Positions 1 to 64,000 of a DNA stretch of 64,000 bases are shown in pieces. Made by a program: the position numbers and the translations under genes. Below the pieces are notes generated by a model. The model ran no database searches. It was not told the origin of the DNA and was given only the letters and a program-made list of their open reading frames with translations. Position 1 is the stretch's first letter; each line of letters begins with the position of its first letter. This DNA is from Anabaena sp. FACHB-1237 (GTDB lineage: Bacteria; Cyanobacteriota; Cyanobacteriia; Cyanobacteriales; Nostocaceae): assembly GCF_014696225.1 (NCBI RefSeq), contig NZ_JACJPV010000004.1:124001-188000 (forward strand). Direction: 5' to 3'.

Positions 1-2
1 CT

Positions 3-686
3 TTGGTTGCACCTAATTCTAATGTGCGTTCTGAACCAAGTGCGATTAATTCTGATAATATTTTAAAAACTGTGGGTGATGCTAGTGAATTTAATGTTAC
101 TGGTAAACGCACTCAAAGGGGTTGGATAGAGTTAAAATTAAAGTCTAATCGTTTGGCTTGGGCTCATTCTGATGTTATTCTTAATAATCAACAATTAGTG
201 AATTGTTTAAGAGATAAAGGTATTGCTTTTGAAACTATAAATGACAATAATCTAATTGTTAGTCGTCCTGTTCCTTCTGTACCACTAAAACCTGTGGTAG
301 TAATTCCTAAACCTCAGCCATCACCAAAAACTGTGGAGGAAAAAAGGACTTTAGAAGCTGCGAGACAAAAGTTTGAATCAGGAGATTTATCAGGAGCGAT
401 CGCTATATTAAAATCTATTCCAGGAGATGCTACTTCTAGTTTTCAAGAAACTATGAAAACAGTAAACCAATGGCAAAAAGATTGGGAAAAAGCGGAAGCA
501 CTAGCTAATGAAATTAATAAGGCTATTGATAATGGTAAATGGGATCAAGTTTTATCTTATCGAGATCATCCTGAGAAGTTACCAAATATTAAATATTGGC
601 GCGATAAGTTAGAACCTTTATTTAAACAAGCTGAGGAAAACTCTCAAAAGCCAAAAGCAGAGAAGGACGTGAAAGGTAAAAATTAG
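3..686 (+). CDS. C-terminal part of a protein with an SH3-like segment (5' end outside window)
   Basis: The frame is open from the window edge, so the real start lies upstream; the TTG at position 3 is not a convincing start. The first 60 residues look like the end of an SH3-type module (SNVRSEPS, then GWIELKLKSNRLAWAHSDVI). A proline/lysine-rich linker follows (about residues 90-115), then a charged helical tail beginning TVEEKRTLEAARQKFESGDL that resembles a TPR-like helix pair. In cyanobacteria such tails occur on SH3-containing kinases and cell-surface proteins, but the defining N-terminal domain is missing here, so no function is assigned. The gene ends in a TAG stop. Confidence 0.6.
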   Translation: MVAPNSNVRSEPSAINSDNILKTVGDASEFNVTGKRTQRGWIELKLKSNRLAWAHSDVILNNQQLVNCLRDKGIAFETINDNNLIVSRPVPSVPLKPVVVIPKPQPSPKTVEEKRTLEAARQKFESGDLSGAIAILKSIPGDATSSFQETMKTVNQWQKDWEKAEALANEINKAIDNGKWDQVLSYRDHPEKLPNIKYWRDKLEPLFKQAEENSQKPKAEKDVKGKN

Positions 687-1007
687 TATTTGGTGATTGG
701 TAATGGGTAGAATTATTATTTTACTTGGAATGGTTTCTTTAGATTTTGGGATTAAGGACAGGGGAAACGCATTTAATTTTTACAATAGTTACAGAACAAA
801 GTTTTAAACCATTGTTTATTTTTGTAACTATTCCAAGATAAAAGACTCTTTTCTTTTATTTTCTATAAAATCTAAAAAACTCCCAGCTAAATTTCCTTTA
901 TGAAATTCCAAATATTTCTCTAATTAGATCAAAAATATAAGATTCAAAGTAACTGAAAAGGCTTAATGTCAGACAATTACCTAAAACTTTTTTGTAATTT
1001 CTTTTAA

Positions 1008-1139
1008 CCCACATTCCGCACCCCAAACTGTCACAGAGGGAAATTACGTAGATAAAAAATTAAAGGGAGCATCAAAACAAACATATAAAGTGAAAAAAGG
1101 CATTTTTGATCTGTGCCAGTTCAGGGTGCCGAATGTGGG
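1008..1139. repeat. MITE-like element with 29-bp inverted ends
   Basis: The left end (1008-1036, starting cccacattccgcacccc) is the imperfect reverse complement of the right end (1111-1139, ending gggtgccgaatgtggg). About 74 bp of non-coding DNA separates them. Length, inverted ends and lack of coding capacity fit a non-autonomous miniature transposable element. No full-length relative with a transposase is in the window. Confidence 0.6.
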
Positions 1140-1188
1140 ATTTAATGTAGCTGTTTATTTGGTCATTGATTTAGCTATTCATTTAGCC

Positions 1189-1375
1189 GGGGAATAAATT
1201 CCCTGTCTCAAAGCTCAAGTCCGTTGAAACGGACTCACATTATATTACCAAAAAATTGAACTAAGTTAAAAATAAAATTTCTATTATTACCCAAAAATCA
1301 AAAAAAGAATAACATAAAAATCCAACTTAGTCGGTTTTAACCGACTTTAGCTATTAGACAGGGAATTTATTCCCC
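1189..1375. repeat. 187-bp inverted-repeat element with nested hairpins
   Basis: The outer 20 bp are exact inverted repeats: 1189-1208 begins ggggaataaattccc and 1356-1375 ends gggaatttattcccc. The complementarity continues imperfectly inward to about 48 bp per arm. Each arm holds its own 18-nt hairpin, at 1218-1235 and 1329-1346. Their stems differ, but each stays self-complementary. A related layout lies at 11430-11518. Confidence 0.65.
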
Positions 1376-1417
1376 CCTTTCAATCCTCTTATAATCAACT
1401 CTATTTTGTAACTATTT

Positions 1418-1525
1418 TACAGCAGTTTCCGTTATTATGAAGTACAGATGTTAATGATAAAACCCTTGTAACACATGCATCTTGCTGTGTTCATAGTGTA
1501 CCTCATGTAGATGGAATGTGCTGTA
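1418..1525. repeat. 108-bp MITE-like element (family R3), copy 1
   Basis: This is the reverse complement of the element at 37356-37462. One end begins tacagcagtttccgttatta and the other ends gatggaatgtgctgta, giving imperfect 28-bp inverted ends. The core contains gcatcttgctgtg, related to the aggcatcttgcct palindromes elsewhere in the window. Non-coding. Confidence 0.7.
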
Positions 1526-1726
1526 AATCCAAACCTGCTTAACTAGCGATCGCATTATCAGCGTTTTCATCATCGTTCAGAACTATTGTGATTCTCTCAT
1601 TTCTTGCTTTCTGAATAATGAATTTTTTAATCATCTTGAATTTTCTTTTTCTTTCGGCATCTTTAGGAAACTTTACTTTCTCACATCACCCTCCTTTTAA
1701 TACTACTTCTTCTCATTAAGACTTTT

Positions 1727-1754
1727 GTACCTCATAATAACGGAAACTGCTGTA
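1727..1754. repeat. solo terminal repeat of family R3
   Basis: These 28 bp (gtacctcataataacgg ... actgctgta) are identical to the right end of the R3 copy at 37435-37462 and are the near-exact inverted match of the left end at 1418. No second end lies next to them. They are either a leftover end or the outer boundary of a composite unit 1418-1754. Confidence 0.65.
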
Positions 1755-1780
1755 AGAAGATTTTTACGGCGTTTCTATAA

Positions 1781-2380
1781 TTAAAAAGACAATTCTTGAA
1801 ATAAATCTGTTAAAGGAAGATGAAAATTAGGAATAACATCTTCTCCATCAAGACTGTCTTCCAGTTGCAAAAGTTGTGATGGTTTAGGTTTACGATAAAC
1901 TAATACACATTCTTCATCTGGCAAAATTACCCATGCTAAACGAGTTCCATTTTCAAAATATTCCACTAATTTAGTATGAATTTCCTCAAAAGTGTTATTA
2001 GCAGAAATAATTTCTACAGCTAAATCAGGAGCACCATCAAAAAACCCCTTGGGTAATCTTTTTAAACCTTGTAATCTTTCCTTAGCAATAAAAGCAAGAT
2101 CAGGTGATCTTTTATTACCAGTTTTCATTTTAAAAGCAGTGCTAGAATCACAGGTTATACCAAGTTTATGATCACGCACAAAACCTGTTAAAAAATATCC
2201 CAGAGTTAGAGCTAAGTAGCCATGTTCTACACCTGAATTTGCCACTATAATTAGCTCTCCATTCACATATTCATAAAGATTATCATCTTCTTTTAATAGC
2301 ATAAATTGCTCATCTGTTAAAGCCTGATAATTAGCTAAAGGTTGAATTAATTCTAAATTTGTAGTTGTAACTTGTGCCAT
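1781..2380 (-). CDS. Uma2-family (DUF820) putative endonuclease
   Basis: About 199 residues, the usual size of the Uma2/DUF820 family, which is greatly expanded in cyanobacteria and has a PD-(D/E)XK nuclease fold. Visible family signatures are LYEYVNGELIIV near the N-terminus, SPDLAFI in the middle, and PDLAVEIISANNT followed by a conserved lysine (HTKLVEYFENG), which together supply the acidic/lysine active site. I chose the ATG at 2380 (MAQVTTT) because ggag sits nine bases upstream; the frame stays open to 2413. No partner gene is adjacent. The substrate is unknown; most members are annotated only by fold, and many appear to be mobile. Confidence 0.85.
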   Translation of the reverse strand: MAQVTTTNLELIQPLANYQALTDEQFMLLKEDDNLYEYVNGELIIVANSGVEHGYLALTLGYFLTGFVRDHKLGITCDSSTAFKMKTGNKRSPDLAFIAKERLQGLKRLPKGFFDGAPDLAVEIISANNTFEEIHTKLVEYFENGTRLAWVILPDEECVLVYRKPKPSQLLQLEDSLDGEDVIPNFHLPLTDLFQELSF

Positions 2381-2559
2381 TAGATTTAACTCCACAGATG
2401 AAACTAATATCAATGATTATACAGTTAATTATCAAGTCATAGACTAATTTATATATACAAAAATACAGAAAAGTGCCATCGCTATCACAGATGCAAGTAG
2501 GTTGCCTAAAACAATTCCGTAGACAACCGCTTTTATGATTAGTGATGACAATTACCTAA

Positions 2560-3234
2560 TTAATACATCTCATCATACTCAGCTTGTTCTACCTTCCGCG
2601 CTTCTGGACGAGAAGAAGGTAAAAATTCAGCCCGATGCACATTTGCTAAAGGAGGAGTAGGTCCACTATAAGGATGGATTACCTGTACTGTGCGGGTAGG
2701 ACGCTGTTTAGGCGCGAATAAAGACAACACACCAGCTACAACCACACCACCTCCAATAGTTAATGTAGCACCACCTACCGCCCACAACATCGGAGAAGAC
2801 CACCAAGCATTTTGTTGTTCTGCTGGTAATGCTGTAATTTTCGCTTGAGCCGCTTGTTGCGCTAATAATTGTTGCTGTTGCTGTTGTTGTTGATTCCAGT
2901 TAAAATTTTGTATTTGTCCTTGTAACTGCTGATTCTGTAGTCTTAACTGCTCATTATCTGCCTTTAACTTTTCCATCTGCATATTAATCTTTTCCATTTC
3001 CAATTTTTGATCAGAATTGGGTGCAGTGGGAGGTTGATTAGAATATGCTGGTTGTCCGTAATTATTGGGATATTGTAAATTAGGCTGCATTACCTGGGGC
3101 GCCATTACTGTTCCCGGCATTTGTGTATTCACACCAAAATTAGATTGAATTGGTGTATTTGTTCCTTTTAATAAGACTAAAGCCGCTAAACCAGCTACCG
3201 CGACTCCGCCAATAAATGCCATACTTTCACTCAT
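2560..3234 (-). CDS. unknown membrane-anchored protein with a Gln-rich coiled coil
   Basis: 224 residues, not recognised. It has a hydrophobic N-terminal helix (about 6-22, FIGGVAVAGLAALVLL), then a Pro/Asn/Gln-rich stretch. A predicted coiled coil follows (about 78-112, KLEMEKINMQMEKLKADNEQ) and runs into an uninterrupted polyglutamine tract (near residues 117-123). A second transmembrane helix (about 150-172) precedes a short polar tail. The layout suggests a small membrane scaffold, but that is inference. The Gln tract is coded mainly by repeated ttg/ctg triplets on the plus strand and may vary in length between strains. It stands alone between Uma2 and trpA. Confidence 0.7.
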   Translation of the reverse strand: MSESMAFIGGVAVAGLAALVLLKGTNTPIQSNFGVNTQMPGTVMAPQVMQPNLQYPNNYGQPAYSNQPPTAPNSDQKLEMEKINMQMEKLKADNEQLRLQNQQLQGQIQNFNWNQQQQQQQQLLAQQAAQAKITALPAEQQNAWWSSPMLWAVGGATLTIGGGVVVAGVLSLFAPKQRPTRTVQVIHPYSGPTPPLANVHRAEFLPSSRPEARKVEQAEYDEMY

Positions 3235-3534
3235 TGCTTATACCCCATTAATAACTGATTTGCTTTCACACACATAATTGTTTACCTACTGCAATTTTAC
3301 ATAAGAGTTTAGTTATACGTCAGTGTATTTTTATAGTAGTTATCAGAAAGTTAAGAATCTCCACTACTAATTATTTAGTAGTTGTGTTCTTGATTCTTGA
3401 TGACTTTTTACTTACTATCTTGGCTATCCTGATATATGCTGTTATTATTTAAGACCATTATAGTTAAATTGTCTAGTCAGGAATCACAAAAAATACACTG
3501 AATATAACATTTTTAATCTAATTTTTGCTTTTGA
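3235..3534. other. intergenic, nothing recognised
   Basis: AT-rich spacer between the divergently unrelated 2560-3234 gene and trpA. It should hold the promoter of the minus-strand gene at 2560. No repeat, RNA structure or coding frame could be supported. Confidence 0.5.
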
Positions 3535-4341
3535 TCAAGTGGTAGTTGTATCTATGGCAATTTTCAGACTTTGACAAAATTGGGCGATCGCTTGTAGTCC
3601 TTGTTCTGGAGTACCTTCTGCCAATCTTTTCACTACCGCACTACCCACTATCGCCGCATCTGCTCCCCAGACTCGCACTTGTCGCGCTTGTTCTGGTTCT
3701 GAAATACCAAAACCCACACCTATGGGTTTATCGGTGAATTGACGTATTTGTTGTAGTAAATCAGAAACGCGGACTTGTATTTGCGATCGCATTCCTGTTA
3801 CACCTGTTACACTCACCAAATAAATAAAACCTTGGGATGCTTGAGCGATCGCCTTTATCCTTTCAGGATCGCTTGTAGGGGCAATTAAAAGTATCAAATC
3901 AAGTTTTCTATCACTTGTTAATTTTAACAGGGTTTCTGACTCTTCTAATGGCAAATCAGGAACTACTAGACCAGCAATACCAACCTCTTTAATTTCATCC
4001 AAAAACTTTTCTACACCACGATTTAAAATGGGGTTGTAATAAGTAAATAAAATAATAGGTGCTTTTAAACTAGGAATAACTTCTTTGGACATCTTTAACA
4101 CATCATCTAGCGTAGTACCTTTTGCCAGAGCGCGAGTAGCAGCCGCTTGAATTACCGGACCATCAGCCAAAGGGTCAGAATAGGGAACACCCAACTCAAT
4201 TATATCAGCACCACATTCATCTAAAACCCTTAAAGCCCGTGCTGTAGTTGACAGATCAGGATCACCAGCAGTAATAAAGGGAATGAGAGCGCATTTATGA
4301 TTTTCCTGTAAGGAAGCAAAACAGCGAGAAATAACAGTCAT
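3535..4341 (-). CDS. trpA: tryptophan synthase alpha chain
   Basis: Full-length 268-residue TrpA. It cleaves indole-3-glycerol phosphate to indole and glyceraldehyde 3-phosphate, and the indole is tunnelled to TrpB in the alpha2-beta2 complex in the cytoplasm. The diagnostic segment [19 protein letters not shown] carries the catalytic Glu and Asp. FITAGDPD near the N-terminus and [11 protein letters not shown] plus [11 protein letters not shown] near the C-terminus form the phosphate-binding part of the TIM barrel. trpB is not adjacent, which is normal for cyanobacteria. Downstream on the same strand would be the 2560 gene. Upstream lie DUF3007 and ndhL, a grouping I recall as common in cyanobacteria. 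HIP1 sites lie inside the gene. Confidence 0.97.
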
Positions 4342-4489
4342 GGAATTAGATACTAGTAGTCAGTAAGGAGCAGAGAGTATGATCTGATATTGATCAAACC
4401 TGCCCGTACAATTTTAACAAACAACTGACAATCAAAATGGAGATTTTTGAGGAGTCAGGAGTTCCAGGAGTCAGAAATTGAGAGTATGT

Positions 4490-4786
4490 CTATTCTTTAT
4501 CAATATCAGCTTGAACCTTAGCTAACTCTTCAGGAGAAAGTTCATCAAGACGCTTTTGCAAAAAAGCGATTTCATACTGTTCTCGTTGTTGATGATAGGA
4601 CATTTTTTTACCCACCGCTCGGAAAATATAGGTAAATAACCAACCCATTAAACCAGCCACCAGTAGTGCTTGACTCCAAATACCAGCTTTTTGGCTATCT
4701 AAACCCACAAACTGAAAACCTACATAGGCCAAACCACCGAATATAAAAACGCCGATGGTAATAGCGATCGCGTCAATACGTCTCAT
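4490..4786 (-). CDS. DUF3007 family membrane protein
   Basis: 98 residues with two clear transmembrane helices (about 7-27 and 36-57) and a charged C-terminal helix (EIAFLQKRLDELSPEELAKVQADID). It matches the small cyanobacterial and plastid DUF3007 family. It lies between ndhL and trpA on the same strand (gaps of about 145 bp each side), an arrangement conserved in many cyanobacteria. That neighbourhood suggests a thylakoid role near NDH-1, but no function is established to my knowledge. The upstream gap carries a run of 7-bp repeats. Confidence 0.85.
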   Translation of the reverse strand: MRRIDAIAITIGVFIFGGLAYVGFQFVGLDSQKAGIWSQALLVAGLMGWLFTYIFRAVGKKMSYHQQREQYEIAFLQKRLDELSPEELAKVQADIDKE

Positions 4787-4826
4787 AATGCTTTATATTA
4801 GAAATTTTTAGAACTGAGCAGTCACC

Positions 4827-4861
<35 letters not shown>

Positions 4862-4930
4862 AAAAAGAATTTTCTTCCTGTTCTCTATTCCCTATTCCCT
4901 ATTCCCTGTTGCACTCCACACTCTGAAATA

Positions 4931-5140
4931 TTATGCAATTTTGCGGGGACGAGGACGCAAGTTCACAATAGGAGAGAGAACTAACAAACCTGGGAAAAAG
5001 AAAAACACCAAGAAATACATAAAAGCTCGTTCAAAAGAACCAGCAGTATGCCATCTTAATTGTAAGTAGAATAAGACCGCAATGGGTACTACTAACAAAT
5101 AAGCCCCAGCTAAAGCCAGATAAACTAATGCTAGAATCAT
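4931..5140 (-). CDS. ndhL: NAD(P)H-quinone oxidoreductase subunit L
   Basis: 69 residues, the right size for NdhL, a small membrane subunit of cyanobacterial NDH-1 (also called IctA from its role in inorganic carbon transport). Two hydrophobic helices (about 2-27 and 38-60) flank the polar segment [15 protein letters not shown], and the basic tail RPRPRKIA ends the protein; all are typical. It functions in thylakoid NDH-1 complexes for cyclic electron flow and CO2 uptake. The neighbours DUF3007 and trpA on the same strand match the usual cyanobacterial context. Confidence 0.93.
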
Positions 5141-5637
5141 ACAGTTACCGTCAAGTCAGGAAATAAGAGCCTTCAATTCCCATCATAAACTGAATCTGGA
5201 TGACAGGAATTAAATATCAAAGTAAAAACGAATATGCTTTATCTATAAATATCTATGGCTTACGCGACGCTGCGCTATCATTCCCAGTGGGATTATGGGT
5301 TTCACGTTAAATTGACACAAATGAACAATGTGTTTTACCCCTACTGACTCGGTGACTTCTGACTCCTTACTATTGTGTAGTTGACAAATGGAAAATTTCT
5401 GCTATGATGATTTAAGGTTGTTGATTTTTGCCAATGGCCACCAAAAACACCAGAAATCGGCTTTAAAAAATTTCTTAATTATTTTTGGTAAACCACTTGC
5501 AAAAAAAAATAACTTGTGTTTAAATGATAAAAGTCGGTAAATTAAACTGAATAAATTAATCAGCTTTAATCATATAGGGTTAACGAGCTAATTAAGAAAC
5601 CCAGTACAAAAAACCAACTTAAACAACTAAACCCTTT
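5141..5637. other. intergenic between ndhL and trnL; contains one strong promoter
   Basis: No coding frame is supported. A sequence near 5295-5330 (gggattatgggttt then cacgttaaattgacac) closely resembles one at 11519-11552, so both belong to a dispersed repeat. A near-consensus sigma-70 promoter lies at 5381-5408 (listed separately). The 230 bp between it and trnL is AT-rich and may be a leader or a separate small RNA. Confidence 0.5.
5381..5408 (+). promoter_or_regulatory. near-consensus sigma-70 promoter upstream of trnL
   Basis: A perfect -35 box ttgaca (5381-5386), a 16-bp spacer and a -10 box tatgat (5403-5408). The next annotated gene on this strand is tRNA-Leu, about 230 bp downstream. 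The promoter therefore drives either a long tRNA leader or an unannotated small RNA. Confidence 0.55.
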
Positions 5638-6013
5638 GGGGGTGTGGCGGAATGGCAGACGCTACGGACTTAGAAAACTGAGCCTTAATTGAGAAATCTT
5701 TTAAGTGTCCGCTCTCAAATTCAGGGAAACCTAAATCCACTCGCTAGAATTAGTTTTGACTGATTGTAGTTTACAGACAAGGCAATCCTGAGCCAAGCCA
5801 AAAAATTTATGTTTTACGAATTGTTTGTTGTTTAATAATTTGTTACGTAATTTTAGGAAGGTGCAGAGACTCGACGGGAGCTACCCTAACGTTAAGACGA
5901 GGGTAAAGAGAGAGTCCAATTCTTAAAACCTGCAAGGTAGTAGTGAAAACTACAGAAGAATGAAAATCCGTTGACCTTAAACGGTCGTGTGGGTTCAAGT
6001 CCCACCACCCCCA
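5638..6013 (+). tRNA. trnL(UAA): tRNA-Leu(UAA) interrupted by a group I intron
   Basis: Exon 1 is 5638-5671 and exon 2 is 5963-6013. The acceptor strands ggggg-tg and ca-ccccc pair, and position 6013 is the discriminator A; CCA is not encoded in full. Joining the exons gives the anticodon stem acgga/tccgt with loop cttaaaa, so the anticodon is UAA. The intron falls between anticodon bases 34 and 35, the ancestral cyanobacterial and plastid site. The leucine it carries serves UUA codons, important in this AT-rich genome. Confidence 0.97.
5672..5962 (+). ncRNA. self-splicing group I intron in trnL
   Basis: A 291-nt intron. The first exon ends in U and the intron ends in G (position 5962), as group I splicing needs. 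Conserved core pieces are readable: gctctcaaattcagggaaac (P/Q side), ggcaatcctgagccaag, and the R/S-side strand ggtgcagagactcgacggga, then gacgagggtaaagagagagt. No homing-endonuclease frame is present. From memory the Anabaena PCC 7120 intron is about 249 nt, so this one seems slightly longer; the extra length lies in a variable AT-rich loop (about 5800-5850). Confidence 0.95.
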
Positions 6014-6405
6014 TCTTACAAAGCTTACACTAGTAGGCTATATTATAGTAGAGAATAGACTAAATAAACAAACTTGATTGGCTGATGTGCTCTAGATGTA
6101 CCTCAGTTGATTATCTTTAAATGATAAGCTAATGTGCAGCACTCACTGTATAATTAAAAAACCTGAAGTTACAGTAGCACAAGCATCTTGCTTGTATTAA
6201 TTATTCAAGTTAAAGGCACAACAGCTTATAATCATACTATGGTCATGGCATACATACCACTGGTGGAAGGTGATGGAATTTCTAGGAAAAAGCCCACAGG
6301 AGAAACCATAGAAATTATAGGAATGACAATTGCCAGATCCGGCGGTTGTCAGTTTCATCAGTAGATATAATTGTCAATTAATAATTGACAATTATCAACT
6401 ATTAA
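6014..6405. other. intergenic between trnL and glmU
   Basis: Contains MITE family R1 copy A (6124-6229). A 41-codon frame at 6239-6364 is open but unrecognised and is not called as a gene. A short inverted repeat (attgtcaattaataattgacaat) sits around 6369-6392, just past the glmU stop, and could act as a weak terminator. Confidence 0.45.
6124..6229 (+). repeat. 106-bp MITE-like element (family R1), copy A
   Basis: The ends ataagctaatgtgcag and gcacaacagcttat are imperfect inverted repeats. The core holds the palindrome acaagcatcttgcttgt. Other copies lie at 12290-12396 (opposite orientation), 14225-14330 and 56931-57029. No coding potential. Confidence 0.8.
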
Positions 6406-7758
6406 TTATTCTTGGTTTTTCTGTTTCCAACCAGGTTTAACTACCTGACGACTGCGGGCAATCACTAAAGTATTATTTTCTACATCTTCCGTGACTGTAG
6501 AACCAGCAGCGATGTAAACATCGTCACCAATAGTGATAGGTGCTACTAAGACACTGTTCGAGCCAGTTTTAGTGCGATCGCCGATAATAGTTTTGTGCTT
6601 TTTAATACCATCGTAATTAGCAGTGATTGTACCAGCACCCACATTTACCTGAGTACCAGTGACAGTATCACCTAAATAAGATAAATGTGCCACATTTGTG
6701 CGATCGCCTAATTCTGTATTTTTTAACTCAACAAAATTACCAATACGGCAACCATTACCCACTTCAGCATGGCCACGTAAATGGGCATAAGGTCCAACAC
6801 GAGTATCCTGATTAACAATGCAATCTGTAATTACCGAATAGAACACCGTCACATTTTCGCCTATATGACTATTTTCAATCCAACTACCTGGTCCAATATG
6901 ACTACCAGACTTAATCACCGTATTACCACGCAAATGTGTTTGAGGCTCAATAATTACATCTGATTCTAGTTGTACTGACTCATCAATAGTGATACTTGCT
7001 GGATCAATCAAAGTTACACCAGCTAATAACCATTTTTCCTTAATTCGTTGTTGTAGAATATCATTAGCATTAGCTAATTGTAATCTATCATTAATGCCTA
7101 AAATTTCTTGATAATCTGACACATTTACAGCCATAACCTTACCAACTTGCGTCACAGCATCAGTAAGATAATATTCCTTTTGGGCATTATTCGCTTGTAA
7201 ATGAGGTAATACTTGAGCCAAATTAGACCAGCGAAAACAGTAAATACCCGCATTGACACAATTATTTTCACGTTCTAAGGCAGTACAATCTTTATCCTCA
7301 ATCATCTTTTGTACCACACCATGATCATCACAGAAAACTCTACCATAACCGTGAGGATTTGCTAATTTTGCTGTAAGAATAGTACAAGCATTTTGATTAG
7401 TTTGGTGAATTTCTAAGAGGTTTTTTAAAGTTTCAGTTCGCAGTAAAGGAACATCACCATTTAAAATTAGTAAATCGCCATCATAATTCTGTAAATGTGG
7501 TAATAATTGTTGAATAGCATGACCTGTACCTAATTGTACAGTTTGTTCTACAAATTCCACATCATCCGCATTAATAGCAGATTTGACTTGTGAAGATTGA
7601 TAACCAACAATTACCAACTTTCTTAAAGGTATCAGTGGTTCTACACATTTAATAACTCTTGCTACTAGTGACTTTCCACCTAAAGAATGTAAAACTTTAG
7701 GTAGATTAGACTTCATTCTTGTTCCTTTTCCTGCTGCGAGAATTGCTACAACAACCAT
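6406..7758 (-). CDS. glmU: bifunctional GlmU (GlcNAc-1-P uridylyltransferase / GlcN-1-P acetyltransferase)
   Basis: 450 residues, a full-length GlmU. It makes UDP-N-acetylglucosamine for peptidoglycan and lipid A: the C-terminal half acetylates glucosamine-1-phosphate, and the N-terminal half adds UMP. The N-terminal nucleotidyltransferase signature [18 protein letters not shown] starts at about residue 7, and LNGDVPLL carries the metal-binding Asp. The second half is a left-handed beta helix made of hexapeptide repeats (for example [18 protein letters not shown]), with the acetyltransferase motif [11 protein letters not shown] and AHLSYLGD. The gene is on its own between trnL and rpoZ. Confidence 0.97.
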
Positions 7759-8041
7759 AATTTAGATATCAGTAAATTGCGATAAGTATCGGATAACTAT
7801 TTTAGGCGTTGCTGAATTGGGATATGATTATGATATTTATTTCGCGCATGAGCGAAGCGAGGCACTTGTGTTAGGCGCAAAGGCGCAAAGTTTGAAATTT
7901 TGAATTTGTCAATTTCATACCTGAGTTCAGCAACGCCCTATTTTAAAAACTTGCAGATTTAATATAGCAGGGAATGGTAGTAATTGTGAATTGGAAGATA
8001 ATAGACATCTTGTGGTAATTAAATGTGCGTAACCACCAAAC

Positions 8042-8107
8042 CCTTGTAGGGACAATTCATGAATTGTCCCTAGGATAACTGTCTCTAGTATAATTTTCAC
8101 TCCTATG
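8042..8107 (+). repeat. dispersed repeat with 26-bp perfect palindrome, copy 1
   Basis: The palindrome 8047-8072 has the half site tagggacaattca. The flanking sequence ccttg on the left and ttttcactcctatg on the right recurs, inverted, at 20345-20395. Copy 1 carries about 14 bp more between palindrome and right flank than copy 2. Confidence 0.7.
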
Positions 8108-8194
8108 TCTAATGTTTAAGGGGATCACCCTTTGTGAATTCAAAAGTCATGCATTCAAAAGTTGATAGTCTGACTCCTATGTGCTAAACTAAGA

Positions 8195-8200
8195 TATAAT
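8195..8200 (+). promoter_or_regulatory. -10 box of the rpoZ promoter (candidate)
   Basis: A perfect tataat lies 18 bp before the rpoZ ATG. No good -35 is present at 17 bp spacing. If it is used, the 5' leader would be only about 10 nt. Confidence 0.3.
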
Positions 8201-8217
8201 CCCAAGATATATAAATT

Positions 8218-8454
8218 ATGCTTAGACGCTCCAAATTTGAGACTAGTCAAACTCAAATTATGCACCGTGCAGAAGACTTAATTAATGCAGCTTCAAACCG
8301 TTACCGTATTACAGTACAGGTTGCTAACCGCGCTAAAAGACGACGTTATGAAGATTTTGAAAATAATGAAGACTCTCTCATTAAGCCCGTACTCAGAGCT
8401 ATTATGGAAATGTCTGATGAATTAACACAACCAGAAATTATCGGGGAATTATAA
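8218..8454 (+). CDS. rpoZ: RNA polymerase omega subunit
   Basis: 78 residues, full length for cyanobacterial omega. The conserved core is [27 protein letters not shown] (split here as [13 protein letters not shown] and [14 protein letters not shown]), and the C-terminal part includes [13 protein letters not shown]. Omega binds the beta' subunit and helps assemble RNA polymerase and sigma binding. Single gene; a -10-like box is close upstream. The next downstream feature is tmRNA on the opposite strand. Confidence 0.96.
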
Positions 8455-8665
8455 GTAGCTATTATAAATAGCTATCAGGAGTCAGAAAATTGACGCGGGA
8501 AACTAATCTATTTTTTGTGACAGCCCGTACAGAGTCCGCAAAAAAAGCAAAAAAACTGATAACTAATAACTAACTACTAACTACTAACAGCTATAAAAAA
8601 CCACCTACACATCAAACTGTGAGGTGGATAATTATTCATTATAAACACTATAAAGTACTATGAAG

Positions 8666-9052
8666 TGGATCCGAGCAGAGTCGAACTGCTGTCCAAATTG
8701 GGTATTAACCCCCCGCTCGTTCACAGGTTTAGCCTTTTTGACCCTCAAGGCGGGAAGCGTTCATTGTCCCGAACGTAGGATGCTCTGATTAAGTCTTAAC
8801 TAACAAGTCAACCAGAGAACTCTTGTTAGTGCATCCGTTGGGGGTTGGTCTCTAATCCTTAACGGAGTCAAATCAGAGACGCTCGGACCTGAAAGAGGCT
8901 ATTAGGCAGCAACAAGGGCTTCCTTACGAGCAAATTTTACGATATTGTTCGCATTTACTATTTTTTTGAGCCTTTGATTTCCGAGAGGAGACTCACTCTC
9001 GACCTGTATCACAGAGTAGCTTTCGCCAACCTGTCGAAACCTTTACGGACCC
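8666..9052 (-). ncRNA. ssrA: tmRNA (one-piece)
   Basis: Read on the minus strand. The 5' acceptor strand gggtccg (9052-9046) pairs with cggatcc (8673-8667), and the tRNA-like T arm is readable (gttcgactctgctcg region). The tag frame reads ANNIVKFARKEALVAA then TAA, with resume codon GCG, which is close to the Nostoc-type tag. The end after discriminator A is not an encoded CCA. tmRNA with SmpB rescues stalled ribosomes and tags the products for proteolysis. It is transcribed from its own promoter at 9070-9098. Confidence 0.96.
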
Positions 9053-9069
9053 ATGTTCCTTACTCCTCC

Positions 9070-9098
9070 ATTATAATCCAAAATTTTGTAGTTGACAA
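9070..9098 (-). promoter_or_regulatory. promoter of ssrA
   Basis: On the minus strand: -35 ttgtca (9098-9093), exactly 17 bp, -10 tataat (9075-9070). The -10 lies 17 bp upstream of the tmRNA 5' end, so the primary transcript would carry only a very short leader. Confidence 0.75.
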
Positions 9099-9238
9099 AT
9101 GATAAGATTTTTTTATGTATATCTGGAAAATAATTCAGTGTTTTAATAGGTTAAATGTAGTATATGGGGAAGCGATCGCGCGATCGCTCCAGAGGAATTC
9201 CAGAACGGTTGCTTCAGATGGAGAGCTTTTTTGTACAA

Positions 9239-9670
9239 TTAGCAACTTACGTTATTATTAAATACCTGTAATACTTGAGTACAAATGTACTTAATTTTAT
9301 CTGCCACTGATCCTGAAGGTATATAATCACCGATAAATGTCCATGTTTCTACGGTGGAAAGTTGCCAAACTTGACCACGATGATCAAAACCTAATACTTC
9401 TAAGCCAATAGCTCTATGGGTATTATTTATAGTATCATGATAAAAACGAATTTGAATTAAAACGCTGCGACATTGCCATGATCTGCTAATACCAGGAAAG
9501 TGAAAACCAATATCTATAGAGTCGGGATCTACCAATTCTCTCGTTTCTGGGTCATTTTTCCAAGGCTGGAGATCACATTTAATATCAGGAAATTCCTGCT
9601 TGAATAAATTGACGACACTGGCAATTTTGCTGGCAAATTCCAGGCTAGTTGCTTGTTCGGCTGCGTTCAC
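9239..9670 (-). CDS. unknown conserved-looking soluble protein
   Basis: About 143 residues, not recognised. I place the start at GTG 9670 (MNAAEQATSLEF), because aggag sits eight bases upstream; a GTG three codons earlier overlaps that site. The sequence is mixed alpha/beta without signal peptide or membrane segment. A helical first third (ASKIASVVNLFKQEFPDIKC) is followed by a strand-rich middle (IDIGFHFPGISRSWQCRSVL, then LIQIRFYH) and a C-terminal helix. Composition and codon use match its neighbours, so it looks like a real gene. No partner is visible: tmRNA lies on one side and pseudogene remnants on the other. Confidence 0.65.
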   Translation of the reverse strand: MNAAEQATSLEFASKIASVVNLFKQEFPDIKCDLQPWKNDPETRELVDPDSIDIGFHFPGISRSWQCRSVLIQIRFYHDTINNTHRAIGLEVLGFDHRGQVWQLSTVETWTFIGDYIPSGSVADKIKYICTQVLQVFNNNVSC

Positions 9671-9783
9671 GAAAAACACTCCTAAATATTGCGATCAATT
9701 GCTATAAATACATTTATATAGGATTTTGTTCATTTTGTCTTTAATGGAGTTTAGGAACTGAATAATAAGATACTAATATCCCA

Positions 9784-9984
9784 AATTCTGTAAGAGGTAG
9801 GTTATATATTGAACAAATTGCCCAGTCGTTAGAATATAGGTAACAGCATAATGGCACAATACATAAGTATATTAAATCTGATAACATTGTTTTACAACAA
9901 GATAATAAGAAACGAAGATTAATTAATTTTAGTTTAGCTTGTGAAGTTAATAGAATTAACACTAATACAGCTTGGCGGGCGTAA
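9784..9984 (+). pseudogene. remnant of a Ser/Thr protein kinase domain
   Basis: The plus-strand frame reads EQIAQSLEYR, a TAG/TAA-type stop, then QHNGTIHKYIKSDNIVLQQD and NKKRRLINFSLACEVN. This matches the Hanks-kinase catalytic loop and DFG region (family pattern: LEYLH.HN.IHRDIKPDNI.L then LIDFGLA). The essential residues are lost here: HRD reads HKY, and DFG reads NFS. One in-frame stop, missing N- and C-lobes and those changes make it a dead fragment. Confidence 0.65.
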
Positions 9985-10112
9985 ATAAACCAACCATTCT
10001 AAATCGTCCAAAAGCCTATACTGTGTTCGTTTTGAATGCATCAATTCCGCCCTGAGGTATTAGAGGTTTAAATACCCTCTCATCTATTAAAAAACTGAAA
10101 CAATGTGATTGA

Positions 10113-10241
10113 TTAATTGATGAAATTGTTGATAAATTATATAGTTTAACTCAAGAAGAAAAAGCAATAGTTCAGGGAAAAATAGTTAATAAAGTTAATA
10201 AAAATATTCCCAATTTCTTGTTTCATTTTGTAAATAAATGA
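10113..10241 (+). pseudogene. remnant of the C-terminus of an N6-adenine DNA methylase-type protein
   Basis: After a stop at 10110-10112 the frame reads LIDEIVDKLYSLTQEEKAIVQG and ends FHFVNK. The pattern D.IVYKLYGLTEEE..IVEG is the characteristic tail of Type IIG/Eco57I-like methylase-specificity proteins. Upstream codons (SIKKLKQCD) continue the same frame across the stop. Nothing else of the gene remains. Confidence 0.5.
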
Positions 10242-10373
10242 TAGATTTTTGTGATAAATACATATCAAGAAATAACTAGGGAATGGTTATATTGGTTTGA
10301 TGAAATTAGTAGAGATGTTGAGAAAATTAGGAGTATATCCTAATACTTTAACATAGTTTGTAAATTATTTTCA

Positions 10374-10405
10374 TATCCCTAACTTCTTAAAAAAGTCGGG
10401 GATCT
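10374..10405. terminator. palindrome of the atccccgactt family
   Basis: Imperfect stem: tatccctaactt pairs with aagtcggggat across a short A-rich loop. It is one member of a family also found at 27108, 34762, 51785, 56550 and 62631. It lies upstream of dapB, where it could end transcription running through the pseudogene region. Confidence 0.45.
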
Positions 10406-10461
10406 GATGATCTTTATATGCGATAATTTCTTAGTTGACTAAATATAAGATATTTGAGATT

Positions 10462-11298
10462 ATGACAAATCAAAATACTATTCCTGTAATAGTTAATGGT
10501 GCTGCTGGTAAAATGGGTCGGGAAGTTGTGAAAGCTGTATCCCAATCCTCTGATATGGTATTAATGGGCGCAATTGATACTAGTCCTCAACATCAGGGAA
10601 AAGATGCGGGCGAATTAGCAGGTTTAAGTGAATCTTTGGAAGTACCCATTACAAACCAATTAGAACCAATGTTAGGTTATGTGGCGGGAGAAAGACAAAT
10701 GCAGCCGGGGGTAATGGTAGATTTTACCCATCCCGATGGTGTATATGATAATATTAGAAGTGCGATCGCTTATGGTATTCGTCCTGTAGTGGGTACAACT
10801 GGTTTAAGTCCAGCACAGTTAGAAGAGTTAGGGGACTTTGCGGAAAAAGCGAGTACAGGATGTTTGGTAATTCCTAATTTTTCCATAGGGATGGTATTAT
10901 TGCAGCAGGCAGCGATCGCCGCATCTCAATATTTTGACAACGTGGAAATTATCGAACTCCATCATAACCAAAAAGCGGACGCTCCGAGTGGTACAGCCAT
11001 TCAAACTGCCCAATTATTAGCACAAATGGGTAAAACTTTCAATAGTGCCCTGGTGGAAGAAACGGAAAAAATTCCTGGTGCTAGGGGCAGTTTAGCAGAG
11101 GAAGGCATTAGAATCCATAGTATCCGTTTACCAGGGTTAATTGCCCATCAGGAAGTGATTTTTGGCGCACCTGGACAAATTTACACCTTACGCCATGATA
11201 CCAGCGATCGCTCCTGTTATATGCCAGGGGTTTTATTAGCCATTAGAAAGATTATGTCGCTAAAATCATTAGTATATGGATTAGAAAAAATTCTTTAA
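10462..11298 (+). CDS. dapB: 4-hydroxy-tetrahydrodipicolinate reductase
   Basis: 278 residues from the ATG at 10462 ([19 protein letters not shown]); the frame is open to a TTG at 10435, but the ATG gives the normal N-terminus. DapB reduces 4-hydroxy-tetrahydrodipicolinate with NAD(P)H in lysine and diaminopimelate synthesis. Visible motifs are the Rossmann loop [24 protein letters not shown], and the signature [15 protein letters not shown] with the catalytic His and substrate-binding Lys. HIP1 octamers occur inside. Single gene with a repeat-rich gap behind it. Confidence 0.97.
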
Positions 11299-11603
11299 AG
11301 GAGATCAAGGAGTCAGGAGTTGGTGTTAATTTAAGCTACAGATGGCTTATTTGTTTGGCTACTAAACCCAAGTGGAACTTCTAGCGTAGTAGCATGGCGT
11401 AAGCCATATTTTACTGGCTAATAACGAAAGTAAACTAAAGTTTACTAAAAAATTTTGGGGTTGTTTTAGTCATCTAAAGATGACTTTTGCTATTAGACTG
11501 GGAATAAATTCCCAGTCTAGTTATGGGTTTGACGTTAAGTTGACACTAATAAGCAATACTAAACCCCTATTGACTCCTGACTCCTCGATCTCCTTATAAA
11601 ACT
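11299..11603. other. intergenic with hairpin cluster
   Basis: Contains three palindromes: 11430-11447, 11468-11485 and 11495-11518 (listed separately), plus a short repeat atggcgtaagccat near 11393-11406 that also folds into a hairpin. No gene. Confidence 0.55.
11430..11518. repeat. cluster of conserved-loop hairpins
   Basis: Two 18-nt hairpins with a taaa loop, agtaaac-taaa-gtttact (11430-11447) and agtcatc-taaa-gatgact (11468-11485). They are followed by the perfect 24-bp palindrome 11495-11518 (half site agactgggaata). The order hairpin, gctattaga, c.gggaat..attccc matches the right arm of the element at 1329-1375. Confidence 0.6.
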
Positions 11604-12290
11604 ATGCTAGTTCCCCTAACTCGTCAAAAGTTTGAGCAAATTATCCCCTTAATTGCTTCTGGTTCACAATACAAGTATTATTGGGGAAAATTCAACTACT
11701 TTTTACAACGACTTCTCATTTCCGCAGTTATTGTTTCCGTACTTCTGCTAATCAAAGTCTTATTTAGATTGGAATTAGGAGCAATATTATTTATTATTGG
11801 TGTATTTGGTTCTCTCTTCTGGCTATGGTATCCCATATTTCAAGCCAGTATCAGAAATAGCAAATGCCGAAGTTATAAGTATGGTGGCTTTTTTCGTGGT
11901 CGCATTCTTGACTGGTGGATTACAGATCGCTTAATCGCTAAACAGGAAACTGTTAATAGTAAAGGCGATCTAGTAATTGTGGAAAACCGGGAAAAATATA
12001 TTAACTTAGAAATAGGAGATGATACAGGATTTACTATAGAGTTTACAGCACCATTAAAACCTGCTCATAAAGCGATCAAACTTGGCCAAATAGCAGAAAT
12101 GATTGTTATGTCTAATGTGGCTGATCTCAGTACAATAGAACAATTTAGCGATATATATATACCTTCTCGTGATCTGTGGGTAAGTGATTATCCTTATGTA
12201 CGCGAGGATTTTTTCAGAGAAGTTAGTCTCCGCTTACGCGAAGATCAAGATACTAACCCCCGTCGTCGTCCCCGTAGGCGAAATAAGTGA
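11604..12290 (+). CDS. unknown membrane protein (conserved cyanobacterial type)
   Basis: 228 residues. After a soluble N-terminal 30 residues come two adjacent transmembrane helices (about 35-54 and 58-80, LLISAVIVSVLLLIKVLF then ILFIIGVFGSLFWLWYPIF). A cytoplasmic-looking beta-rich domain of about 120 residues follows, then a very basic tail, RRRPRRRNK. I recall similar cyanobacterial proteins annotated as phosphate ABC transporter permease, but no permease motif is visible, so I leave it unassigned. Its stop codon overlaps the first base of a MITE (R1 copy B). Confidence 0.75.
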   Translation: MLVPLTRQKFEQIIPLIASGSQYKYYWGKFNYFLQRLLISAVIVSVLLLIKVLFRLELGAILFIIGVFGSLFWLWYPIFQASIRNSKCRSYKYGGFFRGRILDWWITDRLIAKQETVNSKGDLVIVENREKYINLEIGDDTGFTIEFTAPLKPAHKAIKLGQIAEMIVMSNVADLSTIEQFSDIYIPSRDLWVSDYPYVREDFFREVSLRLREDQDTNPRRRPRRRNK

Positions 12291-12396
12291 TAAGCTGTTG
12301 TGCTTTTAACTTGAATAATTAATACAAGCAAGATGCTTGTGCTACTGTAACTTCAGGTTTTTTAATTATACAGTGAGTGCTGCACATTAGCCTAAG
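12290..12396 (-). repeat. MITE-like element (family R1), copy B
   Basis: Inverted relative to copies A, C and D: it begins ataagctgttgtgctttt and ends near gctgcacattagcctaag. The core palindrome acaagcaagatgcttgt is intact. The element abuts the stop codon of the preceding gene and ends about 50 bp before cobH. Confidence 0.8.
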
Positions 12397-12448
12397 CTAA
12401 ATCCAATTTAGCTCAATCGAATTGAATATTATGAGAAGTTAAATAAAA

Positions 12449-13078
12449 ATGGAATGGCACATTACAGACGCTCAAAGTCTAGCAATAATTGATACTGAAA
12501 TTGGTGATCATGCTTTTCCCCCAGCCGAATATGAAATCGTGCGGAGGGTAATTTATGCTACATCTGATTTTGAGTATAAATCCTTAATTCGTTTTTCTGA
12601 ACACTCTTTACAAGCGGGAGCGGCCGCCCTAGCAGCTAGAACCACCATTGTAGTAGATGTACCGACAGTACAAGCAAGTATTGCCTATGACATTCAAAAT
12701 ACCTTTGCTAACCCTGTTTATTGCAGTATGGAAGCCTTAACCGGGCCACAAAAGGAAAAAACCCGCGCTGCCTGGGGGATAGAAACTTTGGCCAAGCGTT
12801 ATCCAGAAGGGATATTTATAGTGGGACAAACACAACCTGTATTGAGTATATTGGTAGATTTAATTGAGGCTGAAGAGATCAAACCTGCCTTAGTTGTAGC
12901 TACACCAGCAGGTTTTATAAATTCAGAAACGATTAAAAACCGGTTACAAGATTCCCTAGTTCCTTGTATTACTATTGCAGGGCGTAAGGGTAACGCTTTG
13001 GTAGCAGCAGCGATCGTTGATGGTTTAGTAGACTTAGCTTGGCAAGCCTACGGACAAGAAAGAACTGGAGTAGGATAG
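12449..13078 (+). CDS. cobH: precorrin-8X methylmutase
   Basis: 209 residues, the normal length of CobH/CbiC, which moves the C11 methyl group to C12 to form hydrogenobyrinate (or the cobalt form) in cobalamin synthesis. The N-terminal YEIVRRVIYATSDFEY and the segment IRFSEHSLQAGAAALAA, with the histidine implicated in catalysis, are typical. VDVPTVQASI and VATPAGFINSETIK line the active site, and ITIAGRKGNALVAAAIVDG ends the domain. Single gene with no other cob gene in the window. The start ATG gives MEWHITDAQSLAII, as in homologues. Confidence 0.94.
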   Translation: MEWHITDAQSLAIIDTEIGDHAFPPAEYEIVRRVIYATSDFEYKSLIRFSEHSLQAGAAALAARTTIVVDVPTVQASIAYDIQNTFANPVYCSMEALTGPQKEKTRAAWGIETLAKRYPEGIFIVGQTQPVLSILVDLIEAEEIKPALVVATPAGFINSETIKNRLQDSLVPCITIAGRKGNALVAAAIVDGLVDLAWQAYGQERTGVG

Positions 13079-13133
13079 TAGGGTGCAGGGTGCAGGGAGA
13101 ATTATATTTTACCCAATTACCCATCACCAAACT

Positions 13134-13943
13134 TTATGATTCTGCATTAGAAGAAGGGCGACTAAAAACAGGAGAGAGATAAGCTACCAATAATCCAATT
13201 AAAAATGCTGAAATATTTCTTACTAAAGGCAACCACTCACTAGTACGGGTTATAACTGGAGCAATACCAAAAGCAATAAATAACATTCCCCATAAAGGTG
13301 AGAAAATTAACGCCCATTGCCAAGCAAATATTTGTTTATCATTACGTGGTTGAGCGGCAAATCCACAAATTATACCGCCTATAGCGGATGTGATTAAAGT
13401 TAATATCCATTGTTCTCTGGGTAGTCCAGGAACTACTTGACAACCACCTTTGAGTAAACAACCCTTAACAGAGTCTAAAGCCTGTAGAATAGCTTGATCT
13501 TCCCCTTGTTCACGGACGAAATATAAGTTACCAAAACGGGTTTGTAATTCAATCCAAAAAGTGCGAGGTAAAAGCTCATACACTGCATCCCCCACACTAA
13601 AACTGAGGATGTTACCACCACGAGCATCAGCAACTAAAAGAATGCTTTTATCATCTAAACCCCAATATTTAATTACTGCTCTTCCTGGTGTACGATCATA
13701 CTGAGTCAAAACCCGTAATTTCCAACCTGTCTCAGTTTCAAACTGTTCTAATTGTTGAACCAGCTTGAGTTCCTGGGGATCGGGTATGGTTTTAGCTAAG
13801 TCTACTACTGGTGTGACAAAATTGGGCAATAAATCAGGATTTTCATACGCTAAGGCCGATGGAGAGTTAATTATCCATATTGAACCAATAAAGCAAAGTG
13901 CTGCAATTGATAGGAAAATTCGCCGCCAAAAACACAGATACAT
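13134..13943 (-). CDS. TPM-domain protein, thylakoid/plasma membrane anchored
   Basis: 269 residues from ATG 13943 (MYLCFWRRIFLS); a TTG five codons upstream is less likely. An N-terminal signal/anchor (about 6-30) precedes a TPM domain (LPNFVTPVVDLAKTIP, then LEQFETETGWKLRVLTQYDR, LLVADARGGNILSFSVG). Three hydrophobic helices follow at the C-terminus (about 170-260). TPM domains include TLP18.3/Psb32, linked to photosystem II repair, but here the C-terminal membrane part and Cys pair (CLLKGGC) differ, so I keep the call at domain level. It converges on cobH. Confidence 0.8.
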   Translation of the reverse strand: MYLCFWRRIFLSIAALCFIGSIWIINSPSALAYENPDLLPNFVTPVVDLAKTIPDPQELKLVQQLEQFETETGWKLRVLTQYDRTPGRAVIKYWGLDDKSILLVADARGGNILSFSVGDAVYELLPRTFWIELQTRFGNLYFVREQGEDQAILQALDSVKGCLLKGGCQVVPGLPREQWILTLITSAIGGIICGFAAQPRNDKQIFAWQWALIFSPLWGMLFIAFGIAPVITRTSEWLPLVRNISAFLIGLLVAYLSPVFSRPSSNAES

Positions 13944-14358
13944 GGATTTTTTATACAAAAATTAACAGGTAAGATGAAATAGGTGTTACGAAAAGAGTAA
14001 AGCAAGACTCATATTTCTTTACACTTCTTTACTAATAATTTAACCATAATCTGCCTGACAATCTGTATCAAAAATTTTTCATTCTAAATTTAGAGGGGTG
14101 AGGAGTCAGTAAGGGTTTACCCTGCTAAACCCGCTTTGGCACGTTTTTAGTTAGTATATGATTTTTATATGTTATGGGTGATTAGTGATTGGTGATTGGT
14201 AAGCAGTCAGTTTTATATTTTATGATTAAGCTAATGTGCAGCACTCACTGTATAAATAAAAAACCTGAAGTTACAGTAGCACAAGCATCTTGCTTGTATT
14301 AATTATTCAAGTTAAAGGCACAACAGCTTTACTGATAGCTGACGGCTGAAAGCTAAAT
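13944..14358. other. intergenic between TPM gene and recF
   Basis: Contains R1 copy C (14225-14330) and short STRR-like strings (gtgattggtgattgg near 14179-14200; agctgacggctgaaagct near 14336). The TPM-gene promoter should be at 13950-14050. Nothing coding. Confidence 0.5.
14225..14330 (+). repeat. MITE-like element (family R1), copy C
   Basis: Nearly identical to copy A at 6124: it starts taagctaatgtgcagcac, carries the core acaagcatcttgcttgt and ends aggcacaacagctt. It lies about 30 bp past the recF stop codon. Confidence 0.8.
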
Positions 14359-15477
14359 CTATTCTTCAAATATTTTTCCTGCTTTTACATATAAAATTTG
14401 TGAAGATTTCAACCATTGAGCATCAAAAGCTCCTAAATGTGTAGTAGTAATTAAAGTTTGAAACCTGTCCTGAATAGTATCCAATAATTGATTTTGTCGT
14501 GATGGATCTAATTCTGCCAGTACATCATCTAATAATAGTAAAGGTGGTTCATTAATGACTTCTTCAATTAGTTGTAGTTCAGCTAGTTTTAAAGCTAGTA
14601 CCAATGTTCTTTGTTGGCCTTGAGAACCATATTGACGGGCTGGAGTTTGATTAATGGTGAGTTCTATTTCATCCCTATGAGGTCCAACTAGTGTAGTACC
14701 TCTATGTGATTCAGCGATCGCTCGTTGTTGTAACTTCTGCAAAAACACCTCTGTTAATTCTTGAGGGTGATTTCGCTCTATTGTAACATGAGGAACATAC
14801 TGGATTTGTAAATTTTCCGTACTTCCACTAATACTAGCGTGCCAAGATGCTGCTATAGGTGCTAATCTTTGAATAGCGCGATCTCGTCTTCTAATCACTT
14901 TAATACCAGCATTGACTAATTGTACATCCCAAATGGCCAATTCTGAGGATTGAGCATGAACTTCTAACTGTTGACTCCTTTTCAAAAAAGCATTGCGTTG
15001 GCGTAAAACCTGATGATATTGTTGTAATAGGTGAGCGTAAACTGGTTCAAGTTGAACTAAAAGAGTATCTAACCAGTGACGACGATTTTCAGGACTACCC
15101 CTAACTAATTCTAAGTCTAAACTAGAAAATTCCACAGCGTTGAGAACACCGAGAAAATCTAATTGTCTGCGGATATTTTCGCCATTGATAGCCACACTAC
15201 GACGAGCTTGACGACGTAAAGTCAAAGATAAATCAGTAATACTAGATATTTTTTCCAAAGAAGCATGAATTTGGCAAATATTTTGCCCATCTTTAATTAA
15301 ATCACGATCGCGTGCCAAACGGTGCGATCGTAAAGTAGCCAGTAATTCTACAGATTCTAACAAATTCGACTTACCTTGAGCATTATCACCCACCAAAATA
15401 GTTTTAGGGGCTGTAAAAGTAACTTTTTGCTCGTGGTAATTGCGGAAATGTTGTAATTGTAGACTTTTTAATTTCAT
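14359..15477 (-). CDS. recF: DNA replication and repair protein RecF
   Basis: 372 residues, full length. RecF is an SMC-like ABC ATPase that with RecO and RecR loads RecA at gaps. The opening MKLKSLQLQHFRNYHEQKV is typical, the Walker A is GDNAQGKSN (about 31-39), and the ABC signature region reads RQYGSQGQQRTLVLALKLAE. Walker B is PPLLLLDDVLAELDPSR (about 312-328). It is not next to dnaA/dnaN, which is normal in cyanobacteria. Upstream begins the P-type ATPase on the same strand, about 125 bp away. Confidence 0.96.
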   Translation of the reverse strand: MKLKSLQLQHFRNYHEQKVTFTAPKTILVGDNAQGKSNLLESVELLATLRSHRLARDRDLIKDGQNICQIHASLEKISSITDLSLTLRRQARRSVAINGENIRRQLDFLGVLNAVEFSSLDLELVRGSPENRRHWLDTLLVQLEPVYAHLLQQYHQVLRQRNAFLKRSQQLEVHAQSSELAIWDVQLVNAGIKVIRRRDRAIQRLAPIAASWHASISGSTENLQIQYVPHVTIERNHPQELTEVFLQKLQQRAIAESHRGTTLVGPHRDEIELTINQTPARQYGSQGQQRTLVLALKLAELQLIEEVINEPPLLLLDDVLAELDPSRQNQLLDTIQDRFQTLITTTHLGAFDAQWLKSSQILYVKAGKIFEE

Positions 15478-15602
15478 ACTGAGTCAGAAGAGGGCGGAGT
15501 GAAGAGTTAGTAAAATAAGTTGGTGTTAACTAATGTGTTCTTTGCGTCTTTGCTCCTCTGCGACTTTGCGCGAAACATAAACGTAGAGTAAATTCAAGAC
15601 TT

Positions 15603-18464
15603 TTAAACCCTACGCTTACCCATGAAACGGAAAAATACTTTTTCTGCTTCAACCCAAATAAACAAGACAGAACTAAAACTAATACAAACTAATAATTCAT
15701 TTAGTGGTAAATAATGAGTCCCAAAGAAAGATTGTAAAGGTGGAAAATATACTAACATCAGTTGTAAAATCGTTGTCACAATTACAGATCCTAAAACAAA
15801 GAGATTAGAAAACGGATTCATTTCTATAGTAAGCTGATTGTTAGACCTAACAGCGATCGCATGACCCATTTGAGCTATACACAAAGAAGTAAATACCATT
15901 GTTTTCCAACGTTCAGGATCTAAACCTTGTCCATGGACAGATTGACTATGATTATAAGCCCATCCCATGAGAATAATAGTAGTAAACGCAAAAACAATTC
16001 CAATTCTCAGCATATAAGAACCTAAACCCCGCGCAAAAATACTTTCCGTAGGGTTAAAAGGTGGCCTTTTCATCACATCCGGTTCAGCAGGTTCAACAGC
16101 TAAAGCTAATGCTGGTAGTCCATCTGTGACTAAATTCATCCACAGAATTTGTAAAGGAGTTAAGGGAACATCCCCTAAACCTAATAATGGCGCGGCTGCT
16201 ATGGTCAAAAGTTCCCCAATGTTACTACCGAGAATATATTTAATAAATCGGCGAATATTAGTATAAACTACTCTACCCTCTTTAGTAGCAGCGACGATAG
16301 TAGCAAAATTATCATCTAGTAATACCATATCACTGGCTTCTTTGCTGACATCTGTACCTGTAATACCCATAGCGATACCGATATCAGCTTGTTTTAGGGC
16401 TGGAGCATCATTGACGCCATCTCCCGTCATGGCTACGAATTTACCACGTTTTTGTAGAGCCTGAACAATTCTCAATTTATGTTCTGGAGAGACTCTAGCA
16501 TAAATGCTAACTTGATCAACTTCTGCTAATAACTCTGTATCATTCATGCGTTGTATTTCTTGTCCAGTGAGAACTATCGCATCTTGACTAGCAATACCTA
16601 AATCTATGGCGATCGCTTTTGCTGTTAGGCGATGATCACCTGTAATCATAATGGGACGAATTCCCGCTTCTAAACATTCCTGTACAGCATTTCTCACTTC
16701 AGGACGAGGTGCATCATACATTCCCACTAACCCTAACCAGATTAAATCATCTTCTGCTGCTTCTGCATTACCTTCTATTGGTATTTCTAATAAAGGTTTA
16801 TAAGCAAAACCTAAAACTCGTAAGCCTTTACCAGCTTGATAATTATTTGCTGATAAAATTTGATTTCTATGTTGTTGTGTAATAGCAATTGCACGATTAC
16901 CTACATAAATTTTAGTACATTGGGCTAAAGTTAATTCAGGAGAGCCTTTGGTAAACATTAAATAAGGTTCATCATTGACAAAACTAGTAATTGCTGGATC
17001 AATATTCATCATATAAGGATCAAGAGTAGCTACTGGTTGCACTTGACAAACCACACTCATCCGTTTACGCTCAGAAGAAAAAGGAAATTCAGCTACACGA
17101 GGTAATTTACTATCCCATTGATCCTTTTCAATATGGTCTTTTCCGGCTAAGGTTAATAAAGCTCCCTCTGTAGGATCACCTAAAATTATCCATTCTTGAC
17201 CTTGCTTTTGCAACACAGAATCATTACAAACTGCACAAGCCACTAGTAAAGCGGTAATCTCAGGATAGTTTTCTGTAGAAACTTGCTCATTTTCTAGTTG
17301 AAAATTCCCAATAGGTGTATAACCATCACCATTAATCCGGAAAGTCTTACTATTAGTGTAAACTGACTGTACCACCATTTTATTTTGAGTCAGAGTACCA
17401 GTTTTATCAGAGCAGATCGTTGTAACAGAACCAAGAGTTTCTACAGCAGGTAATTTACGAATTAAAGCATGATGACGCACCATGCGCTGAGTTCCCAAAG
17501 CCAAAGTGACAGTAATTACCGCAGGAAGTCCTTCAGGAACTACCGCAACTGCCATACTTAAGGAGACTTCTAATAATTTTTGTAAATTCTGGAAAGTGGG
17601 AGTATGGATCATACCACTAATGACCACAAAAGCAACTAAGGCTAAAGAACCTTTTACCAATACATTGCCTAATTGGGTCATGCGTTGTTGTAAAGGAGTA
17701 GGTTCAGTTTCTACAGATTGCAACAAAGCCGCAATTTTGCCTAATTCCGTTGTCATACCAGTGTTAGTTACCAGAACCTTAGCACGACCTTGAACAACTT
17801 CCGTCCCTTGAAAAACTAAATTTAAGCGATCGCCTATAGGTGTATCTTCTGGTAAGGTAAGGACTGCTTGCTTAGTGACAGCTTCTGCTTCCCCAGTTAA
17901 AGCAGACTCTCGTATTTGCAAATTCGACTCTTCTATTAACCTACCATCAGCCGCTATTTGCATACCTGCTTCTAGCAACATCACATCCCCTGGTACAATA
18001 TCCTTAGCAGCTACATCTGATAAATTACCATTACGGAGGACTCGCACTAGTGGAGAAGACATTTTTTTAAGAGCGGCTAAAGCCTTTTCTGCCTTAGTTT
18101 CCTGCATATAACCCAAGACACCATTAAGAATAACAATAGACATAATGGCAATAGTGTCTTTAAATGGAATTTCTCCTGTTTTTGCGTTTCCTGAGTACAA
18201 ACTGATTATATCTAAAATACCAGAAACAAGAGCCACACCGATCAGCATCAATAACATAATATTGGTAAACTGATCTAGTAAAATTTGCCAAGGAGTACGG
18301 ACTGCACTTTCTTGAAGTTCATTGGATCCATATTCATGTAAACGTTGTTCAGCTTCTTGAAAAGTTAAACCACTATTTACATTAGTATTAAGCAGTTCCA
18401 CAGCTTGATTAACTGGCAAATTATGCCATGAAATAACACTTTTAGCTAAAGAATGAGGAGACAT
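15603..18464 (-). CDS. calcium-type P-type ATPase (P2A)
   Basis: 953 residues with complete architecture: cation ATPase N-domain ([15 protein letters not shown]), actuator with LTGEAEAV, the M4 motif [19 protein letters not shown], phosphorylation site [12 protein letters not shown] (Asp 353), nucleotide-binding KGSPE and hinge [13 protein letters not shown], then six C-terminal membrane helices. PEGLP in M4 and [16 protein letters not shown] in M6 match Ca2+-transporting SERCA/PMCA-like pumps rather than heavy-metal types. It probably exports Ca2+ at the plasma membrane, though ion choice is inferred. No regulator is adjacent. Confidence 0.92.
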
Positions 18465-18602
18465 TTTATAGTTTAAAGTAAGTGGTTAAAAAAATAGCTA
18501 TCAGCTATCAGCTATCAGTAGTCAGCTTTGATCACTTAAAAGCCAGGAATATTATATTTTACCCAATCACCAATCGGCAATCACCAATTACCAACTATTA
18601 AC

Positions 18603-20258
18603 ATGAGTTTGACAGATAACCCAATGTTTACACCAAAAACAATTAGACCAGTTACCGCTGCTACCCTCTATGGTATTGCTTTTATCGAAAATAAATTAAT
18701 TGCTATTGATACTATCAAAGGTCATCTATTAGAAATTGATCCTGACAACGATAACAGTAAAATAATTAATCCGCATCAAGTTCGAGAATTTAAAGAAGTT
18801 ACTGGTTTAGCTATCTGGGAAGATGATCTCTGGGTAACTCGTGGTCATAATGTTTATGTATGTAAACTCTCATCCTTGGGTTTAGAGCATTTTGTCACTT
18901 TACCTTATCCTGCTGATGGTGTGGCAGTGTGGGAATCTACAGTGTATGTTAGTTGTCAAAGATTAGGCTATATTCTCATTTTTGACCGGGAAAGCCGCAG
19001 AGAAATTACTCGCTTTTACGCTCCTGGTGTGGGTGTGGAAAATTTAGCAGTAACAGAGGATACATTATGGATTTGCGATCGCTTAGAACAATCAGTATAC
19101 TCTATGGATCGCGCCACTGGTGAAATCCGTTTTAGTATATTGACTCCTTTTCCATCTCCTAGCGGTATTGCTATCCATAGTCACGATCACAGCACAGATA
19201 AAGACCTGATTTATATATCATACTCCTACGAAGAACCTTATATTAGAGACAACCCCAACGCTGATCCTTGTCATGAATTAACATATCGCGATCGTACTTT
19301 TATCCATCCCTTATATTATCACTACGAACCTGATAAACATTACGCACTCTCTAATGGTTATCTTGTAGAAATGTCCTACATCGAAGAAATTGCTCCCCTA
19401 GATGAAGTTTATTTGACTCATATTGAATGGCGCATCGCTCTTCCGTCAGAGACAGAACGACAAAAACTTAAACAAGTGGAAGCAATTGGTATACCATTCA
19501 CAGAAGAAATAATTGATGGACAGCGCGTAGCGGTATTTAACTTTGAAACCCTCGCTCCCGGAGAACGTCACATTTTCGGATGGAAAGCACTGTTAGAAAT
19601 TCGCGGTATTAAATATCGTATCACCCCCAGAGATGTGGAAGAACTACCAGAACTTTCTGTATCATTGCAAAAATACCTTGTGGATGATGATGACTTAGCC
19701 ATGGATAGTGATATCGTCATCCGTGCAGCCCGTACCGCCGTAGCTTCCGAAAGTAACATTTTACGCAAAATGTACAATATCCGTAATTTTGTCTATGATG
19801 AATTATCCTATGGTATTAAACCATATATTGATCCGCCCGATGTAGTTTTAGATCGGGGTGTGGGTTCCTGTGGAGAATACGTGGGTGTTTTACTAGCTTT
19901 ATGTCGCTTAAATGGTATACCTTGCCGCACAGTTGGTAGGTATAAATGCCCGCCTTATCCCGATCAACAGGGTATTCCCTTACAACCCGATTTTAACCAT
20001 GTGTGGTTAGAATTTTACATACCTAATTTTGGTTGGCTACCAATGGAGTCTAATCCTGATGATATCACGGAAGGAGGTCCCTATCCCACACGCTTCTTTA
20101 TGGGGTTATGTTGGTATCATGTAGAAATTGGTAAAGGCATTTCCTTTGAAAACCTGACAAGTAATGGTATTAGATTGACAAAAGAAGATATTTCTATAGG
20201 AGAATTAGCCATTAATCATATTCGCTTTACAATTCTCCAGGAATTACCATCTTTTTAA
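18603..20258 (+). CDS. transglutaminase-like protein with an N-terminal propeller-like region
   Basis: 551 residues. The first 200 contain repeated strand units (LYGIAFIENKLIAIDTIKG, then DGVAVWESTVYVSCQRLG, and LAVTEDTLWICDRLEQSVYS) like an SMP-30/NHL-type propeller. From about residue 370 comes a transglutaminase-like cysteine peptidase fold: VLDRGVGSCGEYVGVLLALC carries the catalytic Cys, NHVWLEFYIP the His, and PMESNPDD the Asp. There is no signal peptide. The substrate is unknown; such proteins are widespread in cyanobacteria. The gene is divergent from the P-ATPase (138 bp gap with ctatcag repeats). Confidence 0.85.
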   Translation: MSLTDNPMFTPKTIRPVTAATLYGIAFIENKLIAIDTIKGHLLEIDPDNDNSKIINPHQVREFKEVTGLAIWEDDLWVTRGHNVYVCKLSSLGLEHFVTLPYPADGVAVWESTVYVSCQRLGYILIFDRESRREITRFYAPGVGVENLAVTEDTLWICDRLEQSVYSMDRATGEIRFSILTPFPSPSGIAIHSHDHSTDKDLIYISYSYEEPYIRDNPNADPCHELTYRDRTFIHPLYYHYEPDKHYALSNGYLVEMSYIEEIAPLDEVYLTHIEWRIALPSETERQKLKQVEAIGIPFTEEIIDGQRVAVFNFETLAPGERHIFGWKALLEIRGIKYRITPRDVEELPELSVSLQKYLVDDDDLAMDSDIVIRAARTAVASESNILRKMYNIRNFVYDELSYGIKPYIDPPDVVLDRGVGSCGEYVGVLLALCRLNGIPCRTVGRYKCPPYPDQQGIPLQPDFNHVWLEFYIPNFGWLPMESNPDDITEGGPYPTRFFMGLCWYHVEIGKGISFENLTSNGIRLTKEDISIGELAINHIRFTILQELPSF

Positions 20259-20344
20259 AAGTCAGGAGATCCAGGAGTCAGAATAAAGAATTTTTACCCT
20301 GTACTCTGCACTCGGCTCTGTGCAGCCATATTATTACTAATAAA

Positions 20345-20395
20345 CATAGGAGTGAAAATTATCGTAGGGACAATTCATGAATTGTCCCTACAAGG
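20345..20395 (-). repeat. dispersed repeat with 26-bp perfect palindrome, copy 2
   Basis: The palindrome 20365-20390 is identical to 8047-8072 (half site tagggacaattca), and the flanks match in inverted orientation. Confidence 0.7.
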
Positions 20396-20497
20396 TTATA
20401 AATCAAATATTTGGTTTAATCAATCATTATCAGAGTTTTGCTACTGATAGATAGTATTGCTTGCTTAGTGGGAATTTGAGAACAATTAAATATTGCC

Positions 20498-20600
20498 AGG
20501 ACTTACGCAAGTGTCACACTAAAAAATCTGTTGTCCGGTGCGTCAGATATCAAAAATTTGGTTATTTACATGATTTATACTGTCTGACGCACCCTAACAG
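20498..20600 (+). repeat. MITE-like element (family R2), copy 1, truncated
   Basis: It starts with the family end aggacttacgcaagtgtcac and continues like the reverse complement of 38967-39119 through ttatactgtctgacgc. It then breaks off before the second inverted end. Confidence 0.75.
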
Positions 20601-20926
20601 TTACTTTTAGTTTGCATTTTAGTAATTTAGATTTATCGTTTTTTAAGAGATTTTATTAGGGTGATTATTCTGTACTAGTTATTATAGCAGGGAACAGGAA
20701 ATAGAGTTGAAAGTCTCTTAATATAATAAATGGTGTTTTATCCTCAATTTGTCCTATCTCATTCAAGTACATACCACTATAGTAAGTTAAAATTTAGGAC
20801 TGTTAATCTTATGATTTTCTTAAATATTAATTAACTATTAATTATCAATTGTCAAATATCAATCGTCAATTATCAATTTTCTGGTAAATTATAATCTCAT
20901 TGGTGAAATAGAGAGGTTTGGAAACA

Positions 20927-22945
20927 ATGGGTGTTGATACAAGTGCTGATGATCTAATCAAATTACATACTAATGGAAATAAATCAGATTTGAAAATTCA
21001 AAGATCAAGAAAGATGTTAGTTCATAGTGCTGAAACAAGTACTGTAGACCGTCCTTGGACTATTGAAAAAAGCGAGGACCTCTATCGTATTGCTGGTTGG
21101 GGACATCCCTATTTTTCTATCAATGCCGCAGGCCATGTTACTGTATCCCCAAAAGGTGAACGTGGTGGTTCTTTAGATTTGTTTGAGTTGGTTAATGCGC
21201 TCAAACAGCGGAATTTAGGATTGCCCATGTTAATTCGCTTTTCTGATATTTTAGAGGATAGAATTGAACGGTTAAATGCTTGTTTTGCTAAGGCGATCGC
21301 TCGTTATAACTATCCAGGTGTTTATCGAGGCGTTTTCCCCGTAAAATGCAACCAGCAACGCCATTTAGTTGAAGATTTGGTAAGATTTGGTAAACCCCAT
21401 CAATTTGGTTTGGAAGCAGGTTCTAAGCCAGAATTGATGATCGCTTTGGCCTTGTTGGATACCCCTGGTGCATTGTTAATTTGCAATGGCTACAAAGACC
21501 AGGAATACATCGAAACCGCAATGTTAGCCCAAAGACTCGGACAAACCCCTATTATCGTCCTAGAGCAAATAGAAGAGGTAGATTTAGTCATTGCAGCTAA
21601 TAAACAGTTAGGTATTAAACCAATTGTAGGAGTAAGAGCAAAGTTAAGCACTCAAGGCATGGGAAGATGGGGAACTTCTACAGGCGATCGCGCAAAATTT
21701 GGTTTAACTATCCCAGAAATTATGGAAGCTGTAGATAAACTGCGGGAAGCGGATCTTTTAGGTTCTTTACAGCTATTACATTTCCACATAGGTTCACAAA
21801 TATCCGCCATTAACGTCATTAAAGATGCCATCCAAGAAGCAAGCCGCATATATGTGGAATTAGCTATGTTAGGCGCGGATATGCAATATTTAGACGTGGG
21901 CGGTGGTTTAGGTGTAGATTATGATGGATCACAAACTAATTTCTACGCATCAAAAAACTACAATATGCAAAACTATGCTAATGACATAGTAGCAGAATTA
22001 AAAGATACCTGTGCAGAAAGACAAATTACCGTACCCACCCTAATTAGTGAAAGTGGCCGGGCTATTTCTTCCCATCAGTCAGTGTTAATTTTTGATGTTT
22101 TGAGTAGCAGTGATGTACCTTTAGATCCTCCAGAACCGCCCCAAGAAGGAGAATCACCAATTATTACTTATTTGTGGGAAACATATCAATCTATCAACAA
22201 GGAGAATTTTCAGGAATTTTATCACGATGCGACACAATTCAAGGAAGAAGCAATTAGTAGGTTTAATCTAGGAATTTTAAGATTAAAAGAACGAGCAAAA
22301 GCGGAACGTTTGTATTGGGCTTGTTGTCAAAAAATTCTCAAAATTACCCGTCAAGAAGACTATGTACCCGATGAATTGGAAGACTTAGAGAAAATTATGG
22401 CTTCCATTTATTATATCAATTTGTCCGTATTTCAATCAGCACCAGATTGTTGGGCGATAGATCAATTATTTCCTATTATGCCTATTCATCGTTTAGATGA
22501 AGAACCAATTAGAAGGGCAATATTGGCAGATTTAACTTGTGATAGTGATGGGAAAATTGACCGTTTTATTGATTTACGAGATGTGAAATCAGTATTAGAA
22601 TTACACAAGTTTGAACCGGGAAAACCCTATTATTTAGGAATGTTTTTGAATGGTGCATATCAAGAAATTATGGGGAATTTACATAATTTATTTGGTGATA
22701 CTAATGCAGTGCATATTCATCTAACTCCTAAAGGTTATCAAATTGAGCACGTTGTCAAAGGGGATACCATGAGTGAAGTTGTGAGTTATGTACAGTATGA
22801 CTCTGAGGATATGGTGGAAAATATTCGTCAACGTTGTGAACGTGCTTTAGAAGAGCAGCGTATTACTCTATCTGAGTCTCAAAGACTTTTACAGACTTAT
22901 GAGCAAAGTTTGATGAGATATACCTATTTGAATAATGAAGCGTAA
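20927..22945 (+). CDS. speA: biosynthetic arginine decarboxylase
   Basis: 672 residues from the ATG at 20927 (MGVDTSADDL), preceded by gagagg at suitable spacing; a TTG three codons upstream opens the frame. It is a PLP-dependent group IV decarboxylase that converts arginine to agmatine for polyamine synthesis. GVFPVKCNQQRHLVEDLVR contains the PLP-binding lysine, and FGLEAGSKPELMIALAL, LHFHIGSQI and YLDVGGGLGVDYDGS line the cofactor site. SESGRAISSHQSVLIFDVL and the C-terminal YLGMFLNGAYQEIMG complete the signature. Single gene. Confidence 0.97.
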   Translation: MGVDTSADDLIKLHTNGNKSDLKIQRSRKMLVHSAETSTVDRPWTIEKSEDLYRIAGWGHPYFSINAAGHVTVSPKGERGGSLDLFELVNALKQRNLGLPMLIRFSDILEDRIERLNACFAKAIARYNYPGVYRGVFPVKCNQQRHLVEDLVRFGKPHQFGLEAGSKPELMIALALLDTPGALLICNGYKDQEYIETAMLAQRLGQTPIIVLEQIEEVDLVIAANKQLGIKPIVGVRAKLSTQGMGRWGTSTGDRAKFGLTIPEIMEAVDKLREADLLGSLQLLHFHIGSQISAINVIKDAIQEASRIYVELAMLGADMQYLDVGGGLGVDYDGSQTNFYASKNYNMQNYANDIVAELKDTCAERQITVPTLISESGRAISSHQSVLIFDVLSSSDVPLDPPEPPQEGESPIITYLWETYQSINKENFQEFYHDATQFKEEAISRFNLGILRLKERAKAERLYWACCQKILKITRQEDYVPDELEDLEKIMASIYYINLSVFQSAPDCWAIDQLFPIMPIHRLDEEPIRRAILADLTCDSDGKIDRFIDLRDVKSVLELHKFEPGKPYYLGMFLNGAYQEIMGNLHNLFGDTNAVHIHLTPKGYQIEHVVKGDTMSEVVSYVQYDSEDMVENIRQRCERALEEQRITLSESQRLLQTYEQSLMRYTYLNNEA

Positions 22946-23040
22946 GTAGTACAGGGTGCAGGATGCAGGATGCAGGGCAAAAATTTTTGATTCTGACTCC
23001 TATATCTCCTGACTCCTGGATCTCCTGACTCTTAGATATT

Positions 23041-24210
23041 CTACACCGCAGTTGCTCCTAATAATTCTGCGATCGCCTTATGTTCTACAGGTATTTCTAC
23101 AGGGGCAGTTTGACGTGCATCAGTTATTAACCAATCTAACGCAGCTGCTTGTACATCTATGGCTGCTCCTGTTTTATCTACACAATAACGACCAAATACT
23201 AACTTATCCACTAATCGCACTCCTGGAGCTAAACGCGACCATTCAAAAATCACACTATTATCAACGGTAGCGCCGTTACAAATCCAACAGTTAGGACCAA
23301 TCATCGCAGGTCCGACAATTTTTGCACCATCTTCAATCTTTGTCATTCCGCCAATATACACAGGTCCGGTAATATCCACCTTATCCCAATTTACGGACAC
23401 ATTTAACCCAGTGTAAATCCCAGGAAATACCTCCTGTCCAGGAATTTGCACATTTTTGATTTCTCCTGATAATACACCCCGAATAGCCCGCCAATAATCA
23501 GGTACTTTACCAATATCTACCCATTCAAAATCCATCGGAATGGCATAAAAAGGCGCGTTATTAGCTACTAATTGGGGAAATAATTGGCTACCAATGTCAT
23601 ATTCTACCTTAGAAGGAATATAATTAAATACTTCTGGTTCAAAAATATAAATACCAGTATTAATATTGGTACTTAAAGCTTCTTCCATTGATGGTTTTTC
23701 TTGGAATGCTTTAACACGATTATCTGCATCCGTAACTACCACACCATAACTGGAAACTTCTTCTTGAGGTACAGATTTAGTAATAATGGTAGCGATCGCA
23801 CCCTTTGACTTATGCCACTTTACCGCAGCAGTTAAATCTAAATCAATTAAAGCGTCACCACATAAAACCACAAAAGTATCATCAAAAAATGGTGAAAAGT
23901 CCTGAATACGGCGCATTCCTCCCGCCGAACCAATAGCTTCCCCCACCAATTTACCATTATCATCAATTTTACCTTCAAAAGAATAGGCGATTTGTACCCC
24001 AAATCTTTGGCCATCGCGGAAATAACTTTCTATTTCCTCTGCTAAATGACTAACATTCACCATAATTTGATCAAAACCATGTTGACGTAATAACTCTAGC
24101 AAAAACTCCATTACAGGCTTTTGCAAAATAGGAATCATCGGTTTAGGAATAGTATAAGTAATGGGACGGACACGAGTGCCCTTACCCGCAGCTAGAATCA
24201 TTGCTTTCAT
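23041..24210 (-). CDS. sugar-nucleotide pyrophosphorylase (mannose-1-phosphate guanylyltransferase-like)
   Basis: 389 residues. The N-terminal nucleotidyltransferase domain has [19 protein letters not shown], the metal site VVLCGDALIDLDL, and GIYIFEPEVFNYIP. The C-terminal part (about 260-350) has hexapeptide-like repeats (YIGGMTKIEDGAKIVGPAMI) forming a short beta helix. It probably makes an NDP-hexose (GDP-mannose or a glucose nucleotide) for exopolysaccharide or glycolipid; the exact sugar cannot be read from the sequence. It lies 50 bp after scpA and may be co-transcribed with it. Confidence 0.85.
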   Translation of the reverse strand: MKAMILAAGKGTRVRPITYTIPKPMIPILQKPVMEFLLELLRQHGFDQIMVNVSHLAEEIESYFRDGQRFGVQIAYSFEGKIDDNGKLVGEAIGSAGGMRRIQDFSPFFDDTFVVLCGDALIDLDLTAAVKWHKSKGAIATIITKSVPQEEVSSYGVVVTDADNRVKAFQEKPSMEEALSTNINTGIYIFEPEVFNYIPSKVEYDIGSQLFPQLVANNAPFYAIPMDFEWVDIGKVPDYWRAIRGVLSGEIKNVQIPGQEVFPGIYTGLNVSVNWDKVDITGPVYIGGMTKIEDGAKIVGPAMIGPNCWICNGATVDNSVIFEWSRLAPGVRLVDKLVFGRYCVDKTGAAIDVQAAALDWLITDARQTAPVEIPVEHKAIAELLGATAV

Positions 24211-24260
24211 AGGCTTAAAAATTTTTCCTCAAATGTTTGTGAATTGTAGGTTGTTAACAG

Positions 24261-25064
24261 TTAACAATTAACTGGTAGTCGAATTGTAACTTCTTGATAA
24301 AATTCCTCTTGGAATAGTTCTACTTTAGATTGAGCACAAAGCAGGAGTAAAGCCCAGAAAATACTGACTAACTCACCATTTGCTGAAGAATGTTCTAATT
24401 GGTTTTTGACATAGTATTTACTTTTTGTCCATAGATTAACTAATTCTGGTAATGTCCACCAGATATCTTGACTATTTTCCTCCTTGGTTTTTGCTGATAA
24501 GTGTAATAATTCTTCTACTTGTGCTGCTACCTCTGTTAAATTTTCCTGGTGTGCTAAATCTAATGCTTCCTGCATTGTTTTTACCGCAGGCGGATAGCGT
24601 TTAGTCGTTTTAGTTTTAACAACTTTTTCAACTTGCTTTAATTGATTTGCCATGAGATGCAATTGTTCTATCAACTCTTGCAGTGTGACTCGACGTTTCC
24701 CAGGAGGCATAGCAGCAGGACGACGGCGCAAATGTTGTTCTAAATGCAATCTCTGGCTAGAATACAGCAAACCATTGTCTACCGTTAATACAGTATCATC
24801 TATTACTTCATCTTGTATATCCTCTGGTCTTGAGATTTGTGTTAATGTATTAGCTTTAAATAAAACCAAGATTGATGCTGATAAAAATGCTTGTCCAGAT
24901 TGATATAAATCCGTCTGATATGTTTTAAGATTACTCTCTGGATTCATTAATGCTAAATAATCATCTATAACTTCAATAACTTGCACATCCCAAGGATTAA
25001 TTTCGCCTTGTTCAGCTTGTTTAATTAAGTGGTTGATTTTTGTTAATAATTCTGTAGTATTCAT
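24261..25064 (-). CDS. scpA: segregation and condensation protein A
   Basis: 267 residues. ScpA is the kleisin that links SMC heads in the SMC-ScpAB condensin complex. The N-terminal part, LLTKINHLIKQAEQGEINPW then DVQVIEVIDDYLALM, is the helical SMC-binding domain. A basic middle (RRRPAAMPPGKRRVTLQEL) and a winged-helix C-terminus (ELVSIFWALLLLCAQSKVEL) follow. scpB is not here. Genes run in the order AI-2E transporter, scpA, sugar-nucleotide transferase on the minus strand, with 54- and 50-bp gaps that suggest one transcript. Confidence 0.9.
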   Translation of the reverse strand: MNTTELLTKINHLIKQAEQGEINPWDVQVIEVIDDYLALMNPESNLKTYQTDLYQSGQAFLSASILVLFKANTLTQISRPEDIQDEVIDDTVLTVDNGLLYSSQRLHLEQHLRRRPAAMPPGKRRVTLQELIEQLHLMANQLKQVEKVVKTKTTKRYPPAVKTMQEALDLAHQENLTEVAAQVEELLHLSAKTKEENSQDIWWTLPELVNLWTKSKYYVKNQLEHSSANGELVSIFWALLLLCAQSKVELFQEEFYQEVTIRLPVNC

Positions 25065-25118
25065 GAATTGGTGATTGGTGATTGGTGATTGCTAAAATAA
25101 TTATCAATTATCAATTCT

Positions 25119-26249
25119 TTATTCTGACTCGTGACTCGTGACTCCTGAATCACCTTGGGTAGAATCGGAGTGATATGTAACTGTAAAATCTGAGTTGAAA
25201 TCATGACTTGTATTATTTTGATGATTTTTAATAGCATCAAAAGTTCCTTTAATAGTACCAGCAACAGGAACAGCTACTAAACTTCCTAAAAGTCCTGCAA
25301 TTTGAAATCCCATTAAAATAGATACAAAAATCCAAATAGGATTAAGTCCAGTAAAATTACCCATTAATTTAGGAGCAAGAATATTATCTTTAATTTGTTG
25401 TAAAACGATAGCAGAAATTGCTACGGGAAGTCCTAACCACCAATTTTGTAATAATACTAATATAATCACTAAACCTATACCTAAAGTTGCTCCAATAAAA
25501 GGAATTAGTTCAGAAATACCGATAATAATAGCAAATAATAAGGCAAATGGTACACGCAAAAATACAAAAATAGGAGTGAGAAATAATACCATAAATAATG
25601 CTAATAATAATTGACTGAGAAAGAAATTCTGAAAGTTTAGTTTTAAAGATTTGGTGAAAGGAATGATAATATTTGCGGGAAAAATATTAATTAAACCATA
25701 CCAAACTTTATCGCCATATATTAACATATAAAAAGCTAATACAATGACCAAGATAATATTAAATAATGCTGATAAAATAGTTCCAGCAAATCCTACCGCA
25801 CTAGTAGCTATTTGTTGGAGTAAATTTTGAATATTAGCATTAATTTGGTCAGTAATCACTTTTAAATCTATAGATAAACGACGTTGTTTAGCTAATACTT
25901 CTAAATGATCAAGATTGGCTTGACTAGCAGCTAACCAGTCAGGAATTTTATTTAACAGTTGAACTGTTTGGTCCATTACCATAGGTACAAGAGTAACCCC
26001 CAAAATACTCAAGATAGTTAAAGTAATAATTAAAACAATAATTACTGATTGAGTGCGGGGAATGGTGGCTTTTTCAAATAGTTGAACTGGGTAGTTGAGT
26101 AAAAATGCTAAAATAGCAGCTACACTGAGAATAGTTAGAGGATGTTCAAAATATCTAAACACTAAGGATAGTAGCCAGATATTGAGAGCAATAATCGGAC
26201 CACCCAGACCATAAGTTAATAAATTTTGCAGGGATGTGGAACGACGCAT
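25119..26249 (-). CDS. AI-2E / PerM family transporter
   Basis: 376 residues with about eight transmembrane helices in the AI-2 exporter (UPF0118/PerM) layout. There is an N-terminal pair (about 18-55), an amphipathic extracytoplasmic segment (LLNKIPDWLAASQANLDHLE), and a C-terminal cluster. That cluster includes IIGISELIPFIGATLGIGLV and LMGNFTGLNPIWIFVSILMG, the two best-conserved motifs of the family. It exports or permeates small molecules; the substrate in cyanobacteria is unknown. The final 40 residues are polar and contain STRR-derived codons (SGVTSHESE), so the tail is probably dispensable. Confidence 0.88.
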   Translation of the reverse strand: MRRSTSLQNLLTYGLGGPIIALNIWLLSLVFRYFEHPLTILSVAAILAFLLNYPVQLFEKATIPRTQSVIIVLIITLTILSILGVTLVPMVMDQTVQLLNKIPDWLAASQANLDHLEVLAKQRRLSIDLKVITDQINANIQNLLQQIATSAVGFAGTILSALFNIILVIVLAFYMLIYGDKVWYGLINIFPANIIIPFTKSLKLNFQNFFLSQLLLALFMVLFLTPIFVFLRVPFALLFAIIIGISELIPFIGATLGIGLVIILVLLQNWWLGLPVAISAIVLQQIKDNILAPKLMGNFTGLNPIWIFVSILMGFQIAGLLGSLVAVPVAGTIKGTFDAIKNHQNNTSHDFNSDFTVTYHSDSTQGDSGVTSHESE

Positions 26250-26447
26250 AGTGACTGAAAAGTTATAAGTTAAAAATTGACCATTGAAAATTAAAAAACT
26301 TTATACAACTTTATACATTTATAGTATCTTTTCCTATTCCCTGTTACCTGTTATATAACCTATACACAAAATTGTTAAAAGCTGATAGCTGAAGGCTGAC
26401 GGCTGATAACTGATAGCCATTAATCTCAAAACTAGGAATTAACAACA

Positions 26448-27092
26448 ATGGATACAAGCATAGCTGATTTGCGTAGAGACTACAGTTTACAAGACTTAAA
26501 CGAAAAAGATGTAGATCATAATCCCTTTAAACAATTTCAAACTTGGTTTAGTCAAGCTGTGGAAGCGCAATTAACTGAACCTAATGCTATGACTTTAGCT
26601 ACTTGTACACCTGATGGTCAACCTGCGGCTAGGATGGTACTACTCAAGGATGTAGATGAGCAGGGTTTTGTGTTATTCACTAACTATAACAGTCATAAAG
26701 GGCAAGAGTTAGCAATTAACCCCCAAGCAGCTTTAGTATTTTGGTGGGCTGAGTTAGAACGTCAAGTAAGGGTTGTGGGAACTGTGGAAAAAATTTCTTC
26801 TGCACAGTCTGATAGTTATTTTGAAGTGCGTCCGCCTAAAAGTCGTTTAGGTGCGTGGGCTTCTAACCAAAGTGAAGTAATTCCTAGTAGAGAAATATTA
26901 GAACAACAGTTAAAAGATTTTGAGCGTAAATATGAAAATCAAGAAGTTCCTAGACCTCCCCATTGGGGGGGATATCGGGTTATACCTACCAAAATAGAGT
27001 TTTGGCAAGGGAGATCAAGCCGTTTGCATGATCGTTTACTTTATACTCGTTTAGAAGATGGTAGTTGGAAAATAGAACGGTTGTCACCTTAA
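26448..27092 (+). CDS. pdxH: pyridoxine/pyridoxamine 5'-phosphate oxidase
   Basis: 214 residues, full length. It oxidises PNP or PMP to pyridoxal phosphate with FMN. Family motifs are [17 protein letters not shown] at the N-terminus and [20 protein letters not shown], then [18 protein letters not shown] for [17 protein letters not shown] and the C-terminal [18 protein letters not shown] bind substrate and FMN. pdxA is elsewhere in the window (55763). It ends just before a strong palindromic terminator at 27108. Confidence 0.96.
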
Positions 27093-27107
27093 TTATTAAA
27101 TTGCTAA

Positions 27108-27140
27108 AGATCCCCGACTTCTTAAACAAGTCGGGGATCT
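27108..27140. terminator. palindromic terminator between pdxH and the RND gene
   Basis: The stem agatccccgactt pairs with aagtcggggatct over a short loop (cttaaac region). It sits between the convergent ends of pdxH and the RND permease, so it can serve both strands. Member of the atccccgactt family. Confidence 0.65.
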
Positions 27141-27159
27141 GAATTTATTTATTAAGTAA

Positions 27160-30100
27160 TTAAGAAATTTTTGCTCCTCGTTTTTTCCATAAACGCAATT
27201 TAATTAATGCTAATTTTGTCCAACGGAGGCTAAAGATATCATGGAGTAAGGTATAGAAACAGGGAATAATAAATAAAGTTAGTAATGTAGCTAGGGATAA
27301 ACCAGAAAAAACTACCACTCCCAAAGGTTGCAAAAATTCTGCACCTTCTCCTATTCCTAAAGCTAGGGGAAACATACCTAAAACTGTGGTAATTGTGGTC
27401 ATTAAAATTGGTCTAAGTCGTTGAGGTGCTGCTTTTAAAATTGCAGTTTTGCGGTCTATTTTTTCCTGTTCTCGAATTTGATTAGCCAGTTCTACCATGA
27501 TAATAGCATTATTCACCACGATACCAACTAATAATACTGCTCCCACTATTACCGTTGCACCAATTGATGTATTTGTAATATAAAGTCCAAATATTCCTCC
27601 TGCTAATGCTAAGGGAATTGTGAACATAATTACTAAAGGATCAACTAAAGAATTATACTGTACTGCCATCACTACAAATACTAAAAATATCGCTAGTCCT
27701 CCTAATACTCCTAAAGAGTTTTGAATTTGTTGATTTGATTCTAATGCTGCACTGGGTAAAATACTAACTCCTGCTGGTAATTCTATATTTTTCAAAACTT
27801 GTGTAACTTCGGCTATTCCTGATCCTAAACTTGCTCCTTTATTCAAATTTCCTGCTATTAAAAATACTTGTCTTTGGTTAATTCTTTGAATTTCTCCTGG
27901 TGCTTTACCTTGGGAGATTTTAGCCACATCACTTAATTTAATGGGAGATTTACTATTGACAAATAATGGTAGTCTCTCTAATTGTGATATGCTTTCAATA
28001 GAGTTTTCATTAAGCTTGACTCGCACATCTACTAAACGATTATCCCTTTGTATTTGCGTAGGAATAGTTCCGGTAATTGCTGTTTGAATTGTCTCACCAA
28101 TTTCCTGGGTATTTAAACCAACGTTAGCTACTCTTTCCCAGTCTGGTAATATTAAAATCTCTGGTTGACGACTATCTGCATCAGGACGAAACCTTAGCGA
28201 TTTAACCTTTTCATCCAATGTTCTTAATACTTTTCTGCCGGTTTGTTCTAGGATTTTGCTATCATTTCCTTGAAGAATTACATCAATATCTGCACCTCTA
28301 ACTGGTGAATTATTTAAGATTAAACCTCTTACTTGCCCAGGGGTTAATCGTAAACGAATATCTACTAAATTGAGTTGGTTTAATTGTTTGCTAACTTTTT
28401 GGATGTAGTTTTCTACATTAGTTCCTGGTTTAAGGGTAATGGTACTAGAACTTCTCAAGGGGTTAGCAGTGGTACTACTGGCAAATAATGAACCTCCCAC
28501 GGTGGAAAATACATATTTAGTTTCTGGTTGGTTGCGGAGAATTTTACCTACTGTTGCCATGACTTTTTGATTAGTTTCTAATGGTGTACCAGGAGGAAAT
28601 TGGGCAAATAACGTAGCTTGTCCAGTATTAATGCGGGGAAGTATTTCTTGGGGAATTTGTGGAGTCATCCATAAACTACCAGAAACTAAAATAGAGACAA
28701 TTATTAAAATTGTCAAAAATCTCCATTTGACTATGGAAAATAAGAAATTTCCATAGAGTATAGTTGCTGCTTCAAAACGATTATTGAATTGTTTAAATAA
28801 CCAAAATTGGGTTAAGGAAATAGGTAATTTTAAACCTAATAATCTTGATGTCATCATGGGAACAACTGTCACAGCAACTAAAATAGAAGCTGCTACAGCA
28901 AAACTAATTGTTAAAATCAGTTCATTAAATAGCAAGGAAATAAATCCACCAATTAATAAAAATGGTAATACTGCTACTAGGTTGGTGCTGGTTGATGCTA
29001 ATAATGCTGATTCTACTTCTCGACTGCTTTTTTCTGATTGTTCAATAATTGATAAATGGGAATTTTTTAAACCTTGGGAAATATTTTCTAACATGACAAT
29101 GGAATTATCAACTACTATTCCCACTCCTAAAGCTAAACCTCCTAAACTAAAAACGTTTAATGATAATCCAAATAATCCCATCAAAATAATCGCAGTTAAT
29201 GATGCTAGGGGAATGGAGATGATAATAATTAAGGTTTGTCGCAATGAACCCAAAAATAACAAAACCGCTAAAGCTGCTAAACCTGTACCAATTAATCCTG
29301 AACTGGTAACGTTATTAATGGAGTTTCTAATAAATATTGATTCGTCTAATGTGGGAGTAAATGTTACTTTATCGCTAACTATTCCTGATTTTTGTAGTTC
29401 TGATAATCTGGTTTTGAGTCTTTCTACCACATCAACTGTATTCGCATCTGGTTGTTTTTGAACACTAACTTTTACTGCTTCTTCTCCATTCAAAGATACA
29501 AATACTCGCTGATTTTCTGCACCATCAATAATTTCTGCAAAATCTCGTAAATAAACCTTATTTTTCAGATTTGAATTAGCAATAGGAACTTCAAACAAGA
29601 GATTTTTGATTTCTTCTGTATTTTGAAAACGTCCGATAGTTCTGGTTAAATTTTCGGAAGTTGTTCCTAATATCCTACCTCCTGATATGTCTTGATTGCG
29701 TCTTTTCAGTTCATTCAAAACATCGTTTATACCAATGCCTAAAGATTGTAGTCTTTGTAAATCAAGGTTAATTCTAATTTCTTCTTGTACTCCTCCAGAA
29801 ACATCAACTACTGCAACTCCTGGAACTACGTTTAATTCTCTTGCTAATTCTTCTTCTGCAAATACTCTTAAATCAACTCCTTGTAAATCTTTGGAACTCA
29901 CTGCAAATTCATAAACTGGTAATTGAGAAGGATCAATTTTAAATATTCTTGGTTCTCTAATGGTATCTGGTAATCTACCTCTGGCACGATTAAATGTTGC
30001 GGTTGCGTCGTTTAATGCTTGATCAATATTTCCTCCTGGTTGAAAATACAAATCTAAGCTAATTTGTCCTTCCCGTGTTTGGGAAAATACTTGTAATACT

Positions 30101-30366
30101 CCTTCTGTTGCACTAAAGGATTCTTCTAATGGTTTGGTAATTTCATCTACTGCGACATTTGGAGAAATTCCTGGTGCTTCTATTCTCACTCCTATTCTGG
30201 GATAGGTAATTGATGGTAATAAATCTACTGGTAATCGCATGAGAAAAAAGATTCCCATGATGATTACTGCTAAGGTTAACATGAGTGTACCAATATGTTG
30301 GCGGATGGAAATAGCACTAATACTAAAACCGTTATTAACACTGTTATTTTGCTTTGATGTTTCCAT
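27160..30366 (-). CDS. RND efflux pump permease (AcrB/HAE1 type)
   Basis: 1068 residues, full length. Architecture is the standard two repeats: an N-terminal helix, a large periplasmic porter loop (about 45-335), helices 2-6, a second helix/porter block, and helices 8-12. Readable motifs are RLPVDLLPSITYPRIGV near the start, GGLALGVGIVVDNSIVMLEN in TM4 with the proton-relay Asp, and VGIVVNNAIIMVELANQ in TM10. It pumps substrates from membrane or periplasm through a trimer. The adaptor gene is directly upstream (32 bp), so the two form an operon. No outer-membrane partner is adjacent; a TolC-like gene is at 53771. Confidence 0.93.
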   Translation of the reverse strand: METSKQNNSVNNGFSISAISIRQHIGTLMLTLAVIIMGIFFLMRLPVDLLPSITYPRIGVRIEAPGISPNVAVDEITKPLEESFSATEGVLQVFSQTREGQISLDLYFQPGGNIDQALNDATATFNRARGRLPDTIREPRIFKIDPSQLPVYEFAVSSKDLQGVDLRVFAEEELARELNVVPGVAVVDVSGGVQEEIRINLDLQRLQSLGIGINDVLNELKRRNQDISGGRILGTTSENLTRTIGRFQNTEEIKNLLFEVPIANSNLKNKVYLRDFAEIIDGAENQRVFVSLNGEEAVKVSVQKQPDANTVDVVERLKTRLSELQKSGIVSDKVTFTPTLDESIFIRNSINNVTSSGLIGTGLAALAVLLFLGSLRQTLIIIISIPLASLTAIILMGLFGLSLNVFSLGGLALGVGIVVDNSIVMLENISQGLKNSHLSIIEQSEKSSREVESALLASTSTNLVAVLPFLLIGGFISLLFNELILTISFAVAASILVAVTVVPMMTSRLLGLKLPISLTQFWLFKQFNNRFEAATILYGNFLFSIVKWRFLTILIIVSILVSGSLWMTPQIPQEILPRINTGQATLFAQFPPGTPLETNQKVMATVGKILRNQPETKYVFSTVGGSLFASSTTANPLRSSSTITLKPGTNVENYIQKVSKQLNQLNLVDIRLRLTPGQVRGLILNNSPVRGADIDVILQGNDSKILEQTGRKVLRTLDEKVKSLRFRPDADSRQPEILILPDWERVANVGLNTQEIGETIQTAITGTIPTQIQRDNRLVDVRVKLNENSIESISQLERLPLFVNSKSPIKLSDVAKISQGKAPGEIQRINQRQVFLIAGNLNKGASLGSGIAEVTQVLKNIELPAGVSILPSAALESNQQIQNSLGVLGGLAIFLVFVVMAVQYNSLVDPLVIMFTIPLALAGGIFGLYITNTSIGATVIVGAVLLVGIVVNNAIIMVELANQIREQEKIDRKTAILKAAPQRLRPILMTTITTVLGMFPLALGIGEGAEFLQPLGVVVFSGLSLATLLTLFIIPCFYTLLHDIFSLRWTKLALIKLRLWKKRGAKIS

Positions 30367-30398
30367 ATTTATTGAGGTATTTTCAGTTAATAAATGGG

Positions 30399-31694
30399 TT
30401 AATTATTTTTATCTGATGATTCTGATAACATGGATAATTTGACAGGTTTACCATTTTTTAATGGTTGATTACTCCGCACTACATAATTATCTCCTGGTTG
30501 TAATCCTGATAATATTTCTACTTTGTTATTCGCAATTTTGCCGATGGTAATTGCTTGTTGTTTTACTGTGGTTTTCTCTCCTCTTTTCTGCACTATAAAA
30601 ACTGTGGAGGTGCTATTTTCTGTGATTTCTTGATCTTGGTTATTAATTGCAGTTATTGGGATGATCACTCGTTTATTTTCTGAGGTGGTAAATTTCACTC
30701 TTGCTAATAGTCCACTACCGATTTTATTCTCTATGTTAGGAATAACTATTTCTACAGGAATCAGTCGAGATGTGTTATCTGCACTGGGAGAAATTCTGTT
30801 AACTCTACCAATGATTTCTTGATCAGGAAATGCGTCTAATTTCACTTGTACAGATTGTCCAATTTTAATTTTTGCTAGTTCTAATTCGGAAATTTGTGTG
30901 ATGATTTTCACTTGACTAAAATCACCTATTTTTAATATTTCACTTCCTGGTTGTATTAGGTTTCCTGGTTCGGTAGTTTTTTCTATGACTGTACCTGTAA
31001 TGGGTGAAATTATGCGAGCATAAGAACGTCTTTCTGCTGCGGCTTTGACTACTGCTTTTTGGGCTAATACTCGTCCTTGGGCTGCTGTTACTGCTTCTTT
31101 TTCTGTTTGTACTTGTTGTAAGGTAACTTTGAGAGATTGTTTTGCTGTTTGGGCTTTTGTTTTTGCTTGTTCGGTTATCTGTTGTGATATTGCACCTTCT
31201 TTATATAGTTTGTACATTCTCTGATAGTCTGATTCAGCTTGCATTAGTTCTAGTTTGGCTTTCTCAACTTGAGCTAGAGCGTTACTAATTTGTGTTTTAG
31301 CTCTGTCTAATTCTGATTTATTGGTTACAAGTTGAGCTTCAGCTTGTTTTAAGGTATTGAGTAATAAAATATCATCTACTTGACTGATAATTTTACCGCG
31401 ATTGACGGTATCACCTATATCTAAATTTAGTGCTAGTAGTCTTCCTTCGATTTGCGATCGCACGGAAATTATACGAAATGGTGCTGTACTCCCAGTATAC
31501 TCCGGTTGGGGTTCTAGGAGGTTAGCATGAGCGATCGCTGCATCTACCACTGTTTCCTGACTTTCCTGTTTAGGTTTGCGAGACTGCGCTTCTACTGACT
31601 CTTTTGGTAATGAACCGCAACTAACTGTTAATGATGCTAATGCTAACATCATAGTTATGGATAATAGTGGTTTTTTGATGTTTAATATCATCAA
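30399..31694 (-). CDS. RND periplasmic adaptor (membrane fusion lipoprotein)
   Basis: 431 residues. The N-terminus is a lipoprotein signal with lipobox LTVSC at about residues 22-26, so the mature protein starts at Cys 26. A barrel/lipoyl half (RSQIEGRLLALNLDIGDTVN), a long alpha-helical hairpin (about 110-200, with KSELDRAKTQISNALAQVEK), the second lipoyl half (ISPITGTVIEKTTEPGNLI) and a beta-barrel domain follow, as in AcrA/HlyD-like adaptors. It bridges the RND permease (27160-30366) to an outer-membrane channel. First gene of the two-gene operon. Confidence 0.92.
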   Translation of the reverse strand: MMILNIKKPLLSITMMLALASLTVSCGSLPKESVEAQSRKPKQESQETVVDAAIAHANLLEPQPEYTGSTAPFRIISVRSQIEGRLLALNLDIGDTVNRGKIISQVDDILLLNTLKQAEAQLVTNKSELDRAKTQISNALAQVEKAKLELMQAESDYQRMYKLYKEGAISQQITEQAKTKAQTAKQSLKVTLQQVQTEKEAVTAAQGRVLAQKAVVKAAAERRSYARIISPITGTVIEKTTEPGNLIQPGSEILKIGDFSQVKIITQISELELAKIKIGQSVQVKLDAFPDQEIIGRVNRISPSADNTSRLIPVEIVIPNIENKIGSGLLARVKFTTSENKRVIIPITAINNQDQEITENSTSTVFIVQKRGEKTTVKQQAITIGKIANNKVEILSGLQPGDNYVVRSNQPLKNGKPVKLSMLSESSDKNN

Positions 31695-31916
31695 TTTAGT
31701 CCCTCATTGACTGTAGATACTCTGCTGATGGATGTATATAATTTTCGAGTTTTATCGAGTCTTTGTAGAATTATAAAATAAGTATAAAAATTTTGCAGAA
31801 ATTAATATTCCCCAGTTCTAGGAAAGGTTGGAGAGTGATCAAGATGTCTTTAAATATACAATTTATAGTTAAATAATTAATATTATCTGTGTCTTAGGAA
31901 GGAATAAAAAATATAG

Positions 31917-32002
31917 AATAAATACTAAATAATTAAATATTCCGATCACCTGACGAACTTTAATACCCCATCCCTTTGTTGCATAAACAAGGGATTTTTT
32001 TT
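31917..32002 (+). ncRNA. candidate small RNA, copy 1, with intrinsic terminator
   Basis: An AT-rich lead aataaatactaaat is followed by the core ccgatcacctgacgaacttt, then a terminator: stem atccctt (31970-31976) with aagggat (31989-31995) and a run of eight T. A diverged second copy at 32093 keeps the same order of parts. The transcript and its function are unproven. Confidence 0.45.
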
Positions 32003-32092
32003 ATGGTGGAAATGTTTTAATTTGATAAATAGTACCAAAAGTCAGTAATAATTGAAAATTTATATATCCTGGGGGGGACATGATTAGCTGAT

Positions 32093-32180
32093 AATAAATA
32101 TTAAATATTAAATAGCCCGATTACCCTACCGGACTTTAGCTCCAAATCCTCTCTTGTGTACTAATATCAAGAGAGGTTTT
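32093..32180 (+). ncRNA. candidate small RNA, copy 2, with intrinsic terminator
   Basis: It has the same layout as the unit at 31917: the lead aataaatattaaatat, the core cccgattaccctaccggact, then a perfect 9-bp stem (cctctcttg 32148-32156 with caagagagg 32168-32176) and tttt. The stem sequence is unrelated to copy 1, but the terminator structure is kept. Confidence 0.45.
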
Positions 32181-32190
32181 ATTGAATAAT

Positions 32191-32307
32191 AGGACTTACG
32201 CAAGTGTCACACTAAAAAATCTGTTTATTTGCAAGATTTATACTGTCTGACGTGGTTGGTGAGCTTGTCGAACGACACCCTACGAATGTGCCAGTTGCGT
32301 AAGTCCT
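32191..32307 (+). repeat. MITE-like element (family R2), copy 2
   Basis: Starts aggacttacgcaagtgtcac and ends gtgccagttgcgtaagtcct, which are imperfect inverted repeats. The core includes ttatactgtctgacgtggtt. It is a shorter version of the copy at 38967-39119. Confidence 0.8.
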
Positions 32308-32477
32308 GAATAAGTTATTAGCAGTCGGTAATATTCATCAGCTTTTATTTTGAAAGTTTACTAAGAAATTTACTAATCTTTGTTTGTTAATCAAAATATG
32401 AATTTATCTCACGCAGAGGCACAGAGACGCAAAGAGTATTTGATGGTGCGTCACAAGACGCACTCTAAATCTTTCAT

Positions 32478-33680
32478 TTAAACAAACTTTTTGGTAAATT
32501 CATACATTAAGTCTACTCTACCTTTTCTTAACATTGCTGGATCTAATCTTTCGGTAGTATTACAAGTCATTAATACCACTAATTTTTGTTTAATTTGAAT
32601 CCCAGATTCATCAATGACACTTTGATATAATGTCCCATCTAATAAGGCCAAAATATGCTCAGTTTTATTATTATATTGGGCAACTTCTGATGATCGATCC
32701 TGGGCTAAATTATCAGCTTCATTGATGATAATACAAATTTTTTCTAAATATGTAGGTGGCACAAAATTAGTAATAGCATCATGATCTAAAATAAAAATCA
32801 CATATCCTAATGATACGAGAATTTCTTTAGCTACACTTTGAGTCCAGGCGGTTTTTCCTGTTCCTGGTGCGCCATGCACAAGCACTGCTAACTGATTTTG
32901 ACTTAAAATAGTTTGTTGTACAGTATCGGTAAAATCTTGAATATCCTGGGGAAATGTTCGCAAAGGAAATTGACTATATACTTTACCCACTCGACTTTGA
33001 TATCCACTTAACATTAAGGCTAAATCATAGGTGGCTTTATTAATTAATGGTTTGAGATCATTAGCCATTAAAGTGTAGTTTCTTCTCCCTCTTTCATAAG
33101 CCTCTATTTGTAACCAAACATCCTCCTTTTGCCAATAAGCATATACTGTATTAATCACATCTAATTTTTCCCAACTCACAAATTTCTCTACGGGAAAATA
33201 AAAGTCTCTCTCTGAATAATATTGAGTAATAATATTAGGACGATCTAATATTTTTAAAACTCTTAAAACTGTAATTTCTTGCAGCAAGTTCAGTACATAA
33301 TCAATAGGAATACTATTACGATTGACAAATTGAACTAATGGTGTTTCTGTACTTAAATAATCTTTATGGCGTTGTTCTGGTGTCATCATATCTGGTGTGA
33401 TGTAATTCCAAAACTTTTGAAATTCACCACGAGTATAATCAGACGCTAAATTAAGAATATTTGCCCACCAAGCATACTCTTTTCTGGCTAAAGCATCTGC
33501 ATAATAACTCATTAAATTGATGCTTTTTTGAGTTAATTCTTGAGTATCATGAAATAAAATTCTGCCAAAATATTCTAAGTCAAAATCTCTATGAAATGGT
33601 CGCCAACCACTAGATAATAAGTTTTGACAGTTTTTATTGCTGTTACTAGTTTCGCTAGTTCGGAAATAATCAAAATCCAT
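32478..33680 (-). CDS. AAA-family ATPase with an uncharacterised N-terminal region
   Basis: 400 residues. The first 240 form a helical region I do not recognise. The C-terminal AAA core has Walker A GAPGTGKT (270-277), a Walker B-like strand ICIIINEADN (about 316-323) in which the usual Asp-Glu reads Asn-Glu (320-321), sensor 1 VVLMTCNTTERLDPAM, and an arginine-rich end RKGRVDLMYEF. The layout resembles MoxR/Bcs1-like remodelling ATPases, but the family is unclear. It stands alone; no obvious client gene is next to it. Confidence 0.75.
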   Translation of the reverse strand: MDFDYFRTSETSNSNKNCQNLLSSGWRPFHRDFDLEYFGRILFHDTQELTQKSINLMSYYADALARKEYAWWANILNLASDYTRGEFQKFWNYITPDMMTPEQRHKDYLSTETPLVQFVNRNSIPIDYVLNLLQEITVLRVLKILDRPNIITQYYSERDFYFPVEKFVSWEKLDVINTVYAYWQKEDVWLQIEAYERGRRNYTLMANDLKPLINKATYDLALMLSGYQSRVGKVYSQFPLRTFPQDIQDFTDTVQQTILSQNQLAVLVHGAPGTGKTAWTQSVAKEILVSLGYVIFILDHDAITNFVPPTYLEKICIIINEADNLAQDRSSEVAQYNNKTEHILALLDGTLYQSVIDESGIQIKQKLVVLMTCNTTERLDPAMLRKGRVDLMYEFTKKFV

Positions 33681-34302
33681 ATCAGAATAACTATTGTATG
33701 TTCAGTGTATGTTACATAAGACAATGATACACAATTTTACTTCCTATACATCAGGCTGTATTGCAGTGTATTTCAAAAATAAAATTGTGTCAACTGATTT
33801 AAGTATGATTGATGCAATTGTCATGCTGACAGAAGCAAGCTATTTTAATGTAGCACATCTGACTAGAAAATTGTTTGTGTAGGTATTTTGGAGATTGTGG
33901 AGAGATAATAGAGAGGTTAAGGTCTTAGTGTTGGTAATTTTAGATAATTTTTTATTATACACATATCATACGTATATTATACACATATTTAGGTAGTTGA
34001 TACCAATGCTACATGAAAGTTTACTATAAATGCTTATTAAAAAGACTTATGAAGTTTATATTCGTGTAAATATGGGTAATTTTTCCATATTTAATAACAC
34101 TAAATTTCCATTTTTATGATTAACTAATTACGGTTTACCGAAATAATCATCATCATTAAATTAGGGTTTTCCGCACTTTTTATATAGTTCGGTGATCATC
34201 ATTTAATAAGTGATAAAAACCGAATTTACATTTATTTTGGATCTGAATAAGATGATATCAAATCAAGAAATTAAGCAGTTATTCATCAAGGAGAAAAAGA
34301 AT
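33681..34302. other. intergenic upstream of hsp20
   Basis: A 62-codon frame at 33694-33882 looks spurious. The region 33940-34100 is AT-rich. Around 34140-34200 two related strings (ccgaaataatcatcatcatt and ttcggtgatcatcattta) flank a tatata box and may be a regulatory site for hsp20. No CIRCE element is visible. Confidence 0.4.
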
Positions 34303-34737
34303 ATGTTATTACGTTATCATCCCTGGCAAGAGATCAATGATATCCAACGTCAATTAGAACGTTTATTTACTGATAAAATACCTAATGAATCGCTAGAAAG
34401 AGAGTTAATTAAATCTCCGGCTGCGGAACTAAAAGAAACAGATGAAGCAATTTATTTAAGGCTGGAATTACCAGGAATGTCAGCTAAAGATTTAGATATC
34501 CAAGTAACTAAAAATTCTGTTTCTATCACTGGAGAACGGAAAAATAGCAGTCATTCTCAGGCGGAAGGTGTAACTAAAAGTGAGTTTTTCTATGGTAAGT
34601 TTCAAAGGGTAATTCCTCTACCTAGTCATGTACAAAATACTCAAGTGGTGGCTGATTATCAAGATGGTATTTTGAGTTTAACTTTGCCCAAGGTACAAGC
34701 AGAACAAAATAAGGTTGTTAAGGTTAATTTAGGTTAA
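34303..34737 (+). CDS. hspA: Hsp20 / small heat-shock protein
   Basis: 144 residues from ATG 34303 (MLLRYHPWQEINDIQRQ). The site aaggag lies about nine bases upstream, which decides this start over an in-frame codon at 34210. The alpha-crystallin domain occupies about residues 45-140: AAELKETDEAIYLRLELPGM, SKDLDIQ-like strands, GERKNSS, YGKFQRVIPLP, and the C-terminal DGILSLTLPK. It acts as an ATP-independent holdase; cyanobacterial HspA protects thylakoids and phycobilisomes. A strong bidirectional terminator follows. Confidence 0.93.
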   Translation: MLLRYHPWQEINDIQRQLERLFTDKIPNESLERELIKSPAAELKETDEAIYLRLELPGMSAKDLDIQVTKNSVSITGERKNSSHSQAEGVTKSEFFYGKFQRVIPLPSHVQNTQVVADYQDGILSLTLPKVQAEQNKVVKVNLG

Positions 34738-34761
34738 TTTAGGTTAATCTTTAGATCCTTC

Positions 34762-34795
34762 AAATCCCCGACTTTTTGAAGAAGTCGGGGATTTT
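34762..34795. terminator. bidirectional terminator between hsp20 and the histidine kinase
   Basis: The stem aaatccccgactt pairs with aagtcggggattt, followed by tttt on the plus strand and aaa on the other side. It lies between convergent genes, two bases from the kinase stop codon. Member of the atccccgactt family. Confidence 0.75.
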
Positions 34796-34796
34796 A

Positions 34797-35906
34797 TCAT
34801 GATTTAGGTAGTTTAACTGTGAATGTACTACCTTTTCCTGGTTGAGAATTAACTTCTATTTTACCTTTATGCGCTTGGACTAAAAGATTGGTAAGATGTA
34901 ATCCTAAACCACTTCCCGATCTTTTATGTTTACCTTGTCTAAACCTCTCAAAAATTCTTTTTTGATCTTCAATAGCAATACCATAGCCTGTGTCAACTAC
35001 TTTAACAATTACTTGATTTTCATCAGGATTTGTGCTTTCAGCAATAGATATTTCTACACTACCTACATCGGTAAATTTGATAGCGTTACCAATGATATTA
35101 CTAAATATTCTTCTCAGTTCTAATTCGTCTCCTCTGATAGTTCCTGGTTGTTTTTCTGTGTCTAGTTGATTTAATTCTTGGGTATTTAATTTGAGGGTTA
35201 AGTTTTTTTCTGTTGCTAAAGGTTGAAGTTCCGTGACTATTTCTGACAAAATTGTTGTTAAGTTACAAAGTCCAATATTTAAGGTCTTTTTCCCGTCTTC
35301 AAAACGATAGACTTCTAGCAAGGTATTCACCATTGTGATTAAATTATGATTACTGCGAATCATGGTCGTAATTGCTTGTTTCATTTCTGTACTAAGGGGA
35401 CAAAATGTTTCTTGCAGAAATATATTTAACATTCTATCCGCAGCTACTAGGGGTGTTCTTAAATCGTGGGTAAGACGAGAAACAAAATCTTCTCGCTGTC
35501 TTAACATTCTTTTTTGGTCGTCAATGCTATGTTTTAATCTTAATAGCGATCGCACTCTAGCTAATAATTCCTCTATATCAAAGGGTTTTCTAATAAAATC
35601 ATCGGCACCAGCATCTAATCCTTCCACTGCACTAGCTTCATCACATCCTGTAATTAATAAAATGGGAATATAGCTGAGATTAGCATTATTGCGGATTCTT
35701 TTAGTGACTTCATAACCATCCATTTCTGGCATACTGATATCTAACAATATTAAATCTGGTTCTGCTGCGGCAATTTTTGCTAAAGCCATTTTACCACTGG
35801 TTGCTGACTCAACTTCATATCCCTGAGTTTCTAAAATCCTTTTGACTAAAATGAGATTATCTTCTATATCGTCAATGGATAAAATCTGATCTGGTTTGAT
35901 AGTCAT
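34797..35906 (-). CDS. response regulator-histidine kinase hybrid (REC-HisKA-HATPase)
   Basis: 369 residues. An N-terminal receiver domain (phospho-acceptor Asp 56 in LILLDISMPEMDG, Lys in FIRKPFD) is fused to a HisKA domain (SRLTHDLRTPL, His 147) and a HATPase_c domain (NIIGNAIKFTDVGSVEI, VVDTGYGIAIEDQKRIFERF, SGSGLGLHLTNLL). There are no membrane segments, so it is a soluble signal integrator. The second kinase gene lies only six bases upstream, so the pair is one operon; a LuxR-type regulator is divergent at 38051. Stimulus unknown. Confidence 0.93.
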   Translation of the reverse strand: MTIKPDQILSIDDIEDNLILVKRILETQGYEVESATSGKMALAKIAAAEPDLILLDISMPEMDGYEVTKRIRNNANLSYIPILLITGCDEASAVEGLDAGADDFIRKPFDIEELLARVRSLLRLKHSIDDQKRMLRQREDFVSRLTHDLRTPLVAADRMLNIFLQETFCPLSTEMKQAITTMIRSNHNLITMVNTLLEVYRFEDGKKTLNIGLCNLTTILSEIVTELQPLATEKNLTLKLNTQELNQLDTEKQPGTIRGDELELRRIFSNIIGNAIKFTDVGSVEISIAESTNPDENQVIVKVVDTGYGIAIEDQKRIFERFRQGKHKRSGSGLGLHLTNLLVQAHKGKIEVNSQPGKGSTFTVKLPKS

Positions 35907-35912
35907 ATTTCT

Positions 35913-37223
35913 CTAACCTTGTTTTAAGTGGTAACAATTACCAATAACCATATTTGATGGTTGTTTGATAATTTGTATGTCCTCTATAATTTGATCTTCA
36001 ACTTTGTTAAATAGATTTTCTGAAAACTTCATATTCAGTGGTAATACTATCTGAATTTTTGTACCTAATCCTATTTGGCTTTGAATATATATTTTACCTC
36101 CCATAATTTTTACTAATCCTTCAATAGTTGCTAAACCTATTCCTACCCCAGAATATTTGCGGGTATTTCCCTGTTCAACTTGTGTAAATGGTACAAAAAT
36201 CTCTGGTAATTTCTGTTTATTAATACCAATTCCTGTATCTTTTACAGTAATTGTTAATTGTTTTTTTGATGTTTCAGCTATATGCAAAAAAATCCCACCT
36301 GATTCTGTGAATTTAACAGCATTAGATAATAAGTTAATTAATATTTTCTCCAATTTTAATCTGTCGTTTACAATCAATTTATTCTCTAGTTCTACATTAA
36401 ATAACAGAGATAAATTTTTGGCTTTTGCTAATATTTTTATCTCTCTAACTGTTTGATCTACTAGATTAGATAAGTTGAAAATTTCTGGTTTTAATTTTAA
36501 TTTACCAGTATGTATTTTTGTATAATCTATCATTTGATTTAATAGCATTAATAAATGCTTACTATTAGTTAAGATACGGTTGATCATATCCGCTTGTTCT
36601 TGATTTAAACTATGGGATTTATCATGTAAGAGTAGTTGTGAAAATCCAATAATGGAGTTCATAGGAGTTCTCAATTCATGGGATATTATTTTCAAAAACA
36701 ATGATTTTTGTCTTGACAGTTGGGATATTTGTAGTTTTTGTGAGTTAATTTCTTGCTGTTGTTGTTCTATTTTTCGATTTCTATTAATCAAAATTTTCTG
36801 GCAATTGTTTAATTTATGACAGGTTGTTTTTAACACCGTTTCTGTTGCATGAATGCGGATTGCATTTTTGATGATATATTCAAGATTTCCTGCTAATATT
36901 GTAGATTTTTGTAGGTATTCAATCACTTCTATGGGCATACAGTTTATCAGTTTTCCACTATTTTCTTTTGCGTTAATTACAATTACAGGAAATGTATTTT
37001 CTCCTAATTGTAGTTTATTAATTAATTGACTAAGATTTTGTTCCAGTAATGTCTGTTCTAATAATAGACAATCATATCGCTTATTTTTTAAAGCGATAAT
37101 TCCTTGATCACTATTAATTGCTGTTTGCAACTCTATCTTAATGGAGGATTTATCTAAAGCTAGATTGATTTGTTCACAGTCTTTTTCCTTAGCTATTATT
37201 AAGACTTTAAGAGTATTGTTCAT
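35913..37223 (-). CDS. histidine kinase with degenerate receiver domain
   Basis: 436 residues. The first 125 fold like a receiver (LKVLIIAKEKD, YDCLLLEQTLLEQNLSQ), but the phospho-acceptor position is Glu (residue 56), so it is a pseudo-receiver. A coiled coil with a Gln run (about 148-172) leads to HisKA (FLKIISHELRTPMNSII, His 182) and HATPase_c (LINLLSNAVKFTESGG, VKDTGIGINKQKLPEIF, YSGVGIGLATIEGLV). Soluble. Six bases separate it from the next kinase gene downstream. The hard-wired Glu could mimic constant phosphorylation (inference). Confidence 0.9.
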   Translation of the reverse strand: MNNTLKVLIIAKEKDCEQINLALDKSSIKIELQTAINSDQGIIALKNKRYDCLLLEQTLLEQNLSQLINKLQLGENTFPVIVINAKENSGKLINCMPIEVIEYLQKSTILAGNLEYIIKNAIRIHATETVLKTTCHKLNNCQKILINRNRKIEQQQQEINSQKLQISQLSRQKSLFLKIISHELRTPMNSIIGFSQLLLHDKSHSLNQEQADMINRILTNSKHLLMLLNQMIDYTKIHTGKLKLKPEIFNLSNLVDQTVREIKILAKAKNLSLLFNVELENKLIVNDRLKLEKILINLLSNAVKFTESGGIFLHIAETSKKQLTITVKDTGIGINKQKLPEIFVPFTQVEQGNTRKYSGVGIGLATIEGLVKIMGGKIYIQSQIGLGTKIQIVLPLNMKFSENLFNKVEDQIIEDIQIIKQPSNMVIGNCYHLKQG

Positions 37224-38050
37224 GGTTTTTTGGTTTTTTATGGTTTATTTTATGTGAAATTGTTACTGATGTTCATGAATATGATAACGGAAATAATTTT
37301 AACCTTTATATTTGATTTTTATTTAGGCACTTGTGACAGTATAGTATTTGGATATTACAGCACATTCCATCTACATGAGGTACACTATGAACACAGCAAG
37401 ATGCCTGTTTTACAAGGGTTTTATCATTAACATTTGTACCTCATAATAACGGAAACTGCTGTATCTTACTAAAGTTGGAAATGTTTGTGTTTTTTGGCTA
37501 TTCGTTCTATTTACTATTATTTGTCACTATTATATTTCACTGTTATATTTGGACATTCTTAAAATGATTCTAAATTACTATAAGTTACTCATTAATTACA
37601 GTTATTTTCAGAACCACAGTTTTTATTTCGCTTGCGGATTAGCGAAGCCAAGTACGAACTATGCTAGGGGTAAAGGTGCCAATTAACATAGTAATCAATC
37701 TATTATATTGTTGTTACATCTTATAACACGTTAATTTTCTCCTAAAGATACTTTAATATTTTCTGTAAACTCTTATACATAATCTGGATATGACTAATGT
37801 TGATTTGCTATTTATGGGCTGTGATACTATGAAATTTCTGTTGTACTTTCTTCTATTTTGGAAAAGATATCAATATATCTGAAGATAGATTTTTTTTATT
37901 ATTCTTCATAGTAGAAGTAAAAATTTATCTTTCTCTTGATGGATGTTAAAAGAGCAAACAATCATCTATCTTAGGTGTGGATAAATTAGACTAAGTTGTT
38001 AGATAAATTGATAGATGAAAGATTTTGTATAATGGTGGGTGTTTTTAATA
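37224..38050. other. intergenic between two-component genes
   Basis: Contains R3 copy 2 (37356-37462) and a short repeat (cgcttgcggattagcgaagc near 37631). The remainder is AT-rich and should carry promoters for the divergent kinase operon and the regulator. A 66-codon frame at 37230 runs through the repeat and is not called. Confidence 0.5.
37356..37462. repeat. 107-bp MITE-like element (family R3), copy 2
   Basis: Reverse complement of 1418-1525: it starts tacagcacattccatctaca and ends ataacggaaactgctgta. The core has acagcaagatgcctg. A partial relative without ends lies around 55608-55660. Confidence 0.75.
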
Positions 38051-38773
38051 ATGAATGAAATTACTGTTGTATTAATTGAAGATCATGATTTGACAAGGAT
38101 GGGTTTAAAGGCCACTTTACATACTCATGGGGGTTTAAAGGTTATTGGGGAAGCTGCTAATGCTACTCAAGGTTTAAAGTTGCTGGAAACTCTCAAACCT
38201 GATGTGGCTGTAATAGATATTGGTTTACCAGATATGGATGGTATTGAGTTGACACGCAAGTTAAAACGCTTTCAGTCAGATACGGGACAATATCAAACGA
38301 AGGTTTTAATTTTGACGATGGATAATACAGAAGATGCGGTTTTAGCTGCGTTTGCTGCTGGTGCTGATTCTTATTATATGAAGGAAACTAGTATTAGTAA
38401 GTTTACGGAAGCTGTACAAGTCACTTATCATGGTAATGCGTGGATTGATCCAGCGATCGCTAATGTGGTATTAAAGAAAATGCGTCAGGATGTATCTGGA
38501 GACAATCAATCATCTGATAAACCAAAAACTGTGAAAATAGAGGCTTTATCAACGGAATATGAACAGGTTTTAGAAACCTATCCTTTAACTCAACGAGAAT
38601 TAGAAATTTTGGAGTTAATTGTCGGTGGTTGTAGTAATGGACAAATAGCAGAAAAATTATACATTACTGTGGGGACGGTAAAAACTCATGTTCGCAATAT
38701 TTTAAATAAATTGTGCGCTGATGATCGTACTCAGGCTGCTGTGAGGGCTTTACGTTCGGGTTTAGTGGTTTAG
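38051..38773 (+). CDS. NarL/LuxR-family response regulator
   Basis: 240 residues from ATG 38051 (MNEITVVLIEDHDLTRMGL); a GTG four codons upstream also opens the frame. Receiver domain: acidic pair Glu-Asp at 10-11, phospho-acceptor Asp 56 in VAVIDIGLPDMDG, Lys in YYMKETS. A linker precedes a LuxR helix-turn-helix (LTQRELEILELIVGGCSNGQ, IAEKLYITVGTVKTHVRNIL). It is a DNA-binding transcription regulator. The divergent kinase pair at 34797-37223 is a plausible partner, but this is inferred from position only. Confidence 0.94.
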   Translation: MNEITVVLIEDHDLTRMGLKATLHTHGGLKVIGEAANATQGLKLLETLKPDVAVIDIGLPDMDGIELTRKLKRFQSDTGQYQTKVLILTMDNTEDAVLAAFAAGADSYYMKETSISKFTEAVQVTYHGNAWIDPAIANVVLKKMRQDVSGDNQSSDKPKTVKIEALSTEYEQVLETYPLTQRELEILELIVGGCSNGQIAEKLYITVGTVKTHVRNILNKLCADDRTQAAVRALRSGLVV

Positions 38774-38966
38774 TTATTAGCTTTCAGTTGTCAGTGGTTA
38801 GTAGTCAGATATCAGGAAAAGGCTAAGAAACACAAATATAAGCCTAATGAGATGAAATTATGATATCATACAATTTATCCTTCCATAGAAGTACCAAAGC
38901 TGATTACTGATTACTGAAAGCTGAATAATTACAGTTTAAATATTCCATCCATTTTTATTCTTAAGC

Positions 38967-39119
38967 AGGACTTACGCAACTGGCACATTGGTAGGGTAGG
39001 GTGTGGTTCGACAAGCTCACCAACCACGTCAGACAGTATAAATCATGTAAATAACCAAATTGTTGATATCTGACGCACCCACTCAACAGATTTTTTAGTG
39101 TGACACTTGCGTAATTCCT
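38967..39119 (-). repeat. 153-bp MITE-like element (family R2), copy 3
   Basis: The longest copy: one end aggacttacgcaactggcac, the other gtgtgacacttgcgtaattc. The core includes caccaaccacgtcagacagt and tatctgacgcaccc. It is the reverse orientation of copies 1 and 2. Confidence 0.8.
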
Positions 39120-39316
39120 ATTAAGATTGCTTTTAATAGTTCAACTTTAGGAGGAGCTAATTTAGGTAATAAAATCTCAGTAAAAGTATTATTTCCATCA
39201 AAATTTATACCTGAATCACCATGTATAGTTTGTTAAAAAGACATTTGATTTTTACTATCTAAATCAGTAAAATACTGCATGATTGCTAAACTAATATTCC
39301 GTTGCGAATTATTTGG
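39120..39316 (-). pseudogene. possible degraded gene between two repeat ends
   Basis: Minus-strand codons read PNNSQRNISLAIMQYFTD, LDSKNQMSF, a stop, then QTIHGDSGINFDGNNTFTEI and LLPKLAPPKVELLKAILI. The composition looks like a real protein, but there is an in-frame stop and both ends run into repeats (R1-type end at 39317, R2 at 39119). Family not recognised. Confidence 0.35.
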
Positions 39317-39450
39317 TAAGCTGATGTGCAGCTAAACGTTTGACAAAAGTAGGGATCAATATCCATACCACGACACGATTACCTGAAAATAAAGAGAGCG
39401 CAGAAAACATAATTGTATCTTCCCTAAATTACGGTTTTAAGATAATGTTG

Positions 39451-40737
39451 TTAAACATTCAATAAACATTGAGCAATTCTTTTCGCCGCACCTGGTTTTC
39501 CCATTCTTTGTTGACCATTTTGGCATATTTTCTGGCGTAATTCCCAGTTACTTAATAATAAGTCCATTGCAGTATTTACCTGTGTTGGATGATTAATTAA
39601 TCTTAATGATATACCTAATAAACGACTTTGGGCTTCGGCAAAATCTGGGTTATATTGGGGACCTTTTCCTGGTATTGCTATTGCTGGTTTTCCTAAACCT
39701 ATAAACTGTTCAGTTGCTGTTCCGGCCATTGCTATGGACACATCCCCTAAATGTAAACAATCATTATAAGCTGACTGAGTTAATATTATATAATGTCCTT
39801 GTTTTTCCCAAGTTAAATAATGATTATCGCTAATTTTGATAGGATAACTATTGCAAATTTTCCAGCCAGAATTTTCTACCATTTCTGATAAAATAGTAAC
39901 ATCTAAACCAGGAGCGATCGCTCCTAAAAACATCATTTTTCTATTTTCTAAACCATCCATTAAAGCTGATACCGTCGTCATAATTACGCTCCAATTATTA
40001 TACACTTCCGGCGCACGAGAACCAGGTAATAAAGTCACCACCAAATAATCGGATAAACCGCTCTTTTCCCGATCAAAACTATCCCAACTTGGATCTAAAT
40101 TATCCATCATGGGATTACCAACATCAAACGCTGGTACAGAAAACTTTTGTAAAATTTCTGTGGTTAAAGTATCTCTAGGAAAAACTGCTAAACAACGTTT
40201 TAAACCCATTAACCATCTTTCCCAAGGATGATAAATAGAACCCGAAAAATGTTCTAAAAACGCCAACCGCGACTCCCGCGACAATAAACCCAACTCATCC
40301 TGCACATAATATTCTGACTTAGCCGTACCCACAAAAGCGTAATTAGCACCACTTACAGCCGCAAATAACAGAGGTACAATGTCCCCAACTGCTAAAATGA
40401 TGTTTTTGTGATTTAAACCCCTTTTGTGACGCGCCCAACCCCGCACTGTTTGAATTTGACTCCAGGTTAACTGGACTAAACCACCGGACACATCCCGCAT
40501 TAATTCTTTACTATCCATATAAATAAAGCCACCAGAAGGCATATTTTGGACTTTACCAATAATAGGTACATTTATTTTCTGATAAGCTAAACCTTCTCCC
40601 ACTATAGGTAAAGCAGAAATAGTTATAGGTGTTACAGGTGTGGATAAATTTCTTAAAGCCTGTATAATTCTAACAGCAATAATATCTTCACCATGACCAT
40701 TACTTAAAACAAGTAGATTTAAACAAGAGTTATTCAT
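39451..40737 (-). CDS. lipid-A-disaccharide synthase-related glycosyltransferase
   Basis: 428 residues, similar to LpxB in fold and motifs but matching the separate cyanobacterial LpxB-related family. Signatures are LVLSNGHGEDIIAVRII at the N-terminus, LLPGSRAPEVYNNW in the middle, and MAGTATEQFIGLGKPAIAIP plus GPQYNPDFAEAQSRLLG near the end, which form the nucleotide-sugar site. A role in envelope glycolipid synthesis is likely, but the substrate is unknown. Its ATG overlaps the stop of the upstream ABC permease by one base (taatg), so the two are translationally coupled, perhaps tying sugar uptake to glycan synthesis. Confidence 0.88.
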   Translation of the reverse strand: MNNSCLNLLVLSNGHGEDIIAVRIIQALRNLSTPVTPITISALPIVGEGLAYQKINVPIIGKVQNMPSGGFIYMDSKELMRDVSGGLVQLTWSQIQTVRGWARHKRGLNHKNIILAVGDIVPLLFAAVSGANYAFVGTAKSEYYVQDELGLLSRESRLAFLEHFSGSIYHPWERWLMGLKRCLAVFPRDTLTTEILQKFSVPAFDVGNPMMDNLDPSWDSFDREKSGLSDYLVVTLLPGSRAPEVYNNWSVIMTTVSALMDGLENRKMMFLGAIAPGLDVTILSEMVENSGWKICNSYPIKISDNHYLTWEKQGHYIILTQSAYNDCLHLGDVSIAMAGTATEQFIGLGKPAIAIPGKGPQYNPDFAEAQSRLLGISLRLINHPTQVNTAMDLLLSNWELRQKICQNGQQRMGKPGAAKRIAQCLLNV

Positions 40738-41579
40738 TATCCTTTCACACCGCTACCCGTATCAGTAGGGACGATATATTTTTGTAAAAACAGAAAGAGA
40801 ATTAAAACTGGCAGAATAGAAATTACCGAACCAGCGGCAACTAAGCGCCAATCTAAAGAAAAAGTACCAGCTAGTTTAGCAACTCCCAAGGGTAAGGTAT
40901 ATAAATTTTCATTTTGAATCACAATTAATGGCCATAAAAAATCACTCCAACTGCCAATAAACACAAAAATTGCTAAAGTAATTAAAGCTGGACGAATGGC
41001 AGGTAACATAATATGCCACCATAGTCCTAACTCCGAACTACCATCTAATCTTGCTGCTTCTTCCAGTTCTTTAGGAACACTTAAAAAGGCTTGACGCAAT
41101 AGAAAAATACCAAAAGCAGAAGCTAAACTAGGGAAAATTATCCCTAAATAACTATCTCTCAATCCCAGTTTTATAGTTAAAATATACAGGGGAATCATCA
41201 CAATTTGAAAAGGAATCATGATGGTAGTAACTATGGCGATGAAAATAGCATTTTTACCTAAAAAAGACAGTCTAGCTAAGGGATAAGCAGCTAAGGAACA
41301 AAATAATAAATTTAATCCCACTGTTAAAACAGAAACGAAAATACTATTATATAAATATTGTCCAAAAGGTAAAGATTGCCAAACTTGAGCAAAGTTATTC
41401 AATGTGGGTTGACTAGGCAATAGTTCTGGTGGAGATTGAAATATATTTTCCGTGGGAGATTTTAAGGAGGTGCTAATTAACCATAGCATGGGAAATAGCA
41501 TGATTATGGCAATGACGCTTAAAATGCTGTAGATTAATAAAGTTTTGATGGTAGATTTTCGGGAGTTGGTCATTTTCAA
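40737..41579 (-). CDS. carbohydrate ABC transporter permease (MalG type)
   Basis: 280 residues with six transmembrane helices (first at about 12-35) and the binding-protein-dependent permease motif EEAARLDGSSELGLWWHIML (the EAA loop that contacts the ATPase). The N-terminal LWLISTSLKSPTENIF is typical of MalG/LacG/UgpE-type sugar permeases. The partner permease, binding protein and ATPase are not adjacent, which is common in cyanobacteria. It overlaps the glycosyltransferase gene by one base. Substrate inferred only as a sugar. Confidence 0.9.
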   Translation of the reverse strand: MKMTNSRKSTIKTLLIYSILSVIAIIMLFPMLWLISTSLKSPTENIFQSPPELLPSQPTLNNFAQVWQSLPFGQYLYNSIFVSVLTVGLNLLFCSLAAYPLARLSFLGKNAIFIAIVTTIMIPFQIVMIPLYILTIKLGLRDSYLGIIFPSLASAFGIFLLRQAFLSVPKELEEAARLDGSSELGLWWHIMLPAIRPALITLAIFVFIGSWSDFLWPLIVIQNENLYTLPLGVAKLAGTFSLDWRLVAAGSVISILPVLILFLFLQKYIVPTDTGSGVKG

Positions 41580-41721
41580 ATTGGGTAGTTGGTAATTATG
41601 GTATAATAAGGGTTAACAACAGGTGTTTGAGTTTTCATAGTGTTGATTTTCCTACTATGTGTAATATGTATAATCTCTTTGGTAAGGGTTCAGCAGTGCT
41701 AAACCCTTACATTACATGATA

Positions 41722-44604
41722 TTAAAATTCCCCAGCTAATGCAGGAACACAACGTTCACATAATAATGGATGTTCTGATGATTCTCCCACATGGGTGGAA
41801 TAATTCCAACAGCGATCGCATTTTTGACCATCTGCATTTACTATTCCAATTGTCCAGTTTTCTGTGGTTGCTGTGTATTTAATCTCAGATAATTTTACAG
41901 CATCATCTACTATTTCTACTTGAGATGCTAATAGTAGATACCGCAATTCATCCACTGCATTTCCTTTAGTTGTATTAAAACTTTTGATAGTTTCATGCAA
42001 CTGTGGATGGGGAATATTTACTAATACTTTAGCTTCCAGAGATGAACCAATTAATTTTTCAATTCTCGCTTGTTCCATCACTTTATTAACATCAGTGCGG
42101 AGTGTACGTAGAGTATCCCAAAATTCCGCTAATGCTGTATTTTCCCATTGATCATCTACCTTAATCCAACCAGCTTGAAAAACTGATTTATAAGGTGTTT
42201 TATAGGGGATAAATTGCCAAATATCTTCCGCAGTATGACACAAAACGGGAGCGATCGCTTTAGCTAAATTTTCCAACGCAATTTGTAAAACTGTTTGACA
42301 ACTACGACGACGGAAACTATCAGCAGCACTGATATATAATCTATCTTTGGCAACATCTAAATAAAAGTTTGACAAGTCAACTACACAGAAATTCTGTACA
42401 GTTTGGAAAAAGCGGAAGAATTGAAAAGTATCAAAAGCTGTCGTTACCTCATTAAATACTTCCCGGATGCGGTGTAGCATATATTTATCCAATTCTGGTA
42501 AATCAGCAAAAGCTACAGCATCTTTTTGAGGATCAAAATCATGTAAACTACCTAATAAAAACCGCGCTGTATTACGAATTTTATTCCTAACGTCAGCCAG
42601 TTGTTTCATGATGTTACCACCCAAACGCACATCACCAGAATAGTCTACAGAAGAGACCCACAACCGCAAAACATCAGCACCATAGGCGGGTTCTTTTTTC
42701 TGATCCTTACCACCATTAATCATCACTTGCGGATCAACCACATTCCCCACCGACTTACTCATTTTTCGGCCTTGTTCATCTAACACAAAACCATGAGTTA
42801 ATACAGTTTTATAAGGTGCAATGCCATTAACTGCCACACTAGTTAACAAAGAAGATTGAAACCATCCCCGATGTTGATCAGAACCTTCCAAATACATATC
42901 AGCAGGGTAACTTAACTCTGGTCTTTGTTTAGCTACTGCTGCCCAAGAAGAACCAGAATCAAACCATACATCCATCGTATCTGTACCTCGACGGTATTTT
43001 TTACCGTTATTGCGGTATTGTTCCGGTAATAACTCCTCCACAGACAATTCCCACCAAGCATCGGAACCCTTTGCGGCAAAAATGGCTTGAATGTGATTAA
43101 TAGTATCTGCATTTAACAAAGGTTCGCCCGTTTCCTCATCATAGAACACAGGAATGGGAACACCCCAAGAACGCTGACGAGAGATACACCAATCGGATCT
43201 TTCTGCTACCATTGGAGTAATGCGGTTTTCACCTTGTGCTGGAATCCACCTTACTGAAGCGATCGCCTTTAAAGCATCTTCTCTAAAACCGGACACAGAA
43301 GCAAACCATTGTTCAGTAGCTCGGAAAATCGTGGGTTTATTGGTTCTCCAATCATAGGGATATTTATGCTCATAGGGAGATTCTTTCAACAGAGAACCGA
43401 CCTCATTTAAAGCATCAATAACCGCTTGATTACCTTCACTCAGAACATTTAAACCAGAAAAATTACCGGCTTCATCCGTGAAATTACCACTATCATCTAC
43501 TGGTGCAAGAACTGGTAAACCGTAACGTTGTCCAACAATGTAATCTTCTTGACCATGACCAGGAGCAGTATGAACCAAACCAGTACCAGACTCAGTAGTG
43601 ATATAATCACCACCAATCACCACCGGACTTTCACGGTTAAATAAGGGATGATGGTAAATAGTATGTTCTAAATCTTGCCCCAAAAATGTGGATTTTACTG
43701 TCAAATCAGCATTTAAAACCACTGATAAACGTTCCACCAACTCTGCGGCCACAATTAGATACTTACATCCTTTCTGCGCCTCTGCGTCTTTGCGTGAGAC
43801 TTCCACCACTGCATAATTTAACGCACCATTTACAGCCACCGCCAAATTACCGGGGATAGTCCAGGGTGTAGTTGTCCACACAGCCACGCCTAAATCGGGC
43901 ATCAAAGGCTCTAAAACGGTTTTTACCTTGTCCGCAACCTTAACCACTGGGAAAGCGGCGTAAATACTGCGAGAAACGTGGCCTTCAGGATATTCTAATT
44001 CAGCTTCAGCCAAAGCGGTTTTAGAACTAGGACTCCAATGTACAGGCTTTAAACCACGATAGATATAACCTTTTAAGTACATTTCGCCAAATACGCCGAT
44101 TTGTGCAGCTTCGTACTCAGGCTTTAAAGTCAGATAGGGATTTTCCCAATCGCCCCAAATCCCATAGCGTTTAAAACTTTTAAGTTGATCTTCAACAGCG
44201 CCGAGAGCAAATTGTTTAGCTTTTTGACGCAATTGTAAAGGTGTAAGATTTTGGCGTTCTGCTTGTTTCATATTTTGCAGAACTTTTAGCTCAATAGGTA
44301 ATCCGTGACAGTCCCAGCCTGCAACGTAGCGAATTTTACGACCTTGGAGGAGTTGGTAACGGTTAATAATATCTTTGAGAATCTTATTTAAAGCGTGTCC
44401 AATATGCAATTGGCCGTTAGCGTAGGGGGGACCATCATGCAGTATAAATAATTCGCCGTGGTTGTTTTCAGCTAGTTGAGAATAAATGTGGTTTTCTTCC
44501 CAGAATTTTTGGATTTCGGGTTCGCGTTTAATTGCGTTTGCCCGCATATCAAAGTTAGTTTTGGGAAGGTTAACGGTATCTTTGTATTGTCCAGGTTCAG
44601 TCAC
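41722..44604 (-). CDS. ileS: isoleucyl-tRNA synthetase
   Basis: 960 residues, a full-length class I synthetase that charges tRNA-Ile, with an editing domain for valine. Motifs: DGPPYANGQLHIGHALNK (HIGH) near residue 58, the CP1 editing segment with VWTTTPWTIPGNLAVAV, GSDQHRGWFQSSLL, and GRKMSKSVGNVVDP (KMSKS) near 605. The C-terminal zinc finger has Cys residues in CDRCWNYSTHVG and LLCERC. One odd piece: residues about 269-278 (SRKDAEAQKG) are encoded by a copy of the intergenic ctgcgcctctgcgtctttgc repeat. It is monocistronic. Confidence 0.97.
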   Translation of the reverse strand: MTEPGQYKDTVNLPKTNFDMRANAIKREPEIQKFWEENHIYSQLAENNHGELFILHDGPPYANGQLHIGHALNKILKDIINRYQLLQGRKIRYVAGWDCHGLPIELKVLQNMKQAERQNLTPLQLRQKAKQFALGAVEDQLKSFKRYGIWGDWENPYLTLKPEYEAAQIGVFGEMYLKGYIYRGLKPVHWSPSSKTALAEAELEYPEGHVSRSIYAAFPVVKVADKVKTVLEPLMPDLGVAVWTTTPWTIPGNLAVAVNGALNYAVVEVSRKDAEAQKGCKYLIVAAELVERLSVVLNADLTVKSTFLGQDLEHTIYHHPLFNRESPVVIGGDYITTESGTGLVHTAPGHGQEDYIVGQRYGLPVLAPVDDSGNFTDEAGNFSGLNVLSEGNQAVIDALNEVGSLLKESPYEHKYPYDWRTNKPTIFRATEQWFASVSGFREDALKAIASVRWIPAQGENRITPMVAERSDWCISRQRSWGVPIPVFYDEETGEPLLNADTINHIQAIFAAKGSDAWWELSVEELLPEQYRNNGKKYRRGTDTMDVWFDSGSSWAAVAKQRPELSYPADMYLEGSDQHRGWFQSSLLTSVAVNGIAPYKTVLTHGFVLDEQGRKMSKSVGNVVDPQVMINGGKDQKKEPAYGADVLRLWVSSVDYSGDVRLGGNIMKQLADVRNKIRNTARFLLGSLHDFDPQKDAVAFADLPELDKYMLHRIREVFNEVTTAFDTFQFFRFFQTVQNFCVVDLSNFYLDVAKDRLYISAADSFRRRSCQTVLQIALENLAKAIAPVLCHTAEDIWQFIPYKTPYKSVFQAGWIKVDDQWENTALAEFWDTLRTLRTDVNKVMEQARIEKLIGSSLEAKVLVNIPHPQLHETIKSFNTTKGNAVDELRYLLLASQVEIVDDAVKLSEIKYTATTENWTIGIVNADGQKCDRCWNYSTHVGESSEHPLLCERCVPALAGEF
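43771..43799. repeat. interspersed ctctgcgtctttgcg repeat inside ileS
   Basis: The string tttctgcgcctctgcgtctt then tgcgtgaga is the common cyanobacterial intergenic repeat (relatives in this window at about 15540-15576 and 32411-32437). Here it lies within the IleS frame and adds codons at the edge of the CP1 domain. Confidence 0.6.
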
Positions 44605-44760
44605 GGTGTCATGCCTAAGATATGTTTGCAGTTATTTGATCAATTATAAGAGATGGCATGATTGTAGGATGGGGTAATCTGATGTTAATGTTGCGTTTCA
44701 CTTCGTTCGACCCAACCTACATTTTTTGATTGCTCAGGTTTACAATAGATACAATATTTT

Positions 44761-44964
44761 TTATTTAAAATCATGCAAATCCGGGATTATACCCTGACGT
44801 AACCATTCCATCATCAAATCAGGATGTATAATATGAAAAGCATGATTAGGTGTAGTATAAATCAGGTGTCTATCTGGCTGAATAATGCGCGTATCATTGG
44901 AAATGAAATCTTTAAAATTAACTGTTACTAAAACATTAGCCTTACCAGCTATAGCACTGGCGAT
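44761..44964 (-). pseudogene. C-terminal fragment of a PIN-domain toxin
   Basis: The minus-strand frame reads IASAIAGKANVLVTVNFKDF, SNDTRIIQPDRHLIYTTPNH and ends LRQGIIPDLHDFK. A.AGKANVLVT..FKDF is the usual last acidic motif of PIN (VapC-like) RNases. The N-terminal two thirds are missing: at 44965 the frame hits a stop and plus-strand transposase sequence begins. No antitoxin gene is visible. Confidence 0.6.
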
Positions 44965-45080
44965 TTATGAAATATGAATGGATAGAAATAGATGCTTACT
45001 CTAGTTGGCAGAATTTAGTTAATTATGTTGAAAAAGTCATTCGAGATTTTGGCAAAGAATATGTAATTAATTTTGCATAA
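44958..45080 (+). pseudogene. 3' fragment of an IS630-type transposase
   Basis: The plus frame reads WRFMKYEWIEIDAYSSWQ, NLVNYVEKVIRDFG and KEYVINFA, then a stop. This is the tail of cyanobacterial IS630-family DDE transposases as I remember it. Everything upstream of WRFMK is gone and replaced by the PIN remnant. A second short frame (45077-45172, ending NIDQHLMS) follows directly and is unassigned. Confidence 0.5.
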
Positions 45081-45225
45081 CTACTTATCAGCGTTTTTAT
45101 AATCGTTCGGAACTTAATTTTGAGCGTCTTAAAGGTAATCCTAGCAATATAGATCAACATCTTATGAGTTAATCTAAGTTAGGATTATGAATAAATAGCA
45201 ATTATATCTTTGTGAGGAGAAGCTA

Positions 45226-45999
45226 ATGCAAATAATTCGTTTGCCAGCACTTTCAGACAACTATGTATTTTTGCTACATGATAGCCAAGAAAATACTGTA
45301 GCTGTGGTAGATCCAGCAGAAGTTGAACCAATATTACATCAAATTGAGACTATGGGGGCAGATTTAGTAGCAATTTTTAACACACATCATCATTATGATC
45401 ATGTAGGTGGTAATGAGAAGTTAATAGCACGGTTCCCCAAGGTGGTAGTTTATGGAGGTGCGGCAGATCGGGGGAGGATTCCAGGACAACAGGTATTTTT
45501 ACAGGATGGCGATCGCGTACAATTTGCCAACCGTACTGCCGAAGTTTTATTTGTTCCTGGCCATACCCGCGCTCATATTGCTTATTATTTCCCCCCAGTG
45601 ATTCCCCATGATACAGGAGAGTTATTTTGTGGTGATACTCTCTTTGCTGGAGGTTGTGGACGTTTATTTGAGGGTACACCAGCACAAATGGTAAGTTCCC
45701 TTAGTAAAATACGTAATTTACCTGATAATACTCATGTTTGGTGCGCCCATGAATATACTTTAAGTAATTTAAAGTTTGCTGTCACAGTAGATAGTGAAAA
45801 TGCAGATTTACAAAAACGTTTTGAGGAAGTCAAGATACAACGAGAAAAATTAAATCCTACAGTTCCGTCTTTATTAGGAGTGGAAAAATTAACAAATCCT
45901 TTTTTACGCTGGGAAGAACCAGCTTTACAAGCATCAGCTAAAAGCAATGATCCCATACAAACTTTCACCCGCATTCGCGGAATGAAGGATAATTTTTAG
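45226..45999 (+). CDS. gloB: hydroxyacylglutathione hydrolase (glyoxalase II)
   Basis: 257 residues, full length. A metallo-beta-lactamase-fold thioesterase that hydrolyses S-lactoylglutathione to lactate and glutathione, completing methylglyoxal detoxification. The metal motif is HHHYDHVGG (about 53-61), followed by [27 protein letters not shown] with the bridging Asp, and [13 protein letters not shown]. The C-terminal glutathione-binding part ends NPFLRWEEP. The site gaggag lies just upstream of the ATG. Single gene. Confidence 0.96.
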
Positions 46000-46241
46000 T
46001 TATTAGTTAACTTTGTTAACCAACTATCAAACTACCTAAAAATCATTTCATCCTTATTCCTGACTAAATTAGTTCAAATAAAGACTAGATAAGGGTTTTA
46101 ACTAGTTCCCCATTCATAAGCATTTGGTATAAATTTGGTATAAAACTATTTTTGAGAGTGTTGAGTTTGCCACCAGAATTTTCTACCAGATAAACTTTGA
46201 AAACTAAATATAAAACTAAATATAGTGCGGTGTTTATATTA

Positions 46242-46314
46242 TGGAGTTAAGGGGAATCGAACCCCTCACCTCTTGAATGCCATTCAAGCGCTCTACCAAC
46301 TGAGCTATAACCCC
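46242..46314 (-). tRNA. trnA(GGC): tRNA-Ala(GGC)
   Basis: Minus strand: acceptor ggggtta (46314-46308) pairs with taactcc (46249-46243), with one G-U. The D arm is gctcagttggtagagc, and the anticodon stem cttga/tcaag has loop atggcat, giving anticodon GGC. The T arm is ggggttcgattcccc, and the discriminator is A. CCA is not encoded. Confidence 0.97.
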
Positions 46315-46777
46315 ATTTTATTACGTTATTCATTATAACACAGATCATAGTGATAATGTCAAGGAGGTGAGCAAAAAAATTAAGTTCCCAACTTTTTGCA
46401 TAAGTTGTTATACTAAAAATTACTATTTCTGCGATTTATTTCTCCAGGGTTGCCCAGAAAATATGCACTTAAACTTACCAATTACCGCACAAACTAATAA
46501 CTGTAAAAACCTATTGCGGGTATAGGGGGAGGGCTTGATATATTTTGTGGTCTGCCAGTCCACTCGTGACCGTCGTCCTGATGGTAAAATATTTTTAGAT
46601 TTTTAATTATTTTTAGATTTTTAATTATTTTTAGATTTTTAATGAAAAGTCGGCAGCTTTACTTCTGCCAGAATACACACTCAATTCTCCTCAAGGTTTT
46701 TTCGACTTTTTCAGCAACCCCTAATTAAAAAAACAGGCAAGATGCCTGTTACACAATATTGTACTATGTTTTATTAT
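46315..46777. other. intergenic between tRNA-Ala and the Rpn array
   Basis: Contains three tandem copies of an 18-bp unit (46591-46643, unit atttttagatttttaatt), a short string gccagtccactcgtgaccgt of unknown nature, and the first caggcaagatgcctg palindrome (46734-46748), which belongs to the tandem array. No gene. Confidence 0.5.
46591..46643. repeat. three tandem 18-bp AT-rich units
   Basis: Units begin at 46591, 46609 and 46627, each atttttagatttttaat plus one base; the last is one base short. Non-coding. Confidence 0.8.
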
Positions 46778-47776
46778 TTAATTTTCTCCAGATGAATTTT
46801 GTTTAATTAATTCGGCAAATTCTCCCACTGAATTAACGCTAATTGTTTCTAAAATTAACCTTTCCAGTAGAGCGATATCCTCAATTTCGTTAATAGTTGT
46901 GAGGAGATTTTTAGGAAGTTCACCAAATCTTTTTTGTAGTAATTTGATGATATGTTGTTGAGTGCTTGTTTTCTGACCTCTTTCCTGACCTATTGCTTGA
47001 CCTATTGCTTGACCTATTGCTTGACCACGTTCCATAGCGCGTCTTTCAATGTTACTTAATAACGGCATTTTTCGTTGCTCCTCATATTCATTTATTTTTC
47101 CTTCAAAACTGCTTTGCAATTCTGGTGGTAATGTCATCATTAAATCAATGACTTTATATAAATCCACTATTTCTTTACGATTATAACCTCTTTCATAAAG
47201 TAATCGTGATAATTGCCATTTCCATTGTTCTCTTGCGCTTAAATTACTAGTGGTGGCTTTGGTTTTTAAATGTGCCATTACTACTATAGCAAATATATTC
47301 TGATTTTGCTCTAGTTCTGACCATTGATAGTCTAGTAGTTTCACGATACTAAACTTCATGGTTACTTTACTTTCTCCCATGCCATATTCATAACTATTTG
47401 GTCGCCATGTTTTGCTTTCATCTCCTAATATTGCTAAACTGATTACTGGTTTTTGATATAGGTCAAATGCTCTATAGTTATAGATATACATTCTTAATGG
47501 AAATTCTTTGTCATATTGACTTTGTACTTCCAAGTGAATTAATATCCATACTTCTTGTCCATCTAATAGCCACACTTTAAATAGTTTGTCTGCATGGCGT
47601 TTTTCTGTTTGTGATGATGCGGTAATTTGTTCTAGTTCTTTGTCTAGGGGTATTGGTGTTTTTTCCCAGTTTATTTGTTTATGGATATGGGGATAAAAGA
47701 ATAATAGAAATGATTCAAAGTAGTCTCCTATTACTTCTTTCCATGTTTCGTCATAATTTGCTGTTATCTCTGTCAT
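46778..47776 (-). CDS. Rpn/PD-(D/E)XK nuclease-family protein with DUF4351, array copy 1
   Basis: 332 residues from MTEITANYDETWKEV; an earlier in-frame ATG (47812) lies inside the repeat palindrome and is unlikely. The N-terminal nuclease-like domain has YFESFLLFFYP, RHADKLFKVWLLDG with the acidic residue, and ILIHLEVQSQYDKEFPLRMY with the E-x-Q motif. The C-terminal DUF4351 helical domain is IIKLLQKRFGELPKNLL onwards. A GQAI tract (three repeats of 12 bp) lies between them. The family resembles transposase-like recombination-promoting nucleases. This copy ends ELIKQNSSGEN, unlike copies 2 and 3. Confidence 0.85.
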   Translation of the reverse strand: MTEITANYDETWKEVIGDYFESFLLFFYPHIHKQINWEKTPIPLDKELEQITASSQTEKRHADKLFKVWLLDGQEVWILIHLEVQSQYDKEFPLRMYIYNYRAFDLYQKPVISLAILGDESKTWRPNSYEYGMGESKVTMKFSIVKLLDYQWSELEQNQNIFAIVVMAHLKTKATTSNLSAREQWKWQLSRLLYERGYNRKEIVDLYKVIDLMMTLPPELQSSFEGKINEYEEQRKMPLLSNIERRAMERGQAIGQAIGQAIGQERGQKTSTQQHIIKLLQKRFGELPKNLLTTINEIEDIALLERLILETISVNSVGEFAELIKQNSSGEN

Positions 47777-47849
47777 TTTTTTGGTGCGATTTTTAATTAA
47801 AAAAACAGGCAAGATGCCTGTTACACAATATTGTACTATGTTTTATTAT

Positions 47850-48848
47850 TTAATTTTCTTCAGATGGATTTTGTTTAATTAATTCGGCAAATTCTCCCAC
47901 TGAATTAACACTAATTGTTTCTAAGTGTAGATATTCTAGCAAAGACATATCCTCAATTTCGTTAATAGTTGTGAGGAGATTTTTAGGAAGTTCACCAAAT
48001 CTTTTTTGTAGTAATTTGATGATATGTTGTTGAGTGCTTGTTTTCTGACCTTTTTCCTGACCTATTGCTTGACCTATTGCTTGACCTATTGCTTGACCAC
48101 GTTCCATAGCGCGTCTTTCAATGTTACTTAATAACGGCATTTTTCGTTGCTCCTCATATTCATTTATTTTTCCTTCAAAACTGCTTTGCAATTCTGGTGG
48201 TAATGTCATCATTAAATCAATGACTTTATATAAATCCACTATTTCTTTACGATTATAACCTCTTTCATAAAGTAATCGTGATAATTGCCATTTCCATTGT
48301 TCTCTTGCGCTTAAATTACTAGTGGTGGCTTTGGTTTTTAAATGTGCCATTACTACTATAGCAAATATATTCTGATTTTGCTCTAGTTCTGACCATTGAT
48401 AGTCTAGTAGTTTCACGATACTAAACTTCATGGTTACTTTACTTTCTCCCATGCCATATTCATAACTATTTGGTCGCCATGTTTTGCTTTCATCTCCTAA
48501 TATTGCTAAACTGATTACTGGTTTTTGATATAGGTCAAATGCTCTATAGTTATAGATATACATTCTTAATGGAAATTCTTTGTCATATTGACTTTGTACT
48601 TCCAAGTGAATTAATATCCATACTTCTTGTCCATCTAATAGCCACACTTTAAATAGTTTGTCTGCATGGCGTTTTTCTGTTTGTGATGATGCGGTAATTT
48701 GTTCTAGTTCTTTGTCTAGGGGTATTGGTGTTTTTTCCCAGTTTATTTGTTTATGGATATGGGGATAAAAGAATAATAGAAATGATTCAAAGTAGTCTCC
48801 TATTACTTCTTTCCATGTTTCGTCATAATTTGCTGTTATCTCTGTCAT
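47850..48848 (-). CDS. Rpn/PD-(D/E)XK nuclease-family protein with DUF4351, array copy 2
   Basis: 332 residues, identical to copy 1 over the nuclease domain and the triple GQAI tract except for one Lys (GQEKGQK). Its last 40 residues differ (EDMSLLEYLHLETISVNS, then ELIKQNPSEEN) and match copy 3 instead. So it is a mosaic: front like copy 1, tail like copy 3, as expected from unequal crossing over or gene conversion. All catalytic residues are present, so it may be active. Start chosen as for copy 1. Confidence 0.85.
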   Translation of the reverse strand: MTEITANYDETWKEVIGDYFESFLLFFYPHIHKQINWEKTPIPLDKELEQITASSQTEKRHADKLFKVWLLDGQEVWILIHLEVQSQYDKEFPLRMYIYNYRAFDLYQKPVISLAILGDESKTWRPNSYEYGMGESKVTMKFSIVKLLDYQWSELEQNQNIFAIVVMAHLKTKATTSNLSAREQWKWQLSRLLYERGYNRKEIVDLYKVIDLMMTLPPELQSSFEGKINEYEEQRKMPLLSNIERRAMERGQAIGQAIGQAIGQEKGQKTSTQQHIIKLLQKRFGELPKNLLTTINEIEDMSLLEYLHLETISVNSVGEFAELIKQNPSEEN

Positions 48849-48921
48849 TTTTTTGGTGCGATTTTTAATTAAAAAAACAGGCAAGATGCCTGTTACACAA
48901 TATTGTACTATGTTTTATTAT

Positions 48922-49347
48922 TTAATTTTCTTCAGATGGATTTTGTTTAATTAATTCGGCAAATTCTCCCACTGAATTAACACTAATTGTTTCTAAGTGT
49001 AGATATTCTAGCAAAGACATATCCTCAATTTCGTTAATAGTTGTGAGGAGATTTTTAGGAAGTTCACCAAATCTTTTTTGTAGTAATTTGATGATATGTT
49101 GTTGAGTGCTTGTTTTCTGACCTCTTTCCTGACCTATTGCTTGACCACGTTCCATAGCGCGTCTTTCAATGTTACTTAATAACGGCATTTTTCGTTGCTC
49201 CTCATATTCATTTATTTTTCCTTCAAAACTGCTTTGTAATTCTGGTGGTAATGTCATCATTAAATCAATGACTTTATATAAATCCACTATTTCTTTACGA
49301 TTATAACCTCTTTCATAAAGTAATTGTGATAATTGCCATTTCCATTG
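48922..49347 (-). pseudogene. truncated third copy of the Rpn/DUF4351 gene
   Basis: It retains only the C-terminal 140 codons, from QWKWQLSQLLYERGYNRKEI to ELIKQNPSEEN; the nuclease domain is missing. The GQAI tract has a single unit here instead of three. An internal ATG at 49287 opens a 121-codon frame, but without the catalytic domain it would not be a nuclease. It probably represents the ancestral end of the array or a deletion product. Confidence 0.85.
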
Positions 49348-49597
49348 ACTATATATTTAATATGATTGATAAAAATTACTCATAAATACTGTAAATTAAT
49401 AATTCTACCCAAGTATATTCAATAAATTTTTACTGATTCTGCTGCAATTTCTATTACAGAGTCAGTGAATGTGTATATTTTTGATTTTGTGTCTATGTTG
49501 GTGCTTTTATTATTGCTGATCATCCCTGAGTATTTTACAACTTAACAAATTTTTAGTAATTGTGCAGGTAAGATACCTACACTACTATATTATTATC
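49348..49597. other. intergenic upstream edge of the array
   Basis: AT-rich spacer between the truncated Rpn copy and the WD40 gene stop. A string gtgcaggtaagatacctac near 49562 is a decayed relative of the caggcaagatgcctg palindrome. Nothing else seen. Confidence 0.4.
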
Positions 49598-51388
49598 CTA
49601 ACTTCTTTGCCATATTTTAATAGTTTTATCTAAACTTGCACTGACTAACATTTCTCCAGAAGTGGTAAAAGTTGCCGCAGTGACACTATTACTATGTCCT
49701 GTAAAAGTTGCTAATAATTCTCCTGTGTGTAAATGCCATATTTTGATGGTTTTATCTGCACTTCCACTGGCAATAATTTCTTGATCTGGACTTAATGCTA
49801 CTGTATTCACTATATCTTCATGTCCTTTGAGAATATGAATTAATTCCCCAGTTGCTAAATTCCAAATTCTCACGGTTTTATCTCTACTACCACTAATTAA
49901 ATATTTACTATCATTACTGATAACTAAAGAATTAACTATGTGAGAATGTCCCATTAAATTATATACAGGTTCACATTCACAGCAATTTTTATGATTGAGA
50001 AAAGATGATGTTTCCCAAACTTTGATTTTGCGATAACTCCCTGTAATTAAAATTTTCCCATCGGCACTTAATACCATAGAATGGGCAGCAGTATCATCTA
50101 ATGATAGAATATTTTGTACTAAGCGATCGCGCAAATTCCAAAATAAAATTCTGCGATCATCTCCTCCAGTCATCACCATTTTACCATCAGGATAAAATCC
50201 TACACATCTAACATTACCATGATGTTTATGCCAAATATCAATTAAATCTAATGCCCCAGTATGCCACATTTTAACAGTAGAATCTGCACCCACTGTCATC
50301 AATATTTGACCATCATCACTAAAAGCTAATGAATTAATTTCATCTACTATTGCTGACATACTCCAATCATACTCTGACAAAGTGGTAATTAATTCACCTT
50401 TACTTAAATCCCATAACTTAGTTTCTCCACGACTACCACTAGCTAAAATAGGGAGATATTTAACATTTTGCCACCCTGAACTTTCATCTATGACAGTTTT
50501 AATAGTATAAGCTAAACAATTAATACCTCTAGTATGTCCTGATAAAGTTTGCCAACATTCCCAATCACCAATAATAGCTTTAAGATGATGATCTGATGAT
50601 ACAGTTTCTATGATTTCTGCTGTAATTTTTTCATCTTTTCCAGATATACTATTGAGAGGATCTAAAGATTGTAAATACCAATTTAACCCTCCTGCATATA
50701 ATAATTTACTAGGAGTGACATAAATTTGCGGATCAATAAATTCTAACTGATTTGTGGGTAAAAAACCAGTAATTACCGTTTGTCTTTGATCTGCAATTTT
50801 ACTATTACCTGGATAAAATAAACACAGGAAAATTAAAACATGATGATTTTTGAGATCATCTTGAGTGATAGTCCAGCGAATTTTATCTTTTTTAATACCA
50901 TTAAAACTTTCCCCGTCAGCTACATGAACCTGTACGGAAATTTGGGGATTATTAGTTAAATAATAGGTGAATTTACTTTCATGGTGTAAATTTCCTTCAT
51001 CATCCAACATCATATTTTCTAAAGTGTTTTGTGGCACTTTTTTTAACAGTTTGTGTAACCGTTCTGCGATCATGCGATCTACAATTTGTTCACGCACTAA
51101 ATAGTCTTCTGCTTGATGCTGAAAATATTTAGAAAAAGGTATTGTCCAATTTGATGATTCAGGATATTCTGGAGGTATTGGTGGCGGATTTTTGGCCAGA
51201 ATTTCTGCTTTTTGACGTGAACCTTCGATAATTTTTGTCAAGGAATCACCGCAAAATGCCATGATTTCACTGTGACAACCTTTCACTTGATTTTCTAACA
51301 GCGAAACATCTGTAGTTTTAGGCTTTTTTACACGGTGTAAAAAATCAATTTGTTGCGCCTGTAGTAAGCTGATCCAATCCATTTGCAT
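49598..51388 (-). CDS. WD40-repeat protein
   Basis: 596 residues (ATG at 51388; a GTG lies two codons earlier). The N-terminal 280 residues are an unrecognised helical then beta domain (DWISLLQAQQIDFLHRVKKP; VQVHVADGESFNGIKKDKIR). From about 285 come seven WD40 units, for example WQTLSGHTRGINCLAY, LMGHSHIVNSLVISNDSKYL and LKGHEDIVNTVALSPDQEII, the last ending SASLDKTIKIWQ. They form one beta-propeller for protein binding. The partner is unknown. It is next to, but not obviously linked with, the Rpn array. Confidence 0.85.
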   Translation of the reverse strand: MQMDWISLLQAQQIDFLHRVKKPKTTDVSLLENQVKGCHSEIMAFCGDSLTKIIEGSRQKAEILAKNPPPIPPEYPESSNWTIPFSKYFQHQAEDYLVREQIVDRMIAERLHKLLKKVPQNTLENMMLDDEGNLHHESKFTYYLTNNPQISVQVHVADGESFNGIKKDKIRWTITQDDLKNHHVLIFLCLFYPGNSKIADQRQTVITGFLPTNQLEFIDPQIYVTPSKLLYAGGLNWYLQSLDPLNSISGKDEKITAEIIETVSSDHHLKAIIGDWECWQTLSGHTRGINCLAYTIKTVIDESSGWQNVKYLPILASGSRGETKLWDLSKGELITTLSEYDWSMSAIVDEINSLAFSDDGQILMTVGADSTVKMWHTGALDLIDIWHKHHGNVRCVGFYPDGKMVMTGGDDRRILFWNLRDRLVQNILSLDDTAAHSMVLSADGKILITGSYRKIKVWETSSFLNHKNCCECEPVYNLMGHSHIVNSLVISNDSKYLISGSRDKTVRIWNLATGELIHILKGHEDIVNTVALSPDQEIIASGSADKTIKIWHLHTGELLATFTGHSNSVTAATFTTSGEMLVSASLDKTIKIWQRS

Positions 51389-51944
51389 AATCACGACAAA
51401 TTATTGCACAATCAAGGTAACTGATACCAATGCAATTACTCAGTTTTATAATCTTTAGTTAAGTAGAAATTCAGTCTTGATAACAGTCTCCTAGAACACA
51501 AAAATTAGCTGAATTTTCTGTTAATTAGCAAATTTTATTTCTAGGATGCAGATACATACTCAAATTCTGTAAACTAGGAGTTTGAGTATTATCACCACCA
51601 AGCAAAAATAAACTCAACAATAAATTTTTTAATAATGTCTTTGATCTTTCCTGCTATATATAATCTATCTATGTTTATTGATGATTTACTGTTTCGATGG
51701 AAACAGATATCAGAAATTTGTAGGAGTTAGCTATCAGCTATTAGCTATCGGCCATCAGGTTTTATAATTAAAATCACAAAATAATATCCCCGACTTTGTA
51801 ATAAAATCGAGGATACACATTTTATTAAATTAAGCTATCAAAAAATCAAGAAGTTATCAGAAATAACGGAGTGCGAGGAGTTGTAAGTTGTAAGTTGGGA
51901 GAAAATTCTTTATTCTGACTGCTGACTGCTGATAGCTAACTACT
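51389..51944. other. intergenic between WD40 gene and the ferredoxin group
   Basis: The WD40-gene promoter must lie here. A STRR-like run (gctatcagctattagctatc) is near 51729-51748 and an imperfect atccccgactt-family palindrome is at 51785-51815. No gene. Confidence 0.5.
51785..51815. terminator. decayed palindrome of the atccccgactt family
   Basis: The left arm tatccccgacttt and the right arm aaatcgaggata pair with one mismatch over a short loop. It lies downstream of the ferredoxin gene, about 130 bp past its stop. Confidence 0.4.
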
Positions 51945-52397
51945 TTAATTAGACTTTTTTAACCTTTGTTTTTTCCGGCGTTTTTCCGTAGCTACGACAC
52001 CATGTTCCACAGGATAACCAACTACAGGAATTACTTGATATTTTCTGTCTTCTTCTAACTTCTTCAATTCGGTATAATCAACCCAATGAATACAGTTAAC
52101 CGGACAGGTATCAATAGCTTCCTGTATGATACCTTCGGCATCACCATCTTGACGAAGGACACGCGATCGCCCATAATCAGGTTCAATATAGAAAGTATTA
52201 CGAGCTACATGAGCGCAGTGTTTACAGCCAATACAGGTAATTTCGTCAACATAGACCCCTTTTTGTCTGACAACGCCGCCCAGTTCCGGTTCTAAACCAG
52301 AACGCCCTGCTACATCTCGTAAATATCCGCCTAATTCCGGGTCTAAACCAGAATAGTGTTCTTCATGTATTTCCAGTGACGGCGATAAGTCAGACAT
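51945..52397 (-). CDS. 4Fe-4S ferredoxin-like protein
   Basis: 150 residues. One cluster site is visible: C-x2-C-x2-C (Cys 55, 58, 61 in CIGCKHCAHVA) plus Cys 98 in DTCPVNC; a fifth Cys is at 102. The N-terminal extension repeats a short motif, SGLDPELGG (16-24) and SGLEPELGG (33-41). The C-terminus is strongly basic (RRKKQRLKK). It overlaps the upstream ycf35 gene by one base and, with DUF2997, forms a compact three-gene group that I recall as conserved in cyanobacteria. Its electron partner is unknown. Confidence 0.9.
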   Translation of the reverse strand: MSDLSPSLEIHEEHYSGLDPELGGYLRDVAGRSGLEPELGGVVRQKGVYVDEITCIGCKHCAHVARNTFYIEPDYGRSRVLRQDGDAEGIIQEAIDTCPVNCIHWVDYTELKKLEEDRKYQVIPVVGYPVEHGVVATEKRRKKQRLKKSN

Positions 52398-52783
52398 CAG
52401 GAACTCCAGCGTTGTACTACTAAACGAATTGAACCATCTGCATTTTTTTGTTCTTCAGCTACTTGGAAACCTACTTTAGCCGTTTCCTTCACTACAGTTT
52501 GATAGGCGTAACGTTGTGTTATTTGGCGTAAAAACCCATCCACTGATAAATTCTGTTGCCAATATTGTAAATCTGCAACTAATTCATATTCTTGACCATT
52601 CCATCGGAAACCGATATCATAACCATTATCTTGTTCAATGGTAACTTCTGCCGCATGGGTTTGGCCGCGATAACCACGTATTTCTTGTGAACCTGGTTTC
52701 CAGTCTATTCCTAAGTCAGAAAGTGCATCCTGTAAAGATTCTAGGTTACGAATTTGGGTTTTGATTTGGCTGAAATGTGACAT
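52397..52783 (-). CDS. ycf35: Ycf35 / DUF1257 protein
   Basis: 128 residues. MSHFSQIKTQIRNLESLQDA and LSDLGIDWKPGSQEIRGYRG are the typical DUF1257 start; EVTIEQDNGYDIGFRWNGQE and FLRQITQRYAYQTVVKE follow. The family is conserved in cyanobacteria and red-algal plastids (ycf35), with no proven function. It is the middle gene of the DUF2997-ycf35-ferredoxin group: 39 bp after DUF2997, and its stop overlaps the ferredoxin start. Co-expression suggests a shared redox-related task (inference). Confidence 0.9.
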   Translation of the reverse strand: MSHFSQIKTQIRNLESLQDALSDLGIDWKPGSQEIRGYRGQTHAAEVTIEQDNGYDIGFRWNGQEYELVADLQYWQQNLSVDGFLRQITQRYAYQTVVKETAKVGFQVAEEQKNADGSIRLVVQRWSS

Positions 52784-52822
52784 AGTGGTTTGTAATTAAT
52801 AAAACTGAACTAGTGGGAAAAT

Positions 52823-53032
52823 TTACCATTCGCTGTAGGCGGTTTGAGTATTTACCACATCGGAAGTTTGGGTATTCTCGGCGAAAAATTCCGAAGTTGG
52901 CTGTTGGTTCACTACGTGACCTAATTGCGCTTCTATAGCTGCTGTCACTTCAGCACAGGATTTACCGATAATGCCAGTAACTTTTTCCTGTACCCTACCA
53001 TCTGGGAAAATGATAAATTCTAGTGTTTCCAT
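52823..53032 (-). CDS. DUF2997 protein
   Basis: 69 residues. The core METLEFIIFPDGRVQEKVTG and IGKSCAEVTAAIEAQLG is characteristic of the small DUF2997 family found beside ycf35 in cyanobacteria. The Cys in the GKSCAEVT turn is conserved in my memory of the family. First gene of the three-gene group, so its upstream region carries the promoter. Function unknown. Confidence 0.85.
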   Translation of the reverse strand: METLEFIIFPDGRVQEKVTGIIGKSCAEVTAAIEAQLGHVVNQQPTSEFFAENTQTSDVVNTQTAYSEW

Positions 53033-53770
53033 ACTTTTGTGCCAACCTCGATACTACGCTTGAACCTAACCGCTTAATTAGCCACAGAACCTAGAGACAA
53101 AGTAATTATTTGTTTTCTAATGTTCCATATTTTTAATATATATATCTTATAGTCTTTACAAAAATTATTATTTTCAGTAGTATTTACCTTTGTTAATCAT
53201 AAGTTTTTCCTAATATTAACCATTAGTCAATCCATTGAAGGACTTTACCTGTTGTGAAGATGTGTAATCCCTGAACTATTTCATCAAGATGTAACATAAA
53301 TAACTAGTTTTTATTGTTACTAAATGTATAATATTATCTCTGTATTTTATAGATCATGTTAAATATACTTATACAGAACTAACGATAACAAATACAAGTA
53401 TGATATACATTATACCAAGTCTTCAGGTATTTAGTTTACCAGTTATATTACTTAATATTGAGTTTACTAGACAAAAAGAGAGTAATATTATATATCATAT
53501 TAACTAGTTAAGATAACTAGTTAATATGATATATAGGATTCCTATTTGATTTATTTGATTTTTGAACAAAATTTAAGTATTGTAGGATGGGTCAGAAACA
53601 GATTTATCTGACACACCTTAAGTATCATCTGATAAATCAAATATTATTATTCCTATAAAGATAAAATACATAAATATCATCAGTATGGTATGATCAATCA
53701 CAATTAAGAGTCACTAGTGATCTTAACTTTTATGTATACTCATGCAATTTAGAATACTTAAATCCAGGTT
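53033..53770. other. intergenic with a 22-bp perfect inverted repeat
   Basis: A divergent promoter region between DUF2997 and the TolC-like gene. It holds a long palindrome at 53489-53535 (listed) and a weaker pair tcagaaacagatttatctga near 53591-53610. No gene recognised. Confidence 0.5.
53489..53535. repeat. palindrome with 22-bp arms and 3-bp centre
   Basis: The left arm 53489-53510 (tatatatcatattaactagt plus ta) and right arm 53514-53535 are perfect reverse complements around aga. It is about 235 bp upstream of the TolC-like gene. There is no T-run, so it is more likely a protein-binding or cruciform site than a terminator. Confidence 0.6.
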
Positions 53771-55342
53771 ATGAACAGTATAAATCGTTTTTTACTAACA
53801 AAATCAATTTTATCTCTGTGCTTAGTTTTGTTATTTCCCAACTTAGCAAAATCTCAAGATATTCCTAGTCAGCAAAGTTTACCAAAGGTCAATCGTGATA
53901 TAGAATTGCTTTTAAATCAACCTAATCAAGACATACCTTTGCAGTTAGTTGATGCAGTTTATTTAGCTTTACAAAATAATCGAGACGTAAAAATGGCTTA
54001 TATACAGCGTATTATAGATAGAACACAACTATCTGAAGCTGAAGCTAAGTTTAATCCAGTGTTTACCACTCAACTATCTCTGGATCTGAGGAATCAATAC
54101 AATGGTAGTAATTATTCGATTAGTGATGCTACGGATAGTATGGTGAGTCTTAATGCTAAGATGCGTTTAAAATTACCCACGGGTGCTGATTTTAATTTAC
54201 AATGGTATGGAGAAAATTTTTTAACCAAAAATAATCTTTTATTTAATAGTAATTCTTCAGAGAGAAATATTCTCGCTAATGGTATTTCTGTGGGTATTAG
54301 TCAACCTCTACTGAGAGATTTTGGAGTAGGTTTAAACTCTTTGAGTATTCAAACCGCAAGATTAACAGAAAAGGCCAACTTGTTAACCTTTAGAAACTCC
54401 CTAGCTCAAACAATTACTACTTCTATAATAAGTTATAGAAAGTTACTACTAGCCCAAGAAAGACTAAAAATTGAACAAGTTTCCTTTGCTAATGCTAAAG
54501 AAGAGTTGAAAAAATTAGAAACCCTATTGAAAGAAGGAAAACTGACTGAAAATGATTTAGTTGAACGTCGAGCGGATCTAGCCCAAAAAGAAGTAAATTT
54601 AGTTGCTGTACAAAGCGATCTTACTCAGGCTATTTCTGATTTAACTGAAGCTACCAACTTACCCCTAAAAATGCTGGTGGCCGCAGAAAAACCTCTACCT
54701 CCAGATAGTTTAAACCTACCCAGTTTTGAAGAAATGATTAAACTAGCTGAAGAGAATAGTGTAAGTTATCTTTATGCTCTTAATAATGTAGAAAATGCCA
54801 AATTTTCCTTAAGACAAGCCAAAAATCAACAAAAACTAGACTTAAGATTAAATGTCAGTTACAATTACGCCTTGAATAATTATGGTTATTATGGACCTGA
54901 TAATATTGCCAAGTATTCGGATTATTTAGATTACAAGGATTTGAGGTCATCTTTAACATTAAGTCGTGATTTTGGTAACGTTTATCAAGATAATGCTGTT
55001 CTAAAAAGTGAACTTGATTTGCAAAAAGCTCAATATTCTTTACAAACGACTAAGGATAATGTGAATGAGGAATTAAGAAATAGAGTTCGCAATGTTAAGG
55101 ATAGTTATACACAAATTAAGTTATCCCAACAGGCTACAGTTTTAGCACAATTAAGACTGAATAGTGCTAAGGAAAGAATGAAAAATAATAGTAATGTTTC
55201 TATGACGGATATTATTAACTTTGAAAAAGGTGTTGTAGATGCTAAAAACCAAGAATTAAATGCAATTATTACTCATCTGAACTTCATGGCTCAGTTAGAA
55301 CAGTTTTTAGGAATAACTCTCAATAAATGGGTTCAACAATAA
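53771..55342 (+). CDS. TolC-family outer membrane channel protein
   Basis: 523 residues. A signal peptide (about 1-29, LLTKSILSLCLVLLFPNLAKS) is followed by the duplicated TolC fold. Each half has long helices (for example AQTITTSIISYRKLLLAQER and LETLLKEGKLTENDLVERRA) and beta strands (GISVGISQPLLRDFGVGLNS). It forms a trimeric outer-membrane duct for type I secretion or RND/ABC export. No inner-membrane partner is adjacent; the RND operon at 27160-31694 lacks a channel gene, but pairing them is only a guess. The start ATG gives a good signal peptide. Confidence 0.88.
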   Translation: MNSINRFLLTKSILSLCLVLLFPNLAKSQDIPSQQSLPKVNRDIELLLNQPNQDIPLQLVDAVYLALQNNRDVKMAYIQRIIDRTQLSEAEAKFNPVFTTQLSLDLRNQYNGSNYSISDATDSMVSLNAKMRLKLPTGADFNLQWYGENFLTKNNLLFNSNSSERNILANGISVGISQPLLRDFGVGLNSLSIQTARLTEKANLLTFRNSLAQTITTSIISYRKLLLAQERLKIEQVSFANAKEELKKLETLLKEGKLTENDLVERRADLAQKEVNLVAVQSDLTQAISDLTEATNLPLKMLVAAEKPLPPDSLNLPSFEEMIKLAEENSVSYLYALNNVENAKFSLRQAKNQQKLDLRLNVSYNYALNNYGYYGPDNIAKYSDYLDYKDLRSSLTLSRDFGNVYQDNAVLKSELDLQKAQYSLQTTKDNVNEELRNRVRNVKDSYTQIKLSQQATVLAQLRLNSAKERMKNNSNVSMTDIINFEKGVVDAKNQELNAIITHLNFMAQLEQFLGITLNKWVQQ

Positions 55343-55762
55343 TTGAAAAATGATAATTGGGAAGCAGTTTCTTGCTGTTTTCTGTTTTCCCTAAACTCTA
55401 TTTAATTGCTTCTTCCCAGTAGGAAAAAGTCAATTTTGTAATTTCTCCCTTGTCTAAATTTCTAAATTATAGATTTCTGTTAGACATTTAAACAAAGATT
55501 GGGTATACTTTTTTAAACCTAATAAACACAAACTTTTTAATATTCTTGTGATACGTAAATGATTATGATTTCCCCAATGCACCCATACTTTTTTGCGGTG
55601 GGTAAATGAGGTACACTGTCAACAGGCAAGATGCCTGTGTTACGAGGGTGCTTTTATCGCCACCACACAATGTCTGTTATCATACACTGCATCCTGTATA
55701 CTCTACATCCTGTACATCCTGACTGATTGAAAAAGATCCAAAATACCAGATTTGTGGCATTT
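55343..55762. other. intergenic between tolC-like gene and pdxA
   Basis: Carries a partial R3 relative at about 55608-55660 (tgaggtacactgtcaacagg, then the palindrome caggcaagatgcctg at 55625-55639). No gene. Confidence 0.5.
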
Positions 55763-56797
55763 TTATTCTCTCGATAATTTATGATTCACTAATTCTGCTG
55801 CTAATTGAATCGCAGCTTTCATACTTGTAGCATCAGCAATTCCTTTTCCTACAATATCAAAAGCAGTACCATGATCTGGTGAAGTTCTCACAAAAGGTAA
55901 ACCAATTGTAGTATTAACTGCTCGATCAAATGCCATTAATTTCACAGGAATTAACCCTTGATCATGATATAGTGCTAAATAGCCATCTGCGGCATTATTG
56001 ATATTATGATTAATGTCTCCTAAACCATACCATGCTTGACCAGGTTTAACCCACATTGTATCTGGAGGAATTGGTCCTTGTAATTGCCAATTTACATATT
56101 TTTCTCTTTCTAATTCTAACCAAGGTATTAACCAATCTATCTCTTCTGTTCCTAATTGTCCCATTTCTCCGCTATGGGGATTTAATCCGGCGATCGCTAT
56201 TTTACCACTTTTAAGACCAAAATCTTTTTCCAGACATTCAATCAACAAATCTAATTTTCTACTCAATAATTCTGGATTTAATGTTTTACTCACTTCACAT
56301 AAAGGTATATGAGTAGTTGCTAATAGTGTTCTTAATGTCCAACCAGTAATAGGTGATTTTCCTACAAATAACATTCCAAACCTATTTACACCTGCTTTTT
56401 CGGCTAAAAGTTCAGTTTGTCCAGGATAATTATAACCTGCTGCTTTCCATGCAGATTTAGCAATTGGACCTGTAACAATACCATCAAAATTATCAGCTAA
56501 AATGTGAGCGATCGCTACCTGCATATATTCAAATGAAGCAGCACCACTAAGATACCCGACTTCTTTAAGAAGTCGAGTATCTGAACCAACTTGTACATCA
56601 ATAATAAATAAATCATCAGGATTAGCTACTACACAACCACATTTAATTAAATTCTCATAATTTTCTGTTAATAAATTTCGACTACCTACAACTACCAAAT
56701 CAATATTTTTAATTACTTCCTGATCAGCCAAAGCCTTTAAAATCACTTCAGCGCCAATACCCGCCGGATCACCCATAGTTAAAACTAAACGTGGCAT
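55763..56797 (-). CDS. pdxA: 4-hydroxythreonine-4-phosphate dehydrogenase
   Basis: 344 residues, full length. It oxidises 4-phosphohydroxy-threonine in the DXP-dependent route to pyridoxine phosphate. The N-terminal [54 protein letters not shown], and the metal-site histidines ([20 protein letters not shown]) are all present; the end is [19 protein letters not shown]. Residues about 72-83 ([12 protein letters not shown]) are encoded by a 33-bp copy of the atccccgactt palindrome, lying in a variable loop before the conserved ASFEYM. Upstream lie four 24-bp tandem repeats. Confidence 0.95.
56550..56582. repeat. 33-bp atccccgactt-type palindrome inside pdxA
   Basis: The arms agatacccgactt and aagtcgagtatct pair with few mismatches. 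The same unit at 27108 and 62631 is intergenic. Here it is exactly 33 bp (11 codons) and keeps the frame of pdxA. Confidence 0.75.
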
Positions 56798-56820
56798 TTT
56801 ATCAACCTCTATAGTAGTGC

Positions 56821-56910
56821 AGGCATCTTGCCTGTTAGTAAAATAGGCATCTTGCCTGTTAGCAAAATAGGCATCTTGCCTGTTAGCAAAATAGGCATCT
56901 TGCCTGCTTA
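56821..56910. repeat. four tandem 24-bp units with the palindrome aggcatcttgcct
   Basis: Units start at 56821, 56845, 56869 and 56893; consensus aggcatcttgcctgttag, then yaaaat. Each unit has a self-complementary core. The array begins 24 bp before the pdxA start codon, so it sits in the leader or promoter. Confidence 0.85.
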
Positions 56911-56930
56911 AATATATATCATAAGCTGAT

Positions 56931-57029
56931 GTGTAGCACTCACTGTATAACCAAAAAACCCGAAATTACAGTAGCGCAAGCATCTTGCTTGCATTATCCA
57001 AGTTAAAAATTAAAAACACAATAGCTTAT
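56931..57029 (+). repeat. MITE-like element (family R1), copy D
   Basis: It starts ataagctgatgtgtagcac and ends aacacaatagcttat. The core gcaagcatcttgcttgc is more diverged than in A-C, and a few bases are missing after it. The oldest-looking copy. Confidence 0.75.
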
Positions 57030-57156
57030 CAAATACATATTATCCAATTAAGCAATCACCAATTCCCGATTACCAATCACCAAAACCCGAATTAGTTTAC
57101 AATATAAATCAGTCCTAGACTTCACTTACACAACTCACAAAGGAAAATTACAGCAA

Positions 57157-57258
57157 ATGAGCGGAGAAATCTTAAACGCAGCGATGTTATCATTCGGCCT
57201 CATCTTCGTAGGTTGGGCTTTAGGCGCGTTATTACTCAAAATACAAGGTGCTGAATAA
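57157..57258 (+). CDS. petM: cytochrome b6f complex subunit 7 (PetM)
   Basis: Only 33 residues, too short for ordinary ORF cut-offs. It starts [20 protein letters not shown] and ends [13 protein letters not shown], a single transmembrane helix matching cyanobacterial PetM almost residue for residue from memory. PetM is a small subunit at the edge of the cytochrome b6f dimer in thylakoids. A site aaagga lies 12 bases before the ATG. It is followed 255 bp later by ycf39, another photosynthesis gene on the same strand. Confidence 0.95.
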
Positions 57259-57512
57259 TAACAAAGCATCTAGGAACAATTAAGAATGAAGAATGAATAA
57301 TTAATAATTAGTAATAATTAGTAATAATTATATAACTTATGGTAATTATTATTATAATTAATTATTCTCATTCTTCCTAAGAAATATCACATATAAAAGT
57401 AAACTATAACCTGATAACTGATTGCTGATAACCCAAAAATCAAAAAACTGTAAACTTTTATTTACATTCTGTTAAGATTCTTTTCATAAACATTAAAATT
57501 TATAAAGACCCC

Positions 57513-58544
57513 ATGACATTATTGATAGTAGGTGCTACCGGCACATTGGGTAGACAAATTGCACGTCGCGCAATTGATGAAGGGTATAAAGTACGTTGTT
57601 TGGTTCGCAGTCCCAAAAAAGCGGCATTTCTGAAAGAATGGGGAGCAGAACTAGTCAAAGGTGATCTTTGTCGTCCCGAAACTCTCACAGAACCATTAAA
57701 AGATATCACAGCAGTCATTGATGCAGCCACATCACGTCCTACAGATGCTCTAACCATTAGACAAGTAGACTGGCAAGGACAAGTTTCATTAATTCAAGCT
57801 GCAAAAGCTGCCAATATAGACAGATTTATTTTCTTTTCCATCCTGGATGCTGAAAAATATCCCAATGTACCACTAATGGAAATTAAGAAATGTACAGAAA
57901 TATTCTTAGCTGAATCAGGACTAAATTATACAATTTTACAACTTGCTGGATTTATGCAAGGGTTAATTGGTCAATATGGTATACCTATACTAGAAAAACA
58001 ACCAGTATGGGTAACAGGTGAATCTTCACCTATAGCTTATATGGATACACAGGACATAGCTAAATTTGCTGTTCGTGCTTTAAGCGTACCAGAAACCGAA
58101 AAAAGAAGTTTTCCCTTAGTGGGTACTCGTGCTTGGAGTGCAGAAGAAATTATCAGTATTTGTGAACGTTTATCAGACAGAGAAGCGAAAATTACCAGAA
58201 TGCCTTTAGGTTTATTAAGAACTGTACAAAATAGTTTAAGATTTTTTCAATGGGGATGGAATGTAGCTGATAGATTAGCTTTTACCGAAGTATTAGCTAG
58301 TGGTAGACCTTTAAATGCTAATATGGACGAGGTTTATAAAGTATTTGGTTTAGATGCACAACAAACAACCACAGTAGAAGTTTATCTCCAAGAATATTTC
58401 AGTCGCATTACCAAAAAACTCAAGGAAATAGACTACGAGAAAAACAAAAATAAAAAGCAGAAAAACCAGAAAAAACAAAGAACTCCATTTAAACAAACAT
58501 CTTCAGAATCATCTCCAGAATCATCTAAAATTAATAGTAAATAG
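57513..58544 (+). CDS. ycf39: Ycf39/HCF244-like atypical short-chain dehydrogenase
   Basis: 343 residues. The N-terminal Rossmann motif LLIVGATGTLGRQIARRAID and VRCLVRSPKKAAFLKEWGAE, then RFIFFSILDAEKYPNVPLME and LNYTILQLAGFMQGLIGQYG are typical of Ycf39, which with high-light-inducible proteins delivers chlorophyll during photosystem II D1 assembly. The last 35 residues are an unusual Lys/Gln-rich then Ser-rich tail (NKNKKQKNQKKQ, SSESSPESSK) that may be lineage-specific. It lies downstream of petM. Confidence 0.92.
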   Translation: MTLLIVGATGTLGRQIARRAIDEGYKVRCLVRSPKKAAFLKEWGAELVKGDLCRPETLTEPLKDITAVIDAATSRPTDALTIRQVDWQGQVSLIQAAKAANIDRFIFFSILDAEKYPNVPLMEIKKCTEIFLAESGLNYTILQLAGFMQGLIGQYGIPILEKQPVWVTGESSPIAYMDTQDIAKFAVRALSVPETEKRSFPLVGTRAWSAEEIISICERLSDREAKITRMPLGLLRTVQNSLRFFQWGWNVADRLAFTEVLASGRPLNANMDEVYKVFGLDAQQTTTVEVYLQEYFSRITKKLKEIDYEKNKNKKQKNQKKQRTPFKQTSSESSPESSKINSK

Positions 58545-58640
58545 GGAGTTGAAAATTCGATTATGGTGCGTTAATTATTTAGTAACGCACTCTATCTCAA
58601 AGAATTAATATTTTTGATAAAGTTAAGGAGTTAGGATAAA

Positions 58641-58917
58641 TTGACGTTACAATTTGAATGGGATGAGAAAAAGGAACAAGAAAATCAGAGGAAACATGGC
58701 ATTTCTTTTGAAGAAGCAAAAACCGTATTCAATGATCCTTGATCTATTACCATTACTGACAGTGAACATTCAACTGATGAAAGTCGTTTTATTGATATTG
58801 GTTTATCAGAAAAATTACGTTTATTGATTGTAGTTTACACTGAACGCAACACAAAAATCCGTATTATTAGTTCTCGTAAAGCTACCCCTAATGAAGAAAA
58901 AATATATGCACAATAAT
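58641..58917 (+). pseudogene. BrnT-family toxin gene interrupted by a stop codon
   Basis: It starts at a TTG with aaggag upstream: MTLQFEWDEKKEQENQRKHG, then ISFEEAKTVFNDP, a TGA (codon 34, 58740-58742), then SITITDSEHSTDESRFIDIG, VVYTERNTKIRIISSRKATP and NEEKIYAQ. This is the complete BrnT/DUF497 RNase-toxin pattern (E-W-D-..-K..NL.KHG; R.ISAR.A...E...Y) with a single nonsense mutation. All other conserved residues remain, so the loss is recent or the codon is an assembly error. The partner gene overlaps its 3' end. Confidence 0.8.
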
Positions 58918-59172
58918 AACCCTGAATCTAACAACATTATAGATGAAGATATGTTACCAGAATACAATTTTACAGGTGGTATTCGTGGTAAACACTATCA
59001 AGATTATCGTCGAGGACATACTGTGACAATTCACCAAGAAGATGGTACAATAATTGTTCAGCATTATGATTTAAAAGAAGGTACAATTATCATTGATCCA
59101 GATATTAGAGACTATTTTCCTGATGCTGAATCTGTTAATCACGCTTTACGAACTTTAATTAAATTAATTTAA
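58906..59172 (+). CDS. putative antitoxin partner of the BrnT-like gene
   Basis: 88 residues from ATG 58906, which overlaps the toxin frame's end by 12 bases; an ATG at 58891 is also possible. It is not a BrnA-type ribbon-helix protein. The sequence (MLPEYNFTGGIRGKHYQDYR, GHTVTIHQEDGTIIVQHYDL, then DPDIRDYFPDAESVNHALRT) matches a small cyanobacterial family I recall beside BrnT-like toxins. It has no obvious DNA-binding motif. With the toxin gene broken it may now be unneeded, yet it is intact. Confidence 0.7.
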   Translation: MHNNNPESNNIIDEDMLPEYNFTGGIRGKHYQDYRRGHTVTIHQEDGTIIVQHYDLKEGTIIIDPDIRDYFPDAESVNHALRTLIKLI

Positions 59173-59292
59173 TCCCTAAAAAATAATGAATAAATTAGAA
59201 AATAATGAATAAATTAAAATATCAAATGATCATTCAATGATCAGAAAAAGATGATTGTTTTTTTAGTAAGTTAATATTTATAAAATGGTTAG

Positions 59293-60726
59293 TTAGTGTA
59301 TAGGAATATTTTTGTTTTCATTAATCACATATTCCTGAAAAATACCATCTACACTCAACATCATTTCCTCATCTTCTAACTGTTTGATTATATAACGTTG
59401 CCGTAATGACTCTAAACCATTGACTATATCTGATAAAGTAAGATGTTCTTGTAAATTTTGTTGCAAATATTGTTTTAAGTCTTGCTTGGATATAGGTTGA
59501 GCAAATTTACTCATTTCTAAAACTATTTTTTGTTCTATAGTTGATAACCTATTAAATAATTGACTACAGTAAAAGTTAATATCCTTGGTAATTACTAAAC
59601 TATTTTCTGTAATATTTTCTTTTAAAAATTCACTGATATTACCACCATATAAATTTCTGATTAAACTAGCAATTTCTTCTAAATAAATGGGATTACCATG
59701 ATATAGTTTAATTAGTTCTAACCAGTGATTTTCTGTAGTTACTTTTAACCCTAAATTATTGAGAACATTAATATTATATAATCCTGATAATTCCAAACAT
59801 TGATATGATTTATTTAAATTGTTATTTAAGTTAGATAATTCTTGATTTAAACAGTTAAATTCTGATGGTTGTTCTTGACTAATTAAAATAATATTACTTT
59901 GATGTGGAAATTCTGTCATCATTTGCAAAAACTGTTGATAGTCTTGATATTCATGTTGATATTTTCCCGCAAATTCACCATTAGTAAATAAACTTTGGAC
60001 ATCATCAAAAATAATTAAACATTTGCGTTGTTTCAATAATTGCAAAAATCGGTATGTTAAAGACTTTTCTGAATTTTGTGAATGTTGATTAATAATTCTT
60101 GCTAAAAACTCATTTACAGAACAGGGATATATTTTTAAATTGTTCCAAATAATTAAATCAAACTTTTGTAAATTGATATCTACAAATCTTTTGACTAAGG
60201 TGCTTTTACCAACTCCTTTTAATCCTAATACATTAATAATAGAAATATGTTCATCAACATTATCATTAAATATCCACTTATTTAATATTTCTAATTCTGC
60301 TTCTCTTCCATAAAAACATTTGACTCTTGGTGCTAATTCTAAATCATGTTCATATTCTTGAGGTTTATTTTTGGGTTTCTCTATATTATTTGTTTGCTGA
60401 TTTTTTTGGTTACTTGGTTGCTGACTAGGACACAAATTAATATTATGATTCCCATAATTAACAATAGAGTTTGTAATTCTTTCAATAGTCCAACAAAAAT
60501 TAGATTTATTAACTTCCTCCCCTAATTTATCAGATAAAAGTTTAAATAACTTCCTACTTTCATCACCAATATAACCTTCATCATATTCATAAATATCAGC
60601 AATTTGTTTATAAGTTTTACCTTTAAATAGTTCCTCAATAATTCTTTTTTGTAAATCATCTAAATGTTTTTCAGTTTCCGTAAATACCAAAGTATCTACA
60701 AATTGCAAAATTTCTGTAACATTCAT
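59293..60726 (-). CDS. STAND NTPase with vMAP-like N-terminal HTH and NB-ARC core
   Basis: 477 residues. The N-terminal 80 residues (TETEKHLDDLQKRIIEELFK, GKTYKQIADIYEYDEGYIGD) are the helix-turn-helix-like module common on cyanobacterial STAND proteins. After a Gln/Asn-rich linker comes NB-ARC: Walker A GLKGVGKST (168-176), Walker B LIIFDDVQS (Asp 241-242), and GNPIYLEEIA (GxP motif). The winged helix ends the protein, so the usual C-terminal sensor repeats are absent. STAND proteins act as switch ATPases in signalling and phage defence. It is divergent from the methyltransferase at 60944. Confidence 0.82.
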   Translation of the reverse strand: MNVTEILQFVDTLVFTETEKHLDDLQKRIIEELFKGKTYKQIADIYEYDEGYIGDESRKLFKLLSDKLGEEVNKSNFCWTIERITNSIVNYGNHNINLCPSQQPSNQKNQQTNNIEKPKNKPQEYEHDLELAPRVKCFYGREAELEILNKWIFNDNVDEHISIINVLGLKGVGKSTLVKRFVDINLQKFDLIIWNNLKIYPCSVNEFLARIINQHSQNSEKSLTYRFLQLLKQRKCLIIFDDVQSLFTNGEFAGKYQHEYQDYQQFLQMMTEFPHQSNIILISQEQPSEFNCLNQELSNLNNNLNKSYQCLELSGLYNINVLNNLGLKVTTENHWLELIKLYHGNPIYLEEIASLIRNLYGGNISEFLKENITENSLVITKDINFYCSQLFNRLSTIEQKIVLEMSKFAQPISKQDLKQYLQQNLQEHLTLSDIVNGLESLRQRYIIKQLEDEEMMLSVDGIFQEYVINENKNIPIH

Positions 60727-60943
60727 AAAAATAGGTAAAAAGTAGATTAATTAAGGTTTTTAACCATTATAACCCATCTTGCGTCCAGAAAATCAGGTAA
60801 TATCAGGTATTTGCTTAACAATTCTTGATAAAACATCAGGTAATATCAGTGATTTTCTGACATGACAAAAAGTTAATTTAATACCACAATGATTAATCAA
60901 GGTGTATGTAAGTCAGTTTATTTCATAAAAGTAGAGAACAACT
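60727..60943. promoter_or_regulatory. divergent promoter region with a duplicated 15-bp site
   Basis: Two exact copies of atcaggtaatatcag lie at 60792-60806 and 60835-60849, 43 bp apart (about four helical turns). Each contains two atcag half-sites. They sit between the divergent STAND gene and the methyltransferase gene and look like operators. Confidence 0.5.
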
Positions 60944-62614
60944 ATGATTAATCAACTTTACTATGGAGATAATTTAGAAGTTTTAAGACGTTATATAAAA
61001 GATGAATCGGTAGATTTATGTTATATTGATCCTCCTTTTAACTCTAAACGCAATTATAATCAAATTTATAATAATATTGGTGCTGAAGATAAAGCCCAAG
61101 CACAAGCATTTATTGATACTTGGGAATGGGATGATCACGCTATTCGTGGAATGGATGAAATTATTACTAATTATCATGGTTTATTTACTTCACAATGTGT
61201 TGCTTTAATTAATGGTTTAAGTCATGTTTTAGGAAAGGGTAGTTTACTTGCTTATTTGGTAAGTATGACTTTAAGAATTACTGAAATTCATCGAGTTTTA
61301 AAACCTACAGGTAGTTTTTATTTACATTGTGATCCTACTGCTAGTCATTATTTAAAGCTAGTGTTAGATGCTGTTTTTTGTAGCAATAAGGGAATATTTC
61401 AAAGTGAAATTGTTTGGAGAAGAACTACTGCACATGGAAATGCAAAACAGGGAGCAAAAAAATTTGAAATTAATTTTGATACAATTTTTTTATATTCTAA
61501 AAGTAATCAGTATACCTTTAATACAATTTATAGACCTTTTCAAGATGATCAGCTAGAACAGCAATATAACAAAGTTGATGAAAAGGGTAGGAGATATAGA
61601 CTAGTAACCCCTACCGCAGCTAAAGGTGGAGGAGATACATCTTACGAATTTCATGGTGTTAAACCCCCTCAAGGAAGATTTTGGGCTTATTCCAAAGAGA
61701 ATATGAATAAGTTTTATGAGGAAAATAAACTCTATTTTAGTAGTAGTGGACAACCCTATATAAAATATTATTTAGATGAACGGCCTGGTGTTGCAGTTAT
61801 GTCTTTTTGGGATGATATTAAACCAATGTCACCAACATCAAGAGAACGTTTAGGATATCCAACACAGAAACCAGAATCATTATTAGAAAGAATAATCAAA
61901 GCCAGTTCCAACGAAAATGATATAGTATTAGATGCCTATTGTGGATGTGGTACAACCGTTGCAGTTTCCCAAAGATTAGATAGACAATGGATAGGAATAG
62001 ATATTACCTATCAAAGCATAAGTTTAGTCTTAAAAAGATTAGAAGATAGCTTTGGAATAGGAGTTTTAGAAATCATCAAATTACATGGTATTCCTAAAGA
62101 TATGGAAAGTGCCAAAGCACTAGCAAATAAAGCCGATGATAGAACTCGCAAAGAATTTGAGAAATGGGCAATTTTAACTTATACTAATAACCGAGCTATT
62201 ATTAACACCAAAAAAGGATCAGATAAAGGAGTAGATGGGATAGTATATTTTCATGGTGATAAAGGTGAACCAGAAAAAATCATTTTCCAAGTCAAATCAG
62301 GTAAAGTAAAATCAGGAGATATCCGCGATTTATTAGGGACAATGACTTTAGAAAATGCCAGTATCGCTATATTCATTACTTTAGAAAATCCCAGTAAAGA
62401 TATGTTAAAAACAGCCAAAGCTGCTGGTTTTTATCAAAATAGACTCATGCCCCATAGCTGTGATAAAATTCAAATTGTTACAGTACAAGATATCATTGAA
62501 AATAAACAGAGATTAACCATGACTTTAGCTTATGACGTTGTGAAAAGTGCAGAAAAACAAAAAGAAATTAAAGCTAGTCAAATGGTAATATTTGATCAAC
62601 AATCTGATATTTAA
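60944..62614 (+). CDS. DNA methyltransferase fused to an Mrr-like restriction endonuclease domain
   Basis: 556 residues. The N-terminal half is an amino-methyltransferase: motif IV CYIDPPFNSKRNY (Asp 29-Phe 32) precedes the AdoMet motif LDAYCGCGTT (Asp 330), so the order is beta-class. TEIHRVLKPTGSFYLHCDPT and YPTQKPESLLERIIKA are typical. The C-terminal 150 residues form an Mrr/PD-(D/E)XK nuclease: GSDKGVDGIVYF (Asp 431) and IIFQVKSGKV (Gln 449-x-Lys 451). It is thus a possible single-chain restriction-modification enzyme; the recognition site is unknown. A strong terminator follows. Confidence 0.88.
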   Translation: MINQLYYGDNLEVLRRYIKDESVDLCYIDPPFNSKRNYNQIYNNIGAEDKAQAQAFIDTWEWDDHAIRGMDEIITNYHGLFTSQCVALINGLSHVLGKGSLLAYLVSMTLRITEIHRVLKPTGSFYLHCDPTASHYLKLVLDAVFCSNKGIFQSEIVWRRTTAHGNAKQGAKKFEINFDTIFLYSKSNQYTFNTIYRPFQDDQLEQQYNKVDEKGRRYRLVTPTAAKGGGDTSYEFHGVKPPQGRFWAYSKENMNKFYEENKLYFSSSGQPYIKYYLDERPGVAVMSFWDDIKPMSPTSRERLGYPTQKPESLLERIIKASSNENDIVLDAYCGCGTTVAVSQRLDRQWIGIDITYQSISLVLKRLEDSFGIGVLEIIKLHGIPKDMESAKALANKADDRTRKEFEKWAILTYTNNRAIINTKKGSDKGVDGIVYFHGDKGEPEKIIFQVKSGKVKSGDIRDLLGTMTLENASIAIFITLENPSKDMLKTAKAAGFYQNRLMPHSCDKIQIVTVQDIIENKQRLTMTLAYDVVKSAEKQKEIKASQMVIFDQQSDI

Positions 62615-62630
62615 GATCATCAAAAAAACA

Positions 62631-62663
62631 AGATCCCCGACTTCTTTAAGAAGTCGGGGATCT
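62631..62663. terminator. perfect palindromic terminator after the methyltransferase gene
   Basis: The arms agatccccgacttct and agaagtcggggatct are perfect reverse complements; ttt follows. Best-preserved member of the family, 17 bp past the stop codon. Confidence 0.7.
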
Positions 62664-63224
62664 TTCCCGATCCAGAGGTTGAACCTTGAATAAATAAGTA
62701 ATTAAACTCAACTTAGAATTTAGTAATTCACGTGTTCTTGTAGCTATAAGTAAACTTACTAGGATTATATATAATTTATCGAATAAGCGAATATTTTATT
62801 ATTGTATGTGTATCTATGTAAAATATAGAGTTAAAAAGTGTTAAAATAGATAAAACTTATGATAGTCATAGGTAAAACTTATACAAGTATCTTGAGTTAA
62901 CTAACTGTAAAACAAGCGATCTAAGACTAAAAATAGTGGATTACACTTACATAATTGTTAAAATATTTATAAAATTTTCTACTTAGTAATTTTCGGACAT
63001 TTGTAGTTATTTTAAGTTCTCCCAAGTGAAAGAGCTTTTTTCGGAAATTATCTATTAAGTAATTTCACTACCCAAATTAGCTCTAAATTTTGCATTTATC
63101 TATATTTTAATCAATTTAGTTGGAAAATATACATTTAAATTCAATATTTGCACTCAGGACAAATGTGTATAAGACTATATTATGATGTGAGTAGGTTTAT
63201 TAAATATCAAGGTGTAAATATCGT
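62664..63224. other. long AT-rich leader before the PPC-repeat gene
   Basis: 560 bp with no recognisable gene, RNA or repeat. It probably contains the promoter and leader of the downstream gene. A short hairpin aagtgaaagagctttt with flanks lies near 63024. Confidence 0.4.
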
Positions 63225-64000
63225 ATGGATACTTTAATCATAAATGAGGATCTATCTAATCTCTCTTCTATTTCCACAAATAGCATTGATCCTCTCACAA
63301 AAGATTTCGATAAATATTTAGATCCAAAGTTGACAAACTTAAACTCTTTACAGCTTTCAGAACCAGTTAGTCTGTCTACTCCTGTTGATAATGCTGGAAA
63401 TACCCTAGCTACAGCACGGAATATTGGCACATTAAGCGGTACACAAAGTTTTACAGACTGGGTAGGAAGTGTTGATCTTAACGATTACTATCGCTTCAAT
63501 ATTGCGTCACAAAGTAACTTTAGTTTGACTCTCAATGGTTTAAGTGCAGATGCGGATGTACAACTAATTCAAGACTTCAATAATAATGGTATTGTAGATA
63601 GTGGAGATGTTCTGCAAAGTTCTACCAATGGTGGTACAATAGGAGAGAGCATTACTCGTACTCTCAATGCTGGTAATTACTTTGTCCGAGTCTATCGATA
63701 TAAAGGCAACACTAACTATAGTCTATCTTTAACTGCTACTGCTGTTGCACCTGTTGATAATGCTGGAAACACCTTAGATACAGCCCGTGCTGTTGGTACA
63801 TTAAGCAGTACACAAACTTTTACTGACTGGGTAGGAAGTTCGGATACTAACGATTACTATAGTTTCAATGTGGGAACACAAAGTAACTTTAGTTTGACTC
63901 TCAATGGTTTAAGTGCAGATGCGGATGTACAACTAATTCAAGACTTTAATAATAATAGTATTGTAGATAGTGGAGATGTTCTGCAAAGTTCTACCAATGG
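63225..64000 (+). CDS. protein with PPC (pre-peptidase C-terminal) repeats, 3' end outside window
   Basis: The frame opens at ATG 63225 and runs off the window, 258 codons so far. After about 50 polar residues (MDTLIINEDLSNLSSISTNS) come PPC-type repeats: DNAGNTLATARNIGTLSGTQ, FTDWVGSVDLNDYYRFNIAS, LTLNGLSADADVQLIQDFNN and YFVRVYRYKGNTNYSLSLTA. A second unit begins 369 bp (123 residues) later with very similar DNA. No classical signal peptide is seen, as in many cyanobacterial proteins of this type, which go out by type I secretion. A Ca-rich or peptidase domain may follow. Confidence 0.85.
   Translation, partial: MDTLIINEDLSNLSSISTNSIDPLTKDFDKYLDPKLTNLNSLQLSEPVSLSTPVDNAGNTLATARNIGTLSGTQSFTDWVGSVDLNDYYRFNIASQSNFSLTLNGLSADADVQLIQDFNNNGIVDSGDVLQSSTNGGTIGESITRTLNAGNYFVRVYRYKGNTNYSLSLTATAVAPVDNAGNTLDTARAVGTLSSTQTFTDWVGSSDTNDYYSFNVGTQSNFSLTLNGLSADADVQLIQDFNNNSIVDSGDVLQSSTN

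Follow-up and report, generated by a model that had tools for sequence, protein, structure and literature searches.

The window analysed here, a stretch of 64,000 nucleotides from Anabaena sp. FACHB-1237, contains three tandem copies of an Rpn-like gene, the third of which has no nuclease domain. The locus raises the question of how such an array was assembled and what its headless copy is. In the Rpn systems described by Zhong et al. (2023; PMC10327210) the toxic nuclease is RpnL, and RpnS is an antitoxin started internally within the same gene, with four-residue repeats in the dimer helix that begin 8–20 residues after the internal start. Free-standing RpnS/DUF4351 genes, arrays formed by tandem duplication, and downstream RpnS duplicates, one of which was shown to be made in E. 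coli, are reported in the same work, as are the loss of rpnS and the joining of the N-terminal part to an rpnS region. Neutralisation of RpnC was abolished by one extra repeat, and the discussion suggests duplication driven by the nuclease itself as a source of arrays and repeat changes. In the main text of that paper the stem "cyanobacteri" is absent, and Synechocystis occurs once, for another system.

Organisation of the array

The host genome is assembled to 4.65 Mb in 95 contigs. The array lies on the minus strand, flanked by a tRNA-Ala gene and a WD40 gene, and its units start at 46722, 47794 and 48866, giving the two spacings of exactly 1072 bp that had been reported in the initial annotation. 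Sequence comparison also bore out its account of the shared parts: the front of the protein and the triple GQAI tract are common to units 1 and 2, the tail with NPSEEN is common to units 2 and 3 (unit 1 reads NSSGEN), and unit 3 has a single GQAI, its match ending at 49347, ahead of the nuclease domain. Units 1 and 2 each contain one gene of 332 amino acids, and unit 3 comprises the last 141 codons only. The full-length start kept in relatives is the ATG at 47776 in unit 1 and 48848 in unit 2; the upstream TTG of the mechanical open reading frame list is not the start conserved in relatives. When the units were examined as a possible insertion sequence or transposon, using inverted-repeat pairs of at least 20 nt only, no pair bounding the units was found. 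The coding features are as follows.

46778..47776, minus strand: unit 1 full-length gene, RpnL-like, nuclease domain plus tail type 1 with GQAI x3 (open reading frame; ATG and MTEITANYD conserved in relatives)
46778..47068, minus strand: unit 1 predicted internal antitoxin, RpnS-like, 96 aa (GAGGAG and ATG; comparative test)
47078..47083, minus strand: unit 1 Shine-Dalgarno-like GAGGAG of the internal start (sequence, comparison)
46974..47026, minus strand: unit 1 12-bp repeat tract, GQAI x3 (repeat search)
47850..48848, minus strand: unit 2 full-length gene of hybrid make-up, head and repeat tract as in unit 1 and tail as in unit 3 (open reading frame, self-match, three-way alignment)
47850..48140, minus strand: unit 2 predicted internal antitoxin, 96 aa (comparative test)
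48150..48155, minus strand: unit 2 Shine-Dalgarno-like GAGGAG of the internal start (sequence, comparison)
48046..48098, minus strand: unit 2 12-bp repeat tract, GQAI x3 (repeat search)
48922..49347, minus strand: unit 3 headless copy, 141-aa open frame without a nuclease domain (self-match, profile search)
48922..49188, minus strand: unit 3 predicted free-standing RpnS, 88 aa, one GQAI (comparison; model pLDDT 88.4)
49198..49203, minus strand: unit 3 Shine-Dalgarno-like GAGGAG (sequence, comparison)

Family assignment and predicted structure

The Rpn/DUF4351 identity given in the initial annotation held in the sense of a divergent branch, with the window's own proteins scoring below threshold. 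Against Pfam, unit 1 fell short of the gathering scores of DUF4351 (20.6 vs 25) and Transposase_31 (16.7 vs 21), unit 3 fell short of that of DUF4351 (22.7 vs 25), and the NCBIfam Rpn models gave no match for units 1–3. Among 44 aligned homologues, matches at E ≤ 0.01 were obtained to TIGR01784 for 31, to Transposase_31 for 13 and to DUF4351 for 12; the placement in a divergent branch follows from these matches to TIGR01784 together with the sub-threshold scores of the window proteins. A PADLOC scan of units 1 and 3 returned no match for unit 1 and a weak match of unit 3 to a putative invertase model (E 0.068). Among named records, close homologues came from cyanobacteria, chiefly Dolichospermum, Anabaena, Nodularia and Sphaerospermopsis, along with some Trichodesmium and one Prochloron.

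The structural model of unit 1 had a pLDDT of 83.6. Superposition of the nuclease-domain model (residues 2–147) using VIA-align gave EndoMS (5gke_A) as the best match, with 105 residues aligned, an rmsd of 3.2 and a Z of 8.3 that is near the level of unrelated models, followed by several other PD-(D/E)XK enzymes at lower Z. Foldseek against the PDB returned nothing at E ≤ 0.001 for the nuclease-domain or the RpnS model. Residues D45, E83 and Q85, which we take to be the catalytic residues, were invariant in the 44 sequences. The RpnS model of unit 3 consisted of a helix at residues 6–40 followed by helices at 45–52, 57–66 and 73–82; no link in fold or sequence to the solved RpnAS (7TH0) appeared among the matches listed, which is not evidence of absence.

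A predicted internal start within each unit

Ahead of the repeat tract the sequence reads …GAGGAGCAACGAAAA-ATG (M237), and in each of the three units this internal start, giving a product that begins MPLLSN, stands behind GAGGAG. The initial annotation had missed this antitoxin start, which changes what unit 3 is: it is then a predicted free-standing RpnS, with one GQAI rather than three.

The internal codon was compared across 97 distinct homologous segments, which were drawn from 109 loci and count the three in the window, and was ATG in 93 and GTG in 4; two further rows, L010 and L013, which are one pseudogene, had a gap at this position. The Shine-Dalgarno sequence was scored in 51 full genes, retained from 77 after those more than 85% identical were dropped. 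A match of at least 6 nt preceded the internal start in 37 of 51 genes, and elsewhere one preceded 138 of 15734 codons and 1 of 659 start-like codons (ATG, GTG or TTG); a match of at least 4 nt was present at 51/51 internal starts as against 45/659 other ATG/GTG/TTG, all these counts being drawn from related sequences and therefore not independent. Glutamate codons under the Shine-Dalgarno site were GAG or GAA in a ratio of 77 : 40, compared with 271 : 1286 elsewhere, and the site persists though the residues that it encodes vary (EEQRK, QEERK, EKELN, EEVQR and others). At the full-length start, 29 of 45 testable genes had no Shine-Dalgarno match of at least 3 nt. The published intragenic antitoxin RpnS is marked by just such an internal ribosome-binding site and start, from which translation is predicted here. 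These data extend the signature, scored in the 97-segment and 51-gene sets, to a protein family whose homologues occur in 184 of the 192 sampled genomes of the host's taxonomic family.

The GQAI repeats begin at residue 15 after the internal methionine and number 3, 3 and 1 in units 1, 2 and 3. The length of the first helix, measured from the internal methionine to the conserved R(F), was 27+4k residues in 80 of 82 RpnS sequences (exceptions L005 and L087); the 82 were taken from 91 distinct sequences, and the nine left out also fit by the conserved motif. A stricter motif count gave 80/82 rows with a single motif and nine ambiguous rows.

Mosaic structure and position of the probable crossover

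The region 46981–48051 is a mismatch-free self-match of 1071 bp at an offset of 1072, bounded by the last difference between units 1 and 2 at 46980 and the first difference between units 2 and 3 at 48052. An exact match of this length is plainly beyond chance and at this offset is expected from one 1072-bp duplication. Three-way alignment of the units revealed 15 sites within 46788–46874 at which unit 2 agrees with unit 3, and a 24-bp indel and 2 sites (47117 and 47205) at which unit 2 agrees with unit 1, with a single base private to unit 2 (48052, or 46980 in unit 1 coordinates). The unequal crossing over put forward in the initial annotation is upheld by this alignment, as a single crossover at 46875–46985 accounts for every shared marker. 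The chance of a split this clean among 18 randomly ordered markers was 0.0025, a figure that treats as separate the neighbouring patch sites, which are probably not independent.

46875..46985 in unit 1 (47947–48057 in unit 2), no strand assigned: crossover interval that made unit 2 (three-way alignment)
46838..46874, minus strand: patch on the predicted helix 3 of RpnS (unit 3 RpnS residues 57–66); of the 15 tail sites at which unit 1 departs from units 2/3, 13 lie here (alignment, model)

From the marker split and the private base, the parent would most simply have been a two-unit array in which a full gene, A, adjoined a headless copy, B; the two would most simply already have differed in repeat number (3 vs 1) and in the 37-bp patch with its 13 differences. 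Unit 2 would be a recent hybrid of its neighbours, with the head of A and the tail of B, an arrangement that fits one crossover. The duplication that gave A and B, the loss of the head of B and the origin of the patch are inferred to be older steps. The patch of unit 1 was nearest to the tails of L032 and L039 (35 and 34 of 42 bases) and that of units 2 and 3 to a pseudogene on C25 of the host's own genome (32 of 42 bases), matches too weak to name a donor, and the idea of a named donor was dropped. No rpn copy was detected by tblastn downstream of gloB, in stretches of 6 to 13 kb from 18 relatives, or downstream of the WD40 gene, in about 4 kb from 12 relatives, the relatives all being of other genera than the host, so that a one- or two-copy ancestral locus was not found in these flanks.

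The palindrome CAGGCAAGATGCCTG, which had been put forward as a possible seed of the rearrangement at each junction, is found 3' of the gene in all three units, with T residues after it. It so resembles a terminator hairpin, and folding of two of the copies gave −10.5 kcal/mol.

46732..46750, minus strand: unit 1 terminator-like hairpin, the dispersed palindrome (genome count, position, folding)
47804..47822, minus strand: unit 2 terminator-like hairpin (position, folding)
48876..48894, minus strand: unit 3 terminator-like hairpin (position)

Genome-wide there are 71 exact copies of the palindrome, 3 inside the array and 68 elsewhere, and 0 copies of the same pattern read backwards. The palindrome is thus a dispersed repeat that also occurs away from the junctions, and 127 bp separate it from the start of the mapped crossover interval; a role as specific seed was rejected on these grounds. 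The palindrome could mark the edge of the older duplication, the boundary at 46722 sitting 12 bp outside it.

Headless copies in relatives

Across 101 loci, some of which overlap, 131 C-terminal segments were collected, and 26 had no nuclease domain just upstream. Three of these 26 are unit 3 itself in overlapping loci and two are one pseudogene; among the 21 others, an open reading frame of at least 75 aa with a Shine-Dalgarno start was found in 11 (L015 and L040 are identical, and L032 is a split full gene) and was lacking in ten. A second scan found two further headless copies, L043 and L045. The headless copies in relatives keep the Shine-Dalgarno-ATG: in L042 the frame is broken upstream by a frameshift and the reading frame from the internal ATG is open, and in L045 the homology starts 9 codons ahead of the internal ATG. 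The intact headless copy lies 3' of the full gene in relatives and 5' in the window. For unit 3 no promoter was recognisable, promoter-like sites being no more numerous than in shuffled sequences. The solo copies of L037, L040 and L042 gave a dN of 0.10–0.12 and a dS of 0.26–0.30, a ratio above that of the nuclease domain.

The first-helix lengths of neighbouring copies were compared in 15 adjacent-copy loci picked by hand, with L101 and L109, which contain broken copies, left out. At least one pair of unequal length was present in 12 of the 15, and the difference was always a multiple of 4. Repeat number is so variable that mismatch between neighbours is expected, and the mismatch is put forward as a prediction about specificity, not as evidence of selection.

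Reassortment of the RpnS core

In a group of close homologues from 14 genomes, a core of roughly 90 bp within RpnS was found as one of two types, X or Y. Genes with nearly the same nuclease domain differed strongly in RpnS: G102 and G079 were 98.2% identical in the nuclease domain and 76.8% in RpnS, and G098 and G052 were 97.7% and 78.7% identical, respectively. When three X/Y pairs were profiled, identity fell to 43–67% in the stretch from about +72 to +161, counted from the internal start, flanked by 81–100% before the core and 76–100% after it. Mapping the X/Y type onto the nuclease-domain tree requires 4 changes, as many as four Y rows allow and a number also reached in most shuffles of the types (1244/2000). 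The resolution of this tree is weak, with good support for 2 of 12 inner branches. Placement of the Y rows in one clade was rejected, with a p-AU of 0.000384. An upstream flank is common to G102, G128, G039, G079 and G116, at 89–96% identity over the aligned parts, which places the X/Y difference at one locus. The full gene of G039 is of type Y and its headless copy of type X; G072 has the reverse, but its flank is without a match.

The headless copy of G102 was nearest to the full gene of G128 (93.3%, compared with 92.5% for its own, a narrow margin), and the headless copy of G128 was nearest to the full gene of G102 (93.9%, compared with 88.6% for its own). Between G102 and G039 the dS was 0.081 in the nuclease domain and 0.337 in RpnS, whereas no such rise was observed between G102 and G128, both of type X (0.151 and 0.103). 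The rise in the X/Y pair, set against its absence in the X/X pair, is better explained by recombination of the core than by selection alone. A second Y copy was not found in the genome of G039, so its full gene may have acquired type Y from outside or from a copy since lost; part of the pattern would be explained by differential loss from an ancestral X + Y tandem. With cores alternating beside near-identical nuclease domains, reassortment of the antitoxin part recurs in these relatives, and the array in the window would be one such event.

Discussion

The array is probably a gene-within-gene Rpn toxin-antitoxin locus, in which units 1 and 2 specify RpnL together with an internal RpnS and unit 3 specifies RpnS alone, and which arose as a mosaic in two steps. 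Units 1 and 2 would encode the PD-(D/E)XK-like nuclease RpnL, and a second product, initiated at the internal MPLLSN behind a strong Shine-Dalgarno site, would consist of the C-terminal helical domain alone, RpnS. By homology, RpnS is predicted to dimerise through its first helix, whose length would be set in four-residue GQAI steps, and to block the nuclease; unit 3 would be a headless copy with only the RpnS gene remaining. In the first step an older tandem, A + B, would have lost the head of B and diverged in the helix-3 patch and in repeat number, and in the second, one recent unequal crossover in the RpnS part would have given the order B, hybrid, A. The attribution of nuclease activity, toxicity, RpnS translation, neutralisation, phage defence and RecA-type recombination to this locus is by homology.

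A possible but distinctly less probable reading is that the array is duplication debris on which no selection acts, unit 2 being a neutral copy and unit 3 a pseudogene in decay. Broken headless copies (L056, L055 and L109), rpn fragments with stops on C23, C21, C25 and C34 of the host's own genome, and the want of an evident promoter for unit 3 are all consistent with decay. Unit 3 nevertheless retains its frame, Shine-Dalgarno site and start, 11 headless segments outside the window (two identical, one a split full gene) have an open frame with such a start against ten that do not, and dN is below dS among the three solo copies, though at a ratio above that of the nuclease domain. That unit 3 is instead a cognate spare antitoxin damping units 1 and 2 is unlikely: its tail is identical to that of unit 2, and downstream RpnS duplicates are known, one having been made in E. 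coli (PMC10327210), but it has one GQAI against their three, and by the published specificity rule, under which one extra repeat abolished neutralisation of RpnC (PMC10327210), it should not neutralise them. The unequal helix lengths at 12 of the 15 selected adjacent-copy loci argue in the same direction.

Short-read assembly usually collapses repeats, and although a 1071-bp exact repeat in a 95-contig assembly invites suspicion, an artefact with fewer real copies in the array is very unlikely, given also the private base of unit 2 and its consistent hybrid structure. More improbable still is the suggestion of the initial annotation of a nuclease that amplifies its own gene, with the palindrome as seed. 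Promotion of recombination gave the family its name and self-driven duplication has been suggested for it (PMC10327210), but the crossover lies inside 111 bp of shared coding sequence and not at the palindrome, nearly all copies of which are outside the array, and ordinary homologous recombination suffices.

The gene-within-gene reading has a predicted nuclease domain, and a C-terminal domain with an internal start recognised here by its sequence signature, in common with the RpnL/RpnS systems of PMC10327210, together with the four-residue repeats, free-standing RpnS and tandem arrays. The window differs from the systems described there in belonging to a divergent branch, in the position of the headless copy 5' of the full genes and in the hybrid unit 2, and its relatives differ in exchanging the internal RpnS core. 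Orphan cdiA-CT/cdiI modules of CDI systems (PMC3150448) are similar, by analogy only, in that headless C-terminal modules adjoin a full gene and, in one model, are loaded onto it by recombination; they belong to secreted polymorphic toxins with separate immunity genes, whereas here the antitoxin/dimerisation domain of an intracellular nuclease is exchanged. Orphan immunity arrays of T6SS (PMC5361080), again only an analogy, share the outlasting of the effector by immunity genes and differ in that effector and immunity genes are separate. No account of Rpn tail exchange or of Rpn internal starts in cyanobacteria was found among the literature matches listed, in a search that left out most subscription journals and so leaves absence unproven.

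We tentatively suggest that headless RpnS copies might serve as a store of cassettes, from which homologous recombination would swap the antitoxin/dimerisation core (repeat number and helices 2–3), changing the fit between antitoxin and nuclease while leaving the nuclease untouched. The array in the window would then be caught half-way, A having received the stored tail with the old version still present. Rpn genes, which belong to toxin-antitoxin systems and phage defence, are found widely, and the origin of the fast variation in their antitoxin domain is a question left open by published work. Here one recent crossover that grafted an antitoxin tail onto the nuclease of another copy would be directly readable, and the same part is exchanged in relatives at one shared locus, which makes the origin of the variation testable with small constructs. 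The array offers a glimpse of how toxin-antitoxin pairs may change their matching parts.

Immediately to the left of the rpn array, an 18-bp repeat is present in three exact copies (46590-46643), and the dispersed palindrome of the array occurs again at 56821-56906 as a tandem repeat with a period of 24 bp and 3.6 copies. The protein encoded at 59293-60726, approximately 10 kb from the array, is an NB-ARC/AAA ATPase (NB-ARC match, 6.4e-08), possibly the product of a STAND-type defence gene.

A degenerate rpn copy was found in the same genome (locus L010, contig C25), the tail of which resembles the type-2 helix-3 patch of the window at 32 of 42 bases. The four-residue rule of first-helix length (27+4k residues) was broken in 2 of 82 sequences of RpnS, the predicted internally started C-terminal antitoxin (L005:2215-2472 and L087:1655-1927). 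Among the loci L041, L100 and L101, RpnS copies that stand headless in one genome, with no nuclease domain, form the tails of full-length genes in another, the protein sequence being identical in one case.
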